Source: Paeniglutamicibacter psychrophenolicus (GTDB lineage Bacteria > Actinomycetota > Actinomycetes > Actinomycetales > Micrococcaceae). Taken from it: DNA of 64,000 nucleotides. Under the pieces are notes generated by a model. That model saw only the letters and a program-made list of their open reading frames with translations. It searched no databases and was not told the DNA's origin. Both the position numbers and the translations under genes were made by a program. The DNA is taken from assembly GCF_030812255.1 (NCBI RefSeq), contig NZ_JAUSSH010000002.1, forward strand, positions 372,001 through 436,000, written 5' to 3'. This document shows, one piece after another, positions 1 through 64,000 of this stretch (position 1 is its first letter; every line of letters begins with the position of its first letter).

Positions 1-1844
1 CCGTCGGGGAAGGTCCACACGGGGATGATGTTTTGGTCGGGGAAAAGCTCGCCAGTGGTGGGATCGACCAGGGCCGGGAGTTCGCCCTTGATTTTCCACA
101 AGGCATCGACCAGCACCGTTGGATCGATCTTCTGTCTGGTGGCTTCGTCGTCCGTGTCCGGCTCGGGGCGTACCTGCAGGTATTCCTTCGCATCGCGCAC
201 GGCGAGGGTGACATCTACCTGCTCGGTGAACTTGTCCTCCAGGTATTTGCGGATTCCTGCTTCGGTGATCACCGCGGAGTGTCCGTCAATGGCCAGGGAA
301 CGCAGAGGCTGGGTACCCTCCAGCGTCCACGAGGGTCGCATCGTCAGCTTGTCGCTGGCCACGCCGCCGGCGATGAGCGACACCACCATAATCACGGCAC
401 CGATGCCGATCCACGCTCCCCGGTGGCGAATGCGCGGCAGCGACAATTTCCAGCGGCGGCGCGGGGCGGCGGGCTCCCGGTATCCCATGGCTTCCGGCAA
501 CGGGCCGAACAGCGCCTTGGACGCGGCGTTGGCGCCGTCCAAGACATGCAGCGCCCGCAGCGAGCCACGGGGCGAAAGCCCCATGCCCGCACGCAACGTT
601 GACAAGTCATCGCGGACAGGAGCGGTGCCTCGGACCCGGCCTTCACGTTTGCGGCGCAGCGACCTGTTGACGATCGTTGCGCTGCGCTCCAGTGCGTGCT
701 CGGCCTTCTCCCAGGCCCGCACGGCCGCTGCAGGATCCTGCTCCGTGGTGCCGGCGGTGAGCAGCGTGGCAAGCGCGCTTTCGAGCCGGCGGATACGCCT
801 TGGGGCCACGGCGCCCGGGGGAGCGGCGTGCAGGCGTGCCAGCAATTCACGCGTGGCAAAGGCCAGCGGCGCGGCCAGCCGGTCGAGGGTCCGCCCGCTG
901 TTGACGGACCGGCCAAGCACCGATCCCGCACCCATCAAGGCGTCCGCGGAGGCCGCAAGGCTACGGGCGCCCGCCTCGAATTCCGCAAGGAGGGTTTCGG
1001 TGCGTGGCTTCAACGCATCCCTGGACGCATGGACCGCGTCGATCACGGCATCCTCGGTACGCGCCAAATCCAGGGAAGAGGTGCGTATCTTGTTCCAGGC
1101 GGCGTTGAACCCCGCCGGCCGGTCGGCCTTCTCCGTGGCCTGATAGGTGACTTCCAAGGCCTCGAGGTCGAGAACCACGCGGGCAAGCTGGCGCTGGGCG
1201 GCCGTGAGCCGGCGAAAGCGTGATTCCCTGCGCATGCGCCGGGACAGGGAATAGCCGAGGCCAAGCATGGTGAGCAGAAGCCCGAACGCCGTGCCCGCCA
1301 CCCAGAACACGGGGGTTCGGACGGGACCGTCGTCGAGAACCTCCGCCGCCCGCTGCGCGGTGGCGGCGATCGCCGTCGGTCCGTGGCCCAGACCCAGGTT
1401 GCCCATGTAGGCCTTGTGGATTGCGAACCGGCTGGCCGAATGCTCCTGGCGATCGGCCAGCTCCGGGTAGATGCCGACACCCGTGAAGCGTGCATCCTTG
1501 CCGAAGTCCTTGGTGTCGTCGACGATCGCGGTGCTCAGGATGACGTCGGCGCCCGGATCCGTCTTTCCCTGGAGCTCGTCGTAGCTGAGCAGGCGGTTGG
1601 TGACCCTGATCGTCAGCGGTCGCCACGCGAGGATCGGCTCGGTGACCACCGCGTCGACGGTGGCCTGGGAGATGTTCCAGGGATGTTCACCGTCCACGAT
1701 GATTTCCACTGGTGCCGCAGGCCGCTCGGTGACGGCGTGGATTCCGGTTCCGGCGAAGACGATGGTGCCGATTCCCAACAGCATGGCCAGCCACGGAAGG
1801 CCGAAGCGTGGTTTGCGTCTGGCATGGATCAATTGGCGGGTCAT
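1..1844 (-). CDS. DUF5129-type membrane protein, C-terminus cut off by window edge
   Basis: The minus strand is open from an ATG at 1844 to the left edge (about 614 codons, no stop seen). The protein has a hydrophobic N-terminal segment (about residues 15-38), an extracytoplasmic-looking stretch to about residue 170, a second membrane segment (about 176-198), a long charged helical region rich in Arg, Ala and Leu, and a third membrane segment near residue 476. This layout and the opening residues resemble DUF5129 proteins of Arthrobacter relatives; no enzymatic motif is visible and the function is unknown. A GTG ten codons upstream is an alternative start. The plus strand over the same stretch also shows long open frames, which I take as shadows because their composition is typical of reverse-complement GC-rich coding DNA. 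Confidence 0.6.
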   Translation of the reverse strand, partial: MTRQLIHARRKPRFGLPWLAMLLGIGTIVFAGTGIHAVTERPAAPVEIIVDGEHPWNISQATVDAVVTEPILAWRPLTIRVTNRLLSYDELQGKTDPGADVILSTAIVDDTKDFGKDARFTGVGIYPELADRQEHSASRFAIHKAYMGNLGLGHGPTAIAATAQRAAEVLDDGPVRTPVFWVAGTAFGLLLTMLGLGYSLSRRMRRESRFRRLTAAQRQLARVVLDLEALEVTYQATEKADRPAGFNAAWNKIRTSSLDLARTEDAVIDAVHASRDALKPRTETLLAEFEAGARSLAASADALMGAGSVLGRSVNSGRTLDRLAAPLAFATRELLARLHAAPPGAVAPRRIRRLESALATLLTAGTTEQDPAAAVRAWEKAEHALERSATIVNRSLRRKREGRVRGTAPVRDDLSTLRAGMGLSPRGSLRALHVLDGANAASKALFGPLPEAMGYREPAAPRRRWKLSLPRIRHRGAWIGIGAVIMVVSLIAGGVASDKLTMRPSWTLEGTQPLRSLAIDGHSAVITEAGIRKYLEDKFTEQVDVTLAVRDAKEYLQVRPEPDTDDEATRQKIDPTVLVDALWKIKGELPALVDPTTGELFPDQNIIPVWTFPD

Positions 1845-2014
1845 CGGCTCGCTTGAATCGGTAGGTGGCACATCGACCTGATTCTAACGTCTATTGACTA
1901 ACGGCGTCCCCGAAGCCGCATTGGCCGCCGCCTGTTTGTGTGGCCTTGGGTAGTATTGCCCGCCTCCCGGTAGCCTGCCGACGGCAGGGCACCCTGCGGG
2001 ACCATCATGCTGTC

Positions 2015-2200
2015 ATGGGCACATCCTTCACGCTGGTGCAGCTGCGCTGCTTCGGAGCGGTGGCCCGGCGGGAGAACATGACAGCGGCGCCGGCCGTACT
2101 GAATGTCACCCGGCCAACGCTTTCCTCCGACTTCGCCAGCGAACGGAACGGGGAGGTGCGCGCCGACGGGCACCGGAAGCCGCGGGAGCTGCGGTTGTGC
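2015..2200 (+). pseudogene. Remnant of a LysR-family regulator N-terminus
   Basis: From the ATG at 2015 the translation reads as a LysR winged-helix start: a TLVQLRCF-like opening, AVARRENMTAA, then LNVTRPTLSS, which is the classic helix-turn-helix region ending in the recognition helix. After about 45 residues the frame loses all resemblance to the family, and stops and shifted frames follow up to the end of the neighbouring LysR gene at 2474. I see no effector-binding domain. The remnant is therefore a decayed or truncated regulator. The frame stays open to 2611, but with arginine- and proline-rich sequence typical of a wrong frame. Confidence 0.5.
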
Positions 2201-2473
2201 CGGTTGAAATGCCGTGGACCACCGCGCGGATCACCGAAACGACCTTCGCCCACGTCGGGCACCCCTTTGACGAGGCAATGGCGTTCCGCGTCGCCGCGGC
2301 CGTGGAACCCTTGGTTCCCGGACGGGGTTTCCCGCCCTTCGGGTAGCCCGAACATCCCAGGGCGGCTCGGAGACTTGCCGACGCTGCCACGGTGCGTGCC
2401 CTCCGGTCGGCCAAAGGCGGGGCCTCTTTCGGCCGACGGGGATGTCGTGGGGGAACCGCGGGAAGGCGGGCGC

Positions 2474-3424
2474 CTATTGCTGTGCTTGCCCGGCTTCCGT
2501 GTCCGCCGGCAAAACGAAGTCATGCTCCCATTCCTCCGCAACGCGAAGGAGCAAGGCCTGGAATGCCACCTCGGCCGGTGCACGCACACGGTCGTGACGT
2601 TGCGCCAGTAGGACCCGCCGGGACGGGGCACTGTCACCCAGGCGCAGGACCTGGACCCCGGGGTGCTTGATCACGACAGCACTCAGGGGCGCCAAGGCGA
2701 TGCCCAGTCCGACGCTGACCATGGCCTGGGCCTCCTGGTAGTCGTTGGCCTGGAAGGAGATGCGCGGGGAGAATCCGGCGGCGTTGGCCGAGCGCTGCAG
2801 GACCTCGCCCACCGGATGGTTGTGTGCCCGCACGATCCACTGCTCCGCGCCGAGCTCCGCCATTGACACCTCGCCCCGCTGCGCCAGCGCGTGCTCCGCT
2901 CCGACCAGGAGCACAGTCGGCTCCTCGAATACCGGCAGGAGGTCGAATTTCTTGGGGTCCAGGGGGTTCCATGCGTACTCCCACAGCAGGCTGAGGCCCA
3001 ATTCCCCGCGTGCCAGCAGTTCGAGCAGGCCGTCCAGGCGGCTGCTGGTCACATTCAGCTTGATCGCCGGGTACTGGCTGCGGAACCGGCTGATGACCAG
3101 GGGCAGGAACGAGCCCCCCAGGGTGGGGAAGGTGCCCAGGTTGAGACTGCCCCCGCCCACGCTGGCCAGTTGGGCCAGGTCGGCCATCGCCGCGTCCATC
3201 TGGTGCAGGATCGTCCGGGCATGGCCGGCGAGCACGTGGCCCGCGTCCGTGGGGACCATTCCGCGCGAGCGGCGCCGCAGCAACGGCTGGCCGACTTCCT
3301 CCTCCAGTTTCCGCAGCTGCTGGGAGACGGCCGAAGGCGTGTAGAAGAGCTCGTCGGCGGCGGCGCTCACCGAGCCCGTTTCAACGACTCGCAGCAAAAC
3401 CTGGAGTCTCTTTACATCCAGCAT
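2474..3424 (-). CDS. LysR-family transcriptional regulator
   Basis: 316-residue regulator with the N-terminal LysR helix-turn-helix (MLDVKRLQVLLRVVETGSVS, then SAVSQQLRKLEEEVG) and a full periplasmic-binding-like effector domain. The chosen ATG at 3424 sits six bases after AAGGAG; an upstream ATG in the same frame at 3457 would leave no ribosome binding site. It is divergent from the PrpF/tricarboxylate-transporter operon starting at 3697, the usual arrangement for a LysR protein controlling its neighbour, so a role in sensing that operon's substrate is a reasonable inference. The QLRKLEEEVG and TDAGH motifs are intact. The target and the effector cannot be read from sequence. Confidence 0.85.
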   Translation of the reverse strand: MLDVKRLQVLLRVVETGSVSAAADELFYTPSAVSQQLRKLEEEVGQPLLRRRSRGMVPTDAGHVLAGHARTILHQMDAAMADLAQLASVGGGSLNLGTFPTLGGSFLPLVISRFRSQYPAIKLNVTSSRLDGLLELLARGELGLSLLWEYAWNPLDPKKFDLLPVFEEPTVLLVGAEHALAQRGEVSMAELGAEQWIVRAHNHPVGEVLQRSANAAGFSPRISFQANDYQEAQAMVSVGLGIALAPLSAVVIKHPGVQVLRLGDSAPSRRVLLAQRHDRVRAPAEVAFQALLLRVAEEWEHDFVLPADTEAGQAQQ

Positions 3425-3616
3425 CGTCATCTCCTTGTAGCAGTGCTTCATATCCATGTAGTTGTGCCGAGTTTAGCTTGAAGGGTGCCATGGTTCGCCC
3501 CGCGAGAGGAATCGCAGCCCGCATGCTCGGGGGACCCGATGGCGGTTGCATCCAGATGGATGCGCCGAATGAAGCGTTCCTACAGGATCCAACATTTATT
3601 GCACATAGTAATTCAA

Positions 3617-3652
3617 GCACATGCGGCCCACTATTGGGTACTGAACATGTGC
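3617..3652. promoter_or_regulatory. Nested inverted repeat in the prpF1 leader
   Basis: Arms GCACATG (3617-3623) and CATGTGC (3646-3652) enclose a second inverted repeat CCCA (3627-3630) and TGGG (3635-3638). It lies in the 272-base gap between the LysR gene and prpF1, ending 45 bases before the chosen start. It could be the operator of the divergent LysR regulator or an mRNA hairpin; I cannot decide which. Confidence 0.35.
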
Positions 3653-3696
3653 CGGTCATCACACCGGCGCTCCACTCGTATCGATTTGGACGGCAG

Positions 3697-4839
3697 ATGA
3701 AAACCACGACCCATATGGTGTCCGCGGTGTGGATGCGGGGAGGAACCAGCAAATGCTGGGTCTTTGAGCGCCAGCTTCTCGATGTCCCCGGCTACACGCT
3801 CGACCAAACCCTGCTGCGCCTCTACGGCAGCCCGGATCCCCGGCAGGTCGACGGCGTGGGCGGCGGCACCTCGACGACCAGCAAGGCCGTCATCCTTTCG
3901 CCCTCGTCCGATCCCGACGTGGACGTGGACTACACATTCGCCCAGGTCGGCATCGACGAAGGCACCGTCGATTGGGGGAGCAACTGCGGCAATTGCTCGG
4001 CCGTCGTGGCCCCGTACGCGTTGGACCAGGGATGGGTCCAGGCCCAACCGGGCGAGACGCTCGTGCGGACCCGCAACACCAACACCGGCCAGCGGATCCT
4101 GCAGCGAGTCTCCACCCCGGACGGCCGCTGGGACCCGCAACTGGACACCCGCATCCCGGGTGTTCCGTTCCCGGGCACCGCGGTCGGTCTCGGATTCGTC
4201 GACCCGGCCGGGCGCACCACCGGAACCCTCCTGCCAACCGGCAACGCCGTTGATTTCCTGGAGGTGGCGGGCCAGAGGGTCGAAGCCACGTTGTTGGACG
4301 CCGGGGCCCCGCTGGTGATCGTTTCCCCGGCAACCGCCGGACTTGCCGGGATCCCGTTTGCCGGCTGGCAGCTGGAGGTCCTTCCCGAGCTGGAGCGCCT
4401 CGAGGGGATCCGCCGGGCCGGCGCCGTGGCCATGGGATTGGCCGAAACGCCCGGGGACGCCCCGCGGGCCGTCCCGAAGTTGGCCATCGCCGGTCCCGTC
4501 GATGCGTCGGCAGATCCGTCCGAGGGTGCCGCCGTGCAGATCATGATGCTCTCGATGGGCAATCCGCACCCCGCCCTGGCCATCACCGGCAGCGTGGGGC
4601 TGACCATTGCCGCCGGTACGCCGGACACCGTCGTCTTTCGCGCCCTCGCCGCCCCGGCGGGGGACGAGCTGGGGATCCGCACCCCGGCGGGCGTCGTGTC
4701 CACCTGGCGGCGCACCATCGACGGCAGCGACGTCGTCGGCTCCACGCGCACCGCCCGGATGCTGGCCCGGGCCTCCCTGCCCATTCCCGCCCGCGGATCC
4801 GACGCACCGGCCGCCCTGTCCACATCGAAGGAGTACATC
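3697..4839 (+). CDS. PrpF-family isomerase (first copy), open without stop into the next gene
   Basis: About 381 residues of the PrpF family, two-domain proteins of the diaminopimelate-epimerase fold that move a double bond in aconitate-like acids (2-methylaconitate cis-trans isomerase; 4-oxalomesaconate tautomerase). Family marks: MRGGTSKCWVF at the start, STTSKAVI, and the cysteine motif SNCGNCSA, which carry the expected catalytic Lys and Cys. The ATG at 3697 was chosen because the family begins a few residues before WMRGGTSK; the frame is open back to 3478. Oddly there is no stop codon: the frame continues in phase through AAGGAG and an ATG at 4840 into the TctC protein. The second copy at 8988 ends with a normal stop at the equivalent place. 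No acnD or methylcitrate genes are nearby, so the substrate is probably another unsaturated tricarboxylate brought in by the linked transporter. Confidence 0.85.
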
Positions 4840-6036
4840 ATGCCCACCCCTCCAGAGCCCGAGCTCGACGTCGAGGCACCGCTGACACGGCACGTCCCGC
4901 TTCCCGATCCGCCACGGCACGCGCGGCGCTCGGTGCTCTCGGCCGTCGGACTTTTTGCCGCGATCGGCCTGGGCACCACCATCTTCGGCGGAAGCCTGTT
5001 GAATCCGCCGGCAACCACCGAGGACGGCGACTTTGCCGGCGAGACGATCGCGCTCACCATTCCGTTGGCCGAGGGGGGCGGCACCGATACCTGGGCACGC
5101 TTCATCGGTTCGGAGATGGTGCACTTCATCCCCGGCGTCCCCGGGTTCGCCCCGACGAACGAGTCCGGTGGCGAGGGGATCACCGGTTCGAACCACTTCG
5201 CGAGCTCCGCGCGTGACAACGGCACGGAGTTGCTGGTCAGCACCGCCAGCACCGTTGTTCCGTGGGTGCTCGGCCGCGATGCGGTGAAGTACTCCTTCGA
5301 CGAGCTCACGCCCATCCTGGTCAACGGCACCGGCGGGGTCATCTACGGCCGCACCGGCACCGGCGCCGGCGTCCAGGGCCTGTCCGACCTGGTGGATCGT
5401 GACAAGCCGCTGGTCTTCGGCGGCATCAGCGCCACCGGACTGGACCTGACCACGTTGGTGGCCTTCGACCTGCTGGAGGCCGAGACCACCGCCACGTTCG
5501 GGTTCGAGGGCCGCGGCCCGGTCAACCTGGCGCTCCAGCGCGGAGAGGTGGACATCGACTACACGACCACCAGCTCCTACGCTTCGGCAGTGAAGGGCAT
5601 CGTCGAGGAGGACAAGGCCACCGTGCTGATGTCCTTCGGACAGCTTGACGCCCAGGGCAACGTCGCCAGGGACCCGAACTTCCCCGATGTCCTCACCGTC
5701 GTGGAGGCCTACAAGGAAATCCATGGAACCGAACCGGCCGGGGAGAAGCTCGAGGCCTACAAGACGCTTCTGGGCCTGACCTACACCTACCAAAAGGGAC
5801 TGTGGGCCCCGGCGGGAACCCCCGACAAGGCCGTGGAACTGCTGCGCGAATCCGCCCACAAGATGTCCGAGGACGCCGCGTTCAACGACAAGGCCGACAC
5901 GATCCTGGGTGGCTATCCGATCAGTGCGGACGCACAGCTTCCGCAGCGTGTCGCCGAGGCCTACACGGTGACCGACAGCACCCGCCAATATGTGCAGCGC
6001 CTGCTGCACGACACCTACGACATCACTGTCGAGTAA
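4840..6036 (+). CDS. TTT transporter substrate-binding protein (TctC family)
   Basis: 398-residue extracytoplasmic binding receptor of the tripartite tricarboxylate transporter family (Bug/TctC). A charged twin-arginine-containing start is followed by a membrane segment (about residues 30-50), then the mature domain with the family's opening IALTIPLAEGGGTDTWAR, equivalent to the usual PFAAGG-x-D motif. Its own start is clear: AAGGAG, six bases, ATG. The same frame also runs unbroken from the upstream PrpF gene, so either the two are translated separately with reinitiation or a bifunctional PrpF-TctC polypeptide is made, which would put an isomerase on the wrong side of the membrane unless topology is unusual. 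It is longer than the second TctC here (328 residues). Confidence 0.85.
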   Translation: MPTPPEPELDVEAPLTRHVPLPDPPRHARRSVLSAVGLFAAIGLGTTIFGGSLLNPPATTEDGDFAGETIALTIPLAEGGGTDTWARFIGSEMVHFIPGVPGFAPTNESGGEGITGSNHFASSARDNGTELLVSTASTVVPWVLGRDAVKYSFDELTPILVNGTGGVIYGRTGTGAGVQGLSDLVDRDKPLVFGGISATGLDLTTLVAFDLLEAETTATFGFEGRGPVNLALQRGEVDIDYTTTSSYASAVKGIVEEDKATVLMSFGQLDAQGNVARDPNFPDVLTVVEAYKEIHGTEPAGEKLEAYKTLLGLTYTYQKGLWAPAGTPDKAVELLRESAHKMSEDAAFNDKADTILGGYPISADAQLPQRVAEAYTVTDSTRQYVQRLLHDTYDITVE

Positions 6037-6046
6037 GGGACCCATC

Positions 6047-8155
6047 ATGCTCGAATCAGCCATGGCCGCACTGGCCTCCCTGGCGGACCCCTCGTTGCTG
6101 TTAATGCTCCTCATCGGAGTCGTGGCGGGACTGGTCATGGGTCTCATCCCGGGACTCGGCGGCACCGGTGCCGTCGCCATCCTCCTGCCCGTCACCTTCG
6201 GCATGGAACCCGCCTCCGCGCTGGCCCTGCTCATCGGTGCGCTGGCCGTCGTCCATACCTCGGACACCGTCTCGGCCGTGCTGCTGGGTGCCCCGGGGTC
6301 GGCATCGGCCTCCGTCACCATGCTCGACGGCTACTCCATGGCGCGGAAGGGCCAGGCAAAACGCGCGTTGAGCCTGGCGTTCCTTTCCTCCATGGCCGGC
6401 GGTGTCATCGGTGCGGTGGGCCTCACGCTCGCCATCCCGCTGGCACGTCCGTTGGTCCTCTCCTTCGCCAGCCCCGAGCTGTTCATGCTCACGGTTCTCG
6501 GCGTGGCCCTCGCGGCCGTGCTCTCCCGCGGCAACGTCGTCAAGGGACTCGTGGCCGGCATGCTCGGCCTGCTGCTCGGCATGATGGGCACCTCACCCAC
6601 CACGGCCGAGGAACGCTTCACCTTCGGCAGCCTCTTCCTTGGCGACGGGCTCTCACTGGTCGCCGTGGCCCTGGGCATCTTCGGCCTGGCCGAGATTGCC
6701 TCGCGGGCCAGCCAGCGCCGCGGCGAGGACGCACCTATTGAGGTCACCGGTGGTTGGGGCTCGGGCATCCGTGAATGGTTCACCCACTGGTCCCAGGTCA
6801 TCCGCGGATCACTGATCGGCATCTGGGCCGGCATCCTCCCCGGCGTCGGGGCCACCGCGGGAACCTGGCTGGCCTACGGCCAGGCCGTGGCCACCGCCAA
6901 GGACAAGCGCAAATTCGGCAAGGGCGACCCCCGCGGAATCGTCGGACCGGAAAGCGCCAACAACTCCGTCGAGGCCGGCGACCTGATCCCGACCCTGCTC
7001 TTCGGCATTCCCGGCGGCGTGCCCTCGGCCATGCTCCTGGGAATGCTGCTGACCTACGGCATCCAGCCGGGCCCGGCCATCATCAACGAGCACCTTGACC
7101 TGATGTACCTGATCGTCTGGTCGTTCGCGATCGCCTCGGTGCTCGGCGCGTTGTTCTGCTTCCTGGCCGTCCGTCCGCTCTCTTCCCTCACCAAGGTCCC
7201 GTTCGCGGTGCTTTCCGCCGGACTCATCGCCATCATGCTCCTGGGCGCCTTCCAGGAAGGCGGCCAGCTCGGCGACCTGTGGGTCATGGTCCTGCTCGGC
7301 GTTGCCGGCTGGGTCCTGAAGTCCACGGGCTTCCCCCGCGCACCGTTCCTCATCGGCTTCGTGCTGGCCATTCCCCTGGAGCGCTACTACTTCTTGACCG
7401 ACAGCCTCTACGAGGGCTTCGAATGGATGCTGCGCCCGGGGACCATGGTCTTCATCGCGATCCTGGTGTTGCCGAGCCTCTGGAACATCTTCAAGTGGTT
7501 CCGTGCCCGTCGCAGCCTGGACAATGACGACGATGCGAGCTTTGAGTCCGCTGCAGACGCCGATGCGCCGTTGAAAAACAGCTCGTGGTCGCTCGGTGCG
7601 GGCGTCGGCGCCCTCATCGTTTTCATCGGTTCCATTGCCCTGTCCTCGCAGTTCTCCTCCGAGGCGCGGTTGGTGCCGCAACTGGTCGGGTGGGGCGGCC
7701 TCCTGCTCACGGTGGCGCTGCTGGTCCAGGAAATCCGGGTGTGGAGCAAGAAGCGCTCGCTTCAGCCGGTGGGCGCGGATGGTGGTGGAAGATTGCCGGG
7801 CGACGATGCCACCCCAGGGGGTGTCGCTGTCCTCGCGCAGGGAGCGTCCTCGCCGGGAAGTTCACCGCAGCACCTCGCCACGGCGACGGCGGTGGACTCG
7901 GCAAAGCCGAGTGCGGACACGCCCTTCGCATTCAAGACCTTCGCGTGGATGGCCGGATTCCTGGTGCTGACCGCCGTTTTGGGATACCTCGCCGCGGTGA
8001 TGATCTTCGTCCCGGCCTTCCTGCTCATCGTGGCCAGGGCGCGGATCAAGACCACGGTGATCTATACCGGCATCCTCTTCCTGGTGTTGATGTTGCTGCC
8101 AACCCTGCTGCCCATCGACCTGCCCCAGGGCTGGCTCGGCCAGCTCGTTTCCTGA
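6047..8155 (+). CDS. TctA-TctB fusion, TTT transporter membrane subunit
   Basis: 702 residues. Residues 1 to about 490 are the large TctA permease, with the characteristic G-L-I-P-G-L-G-G-T first loop, the repeated P-G-x-x-S motif region (LLGAPGSASA) and the IWAGILPGVGATAGTW repeat. Residues from about 515 are a TctB-like small subunit of four membrane segments, interrupted by a Gly/Pro/Ser-rich loop (about 565-625). TctA and TctB are usually separate, as in the second system at 56199-58255, so this is a fused form. The ATG at 6047 follows TAAGGGA, ten bases after the TctC stop. It is expected to import a carboxylate using the proton or sodium gradient, with the TctC protein as receptor. Confidence 0.85.
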   Translation: MLESAMAALASLADPSLLLMLLIGVVAGLVMGLIPGLGGTGAVAILLPVTFGMEPASALALLIGALAVVHTSDTVSAVLLGAPGSASASVTMLDGYSMARKGQAKRALSLAFLSSMAGGVIGAVGLTLAIPLARPLVLSFASPELFMLTVLGVALAAVLSRGNVVKGLVAGMLGLLLGMMGTSPTTAEERFTFGSLFLGDGLSLVAVALGIFGLAEIASRASQRRGEDAPIEVTGGWGSGIREWFTHWSQVIRGSLIGIWAGILPGVGATAGTWLAYGQAVATAKDKRKFGKGDPRGIVGPESANNSVEAGDLIPTLLFGIPGGVPSAMLLGMLLTYGIQPGPAIINEHLDLMYLIVWSFAIASVLGALFCFLAVRPLSSLTKVPFAVLSAGLIAIMLLGAFQEGGQLGDLWVMVLLGVAGWVLKSTGFPRAPFLIGFVLAIPLERYYFLTDSLYEGFEWMLRPGTMVFIAILVLPSLWNIFKWFRARRSLDNDDDASFESAADADAPLKNSSWSLGAGVGALIVFIGSIALSSQFSSEARLVPQLVGWGGLLLTVALLVQEIRVWSKKRSLQPVGADGGGRLPGDDATPGGVAVLAQGASSPGSSPQHLATATAVDSAKPSADTPFAFKTFAWMAGFLVLTAVLGYLAAVMIFVPAFLLIVARARIKTTVIYTGILFLVLMLLPTLLPIDLPQGWLGQLVS

Positions 8156-8178
8156 CCTCTTTCAAGAAGGAGAAGAAC

Positions 8179-8553
8179 ATGGCCATCGTGGCTTGCTACA
8201 CCAACACCCCCGAGGGGCACGCCGCCGTTGCGAGGGCCCACCAGGAATCGTCCCGGCTGGGGGAGGAACTGGTGGTCGTCAACATCGACAGCAACGGATC
8301 CGGCATCGGGACCGAAGCCAGCGGGCTTGACCTCACCGGCACCGGGACGTCCCGTGTCAGGGTGCTGCCGCCGTCACCATCCATCCATGATGCAGCCGAC
8401 CTGGTCCTGCAGACCCAGCAGGAACTCAACGCCACCCTGATCGTCCTCGGACTGCGGCGCCGGTCCAGGGTGGGGAAGCTGATCATGGGCAGCCACGCCC
8501 AGCGAATCCTCATCGAGGCAGACTGCCCGGTTCTCACCTTGAAGGCAGTCTAA
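8179..8553 (+). CDS. Small UspA-fold (universal stress type) protein
   Basis: 124 residues, starting at an ATG preceded by AAGAAGGAG. The order of beta strand, helix and the C-terminal signature GLRRRSRVGKLIMGSHAQRILIEADCPVLTL matches the universal stress protein family, where G-x2-x-x-x-G-S-x-x-x-x-(I/V)-(L) binds the ATP phosphates (here KLIMGSHAQRIL). It lies 23 bases after the TctA-TctB gene and before a strong terminator, so it is the last gene of the prpF1 operon. UspA-like proteins are sometimes linked to transporters as nucleotide-binding modulators; that role here is inference. Confidence 0.75.
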   Translation: MAIVACYTNTPEGHAAVARAHQESSRLGEELVVVNIDSNGSGIGTEASGLDLTGTGTSRVRVLPPSPSIHDAADLVLQTQQELNATLIVLGLRRRSRVGKLIMGSHAQRILIEADCPVLTLKAV

Positions 8554-8606
8554 ACACCAGGCTCCCAACGACACATCGGCAGAGCTAGCCGTCGTTGGGG
8601 ATAGGG

Positions 8607-8640
8607 AGGTCCGTCCGGCAGCTGCCGGACGGACCTTTTC
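8607..8640 (+). terminator. Perfect palindromic terminator after the prpF1 operon
   Basis: A 30-base perfect palindrome (arms AGGTCCGTCCGGCAG at 8607-8621 and its complement at 8622-8636) is followed by TTTTC. It ends the operon 3697-8553 and separates it from prpF2. Confidence 0.8.
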
Positions 8641-8932
8641 CTTCGGCGCGCCCGGTTTCCCGTCCCCGCGGTGCGCCACATCCATGAACGTGACGAGGGA
8701 CACGGACCCCGTGGGTCGGTCCGCAGATAAGCAACGCTTCAACTATGTGTACTTTTGGTTCATTCTCTGGAATCTTGGTGCGCATTAGCGACAATGAGCC
8801 ACCGCTATTCTCGATATCAGTCCGAACGCGAGCTCCTTTGTGTTGAGTTATCAGTGTATGAAGCAAAGCTACATACCCCTTCATCAGATTCACATGGTCT
8901 TCATTTGTGATCCAGCCTATGGTTTTGTGACG
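8641..8932. other. Gene-free stretch, AT-richer, before prpF2
   Basis: No coding frame with recognisable product on either strand. The stretch 8740-8900 is clearly AT-richer than its surroundings and probably carries the promoter of the prpF2-matC operon; I could not settle on convincing -35/-10 boxes. Confidence 0.4.
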
Positions 8933-8962
8933 CCCGGCTCATATGACCCGGCTCATATGAGC
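8933..8962. repeat. Tandem 14-base repeat containing a palindrome, upstream of prpF2
   Basis: The unit CCCGGCTCATATGA occurs twice head to tail (8933-8946 and 8947-8960). The second unit plus the next two bases forms the perfect palindrome GCTCATATGAGC (8951-8962). It ends 25 bases before the prpF2 ATG, a place suited to an operator or a leader element. The regulator is not identified; the LysR protein at 2474 is one candidate. Confidence 0.5.
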
Positions 8963-8987
8963 GGCACGACGAGATGTAGGAATTGCA

Positions 8988-10103
8988 ATGAAGATACAAG
9001 CTGAGTGGATGCGCGGAGGTACCAGCAAATGCTGGGTCTTCGAAACCGATCACCTGGACACGACCACAACCGGTTTGGATGAACTGCTTCCGCGGATGTT
9101 CGGCAGCCCCGACCAGCGACAGATTGACGGCGTCGGCGGGGCAACCTCGACAACCAGCAAGGCGGTGATCCTCCACCGGTCATCCGATCCCGAGATCGAT
9201 GTGGAATTCACCTTTGCCCAGGTCGGCATCGAAGAGGCCACGGTGGACTGGGGAAGCAACTGCGGAAATTGCTCCGCGGTCGTGGGGCTGTATGCAATCG
9301 AGAAGGGGTGGGTGCTCCCGCAGACAGACGCAACCCGGATCACCACCCGCAACACGAACACCGGGCAGGTCATTATCCAGCGGGTGCCCACCCCCGGAGG
9401 GGCCCTGCCCATCGTCCCGGATGCGCACATGCCCGGCGTCGTGTTTCCCGGGTACAAGGTCGGACTCGGATTCCGGGATCCGGCGGGCATGACCACGGGA
9501 AGCCTGCTGCCCTCGGGCGCGGCCAACGACTCGCTCACCGCTGACGGAACACAGTGGACCGTGTCCATGGTGGACGCGGGAGCCCCCGTGGTCATCGTCC
9601 GTGCCGAGGACCTGGGATTGGACGTTGCCCGGTACGACACGTGGGTCGGCGGAGTCGAACTGCAACTGGACACCCTGGAAAAAATCCGCCGGCAGGCAGC
9701 CGTGCTCATGGGGCTCGCGGCCACCTCCTCCGAGGCCGCCCGGGCCATCCCCAAGGTCGCGATCGTCGGTGCCCCGGCCTCCGACGCGAATTGCGACGTG
9801 AACGTCATGATGCTCTCGATGGGCAAACCCCACCCGGCGCTGGCCATTACCGGAAGCATTGCACTGACTCTTGCCGCACGGACCCCCGGAACCGTGCTGA
9901 GCGACATCACCGGCACCACGCCGCATGCCACGTTGCGGCTGCGCACCCCCGCGGGCGTGATCGAGACGTGGAGCGAGGAGCGAGACGGTTCGCTGCTGGT
10001 CGGCGTCGACCGAACGGCCCGCACCATCGCCAGTGCCACCATTCACCTCCCCGAGGCCATCGGCAGCGCCGCCGAAGCCTCACTAGCAAGCGCCAGTTAC
10101 TGA
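8988..10103 (+). CDS. PrpF-family isomerase (second copy)
   Basis: 371 residues, clearly homologous to the PrpF protein at 3697 along its whole length: WMRGGTSKCWVF, STTSKAVI, TVDWGSNCGNCSAVV and the late MMLSMGKPHPALAITGS block are all conserved, so the predicted catalytic Lys and Cys are present. It ends with a normal stop after ASASY. The start ATG has AGGA six bases upstream. It is followed 11 bases later by a MatC-type carrier, so the isomerase probably acts on a di- or tricarboxylate delivered by that carrier. As with the first copy, no aconitase or methylcitrate synthase is near, so 2-methylaconitate itself is only one possibility; 4-oxalomesaconate or trans-aconitate type acids fit equally. 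Confidence 0.88.
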   Translation: MKIQAEWMRGGTSKCWVFETDHLDTTTTGLDELLPRMFGSPDQRQIDGVGGATSTTSKAVILHRSSDPEIDVEFTFAQVGIEEATVDWGSNCGNCSAVVGLYAIEKGWVLPQTDATRITTRNTNTGQVIIQRVPTPGGALPIVPDAHMPGVVFPGYKVGLGFRDPAGMTTGSLLPSGAANDSLTADGTQWTVSMVDAGAPVVIVRAEDLGLDVARYDTWVGGVELQLDTLEKIRRQAAVLMGLAATSSEAARAIPKVAIVGAPASDANCDVNVMMLSMGKPHPALAITGSIALTLAARTPGTVLSDITGTTPHATLRLRTPAGVIETWSEERDGSLLVGVDRTARTIASATIHLPEAIGSAAEASLASASY

Positions 10104-10114
10104 GGAGCCACACC

Positions 10115-11563
10115 ATGACCAAGACAGCATTGAAGCCCGCCCCGCCGGCCGAGGCCGACGTTCGCGCGCCGTCATCCGTGCGACCGGACCGCAACCGCCG
10201 TGTCATGCTTATTGCGGTTGCCGCGATCGCATTCCTCGGTCTGCTCGCCCTCGTCATGGGGCGTGCCATTTTCTCCCCGGCGGCCGCCGCTGATTCGGAG
10301 CCGCCCATGACTTCCACGCAGATCATCCCCCTGGTCATCCTCGTCGTGATGTTTATCGTTGCGACGAAATGGCCCGTGAACATCGGCGTGATGGGGCTGG
10401 TCGCCTCCTTTGGCGTCGGCTACTTCATGCTCGGCATGAGCGACAAGGAGATCCTGGCGGACTTCCCGGCCAGCATCGTGCTGACCATCATCGGCGTCAC
10501 CTACTTCTTCAGCATGGCCCAGCACAACGGGACCATCGACATCATCGTCCGCAGCTGCGTGCGCATGGTGCGCGGCAAGACGATGCTGCTGCCATGGGTG
10601 TTCTTCCTGGTCGCCGCCGCACTGACCTCCCTGGGCACCTTCTCCCCGGCCGCGGTGGCCCTGCTGGCCCCCGCCGCCATCGGCTTCGCCTACGAATCCC
10701 GGATCCATCCGGTGCTCATGGGCGCCTTCATCATCAACGGCGCCCACGCCGGCGGATTCTCGCCGCTGTCCGTGGCCGGCGTGCTGGTGCACGACATTGC
10801 CCTGGAAAACGGCTTCCCGATCTCTCCCGGTGCACTCTTTGTCGCCAGCTTCGTCATCAACCTCATTCTTTCCGTGCTGACCCTCGTGGTGTTCGCACTC
10901 CTGGGCAAGCTGCGCGACGGCGACGGCATCAAGCACATCGCCGAGGAAGCTGCGGCCAGCATCCGTCCCCGGGGACAGCAGATCTTCACGCTCCTGCTGA
11001 TCGGCGCGATGCTCGTTTGCGCCCTGGGCTTCGGTCTGCCCATCGGCTTTGTCGCCCTGACCGCCGGCTTGCTGCTGGCCCTTTTTAACATCAAGGCGCA
11101 GCAAAAGTTCGTCGCCGGGATCTCCTGGTCGACCGTGCTGCTGGTGGCGGGCATGATCACCTACGTCTCGCTGCTCACGCATGTTGGCGTCATCGACACC
11201 CTGGCCCACAAGGCCCTGGCCCTGGGCGCACCCATCCTGATCGCGCTGGTGCTGTGTTACGTGATCGGCGTCGGCTCGGCCTTCGCCTCCTCCACCGCCC
11301 TGCTGGCAGCGTTCATCCCGCTGGCCGGTCCGCTGCTGGCAGTGAGCTCGCTGAGCGCCTCCGGCACGGTCGCGGCCATCGCGATCGCCGCAACCGTCGT
11401 GGACGTTTCACCCTTCTCCACCGCCGGCGCCCTGGTGGTTGCCAACGCGAGGGAAGATGACCGCCAGCGCGTCTACAAGCAGCTGATGTACTACGCAGGT
11501 GGGATCGTCCTGGTGGCCCCCGCACTGGCCTGGGCATTGCTGGTCCCCACCGGGATCATGTAA
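10115..11563 (+). CDS. MatC-type dicarboxylate carrier (SLC13/CitM-like permease)
   Basis: 482-residue integral membrane protein. A hydrophilic N-terminus (about 30 residues) and an extra first membrane segment (about 32-50) precede the MatC N-terminal domain (IIPLVILVVMFIVATKWPVN onward) and about ten further membrane segments, including the conserved TSLGTFSPAAVALLAP and GVGSAFASSTALLAAFIPL blocks typical of dicarboxylate carriers. The ATG follows GAGGAG. It shares an operon with prpF2 and is closed by the terminator at 11584. Malonate/dicarboxylate uptake is the described role of MatC; the actual substrate here is unknown and is probably what PrpF2 isomerises. Confidence 0.82.
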   Translation: MTKTALKPAPPAEADVRAPSSVRPDRNRRVMLIAVAAIAFLGLLALVMGRAIFSPAAAADSEPPMTSTQIIPLVILVVMFIVATKWPVNIGVMGLVASFGVGYFMLGMSDKEILADFPASIVLTIIGVTYFFSMAQHNGTIDIIVRSCVRMVRGKTMLLPWVFFLVAAALTSLGTFSPAAVALLAPAAIGFAYESRIHPVLMGAFIINGAHAGGFSPLSVAGVLVHDIALENGFPISPGALFVASFVINLILSVLTLVVFALLGKLRDGDGIKHIAEEAAASIRPRGQQIFTLLLIGAMLVCALGFGLPIGFVALTAGLLLALFNIKAQQKFVAGISWSTVLLVAGMITYVSLLTHVGVIDTLAHKALALGAPILIALVLCYVIGVGSAFASSTALLAAFIPLAGPLLAVSSLSASGTVAAIAIAATVVDVSPFSTAGALVVANAREDDRQRVYKQLMYYAGGIVLVAPALAWALLVPTGIM

Positions 11564-11583
11564 ACACCCGAGTCAATGTCGAC

Positions 11584-11621
11584 GAGTAGGCAGGAGCCCG
11601 AGACCGGGCGCCTGCCTACTC
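11584..11621 (+). terminator. Long stem-loop terminator after matC
   Basis: Arms GAGTAGGCAGG (11584-11594) and CCTGCCTACTC (11611-11621) with an inner GCCCG/CGGGC pair and AGAC loop. It lies 20 bases after the stop of the carrier and between convergent genes, so it may serve both strands. Confidence 0.7.
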
Positions 11622-11725
11622 TTCGTGTACGCCCAGCATGGACATTTGCTTGGAGGTGAGAGTCCTCTGAAGGAGAAGGTGGTTTAACTTCTAGCCAATG
11701 GCAACTGCTTCATGAAATCGCCGTG

Positions 11726-12487
11726 CTAGGGCGCGGCGGCGCCCGTCATGGCCCGCACCGCGTCGCGCAGCGGTTCCTCGACGCGGGCAACATATTCCTG
11801 CCGGGACTCGCGTGCCATCGGGGTTGGGGCGCTGAAGGCGGCCAGCTGTCCGCGGGGAAGCTCAAAGGCCATGGACATCGTCCGGATCCCGGCGGTGTGC
11901 TCCTCCTCCACCAATGCATATCCGCGTGTCCGGGCCAGCTGGACCTGTTTCAGGATCTGCCCGGGGTCGGTTAGCGTGTGCTTCGTGCGGGGTTCGGGCG
12001 CCGTTGCCTCCAGCAGCCTGGTGGCGCCGTCGCCCGGGAGCAGGGAGAGCATGGCCCGGCCCATGGCCGTGCAATAGGCCGGCAGCAGCCGGCCGCGCTG
12101 GACCTGGATGGCCAGCTCGTGGTCCGTTTGGATGTCCAGGACGTTGAGCACCTCCTGGCCCTTGAGCAGGGTGAGCGTGCTGGTCTCGTTGATGCGGCGG
12201 GTCAGTTCCTCCAGGACGGGACGGGCCCGCAGCGTGGGGTCGTTTGCGGCCAGGAAGGGATCCGAGAGCTCGAGCAGCTTGGCCTGGGCCGAAAAGCGTC
12301 CACCGTGGTGGGTGAAGTACCCCAGCTCGGTCAGCGTGCTTAGGTAGCGCCGGGCGGCCGCGGGGGACATGCCCACCCGCTCGGCAACCTCGGAGAGGGT
12401 CAGTGGGGAACCGTCAAATGCGGAAATCACCGCCAATCCGCGTTCGAACGCCTGGACGTACTCGTTGCGGGGGGACCCTGCATCCAT
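11726..12487 (-). CDS. IclR-family regulator, PcaR/PcaU subgroup
   Basis: 253 residues: N-terminal winged helix (YVQAFERGLAVISAF, SEVAERVGMSPAAARRYLSTL) and the C-terminal IclR effector domain with the PcaR-type blocks RVGRLL-like and AYCTAMGRAMLS, where the pocket residues lie, and the final VEEPLRDAVRAM helix. The ATG at 12487 has AAGGAC upstream. It is transcribed divergently from the ABC importer operon at 12620, and the intergenic region holds a long dyad (12569-12605) of the kind IclR proteins bind. PcaR/PcaU relatives usually control aromatic acid catabolism, so the importer's substrate may be an aromatic or amino-acid-like acid; that is inference. Confidence 0.85.
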   Translation of the reverse strand: MDAGSPRNEYVQAFERGLAVISAFDGSPLTLSEVAERVGMSPAAARRYLSTLTELGYFTHHGGRFSAQAKLLELSDPFLAANDPTLRARPVLEELTRRINETSTLTLLKGQEVLNVLDIQTDHELAIQVQRGRLLPAYCTAMGRAMLSLLPGDGATRLLEATAPEPRTKHTLTDPGQILKQVQLARTRGYALVEEEHTAGIRTMSMAFELPRGQLAAFSAPTPMARESRQEYVARVEEPLRDAVRAMTGAAAP

Positions 12488-12568
12488 GGTGTTGTCCTTC
12501 AAGTGGCTTAATAGTCGCGATCTCGGGGGACACAACCCTTGACGGGAGAGCTGCGTCACACCAATACT

Positions 12569-12605
12569 GTTTCGTGTAGCGAATATCATTTTCGCACAAC
12601 GAAAC
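12569..12605. promoter_or_regulatory. 37-base nested dyad, probable IclR operator
   Basis: Symmetric arrangement GTTTCGT (12569-12575), GCGAA (12579-12583), 7-base centre, TTCGC (12591-12595), ACGAAAC (12599-12605), with equal 3-base gaps. The two 15-base arms agree at most positions. It lies 15 bases before the first ABC gene and 81 bases before the IclR start. PcaU/PcaR operators are likewise built from repeated 10-base TTCG-type elements, so this is a good candidate for the binding site of the IclR protein. Confidence 0.65.
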
Positions 12606-12619
12606 CGAAAGGTGAAGAG

Positions 12620-13531
12620 ATGCGCCGCAAATTGTTCACGGTCACCGCATCCGTCTCGCTGTGCCTGGCTGCGACCCTGGCACTGGGCGGCTGCGTGGTC
12701 CTGCGTCCCGGTGCCTCCGCCAACGAGGCGGGCGCGGAACAGGTCGAAGCACATACCCAAATCGTCGAGCTCCCGGAATCGGTGCGCGACCGGGGGACGC
12801 TGGTCATCGGATCCCAGCTCGCCTCCCCGCCGCTGATCTTCCAGCGCGAGGGCGGCAACAAGATCCAGGGCATCAACAAGGACATCGCCGACGAGGTCGG
12901 CAAGCGCCTGGGCGTGAAGATCGAATGGAAGCAGTTCCCCTTCGCCGGGCTGATCCCCGCCGTGCAGTCCGGACAGGTGGACGCGGGCATGGATTTGATC
13001 GGCGACACCGACAAGCGCCGGGCCGCCGTGGACTTCGCCAACTACATGAACCAGGCGACCTCCCCGCTGGTGCGCCGCGGCAACCCGCATGACATCAACT
13101 CGGCGGCGGACCTCTGCGGCCTACCCGTGGCCATCGTCCGCGGCGGGGTCCAGCTTGATCTGGCCGAGGAAACCAGCACGAAATGCGTGGCCGAGGGCAA
13201 GAAGCCGGTGGAAATCAACCAGTACGGCGCTCCGGGCGACGCCCGGCTTTCGGTGCAGGCGGGCCGCGACGCGGCCTTCCTGGGCAACACCCCGGTGATG
13301 CGCTACATCTCCGAACAGGAAGCCACCCGCTCCGTCTTCGAAATGGGCGGCGAGGCGACCTACCAGCTGCAGCCCATCGGGATCATCACCTCCAAGGGCA
13401 ACCGCGAAGTCCACGACTCGATCCAGTCGGCCCTGGACCTGATGCAGGCCGACGGCACCATCGCCGCGATCCTGAAGGAATGGCGCACCGAGGACCTCGC
13501 CCTGGACGCACCCGCAAAGGAAACCAAATGA
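12620..13531 (+). CDS. ABC importer substrate-binding lipoprotein (family 3)
   Basis: 303 residues. A type II signal peptide (MRRKLFTVTASVSLCLAA then LALGGC) predicts lipidation of the Cys near residue 30 and attachment to the outer face of the membrane. The mature part is a family-3 solute-binding protein, the class for polar amino acids and opines: RGTLVIGSQLASPPLIF, the domain-1 GINKDIADEVGKRLGV block and GQVDAGMDLIGDT. AAAGGTGAAG precedes the ATG. It overlaps the permease gene by four bases (ATGA), so the two are translationally coupled. Substrate identity cannot be read; the linked IclR regulator and hydrolase suggest a degradable compound rather than a common amino acid. Confidence 0.85.
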   Translation: MRRKLFTVTASVSLCLAATLALGGCVVLRPGASANEAGAEQVEAHTQIVELPESVRDRGTLVIGSQLASPPLIFQREGGNKIQGINKDIADEVGKRLGVKIEWKQFPFAGLIPAVQSGQVDAGMDLIGDTDKRRAAVDFANYMNQATSPLVRRGNPHDINSAADLCGLPVAIVRGGVQLDLAEETSTKCVAEGKKPVEINQYGAPGDARLSVQAGRDAAFLGNTPVMRYISEQEATRSVFEMGGEATYQLQPIGIITSKGNREVHDSIQSALDLMQADGTIAAILKEWRTEDLALDAPAKETK

Positions 13532-14412
13532 CCAACGCATTGCTGTCCCAACGCCAGACCGCACTGGCCGGGGCCACCGACCGGGTGGCTGCCAAGCGCC
13601 ACCCCTGGCGCATCGTCTTCGGGCTGCTGGCCGCCGCCGTGGTGGTGTGGGGTGCGCTGAACCTCTGGCTCAACCCGGCCCTGGACCACGGCACCATCCT
13701 GAAGTACCTCACCGCCGAGTCGATCCTCACCGGCGTGAAGAACACCATCGTGCTGGCGGTCATCGCCATGGTGATCGGCACAGTGGGCGGCTACCTGGTC
13801 GCCGTGATGCGGCTGTCCCACAACCCCGTGCTGCGGGCCATCGGCTTCGGATATGTCGCGTTGATCCGCAGCATCCCGCTGCTGGTGCTGATCCTGTTCA
13901 TGGGCAACCTGGCGCTCTTCTGGTCGCGGGTGGACATCGTGAACCCGTTCAACCACGCCGAGGTCTGGGCCGGCTGGGATATGAACGACCTGGTCACCCC
14001 GTTCATCGCCTCGATCCTGGCGCTGGCCATCAACGAGGCCGCCTACATGGGTGAGGTCATCCGTTCGGGCCTGCGCTCGGTGGACCAGGGCCAGCGCGAG
14101 GCCGCCACCGCCCTGGGCCTGGGCTCGCGGCACACCATGTCCAAGGTCATCCTGCCCCAGGCCATGCGGGTGATCCTGCCACCGGCCGGCAGCCAATTCG
14201 TGACCATGATCAAGATGACCTCGCTGGTCTCGGTGATCGCCGGTGGCGACCTGCTGACCGAGGCCCAGAACATCGCGGCCACCAACCTGCGCACGCTCGA
14301 ACTGCTGGTGATCGCCTCCGCCTGGTACCTGCTGGTCACCGGGATCGCGACCATCGGCCAGTCCATCCTCGAACACCGCCTTGAGCGCGGCCAGAGAAGG
14401 GTATCGATCTGA
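13528..14412 (+). CDS. ABC importer permease (HisM/GlnP type)
   Basis: 294 residues with five to six membrane segments and the binding-protein-dependent transport motif [30 protein letters not shown], where the EAA loop contacts the ATPase. Residues 1-35 form a hydrophilic N-terminus before the first membrane segment. It begins inside the stop of the binding protein and ends two bases before the ATPase gene, giving one transcription unit 12620-16050. There is only one permease gene, so it presumably works as a homodimer. Confidence 0.88.
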
Positions 14413-14414
14413 TC

Positions 14415-15182
<768 letters not shown>

Positions 15183-15213
15183 GACCCGGAACCAAGAAGA
15201 AGGAAGACATCAC

Positions 15214-16050
15214 GTGAAAAGCTCACTCGTCCTGCTGGGCACCGGCGGCGGACCCACCCCCAAGTCCGAGCGCAATGCCGCCTGCAACGCGATTGTGGTG
15301 GGGGACGCCACCTACATCATCGACGCGGGAAACGGGATCGCACGGCAAATGGCCTTCGCGAAACTGCCCTTCGATTCGATCCGGGCCATGGGAATCACCC
15401 ACCACCACTCGGACCACAACGCCGATGCCGGGACGCTGCTGCACCTGGCCTGGTGCGCCAACCTGCAGGGCCCGGTGGAAACCTTCGGCCCGGCGCCCTG
15501 GTCGAAGATCTGGGAATCCTTCCTGGCCTACGCCGACACCGATGTCCAGATCCGCAAGGTCGACGAGGGCCGCCCCGATTTCGCCGCCATGGTCACCGCC
15601 AAGGACGTGGTGGACCCCGGCGTGGTCTACGAGGACGACCGCGTGCGGATCACCGCGGCGTGGGTCAACCACCCGCCGATCCCGGCCCTGGCCTACCGGG
15701 TGGACACCGAGGACCGCTCCTACGTCATTTCCGGCGACACCACCCCGTGCGAAAGCCTCATTGAGCTGGCCCGGGGGGCGGATGTGCTGGTGCACGAGGT
15801 CATGCACATCCCAAGCATCGACCCGCTGCTCAAGCGTTCCAACGGGGCCCGGCTGCGCGAACACCTCATCAATTCCCACACTTCCTCCACGGACGTCGGC
15901 GGCATTGCCGAACAGGCCGGCGTCGGGCAGTTGGTGCTCTCGCACTTCGTGCCGGGCAGCCCGGCGGTCCCCGAGGAGATCTGGCTTGCAGATGCACGTG
16001 CGGGTTTCGGCGGGAAGATCGTGGCCGGCAAGGACCTCATGGTCATCTAG
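15214..16050 (+). CDS. Metallo-beta-lactamase-fold hydrolase of the importer operon
   Basis: 278 residues starting at GTG (AAGGAAG eight bases upstream). It has the metal-binding motif HHHSDHN (about residues 66-72), a later Asp in SGDTTP, and His residues in VHEVMH and LSHFVPG, the set expected for a two-metal site of the ribonuclease Z/arylsulfatase-like branch of the superfamily. There is no signal peptide, so it should be cytoplasmic. It is the last gene of the ABC operon, 31 bases after the ATPase, and plausibly hydrolyses the imported compound (ester, lactone or sulfate ester). Which bond it cleaves is unknown. Confidence 0.82.
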   Translation: MKSSLVLLGTGGGPTPKSERNAACNAIVVGDATYIIDAGNGIARQMAFAKLPFDSIRAMGITHHHSDHNADAGTLLHLAWCANLQGPVETFGPAPWSKIWESFLAYADTDVQIRKVDEGRPDFAAMVTAKDVVDPGVVYEDDRVRITAAWVNHPPIPALAYRVDTEDRSYVISGDTTPCESLIELARGADVLVHEVMHIPSIDPLLKRSNGARLREHLINSHTSSTDVGGIAEQAGVGQLVLSHFVPGSPAVPEEIWLADARAGFGGKIVAGKDLMVI

Positions 16051-16087
16051 GGCACAGCGCATGGTGCGTTGCGGTCCCGTGTTTGCA

Positions 16088-16118
16088 GCCGGAGTCGGCC
16101 ACCGTCTACGGCTCCGGC
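16088..16118. terminator. Stem-loop between convergent genes
   Basis: Arms GCCGGAG (16088-16094) and CTCCGGC (16112-16118) in the 78-base gap between the hydrolase and the UPF0158 gene. No T-run is visible, so this is a weak terminator call for either strand. Confidence 0.4.
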
Positions 16119-16128
16119 CTGGGGCAAC

Positions 16129-16569
16129 CTATGGGCTTTGTGAATCAGCGCCGTGCCCGGGATCCTCGATGGCCTTGATGCCGACCAGCCACTCGATCAC
16201 GACCTGGTTCATGGCTTCGTTCTTGAACGTGAACCAGTCCTCGCGTTCCTTGGGGAAGTATTCGAGGGCGTCCCTGAAATGCCGGAAGGGCTTGCTGCGG
16301 ACCAGCGCCTGTTCCAGCTTCCTCCGTGCCTCGCCGTCGGGAAGACCCACGGTGAAGTCCTCCATGTGCCGATAGGACTCGTAGGATTCGAGGGGATCGA
16401 CGGAAGCGTAGTTTCCCTCTTCGATTTCATCCTCGGTGAGATCTTCGTCGAGCCCCGGCACAATGACCTCCCCGGTATCGAGGTTGAGGTAGTACTCGTG
16501 GCCAGTTGAGCGGTCGTTCTGCATCGCCCAGGCAATTTCTTCCAGATTAAGATTCTCGAGTTTTAGCAT
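16129..16569 (-). CDS. UPF0158-family protein
   Basis: 146 residues, small acidic cytoplasmic protein. It fits UPF0158: an N-terminal LEEIAWAMQ block, a strand pair around EYYLNLDTGEVI, an acidic patch with LTEDEIEE, and the closing FRHFRDAL, REDWFTFKNEAM and VVIEWLVGI helices. The family has no settled function. Two adjacent ATG codons at 16572 and 16569 are possible starts; the second lies at better distance from AAGGA. The frame is open further upstream to 16653, but without a ribosome binding site. Confidence 0.75.
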   Translation of the reverse strand: MLKLENLNLEEIAWAMQNDRSTGHEYYLNLDTGEVIVPGLDEDLTEDEIEEGNYASVDPLESYESYRHMEDFTVGLPDGEARRKLEQALVRSKPFRHFRDALEYFPKEREDWFTFKNEAMNQVVIEWLVGIKAIEDPGHGADSQSP

Positions 16570-16704
16570 CATGCTTCCTTGCCGCGCGTCGGTGCACTGT
16601 TCCCTTTCAGCCTTGCGCCTGGGCCGTGTACGCGCAAGATCTGCAAGGGACATAAACCCGCCCGCATGGCGCAGGTCCGAACCAGGGCATCGATGCCTCC
16701 GGCG

Positions 16705-17580
16705 CTACTGCCCACCACCCAGGCCACCGACCTCCAGGTGGCCCAGTCGGCCGGGATCCGCCAGGACGTCGAGGCCGGTGATCCTGCCCTCCCGAAAAGT
16801 GAACGCCATGATGGACACGACCTGTCCGTGAAGCACCGCGGCCACGCCGGGACGCCCATCGACCAGGATCGGTGTCGAGTGGGCGGCAAGCCGCGCCGAG
16901 AGCACCGCCTGCTCCGCGATGGCGGCCGATCCTTCGACCACGCGGTGGCCGGTGCCGTAGTCGACGCGCAGCACCGCGGATTCGTCCAACAGACCCAGCA
17001 GCGCCGTAAAGTTTCCCTGCTGCGCCGCAACCAGCCAAGCGTCCACGAGCTCGCGCGTACGGTGCGGTCCGGGCCGTGCGGGATCGGGGGCTCCGCGCAA
17101 GTGCCGGCGGGCACGGGAGGCCAGCTGCCGGGACGCCGGAACCGATTTCCCCAGCACCTCGGCCACCTGGTCAAAAGGCTGTCCGAAGACATCGTGCAGG
17201 ATGAAGGCCACCCGCTCGGCGGGGCTGAGGGTCTCGAGGACAACCAGCAGGGCCACGCCCACCTGGTCGCCGCGCTCGGCTTCTTCCGCCGGGTCACCAC
17301 CCAGGGCAACCGGTTCATCACGCCACGGCTCGACCTGCCAGGAATATTCGCGCGAGGGGCGGGGAGCCCGCAACATGTCCAGGCTCACCCGGGAGACCAC
17401 CGTTGTCAGCCAAGCCTCAAGGTTCACGATCGCCCCGGCATCGCTGCGCTCCAGGCGCAGCCACGATTCCTGCACCGCGTCCTGGGCATCGGCGTCAGAG
17501 GAGAGCAGCCGGTTGGCGATGGACAGCAGCCGCGGACGGGACCGCTCGAAGCGGGCGGCGAGATCTTCTTTCACTGTCAT
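16705..17580 (-). CDS. ECF sigma factor with SnoaL-like C-terminal domain (ECF41/SigJ-like)
   Basis: 291 residues. Region 2 (RLLSIANRLLSSDADAQDAVQESWLRL), region 4 (LSPAERVAFILHDVFGQPFDQVAEVLGKS) and a C-terminal NTF2/SnoaL-like domain of about 120 residues (ELVDAWLVAAQQGN onward). This three-part layout is that of ECF41-type factors, which lack an anti-sigma factor and are controlled by their own tail. The WLPEP linker motif typical of the group is only weakly matched here (WQVEPWRDEP). Such factors usually sit beside an oxidoreductase, epimerase or carboxymuconolactone decarboxylase, and here the neighbour is an NAD(P)-binding oxidoreductase at 17662, transcribed divergently. Confidence 0.85.
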   Translation of the reverse strand: MTVKEDLAARFERSRPRLLSIANRLLSSDADAQDAVQESWLRLERSDAGAIVNLEAWLTTVVSRVSLDMLRAPRPSREYSWQVEPWRDEPVALGGDPAEEAERGDQVGVALLVVLETLSPAERVAFILHDVFGQPFDQVAEVLGKSVPASRQLASRARRHLRGAPDPARPGPHRTRELVDAWLVAAQQGNFTALLGLLDESAVLRVDYGTGHRVVEGSAAIAEQAVLSARLAAHSTPILVDGRPGVAAVLHGQVVSIMAFTFREGRITGLDVLADPGRLGHLEVGGLGGGQ

Positions 17581-17606
17581 GTCAATTCCTTGTCCTCTTG
17601 ACCGTC
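17580..17606 (+). promoter_or_regulatory. Candidate ECF41-type promoter for the NAD(P)-binding gene
   Basis: TGTCAAT (17580-17586), 16-base spacer, CGTC (17603-17606). As I recall, ECF41 promoters are TGTCACA, 16-17 bases, CGTC; five of seven -35 positions and all of -10 agree. It points to the gene at 17662 and overlaps the sigma gene's start codon. Confidence 0.5.
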
Positions 17607-17614
17607 ATCATACC

Positions 17615-17641
17615 GACGAGGCACAGGGCCTCGACGTGACA
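17615..17641 (-). promoter_or_regulatory. Candidate ECF41-type promoter for the sigma gene itself
   Basis: Read on the minus strand: TGTCACG (17641-17635), 16-base spacer, CGTC (17618-17615), 35 bases before the sigma factor ATG. Six of seven -35 positions match the remembered consensus. This suggests autoregulation. Confidence 0.55.
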
Positions 17642-17661
17642 AAGGAAGAAGGAAAAGAACC

Positions 17662-18465
17662 ATGAACACACCCATTCTCGTGACCGGGGGCACCGGAAAC
17701 ATCGGCAGCCACGTGCTCCGGCGGCTGCGCGCTTCCGGCCAGGACATCCGCGTCCTCAGTCGCCACCCGCGCGCCAACGAACCCGGAATCGAACATGTCC
17801 TCGGCGACACCGTCGCGGGCACCGGGCTGGCAGCGGCACTGGACGGGGTGGACACCGTGCTGCACCTGGCCGGCGGGGCCAAGGGGGACGACATCGCCGC
17901 ACGCCACCTGGCGGACGCGGCCAGGGCTGCGGGAACCGGCCACCTCATCCTCATCTCGGTCGTCGGCGCGGAGGCGATGCCGATTGGCTACTTCCGGGCC
18001 AAGGCCCGGGCCGAGGGAGCCCTCGCCGGCTCCGGGGTTCCCTGGACGGTGCTGCGCGCCGCGCAGCTGCACGACTTCGTCTGGCCCGTGGTGCGGATGC
18101 TTGCCCGGATGCCGCTGGTCCCGGTGCCGGGAGGCCTGCGCTTCGAACCGGTGCACGTCGAAGAGGTCGCGGCCCGCCTGACCGAGCTGGCCCTCGGGGA
18201 ACCGGCCGGGCGCGTGGCAGATCTGGTTGGGCCCGAGGTTCTGGACGTCCAGAAATTGCTGGAGGGCCATTGGGAGGTCTTCGGCCACCGCCACCCGAGG
18301 CTGCCGATCCGGATACCCGGGGCGATCGGCAGGGCCTACCGAAACGGGGAGAACCTGGCTGCCCCCGGGGCGCAGCGCGGGCGGCTCGGCTGGAGGGAGT
18401 TCCTCGCCGAGCAGGCCGCTGCCGCCCACCGGGGCACGGTGCGGGAGCAACACCGGACCGCCTAA
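17662..18465 (+). CDS. NAD(P)H-binding oxidoreductase (atypical SDR/NmrA-like)
   Basis: 267 residues with the N-terminal Rossmann motif ILVTGGTGNIGSHVLRRL (GGTGNIG), a DTVLHLAGG strand end and a small substrate domain, as in atypical short-chain dehydrogenases of the NAD(P)H-binding/NmrA group. No YxxxK pair is obvious (GYFRAKARAEG is the nearest), which is common in this group. It starts at an ATG after AAGGAAGAAGGAAAAG. Placement next to the ECF41-like sigma gene, with a matching candidate promoter, suggests it is that factor's target. The substrate is unknown. Confidence 0.8.
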   Translation: MNTPILVTGGTGNIGSHVLRRLRASGQDIRVLSRHPRANEPGIEHVLGDTVAGTGLAAALDGVDTVLHLAGGAKGDDIAARHLADAARAAGTGHLILISVVGAEAMPIGYFRAKARAEGALAGSGVPWTVLRAAQLHDFVWPVVRMLARMPLVPVPGGLRFEPVHVEEVAARLTELALGEPAGRVADLVGPEVLDVQKLLEGHWEVFGHRHPRLPIRIPGAIGRAYRNGENLAAPGAQRGRLGWREFLAEQAAAAHRGTVREQHRTA

Positions 18466-18732
18466 GTCCCGGGAAGAACCGCGGCATTCTTGGCCAGCGT
18501 CAGGCCGGCCGGTATTGCCGTGCTGGGAAGGGCAACTGCAGAGGGGGGCGCCGATGCCGGATTCGGGGCCATCCCGGCCGCCTCGCACTGCCGAAGGACT
18601 AGCATGAGGGCAGTGGGCCATGGCGCTTGCGCGCCAGTGAAGGGTTCCACCGAAGCCGCGCGGGATGCGACGCGCGTGCCCCCGGCGGGTACGCGGGATC
18701 GTTCGAACGCGCAGGACCTGAAGGGAAGACAC

Positions 18733-19830
18733 ATGAAGACCAGAGCAGCAGTGGCGATTGCCCCCGAAACAGACCTCGAGATTCGCGAGATCGAGGTCGA
18801 CGACCCCCGTGCCGATGAACTCCGCGTGAAGATCGTCGCCTCCGGCGTGTGCCACACCGACGCGATCATCCGCGACCAGTGGTACCCGGTGCCGCTGCCG
18901 GTGGTCCTGGGCCACGAAGGAGCCGGGATCGTCGAGGCCATCGGCTCGGACGTGCAGGGATTCTCCGTGGGCGACAAGGTCGTCATGGGCCCGGCGTTTT
19001 GCGGCCAATGCGAGCAATGCCTCGCCGGGCACCCGATGTACTGCGTGAACTTCTACGACCGGAACTTCGGCGTCCAGCGCGCCGACGGCTCGACGGCTTT
19101 TTCGGACCCGCAGGGCGCGATCGGCTCGCACTTCTTCGGCCAGTCCTCCTTCGCGGAATACACCAACGTCGCGGCCCGTGGCGCGGTCAAGGTTCCCGAC
19201 GACGTGCCGCTGGAGATCCTCGGACCCCTGGGCTGCGGCATCATGACCGGTTCCGGGGCCGTCCTGAATGTCCTTGGGCCGAAGCCCGGATCCTCCATCG
19301 CGGTGTTCGGCACCGGGGCCGTGGGCATGGCCGGCATGCTTGCCGCGAAGGCCGCCGGCGCCACGACCATCATCATGGTGGACATCGTGCCCGAACGCCT
19401 CGCATTCGCCAAGGAGCTGGGAGCCACCCACACCGTGAACTCCAAGGAGGTGGACCCGGTCGAGGCGATCAAGGAGATCACCGGAGGCGGGGCCAACTAC
19501 GCGTTGGACACCACCGGCGTCCCCCCGGTGTTCTCGCAGATGACCCAGTCGCTGGCCACCCGCGGCCACGGCGCCCTCGTCGGTGCCGCGAAGCTGGGCA
19601 CCGAGGCACCGTTTGCCATCGGCAACCTGCTGCTGACCGGCATCAAGGTTTCCATGGTCATCGAGGGCGACGCGGTCCCCAAGGAATTCATTCCACGACT
19701 GATCAGCCTGCACGCCCAGGGAATGTTCCCCTTCGACAAGCTGATCAAGAAGTACAAGTTCGAGGACATCAACCAGGCCTTCGCCGATTCCGCGGACGGA
19801 TCCACACTCAAGCCGGTGGTGGTCTTTTAG
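18733..19830 (+). CDS. Zinc-dependent alcohol dehydrogenase (aryl/benzyl alcohol type)
   Basis: 365 residues of the medium-chain dehydrogenase family. Catalytic zinc ligands lie in ASGVCHTD and GHEGAG; the structural zinc loop is GQCEQCLAGHPMYC; the nucleotide site is FGTGAVGMAG followed by an acidic MVDIVPER, which favours NAD. The sequence resembles aryl-alcohol dehydrogenases (XylB-like) by the long SHFFGQSSFAEYT segment. The ATG follows AAGGGAAG. A 267-base gap separates it from the upstream oxidoreductase, so it may have its own promoter, although no boxes are clear. Confidence 0.88.
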   Translation: MKTRAAVAIAPETDLEIREIEVDDPRADELRVKIVASGVCHTDAIIRDQWYPVPLPVVLGHEGAGIVEAIGSDVQGFSVGDKVVMGPAFCGQCEQCLAGHPMYCVNFYDRNFGVQRADGSTAFSDPQGAIGSHFFGQSSFAEYTNVAARGAVKVPDDVPLEILGPLGCGIMTGSGAVLNVLGPKPGSSIAVFGTGAVGMAGMLAAKAAGATTIIMVDIVPERLAFAKELGATHTVNSKEVDPVEAIKEITGGGANYALDTTGVPPVFSQMTQSLATRGHGALVGAAKLGTEAPFAIGNLLLTGIKVSMVIEGDAVPKEFIPRLISLHAQGMFPFDKLIKKYKFEDINQAFADSADGSTLKPVVVF

Positions 19831-20250
19831 ACCGAGGGCGTCCACGTCTCAGGGTGACACGCCTGAAGCACGCGTGCGGTGCCTGGCGCCGCGCCGACTT
19901 GACCACGGAGTAGCGCCGGGCACGTCGCCGATGACGTGGCGATGGCTGCCACGGCTCGCCAGTTTCCCCGAATTTGACGGAGAATGCGGCAACAGTGTTT
20001 GGGTCGCACATGTGTGGCGAATGGCTTGGACGGGACCGGCGTTCGTGACGACAAAAGGAACAATCGCTGAGGCCTGAAACCGCTCCGGGAAAACCGAAGC
20101 ATCCAGCAGTCCTTCGAGAAAGGGAATCATCCGGATAGAAGAGCGGGCCAATTCTTCGGGAGGCTGCCGCGGCATTCCTTTGCACGGTGAATTTAGCCAA
20201 GCGGCCGGACAAACACGGGGGATCAGATTATCCAGCCCAGGGGTACACCG
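19831..20250. other. Gene-free stretch after the alcohol dehydrogenase
   Basis: No frame with recognisable product on either strand and no clear regulatory motif. GC falls gradually towards the small gene pair downstream. Confidence 0.4.
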
Positions 20251-20288
20251 AGCAGGGAGGCCCACCAAAGTTGGGGGGCCTCCCTGCT
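20251..20288 (-). terminator. Strong stem-loop downstream of the small gene pair
   Basis: Arms AGCAGGGAGGCCC (20251-20263) and GGGCCTCCCTGCT (20276-20288), 13 paired bases, 13 bases after the stop of the minus-strand gene at 20302. No clear T-run follows. Confidence 0.6.
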
Positions 20289-20301
20289 GGCCTATCCGGT
20301 T

Positions 20302-20508
20302 CTAGGCGCTTTCGCGAAGGCGGTTTCTCTCGCGGGTCATGATGCGGTCGGCACGCTCCAACACCTTTGCCCGACGAGCGTCGGACACATGCACCGTCTT
20401 TCCTCCGTCGGAGGTCAGAACCACTTTGATGGTGCGGCGTTTGCTAGGAGTCTCCAAGAACTTGTACTTATCGGTGAGGGCCTCGTCAGCCGTCGTGATC
20501 GTTGGCAT
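20302..20508 (-). CDS. Small basic protein of unknown function
   Basis: 68 residues from the ATG at 20508 (AAGGAG, six bases). I do not recognise a family. It is Lys/Arg-rich (KFLETPSKRRTIKVVLTSDGG, then ARRAKVLERADRIMTRERNRLRE), with two predicted strands and a C-terminal helix, compatible with a nucleic-acid or partner binding role that cannot be claimed. It overlaps the upstream membrane protein gene by 23 bases, so the two are translationally coupled. Codon use is less GC-rich than in neighbouring genes, which suggests acquisition. Confidence 0.6.
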   Translation of the reverse strand: MPTITTADEALTDKYKFLETPSKRRTIKVVLTSDGGKTVHVSDARRAKVLERADRIMTRERNRLRESA

Positions 20509-20908
20509 CGGTGCCTCCTTCGCCGTTGGTCTCGTCATTATCCCCTGCTGGCGCTTCTTCGGCTAGAGCTGCATCCAGCTCTTCATCCAGATACTCCCCA
20601 TACACCGCGGAAGAAACTTCTTCAAACAATGCGGAGTCTTCTTTTGTGGCCAGGCCGCTCTTGCCTAGGGTTTGCAAGACGGTCAAGCCGACATCTTGTT
20701 TTTGTGCATCTTCGGACAGTGAATTATCGATTGTCCATTGTGCTCGCTTCCACCATTCCGCACGCTTGTCCGCTTTCGTTTTCTGGCGATAAGCAAGGAA
20801 AGCAACTCCAACGACCAAGAAGGTTGCCACGGGTGCGAAGCCGCCAATCGCGGCGGCCCAATGTGAAAGTTCCGGCGGTGGCCCCTGCGCTGGAATGAAG
20901 AGTTGCAT
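20486..20908 (-). CDS. Small single-pass membrane protein of unknown function
   Basis: 140 residues from the ATG at 20908. A short N-terminus is followed by one membrane segment (about 17-38, IGGFAPVATFLVVGVAFLAYR), a charged stretch with WWKRAQWTIDNSLS, a helical LQTLGKSGLATKEDSALFEEV region and an acidic Asp/Glu/Asn tail. The start is uncertain because the ribosome binding site is weak. It forms a pair with the overlapping basic protein. Acidic tail plus basic partner invites the idea of a complex, but no known toxin, immunity or phage family was recognised. Composition is visibly lower in GC than its surroundings. Confidence 0.6.
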   Translation of the reverse strand: MQLFIPAQGPPPELSHWAAAIGGFAPVATFLVVGVAFLAYRQKTKADKRAEWWKRAQWTIDNSLSEDAQKQDVGLTVLQTLGKSGLATKEDSALFEEVSSAVYGEYLDEELDAALAEEAPAGDNDETNGEGGTDANDHDG

Positions 20909-21066
20909 CTGATCCGCACGGTCGGTTTCCCACACATAAGTCCGAGAACGGGCGCTGGCCCAAAAAATACCCCGAACCAAATCCCCGGGCGCCTCGTTGA
21001 AACTTCAGTCAACATGAGAGCCATGCGAGACCGTGGAACCAAAGGCACCTGAGGGAAACGCCATGC

Positions 21067-21112
21067 GGCCCCGGGGCCTGGCTCGGATGTGTTCGAGGCA
21101 GGCCTTGGGGCC
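21067..21112 (-). terminator. Long imperfect stem-loop after the amidohydrolase operon
   Basis: 19-base arms (21067-21085 and 21094-21112) pair at about 16 positions around the loop GATGTGTT. It lies 24 bases past the stop of the amidohydrolase gene and probably ends the riboswitch operon. Confidence 0.6.
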
Positions 21113-21136
21113 ACAATCTGTGTGTGGCGTCAAGCC

Positions 21137-22369
21137 TTACTTGTTGCCGACCTTGGAGAACAGCGCGCGGACCGCGGCCTGCACGCCGGTGCCCAGCGTC
21201 GGCTCGATGACCGGGGCGAAGAACGGGGAGTGGTTGGCCGGCGGGTGGCCGGCGGCCAGGGTCGCCGCGTCGTTGCCGCCGAAGAACCAGAACACCGAGG
21301 GCACGCCGATCGCCGCGGCGAGGGCGCCGAAGTCCTCGCTGCCCATGACCGGCGAGCCCTGGCGAACGCGTTCCTCGCCGAACTCGGCACGGAACTGCTC
21401 GGCAAGCTTCTCGGTCTCGGTCGGGTCGTTGTACAGCGGCGGGAAGCTGGAGATGTCCTCGATCAGTGGCTCGGGTGCGCCGGAGGCCTGCGCCTCGGCG
21501 GCAATGATGCGCCGGATCGACGAGAGCACGATGTCCCTGACCTCGGGATCGAAGGTGCGCACGTTGATGGTGAACACCGCACGGTCGGGAATGACGTTTT
21601 CCTTCAGGCCCGCATGGAAGGACCCGATGGTCACCACCGCGGCGGACTGCGGGGCGACCTGGCGCGAAACTATCGTCTGCAGGCGCAGCACCATGGAGGC
21701 GCCCAAGACGATGGGGTCGATGGACCGCTCGGGCATCGAACCGTGGGAACCCTGGCCGTAGACCGTGACCTTGAAGGAATCCGCGGTGGTCATGGCCGCA
21801 CCGCCCATGATCTCCACGGTGCCGGTGAGCCCGTTCATCACGTGCTGGCCGAACATGATTTCCGGCTTGGGTGCCTTGTCCCACAGCCCGTCCTGAACCA
21901 TGGCCTTGGCGCCGGCGGCCGTTTCCTCACCCGGCTGGAGCACGAACACGATCGTTCCGGCCCAGGTGTCCTTGGCTCCGGCGTAGAGTTCGGCGGTCTT
22001 CAGCGCGGTGGCCATGTGGGTGTCGTGGCCGCAGGCGTGCATGGTCGGGACCTCGGTGCCGTCCTCCAAGAAGCCCGTGGCGGTGCTGGCGTAGTCCAGC
22101 CCGGTGTCTTCGAGCACCGGCAACCCGTCGGTGTCGGCGCGCAGGCCGATGACCGGTCCCGCGCCGTTGCGCAGCACGCCCACGACCCCGGTGCCGCCGC
22201 AGCGGAACACCTCGAGTCCCAGGTCTTCCAGTCGCTTGGCCAGGTAGTCGGCGGTCCGGTGTTCCTGCATGGACAGCTCGGGGTTGGCGTGCAGGTACTT
22301 GTAGGTCTCGTGCATTTCGGCGGTCGAGTCCTGGGTCAGTGCCAGGGCCTGCGGGATGGAGTTCGTCAT
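21137..22369 (-). CDS. M20-family amidohydrolase (hippurate hydrolase/aminoacylase type)
   Basis: 410 residues. The M20D metal-binding pattern is complete: ACGHDTHMA (His and Asp), the catalytic Glu pair in QPGEETAAGA, His in FGQHVM and the late His in PANHSPFFAP. The central dimerisation domain begins around GQGSHGSMPE. Enzymes of this group cut N-acyl amino acids, hippurate (N-benzoylglycine), indoleacetyl amino acids or similar amides in the cytoplasm. The ATG at 22369 has AAGGAA about eleven bases upstream. It is the third gene of an operon headed by a glycine riboswitch with two membrane proteins, so release of glycine from an imported conjugate is a specific and testable idea. Confidence 0.88.
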   Translation of the reverse strand: MTNSIPQALALTQDSTAEMHETYKYLHANPELSMQEHRTADYLAKRLEDLGLEVFRCGGTGVVGVLRNGAGPVIGLRADTDGLPVLEDTGLDYASTATGFLEDGTEVPTMHACGHDTHMATALKTAELYAGAKDTWAGTIVFVLQPGEETAAGAKAMVQDGLWDKAPKPEIMFGQHVMNGLTGTVEIMGGAAMTTADSFKVTVYGQGSHGSMPERSIDPIVLGASMVLRLQTIVSRQVAPQSAAVVTIGSFHAGLKENVIPDRAVFTINVRTFDPEVRDIVLSSIRRIIAAEAQASGAPEPLIEDISSFPPLYNDPTETEKLAEQFRAEFGEERVRQGSPVMGSEDFGALAAAIGVPSVFWFFGGNDAATLAAGHPPANHSPFFAPVIEPTLGTGVQAAVRALFSKVGNK

Positions 22370-22484
22370 CGGGCGTTGTTTCCTTGCTCTTGGGTGGGAC
22401 GGCGGCACCCGGGAGTGCCGCCGGTGGTAAATGTGGTGTGGATGCGCGGGGTCTCGGGTCGGTCCGGGCCGCCGAGTGCGTCGG

Positions 22485-23228
22485 TCAGTAGACCGGGCCC
22501 TCGGGGGTTGCATCCACCGGTACGTCCTCCGGCGTGCCCAGGGTCTTGCGGTCGCGCAGCACCCAGGCGAGAACCGCCGTGGCAATGACGGCGACAGCGG
22601 TGGAGAACAGGCCGAAGGGCTTGAAGAAGAAGGCCACGGAGACCACGATGACCGAGACGACCAAGGCGATCAGCGCCGAGCGCGGTGCCTTCTGGCTCAC
22701 GATCGCCTGGACGACCACGGCACCCATGACGGTGGGCAGGATGTAGAACTGGATGGTCTGGACGATGTCGGTGGGAATCACGCTGACCAGCCAGGTGCCC
22801 AACAGTCCGACGAAGATGAACAGCGAGGCCAGGTGGACGGTGGCGGCACCGCAGATCGCGGCGACCGAGGCCAGCTCGCCCTTGCGGGTGCCGGGCTTCA
22901 CGCCGATGGTGGCCTGGGCGATCATGGCCGCGGGCAGCAACTTGTTGGAGATGTTGCCGATCATGAATGCCTGGTACATGGACGAGGCGCCCAGGATCGG
23001 GAAGTAGGTCAGCGGCTCGACGATCCAGATGACGCCGAAGACCGCGGCCAGGGCGGCGAAGGCTGTGATGATGCCGGCGATTTCGATGTCGAGGCCGGCG
23101 AAGAAGACCAGGTACGCGGGGGCGGCCAGGGAGAAGAACAGGCCAATGATCATGGTGATCCGGCCCCAGCGCGAGGTGGTCTTGTCGAAGGCGCCGAGCG
23201 CCTGGTGGATTTCTGCTGCCTGGGTCAT
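22485..23228 (-). CDS. Integral membrane protein, probable transporter subunit
   Basis: 247 residues from the ATG at 23228 (AGGAG, six bases). About seven hydrophobic segments start near residue 28 (MIIGLFFSLAAPAYLVFF). A polar loop (IGVKPGTRKGELASVAAICGAATVH) in the middle and SNKLLPAAMIAQ are distinctive, but I cannot name the family. It sits between the DUF5058-like gene (29-base gap) and the amidohydrolase, and the similar size of the two membrane proteins suggests they form one transporter. Its place under a glycine riboswitch suggests a substrate that contains or yields glycine. Confidence 0.65.
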   Translation of the reverse strand: MTQAAEIHQALGAFDKTTSRWGRITMIIGLFFSLAAPAYLVFFAGLDIEIAGIITAFAALAAVFGVIWIVEPLTYFPILGASSMYQAFMIGNISNKLLPAAMIAQATIGVKPGTRKGELASVAAICGAATVHLASLFIFVGLLGTWLVSVIPTDIVQTIQFYILPTVMGAVVVQAIVSQKAPRSALIALVVSVIVVSVAFFFKPFGLFSTAVAVIATAVLAWVLRDRKTLGTPEDVPVDATPEGPVY

Positions 23229-23256
23229 GATGTGCTCCTGGGAATCTTGGCTGCGA

Positions 23257-24006
23257 TTAGAGGCGGGTGGCCGCGTAGGTGATGGCCAGGGAGAGGATGA
23301 TGGCAATGCCCAGGGCCCATTCCTTGATCCAGGGCCGGTTGACCTTCTTGGCGATGACCATCAGGGCGGCCATGATCGCGGCCGAGGAGGCGAAGGCGAC
23401 CACATGTATCCATGACTTGGGCAGTTCGCCAATGCCCAGCACCATGAAGGCGGCGACCATGGCGGCACCCGGGACCACGAGCATGATGGCCGGGTTGACC
23501 TTGCGCAGCGCGGAGTCGCCCTTCTTGAGCAGCGGGGTCAGGATGAGCGTGGCAATCATCCACATGGCCCCGCCCAGGCTCATGGCGGCCAGGGCCAGGC
23601 CAAAGACGGCCTGCGTGTAGGTGGGCCCGCCGAGTTCGGCACCGGCGGTGTTTGCTGCGATCGCCGCGGCGGCGGTCTCGTATGACACCGAGCCGATCAA
23701 TCCGATGCGCACCAGCACCGCGGGAGTGCCAAAGACCGTCAGGAGGGCGACGGCAACCATGACCACTGCCAGCGAGGGGCCAAGTGCTGAGATGGCGCCG
23801 GCGCGGAAGCTGGTCTTCAGTTCGGCCTGGCTCATCCCGACGTGGGGTGCGGCGATCCGTGCGGCCTTCATGTAGATGACGGACTGGACGATGATGACCA
23901 GGAAGACGCCGATGGCGCAGGCCCAGAGGACCGGTGAATTGGCCACGGCGAGGATGTCGGTGGAATTGCTGTCCGCAGCTGTGGGCAATGCGGCTGGGAA
24001 GTTCAT
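23257..24006 (-). CDS. DUF5058-type integral membrane protein
   Basis: 249 residues with about seven membrane segments, beginning after a short periplasmic-looking N-terminus (about residues 24-46, VLWACAIGVFLVIIVQSVIYM). A conserved-looking loop SQAELKTSFRAGAISALGPSLAV and a polar GSVSYETAAAAIAANTAGAELGG segment resemble DUF5058 proteins, whose function is not established. It is the first gene after the tandem glycine riboswitch (74 bases from aptamer end to ATG), so its level should follow cellular glycine. The neighbouring membrane protein is the likely partner. Confidence 0.65.
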   Translation of the reverse strand: MNFPAALPTAADSNSTDILAVANSPVLWACAIGVFLVIIVQSVIYMKAARIAAPHVGMSQAELKTSFRAGAISALGPSLAVVMVAVALLTVFGTPAVLVRIGLIGSVSYETAAAAIAANTAGAELGGPTYTQAVFGLALAAMSLGGAMWMIATLILTPLLKKGDSALRKVNPAIMLVVPGAAMVAAFMVLGIGELPKSWIHVVAFASSAAIMAALMVIAKKVNRPWIKEWALGIAIILSLAITYAATRL

Positions 24007-24079
24007 GGGGCTGGCCTACCGTTCATCGAAGGGTTCAAGGCGGAGGGTGCGGGTCGTGGTGTTCCCGGTTGCCACCGTG

Positions 24080-24262
24080 CCCGTTCTGTCCTGAACCTGA
24101 AAGATAAGCCGCTGCGCATGGCAGCGGCGTGCTTCGTCGGTGAGCCACCTATCCCGGCGGCTGCTCTCCAGAATTTCCTCACGCGGCTGTTCCTGGTACC
24201 TGAGAGATTGCGGGTGCTTGCCCCTTCGGTGCCCGAGTGGTGTCCGGGACTCTCCAGCCACG
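24080..24262 (-). ncRNA. Tandem glycine riboswitch
   Basis: On the minus strand, two aptamers follow one another. Aptamer 1: GGAGAG near 24256, CACCGAAGGGG (24231-24221), CTCTCAGGTACC (24206-24195) and GGAACAG. Aptamer 2: CTGGAGAG (about 24171-24164), CACCGACGAAG (24142-24132), CTTTCAGG (24103-24096) and GGACAGAACGG (to about 24081). These are the conserved blocks of the two-domain glycine (gcvT-motif) riboswitch. The linker between them is short, as is usual for cooperative tandems. The expression platform would be 24007-24079, before the DUF5058-like gene. Such elements mostly turn genes on when glycine is high; the direction cannot be read here. Confidence 0.88.
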
Positions 24263-24614
24263 TGTGATCGGAAGACTATTTGGTTGTGTGCGGAAGCTTG
24301 TCCGCGTGCGATCAAGAATACTTGACGCGGGTCACAGTGGCTCCTTTGTTTCTCCCGACCGAACGGTCGTGAATCGATATTTTTGCGTCTGGCCATCGAT
24401 GGCCTAAGGGGCCGAGAATGTGGCCAGGCCGGAAGATGCCTCGCGCATCGAATGGATTTCGGGTGGACAAGCATTCCCTCGAGATGAGCCGGTGGTTAGC
24501 CTTGAAAAAATGCATGGCGGCCTCGCCTGTCCACTTGTTATCGATCACCGGATGCGCACACCGGGGCCGGCTGCCCATCGAAGCGCCACACCCCGATTCC
24601 CGGCGGTTTCAAAT
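24263..24614. other. Gene-free stretch upstream of the riboswitch
   Basis: No recognisable gene. The minus-strand promoter of the riboswitch operon must lie here; AT-richer blocks around 24290-24350 are plausible, but no box pair is convincing. Confidence 0.4.
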
Positions 24615-24979
24615 ATGTCTGTCAACAAAGACACCGCCAAGAAGTACATCGACGGATTAAACAATTCGGATCACGCCTAAATCCTCTCGTGCCTGACCGG
24701 CGACACTGAGTGGAGGGTCTTCGGCCACTTTCGGCTCAACGGCAAGGAAGTCTACGACCCGCGATCGCAAGCCCCGATTTCAGCGGACCACCGGTGCTGC
24801 ACATAGTGCGCATTGTCGAAGGGGACGACGTGGTGATGACCGAGTTCTCCGGCAAGGTGCACTGCGCCAACGGCGAGGTCATACGCATGGCCATAGGCGA
24901 GGTCTTTGTGATGCGCGGTGCCTTGATCGCCGAACGCCGCACCTTCGTCATCGAACTGACCGAGAACGACTACAAATAG
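24615..24979 (+). pseudogene. Broken SnoaL-like (NTF2-fold) small protein
   Basis: From ATG 24615 the product reads MSVNKDTAKKYIDGLNNSDHA and then meets a TAA (24678-24680). The same frame continues with ILSCLTGDTEWRVFGHFRLNGKE and then loses sense near 24760. The other frame picks up at once with AIASPDFSGPPVLHIVRIVE and runs to a normal end (IELTENDYK) at 24979. Together these make one NTF2/SnoaL-type domain of about 120 residues, with one internal stop and one frameshift. Two independent lesions argue for a genuine pseudogene rather than one sequencing error. Confidence 0.7.
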
Positions 24980-25276
24980 GCGCCGGATGAACCTGCTCTC
25001 AGCCTTGCTAGGCACGATATTTCCCAAGCCTCGTATCGCAGATGCCCTCCTGGGTGAGCAGTCAAGCGTTGCTATCAGCAACGTACCCCTTCAGCAGTGT
25101 TGAAGCTATCTGGGCTGCCGCTAAATTCGTTTCAACGAGTGGGCGATGAATGCTGGTGTTCAGATGATGACCAATTTCTCAACAGGATCTATCCGCCTCA
25201 ATGGACTTAGACACACAACTGCCGCCTCGCTCATTTGTGTTGCATGTCTCACTGAGTAAGACGCATAATAATTCGC
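24980..25276. other. Gene-free stretch before the IclR gene
   Basis: No gene seen. An inverted repeat of ACACAA type with TTTGTGT about 20 bases apart lies at about 25209-25238, upstream of the IclR start, and could be an autoregulatory site. Confidence 0.3.
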
Positions 25277-26053
25277 ATGGTTGTTTCTCTCCCTCAGGTA
25301 CCGGTCTCGATGGTCGATCGCATTGGTGTCATCCTCGAGACGTTTAATGTTGATGACCCGGTGTTGACGGGCTCGGAAATTGCGCGTCGTACGGGCCTGC
25401 CCAAGGCGACTGTCGCGCGAATACTCGTGGACCTTGATCGGCACGATTTCGTTGCCCACACCGAGTCCGGATACCAGATTGGCATGAAGTGTTTTGAATT
25501 GGGGGAACGGGCACAGCAGCCCAAGAACCTGCGCCGACTGGCTTTGGCCACCATGTCTGATCTTCGGCAAGCAACTGGTCTGACAGTGCAACTTGGCGTG
25601 CTTGATGGCTTGGATGTCGTATATATCGAGATCCTCCGCGGAAAGCACCGAGAGCTTCGTATTCCCTCACGAATCGGCGGGAGGGTGCCCAGTTATGCCA
25701 CTGCTGGAGGCAAGGCGTTATTGGCCCACTCGGCCGTGGAAGTCCAGGAACTGGTCCTCAGTAGCGTCCTCACAAAAATCGGGCCTCGGACCATCGTCGA
25801 TCCAAAAGAATTGGCCGCCCAATTGGAACGTACACGCCGGGAGGGTATTGCCTACGAGGTGGAAGAGTCCCATGTCGGTTTGTCGTGTGCCGCGAGCCCG
25901 ATCCTTCGAAGCGATGGAACGGCTCTCGCGGCAATTTCAATAACCGCACCAGTAGGTAGCGTAGATATGCGCATTGTCGGGCCAGCCGTTCATGCCGCCA
26001 CGCTCGGCTTGAACCGCCAGGTGCGGGCTACGCCCTACTGGGCAAGTCTCTAG
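25277..26053 (+). CDS. IclR-family regulator of the alcohol/aldehyde dehydrogenase block
   Basis: 258 residues. Winged helix: VDRIGVILETFNVDDPVLTGSEIARRTGLPKATVARILVDL; the effector domain shows the IclR pattern through RIGGRVPSYATAGGKALLA and the ESHVGLSCAASPIL block. The ATG at 25277 has no good ribosome binding site; an internal ATG at 25310 is a possible alternative. It precedes the genes for a zinc dehydrogenase, MHS transporter and aldehyde dehydrogenase in the same direction, and a terminator plus dyad separate it from them, so it most likely controls their promoter. GC content is lower than in the surrounding genes. Confidence 0.85.
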   Translation: MVVSLPQVPVSMVDRIGVILETFNVDDPVLTGSEIARRTGLPKATVARILVDLDRHDFVAHTESGYQIGMKCFELGERAQQPKNLRRLALATMSDLRQATGLTVQLGVLDGLDVVYIEILRGKHRELRIPSRIGGRVPSYATAGGKALLAHSAVEVQELVLSSVLTKIGPRTIVDPKELAAQLERTRREGIAYEVEESHVGLSCAASPILRSDGTALAAISITAPVGSVDMRIVGPAVHAATLGLNRQVRATPYWASL

Positions 26054-26060
26054 CGTAGAA

Positions 26061-26086
26061 CGTCCCGCTGAGTGGGACGATTTTTT
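26061..26086 (+). terminator. Rho-independent terminator after the IclR gene
   Basis: CGTCCC (26061-26066) pairs with GGGACG (26074-26079), followed by a run of six T (26081-26086). It begins 8 bases after the IclR stop. Confidence 0.8.
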
Positions 26087-26121
26087 GACTTCAACGACAC
26101 GTGATCACAGGCTATTTCCTA

Positions 26122-26148
26122 GTCGCCGTGACAAACGTCACGAGCGAC
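26122..26148. promoter_or_regulatory. Two-step dyad upstream of the dehydrogenase gene, probable IclR operator
   Basis: Outer arms GTCGC (26122-26126) and GCGAC (26144-26148), inner arms CGTGAC (26127-26132) and GTCACG (26137-26142), centre AAAC. It lies 23 bases before the GTG start. Position and symmetry suit a repressor site for the IclR protein upstream. Confidence 0.6.
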
Positions 26149-26171
26149 AAAATCGTTACGAGGAGTCGTTT

Positions 26172-27269
26172 GTGAAAGCCGCAGTCATGACAGAGCCCAA
26201 TGTGCCCCTGAGGGTGACCGAGTTGGTCATTAGCGCGCCGGGCCCTGGGGAAGTCCGGGTCCGGATAGAGGCAGCAGGCGTGTGCCACAGCGACCTTCAT
26301 TATATGAAGAACGATCTGGCCTGCAAGACGCCGATTGTCATGGGGCATGAAGGTGCTGGGATTGTCGAAGAACTTGGTGACGGGGTCCGAAGCGTGGCAG
26401 TGGGTGACAAGGTAATCATGACGTGGCGACCTCGATGCGGATCCTGCGAATACTGCTCTTCTGGTCGTCCGGCGCTTTGCACTCTGGGCAAGATCCACGC
26501 CGTCACTAATGGCTTGCTGCGCGGCGGTTCTCGCTTGGATCATGATGGCACGGCTGTCCATCACCTCATGGGTGTTTCCTGCTTTGCGCAAGAGTGCGTT
26601 GTCTCCGAAGAATCCCTCATCAAGGTTCCTAAGGAAGTTCCTTCAGCCATTGCGGCAATCGTAGGATGCGCCGTCGTAACTGGCATGGGTACGGTGCTCA
26701 ACGGTATGCCGCATGCTGCCGGTGAATCCGTGCTTATTGTTGGTGCCGGCGGAGTCGGACTTTCGGCAGTCATTGGGGCAGCCGCAGTCGGCGCCTACCC
26801 CATCATCGTTGCCGATATCGACGACCAGAAACTTGATAAAGCGCGGGAGCTAGGTGCCACCCACACGATCAACAGCAAACTCGTGGACTTAGTTACTCAA
26901 GTTCTCGAGATCACTGAAACGGGAGTTCACTGGGCCATCGAAGCGATCGGGCGTGAAGAAACCATTACTGCGGCCGTTACCGCACTGCGTCCACGAGGCA
27001 CCGCCTTCGTAATTGGACTGGGCAACCCGAATACCGACATCCGTTTCCCCCTGAATCAAGCGGTCCAACAGGAAAAGACCATCCGAGGAAGCTTGTACGG
27101 TTCCTCAAATCTCTCGGTTCAGATTCCACAAATCCTGCGGATGTACCTGGCCGGAAAACTGCCTCTGGACGCGATGCTGGGCAACAGCTTCGCGCTCGAT
27201 GAGATCAACGAAGCTTTCGACGACTTGTCTGGCGGCGGCGCAGGCCGAGCCGTCATCCTCATGACTTAG
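26172..27269 (+). CDS. Zinc-dependent alcohol dehydrogenase
   Basis: 365 residues, GTG start with GAGGAG six bases upstream. Catalytic zinc site: AAGVCHSDLHY and MGHEGAG; structural zinc cysteines in RCGSCEYCSSGRPALC; nucleotide fold VGAGGVGLSAVIGA followed by acidic VADIDDQ, so NAD is likely. Sequence type is the class III/aryl-alcohol branch. It opens a three-gene unit with a transporter and an aldehyde dehydrogenase: uptake, oxidation to aldehyde, oxidation to acid. The substrate is unknown. Codons are less GC-biased than elsewhere in the window. Confidence 0.88.
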   Translation: MKAAVMTEPNVPLRVTELVISAPGPGEVRVRIEAAGVCHSDLHYMKNDLACKTPIVMGHEGAGIVEELGDGVRSVAVGDKVIMTWRPRCGSCEYCSSGRPALCTLGKIHAVTNGLLRGGSRLDHDGTAVHHLMGVSCFAQECVVSEESLIKVPKEVPSAIAAIVGCAVVTGMGTVLNGMPHAAGESVLIVGAGGVGLSAVIGAAAVGAYPIIVADIDDQKLDKARELGATHTINSKLVDLVTQVLEITETGVHWAIEAIGREETITAAVTALRPRGTAFVIGLGNPNTDIRFPLNQAVQQEKTIRGSLYGSSNLSVQIPQILRMYLAGKLPLDAMLGNSFALDEINEAFDDLSGGGAGRAVILMT

Positions 27270-27292
27270 CCAGCGCGACCTAATACGGCATA

Positions 27293-27324
27293 GGAATGCC
27301 ACAGCGGCGTAGCTATGGCATTCC
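27293..27324 (+). promoter_or_regulatory. Stem-loop between dehydrogenase and transporter genes
   Basis: Arms GGAATGCCA (27293-27301) and TGGCATTCC (27316-27324) with a 14-base loop and no T-run. It may adjust relative expression inside the operon or act as a leaky terminator. Confidence 0.45.
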
Positions 27325-27349
27325 CTGATCACTCACACAGGAGTTCTAA

Positions 27350-28657
27350 ATGTCAGCCCAAACATCTGCGGTGACCATCCAAGTCACCAATCAAGACCGA
27401 AAGCGCGCTCTCTGGGGCAGCGCGGTCGGAAGCACCATCGAATGGTACGACTATTTCCTCTACGGCACAATGTCGGGCCTCGTTTTCGGTCCGCTCTTCT
27501 TCCCCTCGGATAATCCAACCGCCAGCCAGATGCTCTCACTTGCATCGTTTGCTCTTGCCTTCTTCGTACGACCCATTGGCGGCATATTGTTTAGCCACAT
27601 CGGTGACCGAATCGGCCGGAAGAAAACGCTGCTAGTCACCCTGACTATGATGGGCGCCGCAACTGTTGCTATTGGCCTGATGCCTACTTATGCAGCCATT
27701 GGTGTAGGTGCCCCCATCCTCCTGACAATCTTGCGCCTCATCCAGGGTCTGGCGTTGGGCGGTGAATGGGGCGGGGGGCTGTTGCTGGCCGTCGAATATT
27801 CTCCGAAGGAACGCCGAGGATTCTTCGGCGCAGTTCCGCAAACTGGTGCGCTCCTGGGACTGGCCTTGGGAAACATTGCCACGCTGGGCGCCGACGCACT
27901 TTTCCCCAAGGAAGCGTTCCTCACCTACGGATGGAGAATTCCGTTCCTGCTTTCTGCGGTTCTGCTTTTGGTGGGTTTGTGGATCCGACATCGAGTCGAT
28001 GAAACCCCGTCCTTCCGTCAGATGAAACTTGCCGGCAACGAAAAGCGTATTCCGATCGTAGAAACGCTCAAGTACCACTGGCGATCGGTCCTCATCGCAA
28101 CCGGTGCCAAGATTGTCGAGACATCTACGTTTTTCATTTTCGCGACGTTCACCGTCTCATACGCCATTTCACTGGGTTACGAACGGACCCCCGTACTAGC
28201 GATAATTCTGATCTGCTCGATACTCGGCGTCTTCTCCATGGTTAAATTTGGCGCGCTGTCCGACAAGATTGGTCGCAAACCGGTATTCATTGGTGGGTCC
28301 ATCGCTGTTATGGCCTTCATCCTGCCTTACCTGTGGCTCCTGAACCAGAAATCGCTCATTCATTTGGCTATCGGTTGCTTCATTGGTTTCGCGATCATTT
28401 GGCCAAGTTATGGATCGCTCATCGGAACGCTCATTGCCGAGAGCTTCACTCCGGATATCCGCTACACGGGCGCTTCTTTGGGGTACCAGCTTGGTGCAGC
28501 GATCGCCGGTGGGCCCGCTCCGCTCATTGCAACGGCACTGCTGACCGCGTTTGCCGGCAGCTACGTCCCGGTCGGCCTGTTCGTTATGCTCTGTGGCGCC
28601 ATTTCGGTCGTGGCAGTTTCATTCGCCAAAGAAAAGCGAAATCAAGAAATCGACTAA
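27350..28657 (+). CDS. MHS-family (major facilitator) transporter
   Basis: 435 residues, twelve predicted membrane segments. Family marks: SAVGSTIEWYDYFLYG near the start, the loop 2-3 signature GDRIGRKKTL, its second-half counterpart DKIGRKPVF, and RLIQGLALGGEWGGG. These belong to the metabolite:H+ symporters, which import organic acids such as shikimate, benzoates, alpha-ketoglutarate or proline. AGGAG precedes the ATG. Its place between an alcohol and an aldehyde dehydrogenase gene suggests it brings in their substrate. Confidence 0.87.
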   Translation: MSAQTSAVTIQVTNQDRKRALWGSAVGSTIEWYDYFLYGTMSGLVFGPLFFPSDNPTASQMLSLASFALAFFVRPIGGILFSHIGDRIGRKKTLLVTLTMMGAATVAIGLMPTYAAIGVGAPILLTILRLIQGLALGGEWGGGLLLAVEYSPKERRGFFGAVPQTGALLGLALGNIATLGADALFPKEAFLTYGWRIPFLLSAVLLLVGLWIRHRVDETPSFRQMKLAGNEKRIPIVETLKYHWRSVLIATGAKIVETSTFFIFATFTVSYAISLGYERTPVLAIILICSILGVFSMVKFGALSDKIGRKPVFIGGSIAVMAFILPYLWLLNQKSLIHLAIGCFIGFAIIWPSYGSLIGTLIAESFTPDIRYTGASLGYQLGAAIAGGPAPLIATALLTAFAGSYVPVGLFVMLCGAISVVAVSFAKEKRNQEID

Positions 28658-28710
28658 TTTCTGCTGCAACCTTGGCTGAGGCCTGGGTGAAGCTCCTAAG
28701 AAAGGCAATC

Positions 28711-30180
28711 ATGGCGCTCACACTTGAGACCATAAATGAAACATCGGCAGCCGCACTGGAACTCATTCTGGCAAAGGCGGAATCCTCCTTCGAGCCATGG
28801 GCCGGCACCACACTGACCGAGCGTTCAGAAGCATTGGAACTCATCGCCGATCGGCTCGACGAAGCCTCGGACGAACTCATCCAATTGGCAGTGGCGGAAA
28901 CACACCTGGCCGAACCCCGTCTCCGGGGTGAACTGAAACGAACAACGTTCCAGTTGAGGCTCTTTGCCAAGCAGGTTCTCGGAGGAGAATTCCTGGATGC
29001 GCGAATTGACCATAAAGACGACGAGTGGCCCATGGGTGCTCCTCGTCCCGATCTACGCCGAACTATGCAGCCTCTTGGCCCAGTTCTCGTGTTTGCCGCC
29101 AGCAACTTCCCTTTTGCGTTCTCTGTCGCCGGCGGTGACACTGCATCTGCACTGGCCGCTGGTTGCCCCGTAGTGCTCAAGGTTCACCGCGGACACCCGG
29201 CGTTATCCCGCAAGACCGCGGATGTGGTTCTAACCGCACTCGTGGATGCAGGAGCGCCGGACGGAACCTTTGACATAATTTTTGGAACCCGAAATGGCGC
29301 TGAAGCGCTGGCGGATTCTCGCATCAAAGCTGGCGCGTTTACCGGGGGAATTCCAGGTGGTCGAACGTTGTTCGACATTGCCTCGGGACGTGCAGAACCA
29401 ATCCCCTTCTATGGTGAAATGGGCAGCAACAACCCCGTATTCGTTACTCCGGCAGCAGCCGCGGAGCGTGGCGGATCCATCGCCCGTGAGTTCGTGACCT
29501 CCTTTACTCAGAGTGCGGGGCAACTTTGCACAAAGCCAGGAACTCTGTTCATACCGAGCGAGAGCGCAATTCTTGAAGAGCTTCGCAATATGAAACTTCC
29601 ATCGGAAGCGCCCCTGCTCAATGAAGGAATTTTGGCTGCATTCTCCGATGCCAAAGAGAAGCTCGAGGGCCACGCCGGGGTACAACTACTGAACGAATCC
29701 AATTCACGAACGAGTGGCGATGCCCGGCCGATACTCTTTCACACCACCTTGGAGCAAATTCGCAGGGACCCAGAGTCGTTGCTTGCAGAGTGTTTCGGTC
29801 CGGCAGCACTGGTCATCACGTATGAAGACTCTTCGGAGCTCAGCGAAGTGGCAAGGCTCTACGAAGGTCAACTAACGGCTTCGATCCATGGCACTGATTC
29901 ATGTGAAGTGGGATCCCTCTTGCAAGTGCTCTCACATAAGGCCGGACGAGTCCTCTGGAATCAGTGGCCAACGGGTGTTTCTGTCACTTACGCACAGCAG
30001 CACGGTGGCCCCTACCCAGCAAGCACCGCGGTGCAAAGCACCTCTGTAGGCACGGCGGCTATGGATCGGTTCCTCCGCCCTCTGGCTTTCCAAGGATTCC
30101 CTGAGCACCTCTTGCCAACCCATTTGCGGGAATCGAATCCCTTGGGAATTCCGCGACAAGTTAATGGCGAGGGTGATTGA
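28711..30180 (+). CDS. Aldehyde dehydrogenase (ketoglutarate semialdehyde dehydrogenase-like)
   Basis: 489 residues. The catalytic Cys is in SAGQLCTKPG (about residue 272) and the general-base Glu in FYGEMGSNNPVF (about 236). The conserved Asn is in FAASNFPFAF and the cofactor loop around FTGGIPGGRTL. This GQLCTKPG form and the SNNP stretch are typical of 2,5-dioxovalerate (alpha-ketoglutarate semialdehyde) dehydrogenases, usually NADP-linked. The start was set at ATG 28711 after AAAGGC; the frame is open upstream into the transporter gene. It completes the operon 26172-30180. The final part of a sugar-acid or hydroxyproline-type route is one possibility, but the other enzymes of those routes are absent here. 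Confidence 0.85.
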   Translation: MALTLETINETSAAALELILAKAESSFEPWAGTTLTERSEALELIADRLDEASDELIQLAVAETHLAEPRLRGELKRTTFQLRLFAKQVLGGEFLDARIDHKDDEWPMGAPRPDLRRTMQPLGPVLVFAASNFPFAFSVAGGDTASALAAGCPVVLKVHRGHPALSRKTADVVLTALVDAGAPDGTFDIIFGTRNGAEALADSRIKAGAFTGGIPGGRTLFDIASGRAEPIPFYGEMGSNNPVFVTPAAAAERGGSIAREFVTSFTQSAGQLCTKPGTLFIPSESAILEELRNMKLPSEAPLLNEGILAAFSDAKEKLEGHAGVQLLNESNSRTSGDARPILFHTTLEQIRRDPESLLAECFGPAALVITYEDSSELSEVARLYEGQLTASIHGTDSCEVGSLLQVLSHKAGRVLWNQWPTGVSVTYAQQHGGPYPASTAVQSTSVGTAAMDRFLRPLAFQGFPEHLLPTHLRESNPLGIPRQVNGEGD

Positions 30181-30375
30181 AAGCTGATTGCCACAGCAAG
30201 AGTTTCTGACCGCGTGCCCTGAAGAGGCCGCATCCCCGAGCAGCAGCATCGCATTTGATTCGCGTTCGGCGTACCGTCTGGCCGATTCCGCTCACATCGG
30301 TGGAAGTCGCGGTCGTCCATGCGCCGTCAGCGATGCCGCGATGCTTCAACTGACAACAACCTAACAAGACCCGAC
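30181..30375. other. Gene-free stretch before the terminator
   Basis: No gene or clear site seen between the aldehyde dehydrogenase and the stem-loop at 30376; the gene-free gap as a whole runs from 30181 to 30502. Confidence 0.4.
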
Positions 30376-30417
30376 GAAGCCGCCTGCGGAAGATCAGCAT
30401 CTTCCGCAGGCGGCTTC
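30376..30417 (+). terminator. 19-base-pair stem-loop
   Basis: Perfect arms 30376-30394 and 30399-30417 (starting GAAGCCGCCTGCGG) around a CAGC loop, about 200 bases past the aldehyde dehydrogenase. It insulates the downstream helicase gene. Confidence 0.7.
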
Positions 30418-30502
30418 TCCACGAAGAGGCATAACGTAGCACCCACGATGGGACCCATGAATTTCCTTTGCCTGCGTGGGATAAGTTCTAAGGAACGATT
30501 GG

Positions 30503-33500
30503 GTGGGCACGGCAAATGTCGAGCCCGCGGGGAAACAAAGGACGGCACACTTGACGATTCACAGTGACTATATGGGAAATGCACTGGAAATCGTCTCCGG
30601 TGCCCTCGCGGCGTTCACGGACCAGAAGCGCGCGGCGCGAACTGCGGCCGCAGGCTGGACGGGGTTGGCGGGACAACTCGACCACGCCCTGGGCAGCCCC
30701 GGGGTATCCACAGGTGTCGTTGGCCTCGCCGCGCAATTGCGCCAGTTGTGCTCCGCCACCGAAGACCTTGGCCTGTCCGAAGAGCAGAGCCAGCAGGCGC
30801 GCCGGCTGCAGGAAATCCACCAAGCCTGGGCGAACGGCACCGCCTTCACGGCAGCGGACATGCAACGCGCCCTGGAAACCAGCAGAGATTTCCTGGCCGG
30901 GCTGGATTTCGAACACTCGGCCGAGCAAGTGGCGGAACTGCTCCATTCCTCGGCCGCGGGCGACCATCCGCCAGCCTCCGTCCGGGGACCAAGCCACGGA
31001 TCCATTTCGATCGACATCGCACACGGCAAGTCGGTCAACTACGCCACGGCACATACGCACACGCGCATCCTCGAGCGGGTGGTGCTGGAGAACCGCGCCG
31101 GCCAACCACGTTCGGTCCTGGTGACCGCCGTGGTGATGAGCGGGAACCTGCCGGTCTCCGCCGTGGCCGATCGCCGCCTGGAACTTCCTGCGGGTGTGAG
31201 TACCCTCCACGACCTGGATGTGGTGCTCGATCCGGCGGCCTTTGCCCTGATCGATTCGAGGCGCCCGGGCACGCTGATCGTGCGGGTGGCCGAAAACGGG
31301 AAGCTTGTTGCCGAGCAATCCGGTTCCATCGAGTTGCTGCCGGCGAGCCATTGGCCCGGGGCCGGAACCCAGGCCAACGCCGAACTGCTGGCGGCGTTCG
31401 TGCAACCGCAGCACCCGTTGCTCACCGCGCTTCTTTCCGAGGCCGGCGACATTTTCCGTGCCCGCACCGGCACCGGGAACCCCGACGCCGGACTCGGCGG
31501 ATCCGAACGGGTCGATGCGTCGGTCGAGTCGATCTTCGAGGTGCTTGGCACCCGCGGCATCCGCTTCGGGTCCCCGCCGGCGAACTGGGACCTGGCCGAT
31601 CTGGGCGGGCAATACCTCCGCGGTGCCCAGGAGGTCCTCACCGAGCGTGTTGGTTCCTCACTGGAAACCACGCTGCTGTTCTCCGCGCTGCTGGAAGCCG
31701 TGGGCATCAATTCGGTGATCTGGCTGGCCAAGGACCATGCCTTCCTGGCCTATTGGCGCACCCCGGAGGGGGCATTACCCAGCAGCAGCCTCGATGCCGA
31801 GGGCGCCGGGGCACTGGCAAACCTGGTGGCGGCCGGCCACCTGCGCATCGTGGAGAGCACCGCCATCACCACCGACCGGCGTTCCCCCCTCGCCGAGTCC
31901 TCCGCCGCAACCATGCACGACCATGCCCGGGGTGCAGCTGCCGAAGAACACCTGGTCTTCGCCATCGACATCCGCGCCTCGAGGCGCAGCGGGATCACCC
32001 CGCTGCCTGCCCGCGGGCTTTCGGAGAGCGGCCGGCCGGTCGTCATCGAGTACAAGGCGGCGGCCCCGGACACCCTGGCGCGCTTCTTCAAGGAAAAGTC
32101 CGAGCGACAACGCTCGGCCCCGGTCTCCGCGGGCAAGCCGGCACCACCGCGCATCACCGCCTGGAAAAACGGGCTGCTGGATCTGTCCCTGCGCAACCGC
32201 CTGCTGAACTTCACCGAACGCGCGCGCTTCCCGCTGGCGGTTCCGGAATCCGTGGTGGACGGATTCGAGGACCTGGTCAACAACGGGCGGGCCATCGAGC
32301 TGCTGCCCGCCGACGAGATTTCCGCCCTGGATGCCCAGCGCTACACCGCGGGCCCGTCGCTTCCGGTCGAGCGGCGCATCGAGCTGCTGCTGAACCGCGG
32401 GAAGGTCTACACCCGGTTGGAGGCGGACCGCTACCTGACCCGGCTTCGCAGGATGGCCGGTGACGCCAAGCGGATCGTCGAGGAGAACGGCGCCAACAAC
32501 CTGTACCTGGCCGTGGGGTCGCTGAACTGGTCGATGGACGGGCGGGCGTTGCGCTCTCCCCTGTTCCTGATTCCCGTGCGCCTGTTGCCGGCCGGGCGCG
32601 GAAAGCACTACCGCATCGAAATCGACGAGACCGGCACCTCCACCCCGAACTACTGCCTGAGCGAGAAGCTGCACGAGCAGTTCGGCCTGCGCATCCCCGG
32701 GTTCGAGGACCCGATGCGCGACGAATCGGGCATCGACCTGGCCGCCGCACTCGCCGCACTGCGCGAGGCGCTGGTGGCGGCCGGGCTTCCCTTCCACGTG
32801 GAGGGGACCGTGGACCTGGCGATCCTGCAATTCGCGAAGTTCCGCATGTGGCGCGACCTGGACGAGAACTGGGAAACCTTCATGGACGCCCCGCTGGTGC
32901 GCCACCTGGTGCAGAGCCCGACCAGCGAATTCATCGACCCGGCAGGCACCGAAGCCGAGCCTGTCATTGACCTGGACCGGCTTGCCGCCCAACTCCCGGT
33001 GCCGGCCGACGCCTCCCAGCTCGAGGCCGTCGCCGCCGCCCGGGCCGGGCGGACCTTCGTGCTCGAGGGACCTCCGGGCACCGGGAAGTCCCAGACCATC
33101 ACCAACCTGTTGGCCCACGCCATGGCCAACGGGCAGCGGGTGCTCTTCGTGGCGGAGAAGCGTGCCGCGCTCGAGGTGGTGGCCAAGCGCCTGAACGAGG
33201 TGGGGCTGGGGGAATTCGCCCTGGACCTGCATGACAAGGGATCCTCCCCGAACGCGGTGCGCGCACAGATCAAGGCGTCCCTCGACCACCTGGTCTTTGC
33301 CGACACCGCGGGGATGAAACTGGCCACCGGCGACCTGGAAACCTCGGTCCGCCGCCTGGGCGGCTACGCCCATGGCCTGCACGAAGCGAACCCTGCCGGC
33401 TACTCCGCCTACGGGGCACACAACGTGGCGCTGTCCATGGATCCCGACATCGCCGCCCTGCCGATCCCCGAGGCCTTTGCCGCGCTGGCCGGCGAGGCCG

Positions 33501-36500
33501 AGGTTGCCGCGGTGCGCGAGGCGTTGCTCCAGCTTCCGGACACCGCCCAGCCGGCCAACCCGCGGTTCGAGCACCCCTGGGGATTCATTGGCGGCCCGCT
33601 CACCGACGACCAACAAGCCGCCCTTCGGGGATCCGCGGGCGCCCTGGAACACGCCATGTCCCAGGCGGCCGCCGCACGAAACGACGACGGCGTTGCCGCC
33701 CTGGTCGATGGCGCCGCGGCACCGGAACGCCTGGTGAACCTGGCCGACCTGCTCACCGCCGCAGTCCCGCTGCCGGTGCTCGATGCCGCCGCCACCTCCG
33801 CTTGGCAGGAACGCTCCGCCGCATTGCTGGCCGAAGCCACGGAACTGGCGCAATGCCTGGATTGGCTGCCGAACCTTGTCGTACCCGCGGTGTTGGAAAA
33901 CGACCTTTCCCCGGCCCATGCGGCGGCGACCGAGGCCAACAAATTCGGCTTCCTCGGCATTGGACGAAAAAAGCGTCGGCTGCGGGTCATCGCCGAACAC
34001 TTCGGCCCGCAGTGGAAGGGCACCGACGACGACGCCAAGAACCTTGTGTCCATCATCGAGTCGTTGATCGAGGCCCGGGCCCGGTGCGCAAAACTCGTGG
34101 GAGGCCTCGGGGAACTGTCGGGCCTGGAGCCGAACGCGCACTGGAATCCCTTTGTTGACGGCGACATCGCCTCGGTGGCCGGGCAGCGCGAGCAACTGGT
34201 GCACCTGGCCGGGCTGCTCTCCGAAGCCGGGGCCACGGAAGCCGATGACCGGTATGCAACCTTGCTGCGCGAGGTGCTGGGCCGGAGCGCTCCGCTGCCT
34301 GCCGCGCTCGTTGGGGAACTGCGCGAGGTTGCCGCGGCCTGGGAGGCATTGCGCGATGCGGTCCCGCGCGAAACCCACACACCGTCCCCCTGGAGCGACA
34401 CACCGGGATTCCTGGGCAGGTTCTTCCGTAGCTCCGAACAGCGCGGCACCGGGAGCCAAGCCCAACGGGACCTGAAACGCTGGAACGCGTTCATGGAAAA
34501 CCTCGAGCCCCTCAAATCCCACGGGCTCGAGGCCGCCTGGGAACAACTGGCCACCGGGGCATACCCGGCAGGTGATGCGTTGCGCGGATTCATGCGCGGC
34601 ACCGCCGAATCCGCCCTGGTCGAAAGGCTTGCGGCCAACGGATTCGATGCCTTCAATTCCGAGGCCCAGGCCCGGACCGTCCAACGGTTCGCCTCATCCT
34701 CGACGGCACTGCGCAAGCACGTGGGCAAGTCCCTGCCCGAGGCGATCAGCCGGCAGCGTGCGGAAAAACTGAAGAGGGCCGAGAGCCGCATGGGGGAGCT
34801 GGCGCGGCAGCTGGAGCGCCGCCGCGGAGGGCTGAGCGTGCGCAGGCTCATGGACTCCTATGGGGACCTGGTTACCAGTATCCTGCCGTGCGTGCTGGTC
34901 AGCCCCGACTCCGCCGCCCGGTTCTTCCCGCCGCGGGCCGGGGAATTCGACATCGTGGTCTTCGACGAGGCCTCGCAGATCCGCGTCGCCGACGCCATTG
35001 GCACCCTGGGCCGGGCCAAGTCGGCGGTCATCGTGGGGGACTCCAAGCAGATGCCGCCCAGCTCCTTTGCCGAGGTGTCCATCGACCCGCAGGACGATGG
35101 GGAATCAGAGCTGCTGGTCGCCGACGAGGAATCGATCCTCTCCGAGGCCGTCATGGGCCGGGTTCACCGCCGCTGGCTGTCCTGGCACTACCGCAGCCAG
35201 GACGAATCCCTGATCGCCTTCAGCAACAAGCACTACTACGCCGGCAAGCTCTCTTCCTTCCCCTCCCCGCGCCACGGGGCAGCACGGACGGGAATCGACG
35301 GCTACGGCATTTCCCTTCGCCGGGTCCAGGGCACCTTCCACCGCACGGGTGCCGCCGGCATCCTGCGCACCAACCCGGTGGAGGCCGGGCACATCGTCGC
35401 GGAGATCAAGGGGCGCTTCGATGCCTCACCGGAAGCCGTCCCCTCCATCGGCGTGGTCACGTTCAACGCACCGCAGCGCGACCTGGTCGAGTCCCTGCTG
35501 CGCGACCATGCGGACGAACGCCTGGGTGCCGCGTTGGATGCACAGGACGAAGGCCTGTTCGTGAAGAACCTGGAAAACGCGCAGGGCGACGAGCGGGACG
35601 TGATCCTCTTTTCCACGGCCTTCAGCGCCAACGAGCGTGGGCGGCTGCCGTTGAACTTCGGCCCGCTGAACAACATCGGCGGGGAACGCCGCTTGAATGT
35701 TGCGGTGACCCGCGCCCGGCGCCAGGTCATGGTGTTCACCAGCTTCGACCCGGCCGACCTGCGCGCCGAGGAATCCTCGGCGTTGGGCATCAAGCACCTG
35801 CGCGCCTACCTGGACCTGGCCGCCGAGGGCACACATGCCCTGGGCAACGGCTCGCTGGCCGCGATCGCGCGTGACCGGCACCGCGAACAGGTGGCCGCGG
35901 CCCTGCGGGGACGCGGCCACCGGGTTCACACGAATGTCGGGCTTTCGGACTTCAGGATCGATGCGACGGTGGCGCTTCCCGATCGTCCGGACGAGCCATT
36001 GATGGCGATCCTGCTCGATGGCGAACCCTGGGCGGCCCGGAAGACCGTGGGAGACCGCGACGGCTTGCCGCAGGAGATCCTGGGCAACCTGCTGGGCTGG
36101 GAATCCGTGGCGCGGATCTGGCTGCCGGCCTGGCTCCAGGATTCCGAAGCGGTCCTCGACTCCCTCGAAGCCGAACTGGCAAAGGCTTCCAAGGTTCGGA
36201 TGTCCAGGGAAGCGGCGCCACACAAGGTTTCCTCGAACAAGCGAAAAACCGAAACCGCGGCCTTGGTGGCAAACGATGTTCCGGAGGCGGAAGCCGAGGT
36301 GCAGCCGCGCGGCTATCCGGGCAAGGCCGTGCCGTTCACGTCGTGGGCTGCCCGCCTCGCGGGAACCGTCGATGAACTCGAGAACCTGAAGAGGGCAGCG
36401 GGCAAGCGAAAGGCCGCCGCGCTGCTGGCCGAGATCGTGGAAGCGGAAGGGCCGATCCAGCAACGGCGACTGGCCAGGCTGGCCATCAACGCCTACGGCC

Positions 36501-36877
36501 TGGGCAGGGTATCAGCGGCCCGGGAAAAGTCGATGCTGGCGGCCCTGGACAAGAAGTCCTTTGCCATCGACGCCGACGGGTTCATCTGGCCCCCCGGGCG
36601 GGAAGGGGCCCGGTGGCTGGATTACCGGACCGACTTCGCGGCACACGGCCTGGATATCGAGGAGATCAGTCCCCGGGAGATCGCCAATCTCATGTGTGCG
36701 CGGGCGTCCCTCGCCGGGGAATCCGGAGTCGAGGAGCTCAAGCGCGAGGCCATGGGGATCCTGGGGTACGGGCGCATGACCGGGAAGGTATCGGCATGGC
36801 TGCAGCAGGGGTTGGAACTCGCGGTGCGTGAGCAGCGCCTGGAATCCGTGGCCGGGCGGATCCGTCCGACCGCCTAA
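30503..36877 (+). CDS. Giant DUF4011/DUF3320 superfamily 1 helicase with Vsr-like nuclease domain
   Basis: 2,124 residues if the GTG at 30503 (AAGGA upstream) is used; an ATG at 30572 is the alternative. Order: an N-terminal region; a transglutaminase-like segment (about 370-415) whose expected Cys is Ser (ERVGSSLETTLLFSALLEA) but whose His remains (DHAFLAYW); DUF4011 from about 553 (LLDLSLRNRLLNFTERA); helicase with Walker A GPPGTGKSQT (about 856), Walker B VVFDEASQI (about 1485) and C-terminal NVAVTRARRQ (about 1733); a restriction-endonuclease-like domain (about 1795-1890, with LSDFRIDATVAL and ILLDGEPWA); then DUF3320 (about 1940-2100). It is probably a cytoplasmic DNA translocase-nuclease. 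Single-gene helicase-nucleases of this kind have been proposed as anti-phage proteins. It stands alone, with no methylase or partner nearby. Confidence 0.88.
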   Translation: MGTANVEPAGKQRTAHLTIHSDYMGNALEIVSGALAAFTDQKRAARTAAAGWTGLAGQLDHALGSPGVSTGVVGLAAQLRQLCSATEDLGLSEEQSQQARRLQEIHQAWANGTAFTAADMQRALETSRDFLAGLDFEHSAEQVAELLHSSAAGDHPPASVRGPSHGSISIDIAHGKSVNYATAHTHTRILERVVLENRAGQPRSVLVTAVVMSGNLPVSAVADRRLELPAGVSTLHDLDVVLDPAAFALIDSRRPGTLIVRVAENGKLVAEQSGSIELLPASHWPGAGTQANAELLAAFVQPQHPLLTALLSEAGDIFRARTGTGNPDAGLGGSERVDASVESIFEVLGTRGIRFGSPPANWDLADLGGQYLRGAQEVLTERVGSSLETTLLFSALLEAVGINSVIWLAKDHAFLAYWRTPEGALPSSSLDAEGAGALANLVAAGHLRIVESTAITTDRRSPLAESSAATMHDHARGAAAEEHLVFAIDIRASRRSGITPLPARGLSESGRPVVIEYKAAAPDTLARFFKEKSERQRSAPVSAGKPAPPRITAWKNGLLDLSLRNRLLNFTERARFPLAVPESVVDGFEDLVNNGRAIELLPADEISALDAQRYTAGPSLPVERRIELLLNRGKVYTRLEADRYLTRLRRMAGDAKRIVEENGANNLYLAVGSLNWSMDGRALRSPLFLIPVRLLPAGRGKHYRIEIDETGTSTPNYCLSEKLHEQFGLRIPGFEDPMRDESGIDLAAALAALREALVAAGLPFHVEGTVDLAILQFAKFRMWRDLDENWETFMDAPLVRHLVQSPTSEFIDPAGTEAEPVIDLDRLAAQLPVPADASQLEAVAAARAGRTFVLEGPPGTGKSQTITNLLAHAMANGQRVLFVAEKRAALEVVAKRLNEVGLGEFALDLHDKGSSPNAVRAQIKASLDHLVFADTAGMKLATGDLETSVRRLGGYAHGLHEANPAGYSAYGAHNVALSMDPDIAALPIPEAFAALAGEAEVAAVREALLQLPDTAQPANPRFEHPWGFIGGPLTDDQQAALRGSAGALEHAMSQAAAARNDDGVAALVDGAAAPERLVNLADLLTAAVPLPVLDAAATSAWQERSAALLAEATELAQCLDWLPNLVVPAVLENDLSPAHAAATEANKFGFLGIGRKKRRLRVIAEHFGPQWKGTDDDAKNLVSIIESLIEARARCAKLVGGLGELSGLEPNAHWNPFVDGDIASVAGQREQLVHLAGLLSEAGATEADDRYATLLREVLGRSAPLPAALVGELREVAAAWEALRDAVPRETHTPSPWSDTPGFLGRFFRSSEQRGTGSQAQRDLKRWNAFMENLEPLKSHGLEAAWEQLATGAYPAGDALRGFMRGTAESALVERLAANGFDAFNSEAQARTVQRFASSSTALRKHVGKSLPEAISRQRAEKLKRAESRMGELARQLERRRGGLSVRRLMDSYGDLVTSILPCVLVSPDSAARFFPPRAGEFDIVVFDEASQIRVADAIGTLGRAKSAVIVGDSKQMPPSSFAEVSIDPQDDGESELLVADEESILSEAVMGRVHRRWLSWHYRSQDESLIAFSNKHYYAGKLSSFPSPRHGAARTGIDGYGISLRRVQGTFHRTGAAGILRTNPVEAGHIVAEIKGRFDASPEAVPSIGVVTFNAPQRDLVESLLRDHADERLGAALDAQDEGLFVKNLENAQGDERDVILFSTAFSANERGRLPLNFGPLNNIGGERRLNVAVTRARRQVMVFTSFDPADLRAEESSALGIKHLRAYLDLAAEGTHALGNGSLAAIARDRHREQVAAALRGRGHRVHTNVGLSDFRIDATVALPDRPDEPLMAILLDGEPWAARKTVGDRDGLPQEILGNLLGWESVARIWLPAWLQDSEAVLDSLEAELAKASKVRMSREAAPHKVSSNKRKTETAALVANDVPEAEAEVQPRGYPGKAVPFTSWAARLAGTVDELENLKRAAGKRKAAALLAEIVEAEGPIQQRRLARLAINAYGLGRVSAAREKSMLAALDKKSFAIDADGFIWPPGREGARWLDYRTDFAAHGLDIEEISPREIANLMCARASLAGESGVEELKREAMGILGYGRMTGKVSAWLQQGLELAVREQRLESVAGRIRPTA

Positions 36878-36915
36878 TCGCAGGGTCGTGGGTCGGGGCA
36901 CGCCCGAATGCCTTG

Positions 36916-37758
36916 TTACGTGGTGGAGCGCTCGTAGGGGATCTTTTCCCCGGCCGCAATGGCGACCTTCAGGCGGTTCTCCGCCGGTGGCAGCGGGCAG
37001 GTAGCCAGGTCGGTGAACGCGCAGGGCAGGTTCACCGCCCGGTTGAAGTCCAGGACGACGCTGCCGTCGGGGCCCGGCGCCTCGACGTGCAACGAGCGGT
37101 TGGCGGCATAGGTGGTCTTGCCCGAGGTGGCGTCGGTGAACAACACGTTCAGCGATCCGTCCGCGTGCCCGTTGAAGGCGGTGAGGACGTGGGTGGTGCC
37201 GTCGAGTTCGAAGGAGACCTCGCCGGGGGCCTGGTAGATAAGCTCAATGCCCTCGCCCGCCGCGCCTACCCGTGTCGGGCGGGGTTCGGCGAAACGGCGG
37301 AAGGTACCGTTCACGCGCCACCGCTCATCCGCCGCATAGGTCGGGACGCCGTTGAAGTCCTGCAGCAGCGGGTTTTGCGGGTGCCGCGGGCGCAGGATGT
37401 ATCTGCCGCCACGCTTGGCGGCCTCGATGACGGTTTCGCCGTGGCCCACCTCAAAGCCTTCGCGTTCGGCGATGCTGCCCAGTCGTTGCAGGCCGGTGAC
37501 CGCGACACCGTTGAAGAGCAGGGTCTCGTTCTTGGCCAGATCCACATAGAGCCAGTCGTCGTGGACCCACCACTGTCCCGGGAGCCCCTCGAAGCGCGTG
37601 GCATCGCCGGTGACCCAGTGCAGGGCGGTGACGGCAAGGAACTCGAAGGGTGCCGACAGCGACTGCAGGCGGTGTTGGTGCCAGCTGCGCCAGTCCGCGG
37701 CAAACCCGGCGGAATCTCGTTTATCCGGCACGATGGGGGCAAGCGTCGCTGCTGTCAT
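36916..37758 (-). CDS. DUF1684 protein
   Basis: 280 residues, start ATG with GGAGGAG upstream, no signal peptide. The DUF1684 pattern is clear at the end: VVLDFNRAVNLPCAFTDLATCPLPPAENRLKVAIAAGEK. The first half has WLYVDLAKNETLLFNG and ERWRVNGTFRR strands, giving a beta-rich fold. The function of DUF1684 is not established. It is convergent with the helicase gene (38-base gap), so it is not obviously part of either neighbouring unit. Confidence 0.8.
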   Translation of the reverse strand: MTAATLAPIVPDKRDSAGFAADWRSWHQHRLQSLSAPFEFLAVTALHWVTGDATRFEGLPGQWWVHDDWLYVDLAKNETLLFNGVAVTGLQRLGSIAEREGFEVGHGETVIEAAKRGGRYILRPRHPQNPLLQDFNGVPTYAADERWRVNGTFRRFAEPRPTRVGAAGEGIELIYQAPGEVSFELDGTTHVLTAFNGHADGSLNVLFTDATSGKTTYAANRSLHVEAPGPDGSVVLDFNRAVNLPCAFTDLATCPLPPAENRLKVAIAAGEKIPYERSTT

Positions 37759-38208
37759 GGGGGTCTCCTCCGTTTCTGCCGCGAACCGGGCCGCTTCGGA
37801 AACGGACGGAACGGGGCATGGTGTGTGCAGATTGGGCGGTTTTTCACCGGTGGTGCAGGGCGGTGGTCCATGGACATCGTTGCACCGTGAAGATTTGCCG
37901 TCGAGCGCCGGGGACGCGGAGGGTCATGATGCTTTACCCAAGGACATATATAGCCCAGCGGGGGCAGGTTTTCCTGCGACGTGAAGCGAAATATTACGCA
38001 GCGCGGACCCGGTGTTGGGACGTTGCTGCCGATTACCGGGAAATGGTCGATCGCCGGAGCAACCGTGAAAGCATTGTCAGCCCAAGCAATATAGACGCAA
38101 AAACACATAATTGATGACCAAATTTGTCATGGACACTACATAGATTCGCGTCCCATAATGGGGGGACAAAGCTAGTGGCGCACAGCACCTGTGCCTTGAA
38201 GGAGAGCC
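37759..38208. other. 450-base gap between divergent genes
   Basis: No gene seen. It must carry promoters for the DUF1684 gene and the flavoprotein gene at 38209. The only site I can point to is the dyad at 38114-38130, followed by a CATAAT box near 38153. Confidence 0.4.
38114..38130. promoter_or_regulatory. Inverted repeat upstream of the flavoprotein gene, LysR-box-like
   Basis: ATGAC (38114-38118), 7 bases, GTCAT (38126-38130), about 80 bases before the ATG at 38209. Spacing suits a LysR-type site; the LysR gene at 39991 is the natural candidate. Confidence 0.4.
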
Positions 38209-39972
38209 ATGAACCAGAATCCGGACAGCAAGTGGGACCAGGAAGTGGATCTCCTGGTCCTTGGAACCGGAGCGGCAGGTCTTTCGGCGACGTTGACCGC
38301 AGCGGCACAGGGCCTCAACGTCCTGGCCTTGGAAAAGACCGAGTACTTAGGCGGAACCACGGCTTATTCGGCGGGCACCTGCTGGGTGCCCAACAACCGC
38401 TTCCAGCGCGAAGACGGAAACCTGGATGACTACGCGCGTGCCGTGCGCTACCTCGATGCCGTGGTGGGGGACAAGGCCCCGCGCGAAAGCCGCATGGCTT
38501 ACCTGGACGCCGCGCCAAAGATGCTCGACGAAATGCACGACCTTGGAGTCAGGTTCCTGCGCTCGCCGGCCGTGGTCGACTACCACTCGGAAATGCCCGA
38601 AACCGGCCAGACGGGCCGGGCGCTGGAACCAGAGCCGTTCGACGGACGCCACTTGAGCGCCTCCGATTTCCGCCGCGTCCGTCCTCCGGTGCCGGAGTTT
38701 GCCCTCATGGGCGGCACCCTGATGCTGCGCCGCCCCGACGTCGCCGCGCTGCTCAAGCTCTACACCGGCTCGCTGGCCGAGCGCGGCAAGGCCGTGATGC
38801 TGGCCGCCAAGCTCGGGCTCCAATGGGCCCTCGACCGGCTGACCCGCCCTCGCGGCACCCGGCTGGTCATGGGCAACGGGCTGGTGGCCCGGCTTTTCCA
38901 CGAATCCCGGAACCGCGGTGCGCAATTCCTCTTCGGAGCCCACACCACAGAGCTGCTCACGGAGGCCGGACGCGTCGTCGGGGCCGTGGTCGTGCACAAC
39001 GGCAAGACGCTGCGCATCCGCGCCCGCCAGGGCGTGGTGCTGGCGGCGGGAGGCTTCTCCCACAATCCGGCACTGCGCGAAAAGCTCATGCCAAAGCCCA
39101 CCCCGCGCTACTCGAGGGCCGGGGAAGGTGCCACAGGCGACACCCTGGCGCTCGCCGAGAAGGCCGGCGCCGCGCTGGGGCGGGACGACGGGGAAAACGC
39201 GCTGTGGTTCCCCAGCTCCATCGGCCGACGCGCGGACGGTTCCGAGGTGGTCTTCCCGCACATCTGGGACCGGGCCAAGCCCGGCGTCATCGCCGTGGGA
39301 GCCGCCGGCACGCGCTTCGTGGACGAGTCCGTCTCCTACCACCGCTTCGTGCGCGCCATGTTCGATTCCCCGGAAGCCGAGGCCGTGCCGGCCTGGTTGG
39401 TCGTCGACTCGCGCACCCTGGCCAAGTACGGACTGGGCATGATCACCATGCCGCACCTGCCTAGGGTCGCCCTGCGGCGCTACATAAACGACGGATACCT
39501 CTACGAGGCCCCAACCCTGGGCGATTTGGCCCGGCAGATCGGTGTGGACGCCGCGGGCCTTGAAGCCACGGTGCAACGCTACAACGGCTTTGCCGCCACC
39601 GGTGTGGACGAGGACTTCCACAAGGGCGAGCTGCTCTTCGGCCAGGTGGCCGGGGATCCCGCCCACGGCCCGAACCCGAACATCGGCCCGGTGGCCGAGG
39701 GCCCGTTCTATGCCATGGCCGTGGTGCCGACCCCGCTGGCCACGTCCTATGGCATCGAAACCAACGCAAACGGGCAGGCGCTGAATGCGGAGGGCGAGCC
39801 GGTGGCCGGGCTCTACGCCGCCGGAAACGACGCCGCCTCGGTCATGGGATCGGAATATCCCGGGGCCGGGGTCCAGGTGGGTGCCGGCATGGCCTTTGGC
39901 TGGGCGGCCGCACGCCACGCGGCAGGCGGCGACCGTGCTGCGGGTAGTCTGGAGAAGCTCAAGGCCAAGTAG
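38209..39972 (+). CDS. FAD-dependent dehydrogenase (ketosteroid dehydrogenase/fumarate reductase family), copy 1
   Basis: 587 residues. The FAD-binding motif [19 protein letters not shown] lies at about residues 17-35, [16 protein letters not shown] follows, and the C-terminal FAD motif is [21 protein letters not shown]. The fold is FAD_binding_2, the family of 3-ketosteroid Delta-1 dehydrogenases and soluble fumarate reductases, which remove or add hydrogens at carbon-carbon bonds next to a keto or carboxyl group. Two homologues lie at 48860 and 52102. It is followed 18 bases later by a LysR regulator and then transport and quinate/shikimate dehydrogenase genes, so dehydrogenation of a cyclic keto acid is a fair guess. 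The exact substrate is unknown. Confidence 0.85.
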
Positions 39973-39990
39973 GAACGCGCGGAGGTCGAC

Positions 39991-40893
39991 ATGGAAATTC
40001 GGTGGTTGGAAGCCTTTATCGCGGTTGCCGAGGAATTGCACTTCGGCAACGCGGCAGTGCGGCTTCGCATGGCCCAGTCGCCCCTGAGCCAGACCATTCG
40101 CAAGCTCGAGCGCTCACTGGGGGCCGAGCTCTTTGTGCGCAGTACCCGCTCCGTGGAGCTGACCACTGCGGGGCATGCGTTGCTTCCGCATGCCCGCGAA
40201 GTCCTTGAGCAATTGCGCATCGCGGCGCAGGCCGTCAAGGTGCCCGAGGGGCGGGTGTACGGAAGCCTGGCCCTCGGATTCACCGGGGTGCTCAACCACC
40301 TCTCCCTGCCGCCCCTGACCCGCGCCTTGCGCAAGACGTACCCGGACATCGAACTCACCCTGGTGGGGCGGGTGATGACCCAGGATGCAGTGCACCAACT
40401 GGATTCCGGGGCCCTTGACCTTGCCTTTGTCGGGCTGCCGGTGGATTCGACCCGGATCAATTCCAGATTGCTCGCCCAGGAGGCCTTCGGCGTGGTGCTC
40501 CCAACCGAGCACCCGCTGGCAACCGGGGCAGCCGTGGACCTGACCGACCTTGCGGACGATCAATTCATCACGCCGCCATTGGCTGCGGGTTCGGCCCTGC
40601 ACGAGTCCACCATCAGGGCCTGCGCCGATGCCGGATTCTATCCGCAGGTGGCCCAGGAGGTCAGCGACCCCTACATGATCATGATGCTGGTGGCCGCCGG
40701 CATCGGCGTCGCCCTGCTGCCCGAGGGCATCGCCGCCTTCGTGCCGCCCGGAGCCGTGTACGTTCCGCTGAGCGGCGTCCCCCGCTACATGAACCACGGG
40801 CTGGCGTGGTCGACCAGGCCGGGGTCCCTGGCGCGTGAGGCCTTTCTTGAGCTGAGTGAAAAGGTGCTTCCGTCACCGGAAATGATTGTGTAG
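39991..40893 (+). CDS. LysR-family regulator (BenM/CatM-like)
   Basis: 300 residues. Helix-turn-helix: MEIRWLEAFIAVAEELHFG, then RMAQSPLSQTIRKLERSLG; the effector domain is complete, with the LDLAFVGLPV and AAGIGVALLPEGI blocks of the aromatic-acid-responsive LysR subgroup. GGAGG lies five bases before the ATG. Being in the same direction between the flavoprotein and the MHS transporter, with LysR-type dyads before both, it probably controls both units in response to an aromatic or hydroaromatic acid. Confidence 0.87.
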   Translation: MEIRWLEAFIAVAEELHFGNAAVRLRMAQSPLSQTIRKLERSLGAELFVRSTRSVELTTAGHALLPHAREVLEQLRIAAQAVKVPEGRVYGSLALGFTGVLNHLSLPPLTRALRKTYPDIELTLVGRVMTQDAVHQLDSGALDLAFVGLPVDSTRINSRLLAQEAFGVVLPTEHPLATGAAVDLTDLADDQFITPPLAAGSALHESTIRACADAGFYPQVAQEVSDPYMIMMLVAAGIGVALLPEGIAAFVPPGAVYVPLSGVPRYMNHGLAWSTRPGSLAREAFLELSEKVLPSPEMIV

Positions 40894-40899
40894 TTTTCA

Positions 40900-40914
40900 C
40901 ACATTGTCTATGTG
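40900..40914. promoter_or_regulatory. Inverted repeat before the MHS transporter
   Basis: CACAT (40900-40904), TGTCT, ATGTG (40910-40914), directly after the LysR stop and about 80 bases before the transporter ATG. Likely LysR operator. Confidence 0.45.
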
Positions 40915-40992
40915 CAATTAGGTCGTGGACATAATAAGTGCGCGGGGTCACACTTGATGAAGTTCCTCCATCGGGGGAGAGAAAGGATCATC

Positions 40993-42342
40993 ATGAACAC
41001 CACGACCCCCACCGCCCGAGTTGCCCGGCCCAAGGCCGGGCCGCAGGCTCGGCGCGCAGCGCTCTCCGGATTCCTGGGAAGCACGCTTGAGTACTACGAC
41101 TTCTTCATCTACGGCTCCGCCGCCGCCCTGGTTTTCTCCCACGTCTTCTTCCCAGCGGATGGAGCGAACGCGGTCCTGCTGTCCATATCCACCCTTGGCG
41201 TCGCGTACGTCGCCCGCCCGCTGGGCGCGGTCATCTGGGGGCACCTGGGCGACAGGTTCGGCCGGAAAAACACGCTGATGGCGGTGCTGGTGCTCATGGG
41301 CCTGTCCACCTTCCTGATCGGCTGCCTGCCAAGCTACAACCAGATCGGCATCTTCGCCCCGATCCTGCTGGTGGTCCTGCGCCTCTTCCAGGGCCTGTCC
41401 GCCGGCGGCGAGTCCCCGGGCGCCGCGTCGCTGTCCATGGAACACGCGCCGGATGACCGCCGCTCGTTCTTCGCCAGCTTCACCATGAGCGGGATCATGT
41501 TCGGCATTGTGCTGGCGACCTTGGTCTTCATCCCGGTCGCCTCGATGCCCGACGAACAGCTCTGGAGCTGGGGCTGGCGCATCCCGTTCTGGATCAGCAT
41601 CTTCCTGACCTTCTTCGCCTTCTGGATCCGCCGCCACCTCGAAGAACCGGAGGTCTTCGAGGAGGTCAAGGAGTCCAACGAGGTTGCCAAGATCCCCTTC
41701 ATCGAGCTCTTCAAGCACCACTGGACCGCCGTTGTCCGGGTCATGCTCTCCTCGACCTTCGCGATGATCAACACCATCGTCAACGTCTTCGCACTGGCCT
41801 TCGCCGTGGAACACAACGGCATCGAACGCACCACCATGCTCGCCGCGATTGCCGCCGCAAACTTCGCCGCGGTGCTGACCCAGCCGCTCTATGGACACCT
41901 GGCCGACAAGATCGGGCGCAAACCCGTCTTCATCGGCGGCGTCCTGGGCGCCGGGGCCATGATCTTCGTCTTTTTCAACGCCATCGGCACCGGCAATGTG
42001 GCCCTGATCTTCATTTCCTCGATCATCCTCATGGGTGGTCTGTATGCCGCGCCGAACGGTTCCTACATGGCATCCTTCCCGGAGCAGTTCCCGGCCACCG
42101 TCCGCTACTCCGGGATGGCCATCGGCCTGATGCTTGGCCTGCTGGTCTCGGGCTTCACCCCGGCCATCGGCACCATGATGACGGCCGGCGACACCTCCAA
42201 CTGGATGCCGGTGGCCATCATGTGCGCAGGATTCACGGTGCTCTCGGCGATTGCCTTCGCCACCGGGCCGGAAACGTACAAGATCCCCACCGCGCAGCTG
42301 GGCCTGACCCGCGCCGAACGCAATGCGCTGGGGAACAAGTGA
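40993..42342 (+). CDS. MHS-family transporter (shikimate/quinate type candidate)
   Basis: 449 residues with twelve membrane segments. Motifs: [45 protein letters not shown] and DKIGRKPVF, all typical of metabolite:H+ symporters. The ATG at 40993 follows AAAGGA. Its stop overlaps the GTG of the quinate/shikimate dehydrogenase gene by three bases, so the two are translationally coupled, which is the strongest hint that it imports quinate, shikimate or a close relative. Confidence 0.87.
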
Positions 42343-43217
42343 GCATCCGCACGCACCGCGTCGGGCTGATCGGCAACGACCTGGGAACCTCGCTTTCCCC
42401 GGCGATCCACCAGGGGGAGGCCGCTGCGCTGGGCCTGGCCGGCTTCAGCTACGAGGCCATCGACCTGGCCGGGATCCCGGAGCCGGACCTGGGCCGGGTG
42501 CTGGCAACCGCCATCGCCGACGGCTTTACCGGATTCAACGTCACACACCCGCACAAGCAGGCGATCATCCCGTTCCTGGATGACGTCGCCCCGGACGCCG
42601 CCGCGCTGGGAGCGGTCAACACCGTGGTGATCGACAACGGCCGGCTGGTCGGCCACAACACCGACAGGACCGGATTCCTGGCCGGGCTGCGCCGCAGCCT
42701 GCCCGAAGGCTCGGGGCACCACTCGGTGGTTCTCTTCGGGGCTGGCGGAGCCGGTTCGGCCGTCGCCGCCGCGCTGCTGGATTACGGAGTGGACCGGCTG
42801 CGGATCATCGACACCGACCATGGGCGGCGGGAGCAGCTGCGCCGGCTGCTGGTGCGAAGTTTGCCCGAGGGCAGCGCTGCAACCGTCGAGATCGCGGGCA
42901 CCGAGATGGCCGAGGCCTGGGTGGGTGGGGCACAGGGAATCGTGAACGCAACCCCGATCGGGATGGAGCACATCCCCGGGACCCCGTTTGACCCCTCGTG
43001 GCTGACTGGATCGCAGTGGGTGGCCGATGTCATCTACCGGCCCGTGGTGACCGATCTTCTCGCCGCGGCGGCGGACCTCGGCTCACCGGTGGTTCATGGC
43101 ACCGCCATGCTCGTCGAGCAGGCCGCCGACACCTTCGAGCTGGTCACCGGCCGTTCGCCGCGGCGGGAGAGGATGCGCGAGAGGCTTGCGGGCCTTCTGG
43201 CCTCGGCGAAACCGTAG
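42339..43217 (+). CDS. Quinate/shikimate dehydrogenase (AroE-like, catabolic)
   Basis: 292 residues, GTG start overlapping the upstream stop. The shikimate dehydrogenase fold is evident: [17 protein letters not shown] (substrate loop), [10 protein letters not shown] with the catalytic Lys, [18 protein letters not shown] with the catalytic Asp, and the nucleotide loop [11 protein letters not shown] followed by acidic IIDTD, which favours NAD over NADP. It resembles the Corynebacterium QsuD type along its length. That, with coupling to an MHS importer and lack of other shikimate-pathway genes, argues for a catabolic enzyme that oxidises quinate or shikimate to the 3-dehydro form. Confidence 0.85.
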
Positions 43218-43272
43218 GGGCTGCACGTTTGTAGACTGGTCTTCGGTGGTTACGCAGGGAGGTGGAGGGATC

Positions 43273-44073
43273 ATGGCGAATTCCCGTTCCGGGGAATCGG
43301 TCGTCGACCGGATCGTGAAGCTGCTCAGTGCCTTTGAGCGCTCCACCCCGGTGTTGACGATGAGTGAGCTCTCCCGCGCCACCGACCTCCCCACCAGCAC
43401 CACCCACCGGCTGGCCGGCGAGCTGTTGGCCGCCGGCTTCCTGGACCGCGACGAAGAGGGCCGCTTTGGCATCGGGGTGAAAATGTGGGAGCTGGCCGCC
43501 CGCTCCAACCCGGTGGAGGAATTCCGCCGCCGCGGCCTGCCGGTGCTCGAGGGCATCCATGAGGCGGTTCGCCAACACGTCTCGCTGTCCATCCCCAGCT
43601 TCGAGGACTTCACGGTGCTCTACCTGGAGCGCCTGGACAAGCTGGGTGCCGCGGTGAATCTCGCGGAGGTCGCGGGGCGGCTGGACATGCACTCGACCTC
43701 CGCCGGGTTGTGCATGGTGGCGCATGCGCCGCACCGGATCCAGGACGAGCTCCTGGCCGGCGCGTTGGCGCAGTCGACCCCGCGCACGGAGACCAACCCG
43801 GCCCGCGTCCGGGCGCACCTGGCACAGATCCGTGAGCGCGGATTTTCCCGGCTGGCCGGGGTCCTGGTCAAGGAGAACGCCGCCTACTCCGTGCCGGTGT
43901 TCGGCATGGGCAACGAGGTTATTGGGGCGATCACCGTGGTCACCCCGCTTCTCGAGGAAGACCCCAACCTGATTATCCCGGTACTGGTGGCCGCCGGGCG
44001 TTCGCTCTCGCGTTCCATGGGTTCCGAACAGCGTCCCTACGGGTCGCGCAGCTGGCTTCCCCGGGGCAAGTAG
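43273..44073 (+). CDS. IclR-family regulator
   Basis: 266 residues: helix-turn-helix (VVDRIVKLLSAFERSTPVLTMSELSRATDLPTSTTHRLAGEL) and IclR effector domain (AEVAGRLDMHSTSAGLCMVAHAP, RERGFSRLAGVLVKENAAYSVPV). GGAGGGATC precedes the ATG. It lies between the quinate/shikimate dehydrogenase and the second MHS transporter. A palindrome resembling IclR sites at 44124 suggests it controls the downstream unit 44319-54687. Confidence 0.87.
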   Translation: MANSRSGESVVDRIVKLLSAFERSTPVLTMSELSRATDLPTSTTHRLAGELLAAGFLDRDEEGRFGIGVKMWELAARSNPVEEFRRRGLPVLEGIHEAVRQHVSLSIPSFEDFTVLYLERLDKLGAAVNLAEVAGRLDMHSTSAGLCMVAHAPHRIQDELLAGALAQSTPRTETNPARVRAHLAQIRERGFSRLAGVLVKENAAYSVPVFGMGNEVIGAITVVTPLLEEDPNLIIPVLVAAGRSLSRSMGSEQRPYGSRSWLPRGK

Positions 44074-44123
44074 CGGCACGCGGCCAGGCCGCCGGAGTGC
44101 GCCCCGCCTGTCGCGGCCGAAGG

Positions 44124-44148
44124 CACTTTCCCATTGGACGGGAAAGTG
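44124..44148. promoter_or_regulatory. Palindrome resembling an IclR operator
   Basis: CACTTTCCC (44124-44132), 7 bases, GGGAAAGTG (44140-44148). The TTTCCC/GGGAAA core resembles described IclR boxes. It lies 50 bases after the IclR stop and 171 before the transporter start. A terminator role is less likely, as no T-run follows. Confidence 0.5.
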
Positions 44149-44318
44149 TGGCGGTGGGGTTCGGAAGCTTCCTAAGGTTGTAATCCAGCGCACGAGATGG
44201 GCATCACTATCATCTCCATCGAGCCGGGCAGCTCCCGCGACCCACACCCCGGCCGTCGCCGCTGATGCCCACCGAGCAGACTCCCCGCATTTTCCTACGT
44301 TCCCCCAGGAGGGCCCCC

Positions 44319-45701
44319 ATGCCCCGCACACAGAATGACCCCGCCACCCACGTGCAGGATCGCGCCAATGATGAGGTCTTGGCACCGGAACCGGTGCGCA
44401 GCCCGCGCAAGGCCGCCCTGGCATCCTTCCTGGGATCGACGCTCGAGTACTACGACTTCTTCATCTACGGCACCGCCGCGGCACTGGTCTTCAACAAGCT
44501 GTTCTTCCCGGATGCCGACCCGGCGGTCGCCCTGCTGGGTTCGATGGCCACCTTCGGCGTCGGCTACCTGGCCCGACCGCTGGGCGGCATCGTGATGAGC
44601 CACGTGGGGGACCGCGTGGGGCGCAAACAAGCGCTGATGATCACGCTGCTGATCATGGGCGTCGCCTCCCTGGGCATCGGGCTGCTGCCCACCTACGAAC
44701 AGCTCGGCTGGTGGGCCACCGGCCTGCTGATCCTGGGCCGGCTGGCCCAGGGATTCTCGGCCGGAGCCGAGGCCGCTGGCGCCTCCACGCTGACCGTGGA
44801 GCACTCCCCGGAAGGCAAGCGCGGCTTCTACACCTCGTTTGTCATGACCGGATACGCCTCCGGAATGGTGCTCTCGACGCTGGTGTTCATCCCCATCGCC
44901 GCGCTCCCCGAAGACCAGCTGATGAGCTGGGGCTGGCGGATCCCGTTCCTGCTCTCGGTGGTCGTGCTGGCCGTGGCCTACTGGGTCCGGACACACCTGG
45001 ATGAGACCCCGGTCTTCGAGGAAGAAATCAAGGCGGGAAACTCCGGCGCCAAGCAGAAGGCCCCGGCCCTCATCGTGCTGCGCACCCAGTGGCGCGACGT
45101 GCTGCGCATCGTGTTCATCACCATGTACGCCGTCATGCAAACCATCTTCACCGTCTACGCCCTGGCCTATGCCACCGGCCCGCAGGTCGGCATCGACCGC
45201 ACCACCATGCTGGTCATCAGCGCGGTGACAGTCGGGCTGTCGATCTTCACCATCCCGCTGGCCGGCCACCTTTCGGACCGCTTCGGGCGCAAGCCGGTGC
45301 TGCTCATTGGAATGCTGGGCTGCTCCGTGACCATCTTCGGTTATTTCTGGGCCATCGGCGAGCAGAACATCGTCTTGATCTTCGTCTTCGGCCTGCTGAA
45401 CATGTCGGTCTTCTACTCGGCCTGGAACGGCGTGTGGACGGTGTTTTTCCCGGAGATGTTCGCCGCCCCCGTGCGCTACTCGGGCATGGCCATCGGCAAC
45501 CAGTTCGGCCTGGTCCTCACCGGCTTCGCCCCGGCCGTGGCCACCCTGCTGACCGGTCCGGGCGAATATGGCTGGCTGCCGGTGGCAATCTTCGCCGTCA
45601 GCTGCGCGCTGGTCTCCGCGATCTTCGTGATGACCGCCCGGGAAACCGCGTTCACCCCGATCGAGGAGCTGGGCACCGGCAGCTGGGCACGCGCCAACTA
45701 G
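44319..45701 (+). CDS. Second MHS-family transporter of the cluster
   Basis: 460 residues, twelve membrane segments, closely similar to the transporter at 40993 ([55 protein letters not shown]). CAGGAGG precedes the ATG. It stands between the IclR gene and the Gfo/Idh oxidoreductase gene. Two related importers in one cluster suggest two related substrates, or one substrate and a pathway intermediate. Confidence 0.87.
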   Translation: MPRTQNDPATHVQDRANDEVLAPEPVRSPRKAALASFLGSTLEYYDFFIYGTAAALVFNKLFFPDADPAVALLGSMATFGVGYLARPLGGIVMSHVGDRVGRKQALMITLLIMGVASLGIGLLPTYEQLGWWATGLLILGRLAQGFSAGAEAAGASTLTVEHSPEGKRGFYTSFVMTGYASGMVLSTLVFIPIAALPEDQLMSWGWRIPFLLSVVVLAVAYWVRTHLDETPVFEEEIKAGNSGAKQKAPALIVLRTQWRDVLRIVFITMYAVMQTIFTVYALAYATGPQVGIDRTTMLVISAVTVGLSIFTIPLAGHLSDRFGRKPVLLIGMLGCSVTIFGYFWAIGEQNIVLIFVFGLLNMSVFYSAWNGVWTVFFPEMFAAPVRYSGMAIGNQFGLVLTGFAPAVATLLTGPGEYGWLPVAIFAVSCALVSAIFVMTARETAFTPIEELGTGSWARAN

Positions 45702-45723
45702 CGTCACCCCTGGCCCGCCAACC

Positions 45724-45741
45724 CCTCGCCGGATGGCGAGG
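45724..45741 (+). terminator. Short stem-loop after the transporter
   Basis: CCTCGCC (45724-45730), GGAT loop, GGCGAGG (45735-45741), 22 bases after the stop. No T-run; possibly a weak terminator. Confidence 0.4.
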
Positions 45742-45898
45742 CAACCAGTAAATGTGCAAGTGGAATCGATGTTTTCGAACGTGCTTCCCATTCAACAGGC
45801 AACCTGACCACGTGTCCTGCGCCACTTCCTAGAGTTGAATCCATGCACGGCGGGCAACCGCGAAGCACCCGACAGACCCCAACAGAAAGGCCTGGACC

Positions 45899-47053
45899 AT
45901 GTCCGGATCCACCACCGCATCCACCCCGCGCTTGCGCGTGGGCATCGTGGGATGCGGCAACATCAGCCGCAACCACCTCGAGGCCTTCACCTCCCTCGGG
46001 AATGTGGAGGTCATCGGGGTCTGCGACGTCGACATCACCCGCGCGCAGGCCACCGCCAAGTCTTGGAACCTCGCCCACGCGGTGGACTCGGTCGACGCCC
46101 TGCTGGCGCTGGGCCTGGACATCGTCTCGGTCTGCACCCCGCACCCGACCCACGAGGAAGTGGTCCTGGCCGCCGCGGCTGCGGGCGTGAATGTCTTGTG
46201 CGAAAAGCCGATTGCCGTGGATGTTGCCTCGGCGGAACGCATGGCCAATGCCTGTGCGACCGCCGGGGTCAAACTCGGTGTGCTCTTCCAGCGCCGCTTC
46301 TGGCCCGCGGCCCGCGCCCTGCGCGAGGCAATCGACGACGGCACGCTCGGCGCACCGGTCATGGGCCAGGTCTCGGTGCTGCTGCACCGCGAACCGGAAT
46401 ACTACTCAGCCGACGCCTGGCGCGGCACCTGGGCGAATGACGGCGGCGGGGTGCTGATGACCCAGGCCATCCACTACATCGACCTACTGCAGTGGTACAT
46501 GGGCCCTGTCGCCGAAGTCTACGGGGCGATCAACACCTTCAAGCACGCAGCGAACATCGAAGTCGAGGATTCGGCCTCCGCGGTGCTGAGGTTCACCAGC
46601 GGGGCGATCGCCACGCTGACCGCCTCCACCGCCGCAAACCCGGCACTCGGGGTGCAGATCCGCATCACCGGTGCCACCGGAGCCACCGCGGAGCTGAGTG
46701 AATTCCCCGAGGGCAGCGACGGGCGCCTGACCATCATGGCCGCGGGCGACACGGTGGCCAGCACCCCGGCGCACCCGGCCGACGCCGTCGCCAACGTCGG
46801 GCTGGCCGGCATCAACGCCGCGCTGATCCCGCACCACCGCGAACAGATCGCGGAGTTCGTCCACGCCGTGACCCACTCGCACGACCCGGCCGTCACCGGG
46901 CAAGACGCCACCAACGCGTTGCGCATCCTGCTGGCGATCTACAAGTCGGCACGCACCGGGGAGCCGGTGCGCTTCGCACCATTCCCGACCAATGTCCCCA
47001 CGGCCCCCGATGCTGTCGTGGCCCGGCTCGATTCCATCACCCCGGTCGCCTAG
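45899..47053 (+). CDS. Gfo/Idh/MocA-family oxidoreductase
   Basis: 384 residues. The Rossmann start VGIVGCGNISRNHLEAF, the family motif CEKPIAVDV with the conserved Lys, and the catalytic-domain Asp/His block GGGVLMTQAIHYIDLLQW are all present. These enzymes oxidise or reduce hydroxyl groups of sugars, inositols and related cyclic compounds using NAD(P). It is followed, 45 bases later, by a TIM-barrel isomerase-like gene, the same partnership found in inositol and sugar-acid catabolic operons. Substrate unknown. Confidence 0.85.
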   Translation: MSGSTTASTPRLRVGIVGCGNISRNHLEAFTSLGNVEVIGVCDVDITRAQATAKSWNLAHAVDSVDALLALGLDIVSVCTPHPTHEEVVLAAAAAGVNVLCEKPIAVDVASAERMANACATAGVKLGVLFQRRFWPAARALREAIDDGTLGAPVMGQVSVLLHREPEYYSADAWRGTWANDGGGVLMTQAIHYIDLLQWYMGPVAEVYGAINTFKHAANIEVEDSASAVLRFTSGAIATLTASTAANPALGVQIRITGATGATAELSEFPEGSDGRLTIMAAGDTVASTPAHPADAVANVGLAGINAALIPHHREQIAEFVHAVTHSHDPAVTGQDATNALRILLAIYKSARTGEPVRFAPFPTNVPTAPDAVVARLDSITPVA

Positions 47054-47098
47054 GCCCCGGCCCCATTCGTTTCCCACCCCCATGATTTGAGCGAGAAC

Positions 47099-47944
47099 AT
47101 GACAAGCACAACCCAGCAGATCGGCCTGGCCCAGCTTTCCCTGGTGGGCACCGCCCCGCCGCAATTGGTGCGCATCGCCGCCACCGCGGGCTTCGATTTC
47201 ATCGGCGCCCGGGTCCGCCCGGTCACCTCCGCCGAACGCGCCTACGACCTGCAGCCGGGTTCGGCGATGCTCGCCGAAACGCTGCGTGCCGTGAAGGACA
47301 CCGGGGTCGGGATCATGGACATCGAATTCCTGCTGCTCGACGGCACCGACCAGCGCACCGCCTGGCGGGCAATGATGGAAGCAGGCCAGGCGCTGGGCGC
47401 AAACAGCCTCACGGTCGCCGCCGCGCTCACCGACCACGACAAGCTGGCCGAAATCCTGGGGCAGATGGTCCGCGACGGTGACGACTTCGGCATCGTCCCG
47501 ACCCTGGAGGTCATCTCCTACCAAAGCGTCAACTCGCTGCCCCTGGCGGCGAACCTGGCCCGGGACACCGGCTGCAAGCTCGTGGGCGACACCCTGCACC
47601 TGAGCCGGGTCGGCACCACCGACGAGCAGCTGCTTGAACACGCCGGGCTGATCCCGATGCTACAGCTCTGCGACGGCCCGGCCGTGGCCCCGGCGGACCG
47701 TGACGGCCTGGTCCATGAATCGCGCTCCGAGCGCGGGGTCCCGGGCGACGGTGACTTCCGCCTCGCCGAGATGGTCGCGGCCCTCCCGGCCGATCTCCCA
47801 TTGAGCGTCGAGGCCCCTTCGGACTCCACGCTCGCACGCCTCGGCGAACAGGGCTGGGCCAACACGCTCAAGGCCGGAGCCGATTCCGTCGTGGCGGCCG
47901 CCAATGCGCTGCGGGCCGCGGCCCTGCTCCCGCAGTCCAAGTGA
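47099..47944 (+). CDS. TIM-barrel sugar-phosphate isomerase/epimerase family protein
   Basis: 281 residues, AP-endonuclease-2-like barrel. Putative metal ligands: Glu in VPTLEVIS, Asp in LVGDTLHLSR, the QLCDGP segment and the terminal Glu in LSVEAPSD; the segment SRSERGVPGDGDF is the usual R-x-x-P-G-x-G motif of the family. 3-dehydroshikimate dehydratases (QuiC/AsbF type) and inosose dehydratases or isomerases belong to this superfamily, and either would fit a hydroaromatic or cyclitol pathway here. The ATG at 47099 was preferred over an in-frame TTG four codons upstream. Confidence 0.75.
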   Translation: MTSTTQQIGLAQLSLVGTAPPQLVRIAATAGFDFIGARVRPVTSAERAYDLQPGSAMLAETLRAVKDTGVGIMDIEFLLLDGTDQRTAWRAMMEAGQALGANSLTVAAALTDHDKLAEILGQMVRDGDDFGIVPTLEVISYQSVNSLPLAANLARDTGCKLVGDTLHLSRVGTTDEQLLEHAGLIPMLQLCDGPAVAPADRDGLVHESRSERGVPGDGDFRLAEMVAALPADLPLSVEAPSDSTLARLGEQGWANTLKAGADSVVAAANALRAAALLPQSK

Positions 47945-47964
47945 AGTCTCGAGAGGCCAACACC

Positions 47965-48804
47965 ATGAACACCACCAACACCGCGGCAGCGGATCTGGAG
48001 ATTGCTCCCGGCGTGCGGGCCCCCATGCTCGGTCTGGGGACCTGGCCGCTGCTCGGCGAGGAAGCCGCCGACAGCGTCGCCCGCGGCATCGCCAACGGCT
48101 ACCGCCACCTCGACACCGCGCAGAAGTACGGCAACGAGGACGCCGTCGGCGAAGGCATTCGCCGCAGCGGCATGGCCCGCGAACAGCTCTGGGTCACCAG
48201 CAAGCTCAGCCTGCCGGGCCACTCCCGCGCCGGCGCCATCCAGAGCTACGATGCGGCGCTGAAGCGCATGGGCCTGGACTACCTGGACCTGTTTTTGGTC
48301 CATTGGCCCAACCCGCAACTCGGCGGCTACGTCGAGGCCTGCCGCGGCCTGCAGGACCTGGTGGACGCCGGACGCCTGCGCGCCTGGGGCGTGTCCAACT
48401 TCAAGGCCACCCACCTGGACGAGGTGCTGGCCGCGGGGCTGAAACCGGCCATCAACCAGATCCAGGTTGACCCGCAGCACCTGCAGAAACCCTTGCTGGA
48501 GGCCAACGCGGCACGCGGCATTGCCACTGCGGCCTACAGCCCGCTGGGCCGCGCCGGGGATTTCCTTCTTGATCCTGCCATCACCGGCCCGGCAACCGCA
48601 CACTCCAAGACCCCGGCCCAAATCGTGCTGCGCTGGCACCTTGACGCCGGCCGCCTTGCGGTGCCGAAGTCGGCCAGCGACGCACGCCAGCGCGAGAACC
48701 GCGAGGTCTTCGACTTCAGTCTCACTCCCGCCGAACGCGCGGGGATCGACGCCCTGGACACCGGGGCCGGACCGCGCCTGGACTCCGACGAATACGGCCA
48801 TTAG
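47965..48804 (+). CDS. Aldo/keto reductase
   Basis: 279 residues with the complete catalytic set: Asp in YRHLDTAQ, Tyr in KYGNEDAVG, Lys in VTSKLS and His in FLVHWPNP; cofactor residues near the end in VPKSASDARQRENREVFDFSL indicate NADPH. The ATG at 47965 has AGAGG upstream; an in-frame GTG at 47941 overlaps the preceding stop. It lies in the same operon as the barrel protein and flavoprotein copy 2 and could reduce or oxidise a ring hydroxyl or keto group. Confidence 0.87.
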   Translation: MNTTNTAAADLEIAPGVRAPMLGLGTWPLLGEEAADSVARGIANGYRHLDTAQKYGNEDAVGEGIRRSGMAREQLWVTSKLSLPGHSRAGAIQSYDAALKRMGLDYLDLFLVHWPNPQLGGYVEACRGLQDLVDAGRLRAWGVSNFKATHLDEVLAAGLKPAINQIQVDPQHLQKPLLEANAARGIATAAYSPLGRAGDFLLDPAITGPATAHSKTPAQIVLRWHLDAGRLAVPKSASDARQRENREVFDFSLTPAERAGIDALDTGAGPRLDSDEYGH

Positions 48805-48859
48805 GCCCGGGACTTCACCTTCCCTCCCTCCCTTTTTGAACTGAACGGAAACACCCACC

Positions 48860-50626
48860 ATGAGCACCACTCCCATCCAAGCATCCGAGGTCGATGTCGT
48901 TGTCGTCGGATCCGGCGCCGGCGGACTGTCCGCCGCGGTGACCGCCGCCTACCACGGGCTGAAGGTGGTCGTGGTGGAAAAGGCCGAGGTATGCGGCGGA
49001 GCCACCTCCTGGTCCGGCGGCTGGGCCTGGACCCCGGGCAACCCGCTGGCCAAGGCCGCGGGCGTCAACGAGGACCGGGAGGAATTCCGCACCTACCTGC
49101 GCCACCGGCTGGGGGCTCGCTACAACGCTGCACGCGTGGACGCCTTCCTCGAAGCGGTGCCGCACATGGTCGGCTTCTTCCACCAACGCACCTCCCTGCA
49201 ATTCACCCCCGGCGCGAAGATCAACGACATCTATGGGGACACCCCCGGAGCCGGCACCGGACACCGCTCGGTGGGCCCCGCCCCGTACAACGCGCGGAAC
49301 ATCAAGCCCGGGCTGCGGGCCAAGATGCGCCACCAGCTCTACGCCACCAGCTTCCTGGGCATGGGCATCATGGCCGGGGAAGACCTGTCCAAGTTCCTCT
49401 CCGCCTCCCAGGGAAGCATCCCAGGCATCCTGCATGCGGCCAAGCGCGTCACCACCCACCTGTTCGACCTGGCCGTGCACCGCCGGAACATGCAGCTGGT
49501 CAACGGCACCGCGCTGACCGCACGCTTGATGAAGTCCGCCGACGACCTGGGCGTGGACATCCGTGTGTCCACCGCCGCACGCCAACTGCTCACCGACGAC
49601 GCGGGCCGGGTCACCGGGGTTAAGCTCAGCGGCCCGAACGGCGAGTACACCCTGGCCGCCCGCCGCGGCGTGGTGCTGGCCACCGGCGGCTTCCCGCAGA
49701 ACGTCGCCCTGCGCGCCGAACTCTTCCCCCACACCCCCACGGGCAACGAACACTGGTCCCTGGCCCCGGCCGAGGCCAACGGTGCGGGCCTGGAAATGGC
49801 GCGGGCCGTGGGCGCACGCTTCAACACCGATGTGGCCTCCCCTGCCGCATGGTGCCCGGTCTCTCTGATCAAGTACCCCAACGGGAAAACCGGCACCTTC
49901 CCGCACATCATGGACCGCGCCAAGCCAGGCAGCATCGGGGTGCTGGCCAACGGCAAGCGCTTCGTCAACGAGGCCAACGGCTACTACGACTACGTCGATG
50001 CCATGATCAAGGCGAGCGGCGAGGGCCAGGCGGTGCAGGCCTGGCAGATCGCCGACTCGCGCTACGTCCGTCGCTTCCCGCTGGGCATGGCCAAGCCGCT
50101 TCCGGTGCCACTGACCCCGTACCTGCGCAGCGGCTACCTGGTCAAGGGGAACACCTTGGAGGAGTTGGCGGCCAAGTGCGGCATCGATCCGGCACAGCTC
50201 GCCGCAACCGTGGCTGACTTCAACGCCAACGCGGCCAAGGGCATCGACCCCGAGTTCGGGCGCGGCGAAAGCGCGTTCAACCGCTACGGCGGGGACGCGA
50301 AAAACACCCCCAACCCCTCGCTCGGCCCGATCGAGAAGGGTCCGTTCTACGCGGTCAAGGTGGTGCCCGGATCCTTCGGCACCTTCGCCGGCATCGACGT
50401 GGATGCCGCGGCCCGCGTGCTCAACGAATCCGGGAACGTGATCGCCGGGCTCTACGCGGCGGGCAACGACCAGGCCAGCGTCATGGGCGGGCACTACCCG
50501 GCCGGCGGCATCAACCTCGGGCCCGCGCTGACCTTCGGATACGTCGCAGCGCGCGACATGGCCGGAGCCACCGCTTATGAAGACGACGGCACCGAGGCCC
50601 CCGCGCTCGAGGATCGCACCCGTTAG
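48860..50626 (+). CDS. FAD-dependent dehydrogenase, copy 2
   Basis: 588 residues, same family as copy 1 (38209): VVVGSGAGGLSAAVTAAYHG (FAD site), VVEKAEVCGGATSWSGGWAWTPGN, the catalytic-region YVRRFPLGMAK segment and the C-terminal [21 protein letters not shown]. The family oxidises or reduces carbon-carbon bonds near carbonyl or carboxyl groups. It is followed by a YciI-like gene (52-base gap) and a zinc dehydrogenase, and all genes from 45899 to 53763 run in one direction with short gaps, so they probably form one operon. Confidence 0.85.
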   Translation: MSTTPIQASEVDVVVVGSGAGGLSAAVTAAYHGLKVVVVEKAEVCGGATSWSGGWAWTPGNPLAKAAGVNEDREEFRTYLRHRLGARYNAARVDAFLEAVPHMVGFFHQRTSLQFTPGAKINDIYGDTPGAGTGHRSVGPAPYNARNIKPGLRAKMRHQLYATSFLGMGIMAGEDLSKFLSASQGSIPGILHAAKRVTTHLFDLAVHRRNMQLVNGTALTARLMKSADDLGVDIRVSTAARQLLTDDAGRVTGVKLSGPNGEYTLAARRGVVLATGGFPQNVALRAELFPHTPTGNEHWSLAPAEANGAGLEMARAVGARFNTDVASPAAWCPVSLIKYPNGKTGTFPHIMDRAKPGSIGVLANGKRFVNEANGYYDYVDAMIKASGEGQAVQAWQIADSRYVRRFPLGMAKPLPVPLTPYLRSGYLVKGNTLEELAAKCGIDPAQLAATVADFNANAAKGIDPEFGRGESAFNRYGGDAKNTPNPSLGPIEKGPFYAVKVVPGSFGTFAGIDVDAAARVLNESGNVIAGLYAAGNDQASVMGGHYPAGGINLGPALTFGYVAARDMAGATAYEDDGTEAPALEDRTR

Positions 50627-50678
50627 CTAGCAACACCCACCGATTTCCAAACACACAACATCCCAGGAGCACCACGCC

Positions 50679-50963
50679 ATGAACACCTACGCCATTAGCT
50701 ACACCTACTCGGACGAGACCGCTTCGAGGCGCGACGAGGTCCGCCCCACCCACGTCGAGTTCCTGAAGGACCGCTTCGAGGCAGGCCGCCTGTTGGTCAG
50801 CGGTCCCGTCGACTCCGGCGCCGGCGCCCTGCTGATCATCAGCGCCGCCGACGAGGCCGACGCGCTGGCCATGATGGATGCCGACCCGTTCGCCCAGGCC
50901 GGGCTGATCACCGAGCGCGGCATCCGTCGCTGGGACATCTTCTTCGGCAAGGACAAGCTCTAG
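50679..50963 (+). CDS. YciI-family small protein
   Basis: 94 residues, ferredoxin-like alpha-beta fold of the YciI family: RPTHVEFLKDRFEAGRLLVSGPV with the conserved His, then ADALAMMDADPFAQAGLITE and an IRRWDIFF end. CAGGAG precedes the ATG. YciI-like proteins are often found with aromatic ring cleavage or muconolactone-type enzymes and some act as small dehydrochlorinases or isomerases; here it lies between a flavoprotein and a zinc dehydrogenase. Precise activity unknown. Confidence 0.82.
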   Translation: MNTYAISYTYSDETASRRDEVRPTHVEFLKDRFEAGRLLVSGPVDSGAGALLIISAADEADALAMMDADPFAQAGLITERGIRRWDIFFGKDKL

Positions 50964-50995
50964 GCCCCGCGGCCCGGACGGGAGAGGACAAGACC

Positions 50996-52060
50996 ATGCT
51001 CAGAGCACACACCACCAAGCGCCGGACCATCGAATTCCGCGACGAGGACATGCCCGCGCTGCGTCCCGGGCACGCCCTGGTGCGCGTCCAGCACGTCGCC
51101 CTGTGCGGCACCGACCTGCACATCTGGGACGACGACTATCCGACGGACCTTCCGCTGGTCCAGGGCCACGAGTTCGTCGGCATCATCGAGGCCATCGACT
51201 TTGGCACCGAGGCAGCGCCGGGAGCAGAGCAGCTTCCGGTGGGTGCGCCGGTGGCGGTCAGCCCCATGGTCTACTGCAACGAGTGCGGTCCCTGCAAGGC
51301 CGGGCGCTACAACGTCTGCCAGTCAATTTCCTGCCTGGGCTGCTACGAGGACGGCGCGCTGGCCGAAGTGGTCAGCGTCCCTGTCGGCAAGCTCCATGTG
51401 CTGCCCGAGGGCATGCCCGTGAGGCTGGCCGCCCTCGGGGAGCCCGGTTCGATCGCGATGCAGGCCGTCAACCGGGGAACCCCGGTGGAGGGCGAAACCG
51501 CGCTGGTGCTGGGGTGCGGGCCGATCGGGCTGCTGGCCACCTTGTTCCTGGCCGAGCGCGGGGTCACGGTCATCGCCTCGGATCTTTCGGAATCGCGCCT
51601 CGAACTGGCCCGGGCCTTCGGGGCCGTGGCCACGCTGAAGGCCGGCTCCGGCGAATTCCCGAACCCCGAACAGCAGGCCGAACTCGAGAGCTGGTGCCCG
51701 CTGTCGGGCCCGTCGCTGGTCATCGAGGCCACGGGCGTTCCGGTCTCCTTCGAGAACGCGGTCCGCCTGGCCGCGCCCACGGCACGCATCGTCCAGGTCG
51801 GGATCTCCACGGCAACCGCGGCACTGTCCATGAGGGATGTCCCCTTCAAGGAACTTGACATCCGTGGCAGCCGCAACTCGCTGAATCTGATCCCGGAGGC
51901 ACTCGAGGTGCTCAACCGGCACCACGACCTCGCCTACAAGCTGATCACCCACAGCTTCGATTTGAAGCAGCTGGGGCAGGCCTTCGAGACCATGCTGGAT
52001 CCCGGGCAAAACGTCGGGAAGATCGTCATCGACATGCCCGCCAGCGTCCTGGCCTCCTAA
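50996..52060 (+). CDS. Zinc-dependent dehydrogenase (threonine/sorbitol dehydrogenase type)
   Basis: 354 residues. Catalytic zinc ligands: Cys in VALCGTDLHIW, His and Glu in QGHEFVG; structural zinc loop CNECGPCKAGRYNVC; nucleotide fold LGCGPIGLLATLFLAE with acidic ASDLSES, so NAD is likely. The CGTDLHIW opening is typical of polyol and L-threonine dehydrogenases, which oxidise secondary alcohols. GGGAGAGGACAAG precedes the ATG. Confidence 0.87.
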   Translation: MLRAHTTKRRTIEFRDEDMPALRPGHALVRVQHVALCGTDLHIWDDDYPTDLPLVQGHEFVGIIEAIDFGTEAAPGAEQLPVGAPVAVSPMVYCNECGPCKAGRYNVCQSISCLGCYEDGALAEVVSVPVGKLHVLPEGMPVRLAALGEPGSIAMQAVNRGTPVEGETALVLGCGPIGLLATLFLAERGVTVIASDLSESRLELARAFGAVATLKAGSGEFPNPEQQAELESWCPLSGPSLVIEATGVPVSFENAVRLAAPTARIVQVGISTATAALSMRDVPFKELDIRGSRNSLNLIPEALEVLNRHHDLAYKLITHSFDLKQLGQAFETMLDPGQNVGKIVIDMPASVLAS

Positions 52061-52101
52061 GAGCCCCGTCCCCGAGTCCCACCGAACGAAAGCGCCGAAC
52101 C

Positions 52102-53763
52102 ATGAACACCCCCCTTGCCTCCCCGGCCACACCGATCACCGAGCTGGAGCCCGGCTATGACGTGGTGGTCATCGGGTCCGGTGCCGCCGGCCTGACCGCC
52201 GCGGTGCGTGCCGCCCACGCGGGGGCCAACGTGCTGGTGCTGGAGAAGGCCGCGCTGCTGGGCGGAACCAGTTCCGCCGGCGGCGGCGTGATCTGGGCAC
52301 CGAACAACCACTTGGCCCGCGAAGCCGGATTTGCCGACTCGAAGGCGGCCGGGGCCGCCTACCTGCACGCCGCGGCAGGCCACGCCGTGGAGCAGGCCGA
52401 CATCGACTGGTTCGTTGACACCGCGGCGCAGGCCATCGAGTTCCTCGACGGCCAGACCCGGGTGAACCTCGTGCCGCTGGCACGGCCGGACTACCACATG
52501 GAATGGGACGGCGCCGCGCACGGCGGTCGAAGCCTGGACAACCTGCCGTTCTCCGGGGAAGGGTACCCCGGGCTCAGCGCCATGCTGCGCCCGCCAACCT
52601 ATTTCCCGCTGCTGAGCATGATCGAGCGCGACAACCTCAACGGGCGGGCCCCCGACGCGGGGCTGCTCGCCAAACGAGCCGCCTCGGGGGTGCGCACCAT
52701 GGGCGGCGCCCTGGTGGGCTCCCTGGCTGCCACCGCCCTGGACCTGGGAGTGGTCTTGGCCCTCGAGGCACCGGTGACCGACATGGTGCGCGGAGACGCG
52801 GGATGGCGTCTCACGGTGGACGGCTCGGTTGCGGTTCGCGCCGATGCGGTGGTCATCGCCTCGGGCGGGTTCGAATGGAACGAGCGGCTGCGCCGGGCGT
52901 TTTTGCCGCTGCCGGTCACTCCTATCGGCGCCCCGTCGAACGAGGGCGACGGACTGGAACTTGGACTCGCCGTCGGTGCCACGGTGCGGGACATGACAGC
53001 GGTCTGGGGCGTGCCGGTGATCACCCCGCCGGCGCAGCAATACGACTCCAGGCCCTCGGGCCGCATGGGCAACGTGGAGATGACGTTGCCGGGTTCCATC
53101 ACCGTCAATGCCTCGGGGCGCCGCTTCGTGAACGAGGCCCTGAACTACCACGATGCCGCGCGGGTCTTCGCCAACATCGATCCGAACACCTCACACCAGG
53201 CCAACAACCCGGCCTGGCTCGTGTTCGATGCCAACTACCTTGAAAAGTACCCGGTGGCCGGTTCCACTCCCGGGGTGCCCGAGGAGTGGATGACCAGCGC
53301 CGAGTCCCTGGAGGACCTGGGCCGGGCACTGGGCATCGATGCCGCCGCCCTGGCCGAAACGGTGCGCATCTTCAACCTGGACGCCGAAAAAGGCGTGGAC
53401 ACCGGGTTCGGGCGCGGCGGCAGCGAGCAGGACCGTCACCTGGGGGATGCGTCGAACCTGCCCAACCCCTGTCTGGCACCGCTGGCGCGCGCACCGTTTT
53501 ACGCGGTGCCGTTGCATGCCGGTGTGCTCGGCACCTCGGGCGGGCTGGCCACCAACCACGACGGGCAGGTCCTGGACCGGCACGGCAAGCCGATCGAGGG
53601 GCTCTACGCGGCGGGGAATGTTGCCGCGAGCGTGTTCCGCAACAACTACCCCGGTGGCGGGGCAACCCTCGGCTCGGCGGTGACCCGTGCCTTTGCTGCG
53701 GGCAGGCACATCGCCGCCGAGGGTGCACGAAAGCGGGCCGCCGCAGGGGTCGTTCGCGCATGA
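52102..53763 (+). CDS. FAD-dependent dehydrogenase, copy 3
   Basis: 553 residues, third member of the flavoprotein set (VVIGSGAAGLTAAVRAAHAG, then LEKAALLGGTSSAGGGVIWAPNN, and GLYAAGNVAASVFRNNYPGGG near the end). It is about 35 residues shorter than copies 1 and 2 and differs at the C-terminal FAD motif (GNVAASV in place of GNDxASV). That suggests separate substrates or separate steps, not simple duplication. It is 41 bases after the zinc dehydrogenase. Confidence 0.85.
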   Translation: MNTPLASPATPITELEPGYDVVVIGSGAAGLTAAVRAAHAGANVLVLEKAALLGGTSSAGGGVIWAPNNHLAREAGFADSKAAGAAYLHAAAGHAVEQADIDWFVDTAAQAIEFLDGQTRVNLVPLARPDYHMEWDGAAHGGRSLDNLPFSGEGYPGLSAMLRPPTYFPLLSMIERDNLNGRAPDAGLLAKRAASGVRTMGGALVGSLAATALDLGVVLALEAPVTDMVRGDAGWRLTVDGSVAVRADAVVIASGGFEWNERLRRAFLPLPVTPIGAPSNEGDGLELGLAVGATVRDMTAVWGVPVITPPAQQYDSRPSGRMGNVEMTLPGSITVNASGRRFVNEALNYHDAARVFANIDPNTSHQANNPAWLVFDANYLEKYPVAGSTPGVPEEWMTSAESLEDLGRALGIDAAALAETVRIFNLDAEKGVDTGFGRGGSEQDRHLGDASNLPNPCLAPLARAPFYAVPLHAGVLGTSGGLATNHDGQVLDRHGKPIEGLYAAGNVAASVFRNNYPGGGATLGSAVTRAFAAGRHIAAEGARKRAAAGVVRA

Positions 53764-53916
53764 TTCCGCAGATGCCCGGGGGCACCGAGGTGCTCCGCCG
53801 AACGCATACCTGCTGCATGGATGGCCTGGGCCCAAGGCCCACAAGCCATGAGCGAAGCTGTAGGCCCGGATATCTTCCGGGACTCCACACTCGTATCGCA
53901 CACCAAGGAGAACCTC

Positions 53917-54687
53917 ATGGATGATCGCACCCTGGCGTCCCTGCCGGATTTCAGTCCGTGGCCGGGCCGCTTCGCCCAGCGGGTGGTCCTGGTGACCGGG
54001 GCCAGCGGGGGACTGGGCTCCGCCGCCGTGGAACGGCTGCGCCGGGAGGGCGCAGTGGTGGTGGCCACCGACGTGGTTGCGCCCGTCGAGGCTCCGGGGG
54101 ATGACGGGCTGTCGCAGGGCCTCGACGTCACGGATCCGGGGCAATGGTCGCAAGTGCTGGAGGGGATACTGGGGCGTTTCGGCCGGCTCGACGGAACCCT
54201 GTTTTGCCACGGGGTCCAGGGACCGGAAACGCCGGTGGACCAGATGCCCCAGGCCGGATGGAACCGGACCTTGGAAATCAACCTCACCGGGTGCCTCCAC
54301 GGGTTGCAGGCCGTCTTGCCGGTGATGCGTGAGGCCCGTTACGGACGGATCGTCATGCTCGCCTCGATCGCGGGGCGGGAAGGCAACCCGAACATGGCTG
54401 CCTACTCGGTTTCCAAGGCGGGTCTGATTGCGCTGGGCAAGACCGCGGCCAAGGAGAATGCCCGCCATGGCATCTCCATCAACTGCGTCGCTCCGTCCAT
54501 GTTCCAGACGCCGCTGCTTGCGGCACTTAGTCCGGAACGCAATGCCGAACTGCTCTCACGCGTGCCGATGGGGCGGGTAGGCGATCCCACCGAGTTTGCG
54601 GCGCTGGCCGCCTGGCTGCTCTCGTCCGAAGCCAGTTACATGACCGGGCAGACCCTGGATCTCAGCGGGGGCCGCAACAGTGCCTGA
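53917..54687 (+). CDS. Short-chain dehydrogenase/reductase
   Basis: 256 residues of the classical SDR family: VVLVTGASGGLGSAAVERL, the catalytic Ser region MLASIAGREGNPN, Tyr-x-x-x-Lys in AAYSVSKAGLIALGK, and NCVAPSMF. An acidic residue after the glycine motif (VVATDVVAP) favours NAD. The ATG at 53917 follows AAGGAG by six bases. It may belong to the operon 45899-53763, since the 153-base gap contains no clear terminator. Confidence 0.88.
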   Translation: MDDRTLASLPDFSPWPGRFAQRVVLVTGASGGLGSAAVERLRREGAVVVATDVVAPVEAPGDDGLSQGLDVTDPGQWSQVLEGILGRFGRLDGTLFCHGVQGPETPVDQMPQAGWNRTLEINLTGCLHGLQAVLPVMREARYGRIVMLASIAGREGNPNMAAYSVSKAGLIALGKTAAKENARHGISINCVAPSMFQTPLLAALSPERNAELLSRVPMGRVGDPTEFAALAAWLLSSEASYMTGQTLDLSGGRNSA

Positions 54688-55167
54688 CCTCCACCCGTGG
54701 ACCACAGGCGCGCGTGGCCTGGCTGAAGCAGCTGACCCCGGCGTGCGCAAAGCGCGCAAGTGTTACGGCCGTCCGTCCGCTGACCGAACCCTGGAAGGAT
54801 TCCGCACGGGGCAATTGTCGAGCGGTTCGGATGCCGGGTGATGGAGCTTGAAATACCTTGTCAACGGGGTTTTTCGAGGAACTTTGAACAAGTATCGGCT
54901 GTGTTGTCGGTGCGAAAATGCGGTCGAATGCCTGCCGTTGAAGTTCGGATTTTTACAGTGGCTTGCATCACAGCATGCAGTACGCTACGTTACAGGTTGT
55001 TCGCATTAAGTACATATGTGCGCATTACGCACAAGTACTGATCGAGCAGGCACTGCGAGGAAGCCTTGGCGAAACCCGTCCGGCACCACCAGCCCACCCA
55101 GCTAGGACATATACATTCGCACCGCGTCGGGCACCTGCCCGGCCACCAAAATTCCAGGGGAACCATC
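54688..55167. other. 480-base gap before the second TTT transporter
   Basis: No gene seen. The stretch is AT-richer from 54850 on and contains the dyad at 55009-55039, so it carries the transporter operon's promoter and control region. Confidence 0.4.
55009..55039. promoter_or_regulatory. Compound inverted repeat upstream of the tctC gene
   Basis: Inner arms TGTGCG (55017-55022) and CGCACA (55028-55033) around CATTA; outer arms AGTAC (55009-55013) and GTACT (55035-55039). The heptamer CGCATTA also occurs as a direct repeat at 55002 and 55021. About 130 bases upstream of the ATG. Regulator unknown. Confidence 0.5.
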
Positions 55168-56154
55168 ATGAAAAAGACCATCCTCCGTTCCGCGGCACTG
55201 ATTGCCGCAGGCCTGCTGACAGTCACCGGTTGTTCGGCCAACGCCAAGTCCGGTGGCACGGCCGACGGGGACTTCCCGTCCAAGGACGTCCGCCTGATCG
55301 TGCCGTGGGCTGCCGGTGGCTCCGGCGACCTGACCGCACGCACCATCGCCCCGCTGCTGGAAAAAGACCTCGGCGTCAACGTGATCGTGGAAAACAAGCC
55401 GGGTGCCAACGGTTCGGTGGCCTACAACTGGCTGGCCGAGCAGGAACCGGACGGCTACAACCTGGCCATGATGGGCGTCGAGGTCGCTACCTTGCAGTTC
55501 ATGGACTACGACATCAAACCCGAGAACTACGCGCCGATCGGCCAGGGGCTGGCCGGACCCGGGGCCATCGCCGTCCCCGTGGATTCCCCGTTCAAGACCC
55601 TCGAAGACCTGATTGCCGCGGCCAAGGCCAAGCCGGGCGAAGTGACCTTCTCCTCCCCGGGCATCGGCTCGGTGTGGGACTCCCCGGCAGCCGGCCTGCA
55701 GCAGTTGGCCGACATCAAGCTGACCTCGGTTCCGTTTGACGGGTCGGCCCCGGCCATCGCCGCAGCGGCCTCCGGCAAGGTCGACTTCTCCATTGACGCC
55801 ATCGGTTCGCAGAAGGTCCAGGTCGACGGCGGCCACCTGCGTTACCTGGCCATGCTCACCGACGAGCGTGATCCGGACAACTCGGATGTGCCCACCGCCA
55901 AGGAAGCCGGCGTGGACCTGCAAAACGCCTCCTGGGTCGGGATCATGGCGCCGAAGGACACCCCCGAGGACACCGTGAAGAAGCTCTCCGACGCCATGGA
56001 GAAGGCCACCGCCGACGCCAGCTACCAGGAGGTCATCAAGTCCTCGAACCTGGTGCCGACCTTCAAGGACTCCACCGAGATGGCTGCCTTCATCCAGGAC
56101 GAGGCCAAGCGCTATGGCCCGTGGATCGACTATGCCAAGAACAACACCAAGTAG
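55168..56154 (+). CDS. tctC: TTT transporter substrate-binding lipoprotein (TctC)
   Basis: 328 residues. Lipoprotein signal MKKTILRSAALIAAGLL then VTGCSAN; the mature Bug/TctC fold follows with VRLIVPWAAGGSGDLTARTI, the conserved PxxAGG-type loop that holds a carboxylate, and VIVENKPGANG. AGGGGAACC lies before the ATG. First gene of a complete three-gene transporter. It is shorter and only distantly like the receptor at 4840, so the two transporters probably take different acids. Position beside the flavoprotein cluster suggests the carboxylate feeds that pathway. Confidence 0.9.
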   Translation: MKKTILRSAALIAAGLLTVTGCSANAKSGGTADGDFPSKDVRLIVPWAAGGSGDLTARTIAPLLEKDLGVNVIVENKPGANGSVAYNWLAEQEPDGYNLAMMGVEVATLQFMDYDIKPENYAPIGQGLAGPGAIAVPVDSPFKTLEDLIAAAKAKPGEVTFSSPGIGSVWDSPAAGLQQLADIKLTSVPFDGSAPAIAAAASGKVDFSIDAIGSQKVQVDGGHLRYLAMLTDERDPDNSDVPTAKEAGVDLQNASWVGIMAPKDTPEDTVKKLSDAMEKATADASYQEVIKSSNLVPTFKDSTEMAAFIQDEAKRYGPWIDYAKNNTK

Positions 56155-56198
56155 TTCCCTGGCCCGTCCCTGGGCACCTAAAAGTCAGCGAGGAGAGC

Positions 56199-56729
56199 AT
56201 GACTGACCAACCACCGCTTGAAGAAATCGACCAAGACGCGGCCATCGAGTCCGCGCACCACCACGAGGAACCACTGGTCCGCGACCTTCCGGTGCGCCTG
56301 CGCGAGCTGATCGCCGTGGCCGCTTGCCTCGGTCTGGGGATCTGGATCCTGGTTGCCGGCAAGGGCATCGTCGTGCGCGGCAGTGCGGAGCTGGGCCCGG
56401 TCTTCTGGCCGAACATGCTCGGGGCCGGACTGATCCTCTTCGGCGCGGTGATCGTGCTGAACAACGTGATGCGCGGGGTCCGCAAGGCCGATGTCCCGGA
56501 GCGGATCACCACCTCGGGGCTGGCGATGTTCGGGATGACGATGGCGGTATGCATCGGCTACCTGCTGCTGTGGAACGTCCTGCAGTTCTGGATCATCACC
56601 TTTGTCGCGCTCGCTCTGTTCACCCTGGTCCTGGGCGGGCGCAGCTGGAAGGCCGTGCTGGCCTTCCCCACGGTGACCACCGCGGTCCTCCATTTCCTGT
56701 TCATCGTTGCATTGCGAGTCCCGCTATGA
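56199..56729 (+). CDS. tctB: TTT transporter small membrane subunit (TctB)
   Basis: 176 residues: hydrophilic acidic and His-rich N-terminus of about 36 residues, then four membrane segments (ELIAVAACLGLGIWILVAG; GPVFWPNMLGAGLILFGAVIV; a pair at LAMFGMTMAVCIGYLLL and IITFVALALFTLVLGG; ending AVLHFLFIVAL). This is the TctB layout. AGGAG precedes the ATG at three bases' distance. Its stop overlaps the TctA start (ATGA). Confidence 0.85.
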   Translation: MTDQPPLEEIDQDAAIESAHHHEEPLVRDLPVRLRELIAVAACLGLGIWILVAGKGIVVRGSAELGPVFWPNMLGAGLILFGAVIVLNNVMRGVRKADVPERITTSGLAMFGMTMAVCIGYLLLWNVLQFWIITFVALALFTLVLGGRSWKAVLAFPTVTTAVLHFLFIVALRVPL

Positions 56730-58255
56730 TCACCGTTTTCACCTCACCCGTCACCGACGGCATCGCCGCGGTGATGGCCCCCGACACCCTGATGATTATC
56801 GGCATCGGCATCCTCATCGGCATGCTCGTCGGGGCCTTCCCCGGGGTCACCGCCACCATGGCCGTGGCCCTGGCCTCCGGGTTCACCCTCACCATGGAAC
56901 CCACCCAGGGTCTGGCCATGCTGCTGACCATCTACGTGGCGGCGCAGTTCGGGGACAGGATCCCCGCAATCCTGATCAACACCCCCGGCACGCCCGCGTC
57001 GATCGCCACCACCTTCGACGGCTATCCACTGGCCCGCCAGGGCAAGGCCGGCCTGGCGCTGACCACCTCGGCGCTGGGCTCGGCGGTCGGCATGATCTGC
57101 GGCATCGTGATCCTTGCGGTCGCCGCAGTCCCGCTCTCGGCCTTCGCCATGCAATTCGGCCCGGCCGAGATGTTTGCCTTGGTGGTCTTCGGGTTGACCA
57201 TGATGGTGGGTGTGTCCTCGGGACGGATCTTCAAGGGCCTGGCCGCTGGTGCGTTCGGGCTGTTCCTGGCCACCATCGGGCGCGACCCCATCACCGGGGA
57301 CCAGCGCTTCACCATGGGCATCCTGGAACTCAACGGCGGAATCCCGTTCATCCCGGTGATCATCGGATTCTTCGGCCTGGCCGAGGTCATCAACCAGATC
57401 CTCACCCACCGCAAGGGCAAGGGCATCAAACCCATCAGCCAGATGGGCCAGTGGATGCCCGACGGCAAGCTGCTCAAGCGACTGGCCAAGCCCACGGCCA
57501 TCGGTGCCGCCACGGGGTCGGTGATCGGCCTGGTTCCCGCCGTGGGCGGGGACATCGCCGGGATCATCGGCTGGGACAACGCCCGCAAGTCCTCGAAGAT
57601 GAAGCACGAATTCGGCAAGGGTTCGCTCGAGGGCTTGACCGCGGGGGACACCTCCTCGACGGCGACGCTGGGCGGATCGATCACCACCACCATGGCCCTG
57701 GGCGTGCCCGGGGACTCGGTGATGGCCGTGATGATCGGCTCGATGATGATCTGGGGCATCCAGCCCGGTCCCGGCCTGTTCAGCAGCCATCCGGACCTGA
57801 TTGCTTCCCTGGTGACCATCCTGCTGATCGCCACCGTGCTCACGCTGATCCTGAGCCTGCTGCGCATGAAGGGTGTCATCAAGCTGCTGGAGCTGCCGGA
57901 CCATTTCCTGTGGGTGGTCATCCTCGTGTTCTGCATGGTTGGCACCTACTCGATCAACAACTCGGTGTTTGACGTCTTCATGATGCTGATCTTCGGCATG
58001 GTGGGGTTGTTCATGCTGCGCTTCGGGTTCCCTCCGGGTCCGGCGGTGCTGGGACTCATCCTGGGACCCCTTGCCGAATCGAACCTGCGCCGCGCCTTGC
58101 TGACCGACGGCTGGGGCTCGATCTTCACCAGCCCGATCGCAGTTGTGCTGTTGGTCATCGCTGTTGCGGCAGTTACCTTGCCGCCGTTGCGCCAGCTGGT
58201 GCGCCGCCGCAAGGCAGCGAATGTCGGCAAGAACGTGCCGACGCTGCAGCCGTAG
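56726..58255 (+). CDS. tctA: TTT transporter large permease (TctA)
   Basis: 509 residues, about eleven membrane segments. TctA repeats are clear: MLVGAFPGVTATMAVALASG, AILINTPGTPASIATTFDGYPLARQGKA, and the second GLVPAVGGDIAGIIGWDNAR with TTMALGVPGDSVMAV. It is translationally coupled to tctB and ends the operon; the stem-loop at 58381 follows. Unlike the homologue at 6047 it is not fused to TctB. Confidence 0.9.
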   Translation: MITVFTSPVTDGIAAVMAPDTLMIIGIGILIGMLVGAFPGVTATMAVALASGFTLTMEPTQGLAMLLTIYVAAQFGDRIPAILINTPGTPASIATTFDGYPLARQGKAGLALTTSALGSAVGMICGIVILAVAAVPLSAFAMQFGPAEMFALVVFGLTMMVGVSSGRIFKGLAAGAFGLFLATIGRDPITGDQRFTMGILELNGGIPFIPVIIGFFGLAEVINQILTHRKGKGIKPISQMGQWMPDGKLLKRLAKPTAIGAATGSVIGLVPAVGGDIAGIIGWDNARKSSKMKHEFGKGSLEGLTAGDTSSTATLGGSITTTMALGVPGDSVMAVMIGSMMIWGIQPGPGLFSSHPDLIASLVTILLIATVLTLILSLLRMKGVIKLLELPDHFLWVVILVFCMVGTYSINNSVFDVFMMLIFGMVGLFMLRFGFPPGPAVLGLILGPLAESNLRRALLTDGWGSIFTSPIAVVLLVIAVAAVTLPPLRQLVRRRKAANVGKNVPTLQP

Positions 58256-58380
58256 TGCGCTGATCCCTCTCGCGACCGGTGACGAGTCGGGGCGGAGCCA
58301 AGGTGCGCCGCACAAAGTGCTGCTGGCCATCGGCGGCGCGGCGGCAACAGCGCTCCTGAGCAGTACCTCCATATGGTGAA
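58256..58380. other. Start of the gene-free interval after tctA
   Basis: Nothing recognisable. The interval 58256-58725 continues with a stem-loop, a ptsH fragment and a second stem-loop described separately. Confidence 0.4.
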
Positions 58381-58421
58381 ACGTCCCGGGTGGGCTTCGA
58401 AATGAAGCCCACCCGGGACGT
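58381..58421. terminator. 18-base-pair stem-loop, copy of the ptsH terminator
   Basis: Arms 58381-58398 and 58404-58421 (beginning ACGTCCCGGGTGGGCTTC). Its core GTCCCGGGTGG matches the terminator at 58661, and it has the same position relative to the ptsH-like fragment. It can also end the tctA transcript. Confidence 0.7.
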
Positions 58422-58423
58422 GC

Positions 58424-58520
58424 TTATATATTCAGGCGTAGCAGGGCTTGGGCGTCGTGGTCGGTTTCCAGGATCGCGGCCACGGTTTCGAACACGGAGT
58501 CTGCAGGGGCGCTCTGGAGA
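58424..58520 (-). pseudogene. Duplicated fragment of the ptsH 3' end
   Basis: On the minus strand the codons read ADSVFETVAAILETDHDA, nearly the end of the intact HPr (ESVLDTLAAILETDHDA at 58726). About 35 bases around 58450-58480 are identical to the gene. In the fragment the stop TAA has become CAA, so the frame runs on seven more residues. Upstream there is no HPr fold; only a stray RLGLHS recalls the active-site region. Together with the adjacent stem-loop it is the remnant of a duplicated HPr-terminator unit. Confidence 0.75.
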
Positions 58521-58660
58521 AACTGCTGGGGAACATTCCGGCGCCGCGCGGATGGCGACCAGCTGTTCCGGAGCGAATGAAGACCGAGACGAGCAGTTGA
58601 AGACACCGGTTTCGCCTACTTTCCTACGGCGCGCAGTCGATCTGTCCCGAAAACGCAAAA

Positions 58661-58699
58661 GTCCCGGGTGGAACTTCCTTGGGAAGTTCCACCCGGGAC
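58661..58699 (-). terminator. Terminator of the fructose PTS operon
   Basis: Arms 58661-58678 and 58682-58699 (core GTCCCGGGTGGAACTTCC), followed on the minus strand by TTTTGCGTTTT. It lies 26 bases after the ptsH stop. Confidence 0.8.
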
Positions 58700-58725
58700 A
58701 CAGGGCTCAAACGCAGGGACCGTGC

Positions 58726-59001
58726 TTAGGCGTCGTGGTCGGTTTCCAGGATCGCGGCCAGGGTATCGAGCACCGATTCGGCACCCTCGCCCTCGGCGCG
58801 CAGCACGACCTTGGTGCCGTGTGCGGCGCCCAGTCCCATCAGCGACAGGATGCTGGCGGCGTCGAGTGCGTCCTCGGCCGGTTCGCCCTCGCGGGCGATG
58901 GTGACCTCGAGGTCCTCGTTGCCGGCGGCCTCGGCGAAGATGGCTGCGGGGCGGGCGTGCAGGCCGACGCGGCTGGCGATGGTGGCAATGCGTTCTGCCA
59001 T
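58726..59001 (-). CDS. ptsH: Phosphocarrier protein HPr
   Basis: 91 residues, normal HPr length. The phosphorylated histidine is in SRVGLHARPAAIF (about residue 15), and the Ser region DAASILSLMGLGA is conserved. AAGGAG precedes the ATG. It passes phosphate from enzyme I to the fructose enzyme II encoded directly upstream (50-base gap). It is the last gene of fruR-fruK-fruA-ptsH. Enzyme I is not in the window. Confidence 0.95.
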   Translation of the reverse strand: MAERIATIASRVGLHARPAAIFAEAAGNEDLEVTIAREGEPAEDALDAASILSLMGLGAAHGTKVVLRAEGEGAESVLDTLAAILETDHDA

Positions 59002-59050
59002 GGGGAGCTCCTTGGGGTTTGGGTGGTTTTGTGGGGTTGCCTGGTCCCGC

Positions 59051-61096
59051 TTACGCGGCGACCTTGACCGGTTCGGCGACGGCCGGCGCCTGTGCGACGG
59101 GCTTGCGGACGAACTTCTTGAGCACGATCACCAGGACCGCCGAGATCACGGTTCCCACCAGGGTGGAGACCAGGAACATCGGCCAGGTGTTGTTCATGGC
59201 GAAGAAGACGAAGATTCCGCCGTGCGGGGCCTGCGAGAGCACGTGGAAGCCCATGATCATGGCGCCGGTGATTCCGCCGCCGACCATGGAAGCCGGGATG
59301 ACGCGCAGCGGGTCGGAGGCGGCGAACGGGATGGCGCCCTCGGAGATGAAGGAGAAGCCCAGCAGCCAGGCGGCCTTGCCATTCTCGCGCTCGGCACCCG
59401 TGAACAGCTTCGGCGAGATGACCGTGGCCAGGGCCATGGCCAGCGGTGGCACCATGCCGGCTGCCATCACGGCGGCCATGATCATCAACGGTGCGGGGTT
59501 TTCGGCGATCGATCCGGCACCCAGTCCGGCCACCGCGAAGGAATAGGCGACCTTGTTGACCGGGCCACCCAAGTCCACGGCCATCATGAGCCCCAGGATC
59601 AATCCCAGGGTGATGGCGGCGGTGCCGGTCATGCCCGAGAGCCAGCCGTTAAGTGCCACGGTCAGCTTGGCGATCGGCCCGCCCAGGATCAGGAACATCA
59701 GCCCGGAGGCGATAATCGAGCCCAGCAGCGGCACGATGACCACCGGCATCAGCCCGCGCATGAAGCGCGGGACCTTCCAGGAGGTGATCCAGCGGGCGGC
59801 CAGTCCGGCGAGCACGCCGCCGACGATGCCGCCGAGGAAGCCGGCGCCCATGAACCCGGCGACCGCGCCTGCGGTGAAGCCCGGGGCGATGCCCGGCCGA
59901 TCCGCGTAGGCGTAAGCGATGTAGCCGGCCAGCGCCGGGACCAGGAAGGCCATCGACAGGTTGCCGATCTTGAACGCGACGGCACCCAGATAGGCGGCCA
60001 GCCCGGCATCGGGCAGGTTGAAGATCGTGTTGTCGGCCAGGTAGGTGTCGGCGACCTCGGTGATGGCGTAACCGCCGAGCAGGAAGCCCAGGGCCATGAG
60101 CAGCCCGCCGCCGGCGACGAAGGGGATCATGTAGGAAACCCCGGTCAGCAGGGCGCGCTTGAGCCCGCCGCCGAAGGATTCGGTGCCCTCGGATGCGGTG
60201 GATTCCTCGGCGCCCGCGCCGGCCGGGACACGGCGGGCGTGCGGGTCCTTGGATGCGGCGATGGCGTCGTTGATGAGCTTGGCCGGTTCGTCGATGCCGC
60301 GCTTGACCGGGACCTGGATCAGCGGCTTGCCGGCGAAGCGGGAGCGGTCGCGCACATCCACGTCCACGGCGAAGATCACGGCGTCGGCCGCGTCGATGAC
60401 GGAGGCGGGCAGTGGGGTGGAGCCCGAGGAGCCCTGGGTCTCGACGGTGAACTCGACGCCCATCTCCTCGGCGGTCTGGGCCAGGGAATCGGCGGCCATG
60501 TAGGTGTGGGCGATGCCGGTGGGGCAGGCGGTGACCGCGACGATCTTCGGCTTGCGTTCCGCGGCCGAGGTGTCTGCCGCGGCGGGAGCTTCGGCGGGAG
60601 CCGGGTTTTCCGTTGCCGCAACGGCTGCTGCGGCGGCCGCCGGGTCGTCGGAGAGCACCGCGGAGACCAGTTCCACGATCTCCTCCTCGCTGGTTGCGGC
60701 GCGCAGGGCGGCGGTGAAGGACTTCTTGACCAGCGCGCGGGCGAGCTTGGAGAGCAGCTTCAGGTGGGCCGTATCGGCGCCCTCGGGGGCGGCGATGAAG
60801 AACACCAGGTCCGCGGGGCCGTCCTTGGCGCCGAAGTCCACGGCCGGGGCCAGCCGGGCCATGGCCAGGGTGGGCTCGAGCACCGCGGCCGAACGGCAGT
60901 GCGGGATCGCGATTCCGCCGGGCACGCCGGTGGCGGTCTTGGCCTCGCGGGCCTTGGCATCGGCGGCCAGGGCGCTGGCATCGGTGGCCCGGCCCTGGGC
61001 GGAGACCAGGGATGCCAGGTGTTCGATCACCGTCTCGGTGGTGGTGCCGAGATCTGCGTCCAGGCTGACAAGAGCCCGGTTGATGAGTTCGATCAT
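59051..61096 (-). CDS. fruA: Fructose PTS permease EIIABC
   Basis: 681 residues with three domains in order: EIIA with its phospho-His in GIAIPHCRSAAV (about residue 66), an Ala-rich linker, EIIB with phospho-Cys in AVTACPTGIAHTYMAADSL (about 193), and the EIIC membrane part from about 330 (KRALLTGVSYMIPFVAGGGLLMA). It imports fructose as fructose-1-phosphate. The start ATG overlaps the fruK stop by four bases (ATGA). Confidence 0.95.
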   Translation of the reverse strand: MIELINRALVSLDADLGTTTETVIEHLASLVSAQGRATDASALAADAKAREAKTATGVPGGIAIPHCRSAAVLEPTLAMARLAPAVDFGAKDGPADLVFFIAAPEGADTAHLKLLSKLARALVKKSFTAALRAATSEEEIVELVSAVLSDDPAAAAAAVAATENPAPAEAPAAADTSAAERKPKIVAVTACPTGIAHTYMAADSLAQTAEEMGVEFTVETQGSSGSTPLPASVIDAADAVIFAVDVDVRDRSRFAGKPLIQVPVKRGIDEPAKLINDAIAASKDPHARRVPAGAGAEESTASEGTESFGGGLKRALLTGVSYMIPFVAGGGLLMALGFLLGGYAITEVADTYLADNTIFNLPDAGLAAYLGAVAFKIGNLSMAFLVPALAGYIAYAYADRPGIAPGFTAGAVAGFMGAGFLGGIVGGVLAGLAARWITSWKVPRFMRGLMPVVIVPLLGSIIASGLMFLILGGPIAKLTVALNGWLSGMTGTAAITLGLILGLMMAVDLGGPVNKVAYSFAVAGLGAGSIAENPAPLMIMAAVMAAGMVPPLAMALATVISPKLFTGAERENGKAAWLLGFSFISEGAIPFAASDPLRVIPASMVGGGITGAMIMGFHVLSQAPHGGIFVFFAMNNTWPMFLVSTLVGTVISAVLVIVLKKFVRKPVAQAPAVAEPVKVAA

Positions 61097-62073
61097 GACG
61101 TCGTCCTTGGGGTGTTGGACAGCTCGGCGACGGTGACGGCGTCGGGAGCCAGCTGGTTGGGGGTGGGGATGGCGGAGCCCGGAAGGGACGCGGCCGCGGA
61201 CCCGTAGGCCACGGCACGGGACAGGCAGTGGGCCGGGGAGTATCCGGCGACATCGGCCAGCAGGTACCCGGCCAGGGCCGAGTCTCCCGCCCCGACGGTG
61301 GAGCGCGGGACGATGGGCGCGTGGCTTGCGGTCCAGGCTCCCTGCGCGGTGACCAGCACCGCGCCCCCGGCGCCCAGGGTTGCCAGCACGGCGCCGACCC
61401 CGCGGTCGACGAGTGTCCGGGCGGCGGTGGCGGCGGCGGTGGGGGAGTCCTCGAAGCCGGCGGCCGTGCCCTGGCCGGTGAGCTCGGCCAGTTCCTCGGC
61501 GTTGGGCTTGACCAGGTCCGGCAGCGTGGCGACGCCGTCGGCGAAAAGCGCGCGCAGCGGGGCCTCGGAGGTGTCGACCGCGATTTTCGGGGCCGCATCT
61601 CCCAGTGCCGTGCGGACCGTGGCGACCAGGTCCGCGTAGAAGCCCGGTTTCACGCCCGGGGGCAGCGATCCGGCCAGCACGAGCCAGGTCGCGGTGCGGG
61701 AAACGTCCACGACCACGCGCACCAGTTCCTCGAGCACCGCGGAGTTGAGCACCGGACCTTGCTCATTGATCTTGGTGGTGGTGCCGTCGGGGTCGGTGAT
61801 GGTGATGTTGGTGCGCAGCAGGTGGTCGATGTGCACCGAGCGGTGATCGACGTCGTCCAGGATCAGCTGGCGCAGCAGCGGGTCGGTTCCGGCACCGGGC
61901 AGCACCGCCAGGGTCTTGACCCCGGCCTGGGCGATGGCGCGCGAGACGTTCACGCCCTTGCCCGCGGCCTGGAGGTGGCTGCCGCGCGAGCGCTGCACGT
62001 CTCCGTGCGCCAGTGCGGCTCCGAGTTCGATGGTCTTGTCCAGGGCGGGGTTCATGGTCAGGGTGACGATCAT
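61093..62073 (-). CDS. fruK: 1-phosphofructokinase
   Basis: 326 residues of the PfkB family: VTLTMNPALDKTIEL, then AAGKGVNVSRAIAQ, and the second signature VPRSTVGAGDSALAGYLL with the catalytic Asp. It converts fructose-1-phosphate to fructose-1,6-bisphosphate. It overlaps both neighbours by four bases, so fruR, fruK and fruA are translationally coupled. Confidence 0.95.
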   Translation of the reverse strand: MIVTLTMNPALDKTIELGAALAHGDVQRSRGSHLQAAGKGVNVSRAIAQAGVKTLAVLPGAGTDPLLRQLILDDVDHRSVHIDHLLRTNITITDPDGTTTKINEQGPVLNSAVLEELVRVVVDVSRTATWLVLAGSLPPGVKPGFYADLVATVRTALGDAAPKIAVDTSEAPLRALFADGVATLPDLVKPNAEELAELTGQGTAAGFEDSPTAAATAARTLVDRGVGAVLATLGAGGAVLVTAQGAWTASHAPIVPRSTVGAGDSALAGYLLADVAGYSPAHCLSRAVAYGSAAASLPGSAIPTPNQLAPDAVTVAELSNTPRTTS

Positions 62074-62846
62074 GCCAGCACCACCTCCACGTCGGCCGCC
62101 TCGAGGGCCGCGGCCAGCTCGCCGGTCGGGGCGGCGTCGGTGACCAGGGTGTCAATGGCGTCGAGTTTCGCGAATTGCACGAGGGTGAGCCTTTCGAATT
62201 TGGAGGAGTCGGCCAGCACGATCACGCGCTGGGCGCTGGCGACCATGGCGGTCTTGACCGTGGCCTCCATGGGGTCGGGGGTGCTCAGGCCGAAGCTGGA
62301 GTGCAGGGCGTTGGTGCCGATGAAGGCCACGTCGGCGCTGAGCCGGGAGAACTGTTCGACGGTTCCGGCGCCGGTGGCGGCGCTGGTCAGCCCGCGCACC
62401 CGGCCACCGATGAGTTCCAGCGGGATCTGCGGGTTTCCGGCCAGGCGCTGCGCGATCGGCAGCGCGTGGGTGATGACCAGCGAGGGGGTGTTGAACGAGT
62501 TCCGGGCGATCAGGCCGGCCAGGATCTCGGTGGTGGTTCCGGCGTCGAGCATGACCGAGACGCCCTCGGCGGGCAGGAGCAGGTGGGCTGCCTGGGCGAT
62601 GCTTGCCTTGGCCTCGGAGTGGATGGTGGTCCGTTCGCTGTGGCTTTCCTCCCGGGTGCTCACCGCCTGGGTGGCCACGGCCCCGCCGTGGACGCGGCGC
62701 AGCGTGCCCTCGGACTCGAGCTGTGCCAGGTCGCGGCGGACGGTTTCGCGGGTGATCTCGAAGCGTGCCGAGAGTTCGGCGACGGTGACCTTCCCGTTGC
62801 CGGCGATCATCTCGGTGATCAGTCGGTGCCGTTCTTCGGCGAACAT
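62070..62846 (-). CDS. fruR: DeoR-family repressor of the fructose operon
   Basis: 258 residues. DeoR helix-turn-helix (ERHRLITEMIAGNGKVTVAELSARFEITRETVRRDLAQLE) and the sugar-phosphate binding domain with LDAGTTTEILAGL and FIGTNALH. The ATG at 62846 has GAGGAAG upstream; an ATG ten codons earlier lacks a site. It heads the operon it most probably represses, with fructose phosphates as expected inducers. Confidence 0.9.
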   Translation of the reverse strand: MFAEERHRLITEMIAGNGKVTVAELSARFEITRETVRRDLAQLESEGTLRRVHGGAVATQAVSTREESHSERTTIHSEAKASIAQAAHLLLPAEGVSVMLDAGTTTEILAGLIARNSFNTPSLVITHALPIAQRLAGNPQIPLELIGGRVRGLTSAATGAGTVEQFSRLSADVAFIGTNALHSSFGLSTPDPMEATVKTAMVASAQRVIVLADSSKFERLTLVQFAKLDAIDTLVTDAAPTGELAAALEAADVEVVLA

Positions 62847-62864
62847 GGCTTCCTCGCATCCAGT

Positions 62865-62893
62865 GATATGCCACACATGAATCTGTGTTTGAA
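62865..62893 (-). promoter_or_regulatory. Candidate promoter/operator of the fructose operon
   Basis: On the minus strand: TTCAAA (62893-62888), 17 bases, CATATC (62870-62865), 19 bases before the fruR ATG. The spacer contains a CACA..TGTG inverted repeat that could be the FruR site. Confidence 0.45.
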
Positions 62894-63168
62894 TGACTTT
62901 ATGCCCGCTTGTGTGGCAACGTCAAGTGGTTTGCGGAGGAAATGTGGGATTGCTTGCGGGCGTGCCCGTTTTCTTGGGGGAATCGCAAGCGGTGTTCGCG
63001 AGGGTGGGTGCACCCTTTCTGTGCGTTGACGCGCACCGCTTCCCCGATGCCTGGCGAAACGCTGGGCGATGCCCTGCCGTCCCCTCCGGGGTGCCATATG
63101 ACGAATAGTCAGCGCCTCACCCGTTGCTCGCAAAGCGACGGCATCCCGCCGAGTGGAGCGGGGACTTT
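62894..63168. other. Gap between the fructose operon and the TetR pseudogene
   Basis: No gene or convincing signal seen on either strand. Confidence 0.4.
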
Positions 63169-63748
63169 TTAGCTGTTCGGGGTCAGCGTTTGCTGCAGCT
63201 GCCTGACCAGTTCCAGCATCTGGGTTTCGGTGGCAGGGCATCCAAGGACTCGTTGGCTCCATCCAGGCTCAGCAGCGCATGGTGGTTCAGCCCGTCGCCG
63301 GCAAAGAGCACGAGCTTGGCCAATGCTTCGTTGCCGGTGGCCGGCAAGAGCGCGCCGTACCAGTCGTCGCGGCAGCTGCGCAGCAACTGAAGGGCGTCCG
63401 CGTCACCGGTCTGCGCGAGCCGGTAGTCCGCATCGATGAGACGTTCGAGCAGATTGTCCCGGCTCAACGAGGAGACCAAGTAGCCCTCGGCCGCACGCGG
63501 AAGGTCGGCCGTCATCTGTTCCACTTCCGCGGAGGCCTGCGCCATGAGCTCGGTGAAGATGCCCTGGCGCAGGGCCTGCATGTTGGGAAAGTGGTGTAGC
63601 ACCCCGGCAATGGAGGGCTTGCAGGCGGAGCTGACCGACTCGAGGGTCGCGGCGTGGGTGCCTTGGCGCGAGAGAAGGTTCAGGTACGGGGTGGGGACAT
63701 TCTCCCGCTTTCGGTGCTCGGTGAGCGCTGCACGTTGCTACCCAGCAC
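63169..63748 (-). pseudogene. TetR-family regulator with two frameshifts
   Basis: The start is probably a GTG at 63748 with AAGGA upstream, immediately after the PfkB gene. It reads VLGSNVQRSPSTESGR, then a shift near 63704 is needed to continue into ENVPTPYLNLLSRQGTHAATLESV and the TetR helix-turn-helix (ending GVLHHFPNMQAL). After a normal ligand-domain stretch a second shift near 63227 restores a sensible end (ETQMLELVRQLQQTL, stop at 63169-63171) in place of an Arg/Trp/Cys-rich tail. Both lesions look like the loss of one G in a short G/C run, so base-calling error is as likely as real inactivation. Confidence 0.7.
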
Positions 63749-63757
63749 CCGGGTCCT

Positions 63758-64000
63758 TCAACCGTTGGCGCCCTCCGTGGCGAGGTGCTCGCGCAGCTCC
63801 GCCACGGTGGGAGGGTTGGCCCCGGCCCGCCGCACCGTGATGGCGGCGGCCATCGACGCGGTGCGTCCCAGCGATTCCAGCGAGGCCCGATCCACGCGAA
63901 GTTCCCCGGCGCCCAGCAACGACATGATCATCGCGGCCATGTAGGAATCCCCGGCCCCGATGGTGTCCACGACCGTGGAGGCGACCGAGGGAGCCGAGAA
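63758..64000 (-). CDS. PfkB-family sugar kinase, C-terminal end (cut by window edge)
   Basis: About 80 C-terminal residues before the stop at 63758-63760. The PfkB signature 2 is visible (VVDTIGAGDSYMAAMIM), including the catalytic Asp of GAGD. Members phosphorylate fructose, ribose, ketodeoxygluconate and similar sugars; the substrate cannot be inferred from this fragment. The TetR pseudogene follows 10 bases later in the same direction. Confidence 0.88.
   Translation of the reverse strand, partial: FSAPSVASTVVDTIGAGDSYMAAMIMSLLGAGELRVDRASLESLGRTASMAAAITVRRAGANPPTVAELREHLATEGANG

Follow-up and report, generated by a model that had tools for sequence, protein, structure and literature searches.

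A tandem glycine riboswitch heads a conserved three-gene operon in the window, by which we mean the whole 64,000-nucleotide stretch of DNA analysed. The operon encodes a DUF5058 membrane protein, a second membrane protein of similar size and an M20D-type amidohydrolase. The reading we favour, at about even confidence, is that it is a glycine-conjugate salvage module, in which uptake and hydrolysis feed glycine cleavage. An earlier note on this DNA had proposed a two-aptamer glycine riboswitch and these three genes on one strand. Both proved real, and the gene set is conserved; the start it gave, 21137, was exact, and its end, 24262, fell 5 nt short of the first base of aptamer 1. The features are:

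24177..24267, minus strand: glycine riboswitch aptamer 1 (RF00504, 66.6 bits, E = 1.2e-11 in the whole window)
24076..24181 (contig 396076-396181), minus strand: glycine riboswitch aptamer 2 (RF00504, 42.8 bits, E = 3.8e-7)
24007..24075, minus strand: presumed expression platform, the spacer separating aptamer 2 from the start codon of DUF5058 (terminator scan, folding, conservation)
23257-24006, minus strand: DUF5058 membrane protein P0001, 249 aa (PF16481, E = 9.5e-62)
22485-23228, minus strand: partner membrane protein P0002, 247 aa, of no known family; a relative follows DUF5058 elsewhere
21137-22369, minus strand: M20D amidohydrolase P0003, 410 aa (TIGR01891, E = 5.1e-80; PF01546)

In the Rfam profile search both aptamers exceeded the RF00504 gathering score of 32 bits, their matches overlapping by 5 nt. 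The whole-window Rfam scan listed aptamer 1 alone, an overlapping hit from the same clan having been left off. Scored alone with model R1, whose alignment contains the window's own copy, aptamer 2 gave 45.4 bits at 24173-24084. An alignment of the window and nine relatives (n = 10) was scored at 50 named pairs, and standard pairs filled 98.8% of the cells. Double changes were present in 16 cells at 5 pairs, against shuffled means of 5.5 cells and 3.3 pairs, and 5 such pairs were reached in 19 of 500 shuffles; since the ten sequences are kin, these shuffle figures are not a probability. The count of further pair types in the same alignment was not above that of the shuffles. Judged from the alignment, the riboswitch helices are kept through compensatory changes and the riboswitch is under selection.

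Across five divergent leaders (the window, L078, L235, L241 and L124), likeness was 63% and 58% in the aptamers versus 29% in the spacer, the least conserved part of the leader. Folding of 24007-24085 was no better than that of shuffles (z = 0.17), and a same-strand scan of the leader found no intrinsic terminator in the spacer. The sole terminator-like match on that strand was the aptamer 2 hairpin. An intrinsic terminator was likewise missing from the leader of gcvP in this genome, which carries the one further tandem glycine riboswitch detected there. Control of the operon may be exerted at translation or by Rho.

P0001 matched PF16481 with 208.9 bits (cut-off 28.2 bits) over model positions 1-222 of 222, and six hydrophobic segments were seen on a rough scale. 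P0002 matched nothing in Pfam or NCBIfam at E = 0.001, and nothing in PADLOC. AlphaFold models of P0001 (67 sequences, mean pLDDT 68.8, pTM 0.50) and P0002 (60 sequences, mean pLDDT 65.2, pTM 0.42) were poor, and Foldseek searches with them returned nothing under E = 0.001, the best values of 2.5 and 0.18 being at chance level. No solved structure matched either profile at E = 1. Profile-profile comparison gave no sign that the two are copies of one fold (probability 0.9%). With poor models and no Foldseek match, the case for transport thus rests on hydrophobicity and gene pairing. The partner lay downstream of DUF5058 in 154 of 155 distinct loci, the lone exception being at a contig end, and DUF5058 and the partner therefore look like an obligate pair. 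The viral contigs searched held no P0001 relative.

An M20D-family enzyme adjoins the pair in 140 of the 155 loci (135, plus L247 with the hydrolase upstream and four with a hydrolase from another branch); in ∼13 loci the pair has no adjacent M20D enzyme although the contig continues. Where one locus, L160, contains two DUF5058 copies, one was used as the anchor. The hydrolase of L124, L139, L141 and L233 belongs to a different TIGR01891 branch, which suggests that the activity was kept while the gene was swapped. P0003 itself scored 269.4 bits against TIGR01891 (curated cut-off 153.75), and its residues C113, H115, E148, E149, H176 and H380, which we take to be metal-binding and catalytic, are invariant among relatives. 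Its closest solved structure is the N-alpha-acyl-glutamine aminoacylase 6slf (E = 4e-92), matched over residues 12-401 with active-site motifs in common; P0003 differs in that a glycine riboswitch heads its operon. AbgT, with AbgA/AbgB, serves the uptake and cleavage of p-aminobenzoyl-glutamate, and the window resembles that system in placing membrane proteins beside an M20D hydrolase that would cleave an amide bond to give an amino acid. Here, unlike with AbgT, the membrane component consists of two small proteins, PF16481 being their sole Pfam match, and P0003 is nearer the acyl-glutamine aminoacylase than the aminobenzoyl-glutamate utilisation protein 3io1.

The earlier note had reasoned that the operon moves a glycine-containing conjugate and that this gives DUF5058 a ligand class, and had proposed a search for the same RNA ahead of DUF5058 genes elsewhere. 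The riboswitch precedes 17 of the 155 distinct loci, in four separated groups, and is absent from the other 138. The 17 include two decayed-looking cases, L169 at 28.7 bits and L093, which lacks most of aptamer 2, and leave out a sub-threshold reverse-strand aptamer at L248 (28.9 bits) and a match at L168 (13.8 bits). The order search gave 36 matches outside the family, 20 of which were taken, the short loci L001-L063 stand outside the 190, and outside actinobacteria the search covered plasmids only. Lrp-type regulator or amidase neighbours were found at 108 of the 138 riboswitch-less loci, 65 of which have an amidase, and none of the counted glycine marks occurs in the 64 actinobacterial loci among these 65. 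The ligand class is thus suited to a subset of DUF5058; the link is not general, and assigning the class to the whole family was not supported.

Glutamicibacter and allied Arthrobacter sp., relatives that share 81-88% identity, retain the operon but no recognisable riboswitch. On a quick DUF5058 tree with long branches, built without L141 and L246, the riboswitch label needs 5 changes, and a single clade is rejected. In a tree of leaders, one branch (96/98) separated 12 of the 17 DUF5058 leaders from 6 others, the 12 being hand-picked, with long branches and unsettled bootstrap. Five of the six others stand before gcvP, and the sixth, at L174, stands before a D-serine/D-alanine/glycine transporter, 4.6 kb from the start of the DUF5058 gene there; the DUF5058 operon of L174 itself lacks a riboswitch. 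Copying of each riboswitch from the local gcvP riboswitch was not supported by this grouping. The distribution may reflect old presence with losses, operon transfer or repeated gain; independent gains are not claimed.

The glycine connection drawn in the earlier note gains support from the glycine cleavage (gcv) genes that neighbour the trio in haloarchaeal and some actinobacterial genomes, and from the second tandem riboswitch before gcvP. Of the haloarchaeal plasmid copies of the trio, 5 of 6 lie beside gcvT-H-PA-PB, and 4 of 6 loci have a PF03458-type glycine transporter. These haloarchaea are salt-loving, and the host of the window is a Paeniglutamicibacter-like soil bacterium. Among actinobacterial loci, 7 of 147 are near gcv genes, where a rough Poisson estimate predicts 0.84. 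GcvT-superfamily proteins at the amidase loci L160 and L191, whose best NCBIfam models were DMSP and TMAO demethylases, below cut-off, were dropped from this count, as was an SHMT match lying 6.6 kb away from L179. Of the 83 actinobacterial loci that lack an amidase, 26 bore a glycine mark (L174 and the PF03458 neighbour of L178 not included), versus 0 of the 64 that have one, a contrast that was not significant on independent pairs of trees. The UPF0126/PF03458 transporter beside several trio copies is a separate family, outside the operon of the window; PMC12173739 describes it as important for glycine use in 11 bacteria.

In the salvage reading, DUF5058 and its partner would form one two-subunit transporter importing small molecules with amide-linked glycine, the candidates being N-acylglycines and dipeptides ending in glycine. 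The M20D enzyme would split the amide inside the cell, releasing glycine. The tandem riboswitch, presumably an ON switch, would sense intracellular glycine and set operon expression in step with gcvP, so that the released glycine could be burnt by the glycine cleavage system. The window matches known RF00504 regulons in its tandem aptamers, actinobacterial host and gcvP copy in the same genome, and differs in that the aptamers precede a DUF5058/partner/M20D operon. PMC6944388 assigns 74% of actinobacterial targets to glycine cleavage and 22% to other glycine metabolism, and PMC3766115 names glycine metabolism, glycine transporters and serine metabolism.

A broader role is possible, though rather improbable in our view: the pair and the M20D enzyme may handle many N-acyl amino acids or dipeptides, with glycine serving only as a signal that reports amino-acid or one-carbon supply, and not as the main product. 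This would fit the 108 of 155 loci with Lrp-type regulator or amidase neighbours and no riboswitch, the acyl-glutamine enzyme as the nearest solved structure of P0003, and the want of a glycine-specific residue in the hydrolase (at the 80% level, none told the 29 glycine-linked members apart from the 55 amidase-linked ones). However, the gcv genes beside the trio, in most of the haloarchaeal loci and a few of the actinobacterial ones, point to glycine as the product in this subset. In known cases, glycine riboswitches on transporter genes act as OFF switches. We consider it unlikely that the module is one of these, with glycine turning the same salvage operon off and uptake occurring only when glycine is short. 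Transporter genes do come under glycine riboswitches (PMC6944388 and PMC3766115), but aptamer 1 here outscores aptamer 2 and varies less, the pattern reported for glycine-cleavage contexts (PMC6944388), and the same kind of riboswitch precedes gcvP in this genome.

Glycine sensing would also suit relief of glycine stress, with the pair expelling excess glycine or a glycine-containing compound that the hydrolase trims; we regard export as very unlikely, because a hydrolase that would free glycine, sited near glycine cleavage genes and a family of glycine transporters, suits intake and use. That the riboswitch lies beside an unrelated operon by chance is scarcely credible. Only 17 of 155 loci carry it, yet its position and strand are preserved between lineages that share just 50-61% identity in DUF5058, and it shows compensatory changes.

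Extending the salvage reading to the family, we tentatively suggest, at less than even confidence, that DUF5058 and its partner together make up a hitherto undescribed family of two-part transporters for amides that carry glycine, common to actinobacteria, proteobacteria and haloarchaea. With an exchangeable M20D hydrolase they would make a portable module feeding glycine cleavage, coupled in some bacteria to a glycine riboswitch and in archaea to gcv clusters. No mention of DUF5058 or PF16481 was found in the literature searched. Two membrane protein families of unassigned function would thereby become a transporter that can be tested, with its substrate class likely in view, and the glycine riboswitch regulon would gain an operon type. 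Hippurate is released into soil by animals, and the module would offer a bacterial route to such glycine conjugates.

On the minus strand of the window, a tandem glycine riboswitch precedes a DUF5058 (PF16481) gene, a second membrane protein gene and an M20D amidohydrolase gene, as the earlier note had claimed. The features are:

24267-24177, minus strand: glycine riboswitch aptamer 1, 66.6 bits
24181-24076, minus strand: glycine riboswitch aptamer 2, 42.8 bits
23257-24006, minus strand: DUF5058 membrane protein
22485-23228, minus strand: membrane protein of 247 aa, no known family (the partner)
21137-22369, minus strand: M20D amidohydrolase (P0003)

Both aptamers matched the Rfam model (RF00504, cut-off 32 bits), the two matches overlapping by 5 nt; a window-wide Rfam scan listed aptamer 1 alone, because a second match from that clan, overlapping the first, was omitted. 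By itself, aptamer 2 scored 45.4 bits with R1, a glycine-aptamer model built here, the alignment of which contains aptamer 2. Across ten sequences including the window, and 50 named pairs, 98.8% of the cells held standard pairs and 16 double-changed cells were observed, versus 5.5 in shuffles. IclR regulator, alcohol dehydrogenase and MFS transporter genes lie in series on one side of the operon (25277-28657, plus strand), and a second alcohol dehydrogenase gene lies on the other (18727-19830, plus strand); for both dehydrogenases the best model was the NDMA-dependent one, with scores below its cut-off.

DUF5058 turned up in 63 of 197 genomes within the family, in 44 of 396 within the order (42 above cut-off) and in 4 of 396 within the phylum (3 above cut-off), the window's own genome being included each time. 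The closest named relatives of the window's protein are from Arthrobacter sp. AQ5-05, Arthrobacter sp. C2 and Paeniglutamicibacter species. We gathered 190 loci (L-numbers; coordinates count within each locus), of which 155 were distinct: 147 actinobacterial, 6 haloarchaeal, 1 from Paracoccus and 1 from Vibrio. In 154 of the 155 the partner lies 3′ of DUF5058 in the same orientation, and the remaining locus meets a contig edge 100 bases downstream. An M20D enzyme adjoins the pair in 140/155: a P0003-like enzyme downstream in 135, the same upstream in Paracoccus, and another TIGR01891 branch replacing the usual enzyme in four (L124 2715-4169, L139 2617-4119, L141 6471-8066 and L233 7514-9103), the nearest solved relatives of the L124 hydrolase being HmrA and Xaa-Arg dipeptidase. 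Contig edges end two or three of the other loci, and in about a dozen the pair lacks an M20D neighbour. Given this near-constant association, DUF5058 and its partner are a unit, mostly accompanied by a hydrolase of a single chemistry even where the gene has been swapped. One DUF5058 copy has an in-frame stop codon (L141 4965-5678), and a DUF5058-like stretch with no gene annotated sits amid insertion sequences on a plasmid of Vibrio diabolicus (L246 6001-6501).

DUF5058 has six hydrophobic segments on a rough scale, and the partner about four (six listed, three overlapping). Low-confidence structure models have about seven long helices in DUF5058 and eight in the partner; neither model found a fold match, and no resemblance between the two proteins was seen. 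Hydrophobicity, strict pairing and the companion hydrolase suggest that the pair performs transport. The best solved-structure match to P0003 was the N-alpha-acyl-glutamine aminoacylase 6slf (E 4e-92), followed by the Peptidase M20 entry 4ewt, then yxeP and plant IAA-amino acid hydrolase. Residues C113, H115, E148, E149, H176 and H380, which we take to be the metal-binding and catalytic residues of the family, are invariant across the 128-129 covering alignment rows. Since no residue marked glycine linkage at the 80% level between 29 glycine-linked and 55 amidase-linked enzymes, an acylglycine is only a plausible substrate.

Glycine cleavage (gcv) genes adjoin the trio of genes on haloarchaeal plasmids in 5/6 loci, with gcvT, gcvH, gcvPA and gcvPB all within about 13 kb in Natronococcus occultus, Halobellus limi, Haloarcula JP-L23, Haloterrigena turkmenica and Haloterrigena KLK7. 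At the sixth, Halalkalicoccus, a TRIC-family protein was the only glycine-type neighbour within 12 kb each way; such proteins (PF03458, Gly_transporter) lie near 4/6 haloarchaeal loci, the Halobellus one having been checked. None of five haloarchaeal loci scanned had a glycine riboswitch at the Rfam cut-off, and none of the six had an R1 match above 16 bits. Among the 147 actinobacterial loci, gcv genes lay within the fetched stretch in seven (L124, L157, L158, L159, L213, L214 and L241), against about 0.84 expected (P 3e-5 for seven, 0.002 for five lineages), a rough estimate assuming independence and two gcv clusters per 4 Mb genome. PF03458 proteins occur near L087, L157, L178 and L217; tblastn gave weaker matches near L184, L188 and L219.

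The earlier note's link between DUF5058 and glycine riboswitches elsewhere held in part: an R1 scan of all 190 loci, counting matches >20 bits directly upstream, placed a riboswitch at 17/155 distinct loci, and the other 138 had none. The 17 comprise 12 loci from the window's clade, L078 and Nesterenkonia L235, Rhodococcus L214 and L241, and L124, which comes from a different family within the order. On visual inspection, L078, L235, L241 and L124 have leaders with two aptamers apiece, the second of L078 scoring 38 bits with R1. Upstream of a plasmid-borne DUF5058 gene, a lone sub-threshold aptamer (28.9 bits) runs in the opposite direction to the gene (L248 5689-5778, minus strand).

Relatives show apparent riboswitch decay: L169 (5735-5828) retains a degenerate copy of 28.7 bits and L093 (4767-4858) mostly lacks aptamer 2, so that both look decayed, while L168 (5775-5867) and L172 keep the operon with the leader reduced to remnants. 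No R1 match >14 bits was present at the operon leaders of L168, L172, L173 and L174, from Glutamicibacter and allied Arthrobacter sp. (DUF5058 identity 81-88%). The DUF5058 operon of L174, from Glutamicibacter nicotianae, lacks its own riboswitch, but a few kb away a glycine riboswitch stands in front of a D-serine/D-alanine/glycine transporter gene (stretch 10570-12491; transporter 742 bits, cut-off 732). A single clade of riboswitch-bearing DUF5058 proteins was rejected (AU p 3e-73), the riboswitch label needing 5 changes on the tree. Twelve riboswitch-bearing DUF5058 leaders separate by one branch (96/98) from five gcvP leaders and one transporter leader. The history may be old presence with losses, transfer or repeated gain.

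Glycine riboswitches of gcv genes are typically ON switches. The host assembly (4.57 Mb) has at least two tandem glycine riboswitches (150 of 440 first-look candidates scored), the second directly upstream of a gcvP-like gene whose product is 69% identical to Arthrobacter subterraneus GcvP. The 69-nt spacer in the window's operon contains no intrinsic terminator and folds no better than shuffles; the gcvP leader likewise lacks an intrinsic terminator. Aptamer 1 is more conserved than aptamer 2, both among ten leaders from the window's clade (92% versus 85%) and in five divergent leaders (63% and 58%; spacer 29%). According to the available part of PMC6944388, aptamer 1 is more conserved ahead of glycine cleavage genes and aptamer 2 ahead of transporters. 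The match to the glycine-cleavage pattern leads us to lean towards ON control of the operon by glycine. Our literature search found no mention of DUF5058 or PF16481 in 5.39 million papers and no paper treating a glycine riboswitch together with hippurate; the available parts of PMC6944388, PMC3766115, PMC2211319, PMC2258182 and PMC7266159, supplementary tables aside, do not mention an operon of this kind.

The commonest neighbour of DUF5058 operons is an Lrp/AsnC-type regulator of about 333 aa with a double helix-turn-helix (88/155 loci; for example L159 3804-4802, minus strand), and an amidase (PF01425) is a neighbour in 65/155; one or the other adjoins 108 of the 138 riboswitch-less loci. 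Signs of glycine linkage were counted in 0/64 actinobacterial loci with the amidase versus 26/83 without, a contrast not significant on independent pairs of the trees. The glycine link is thus not general: taken as a whole, the family probably transports amides, N-acyl or peptidyl, of several amino acids, and the window falls within a glycine-linked subset of it.
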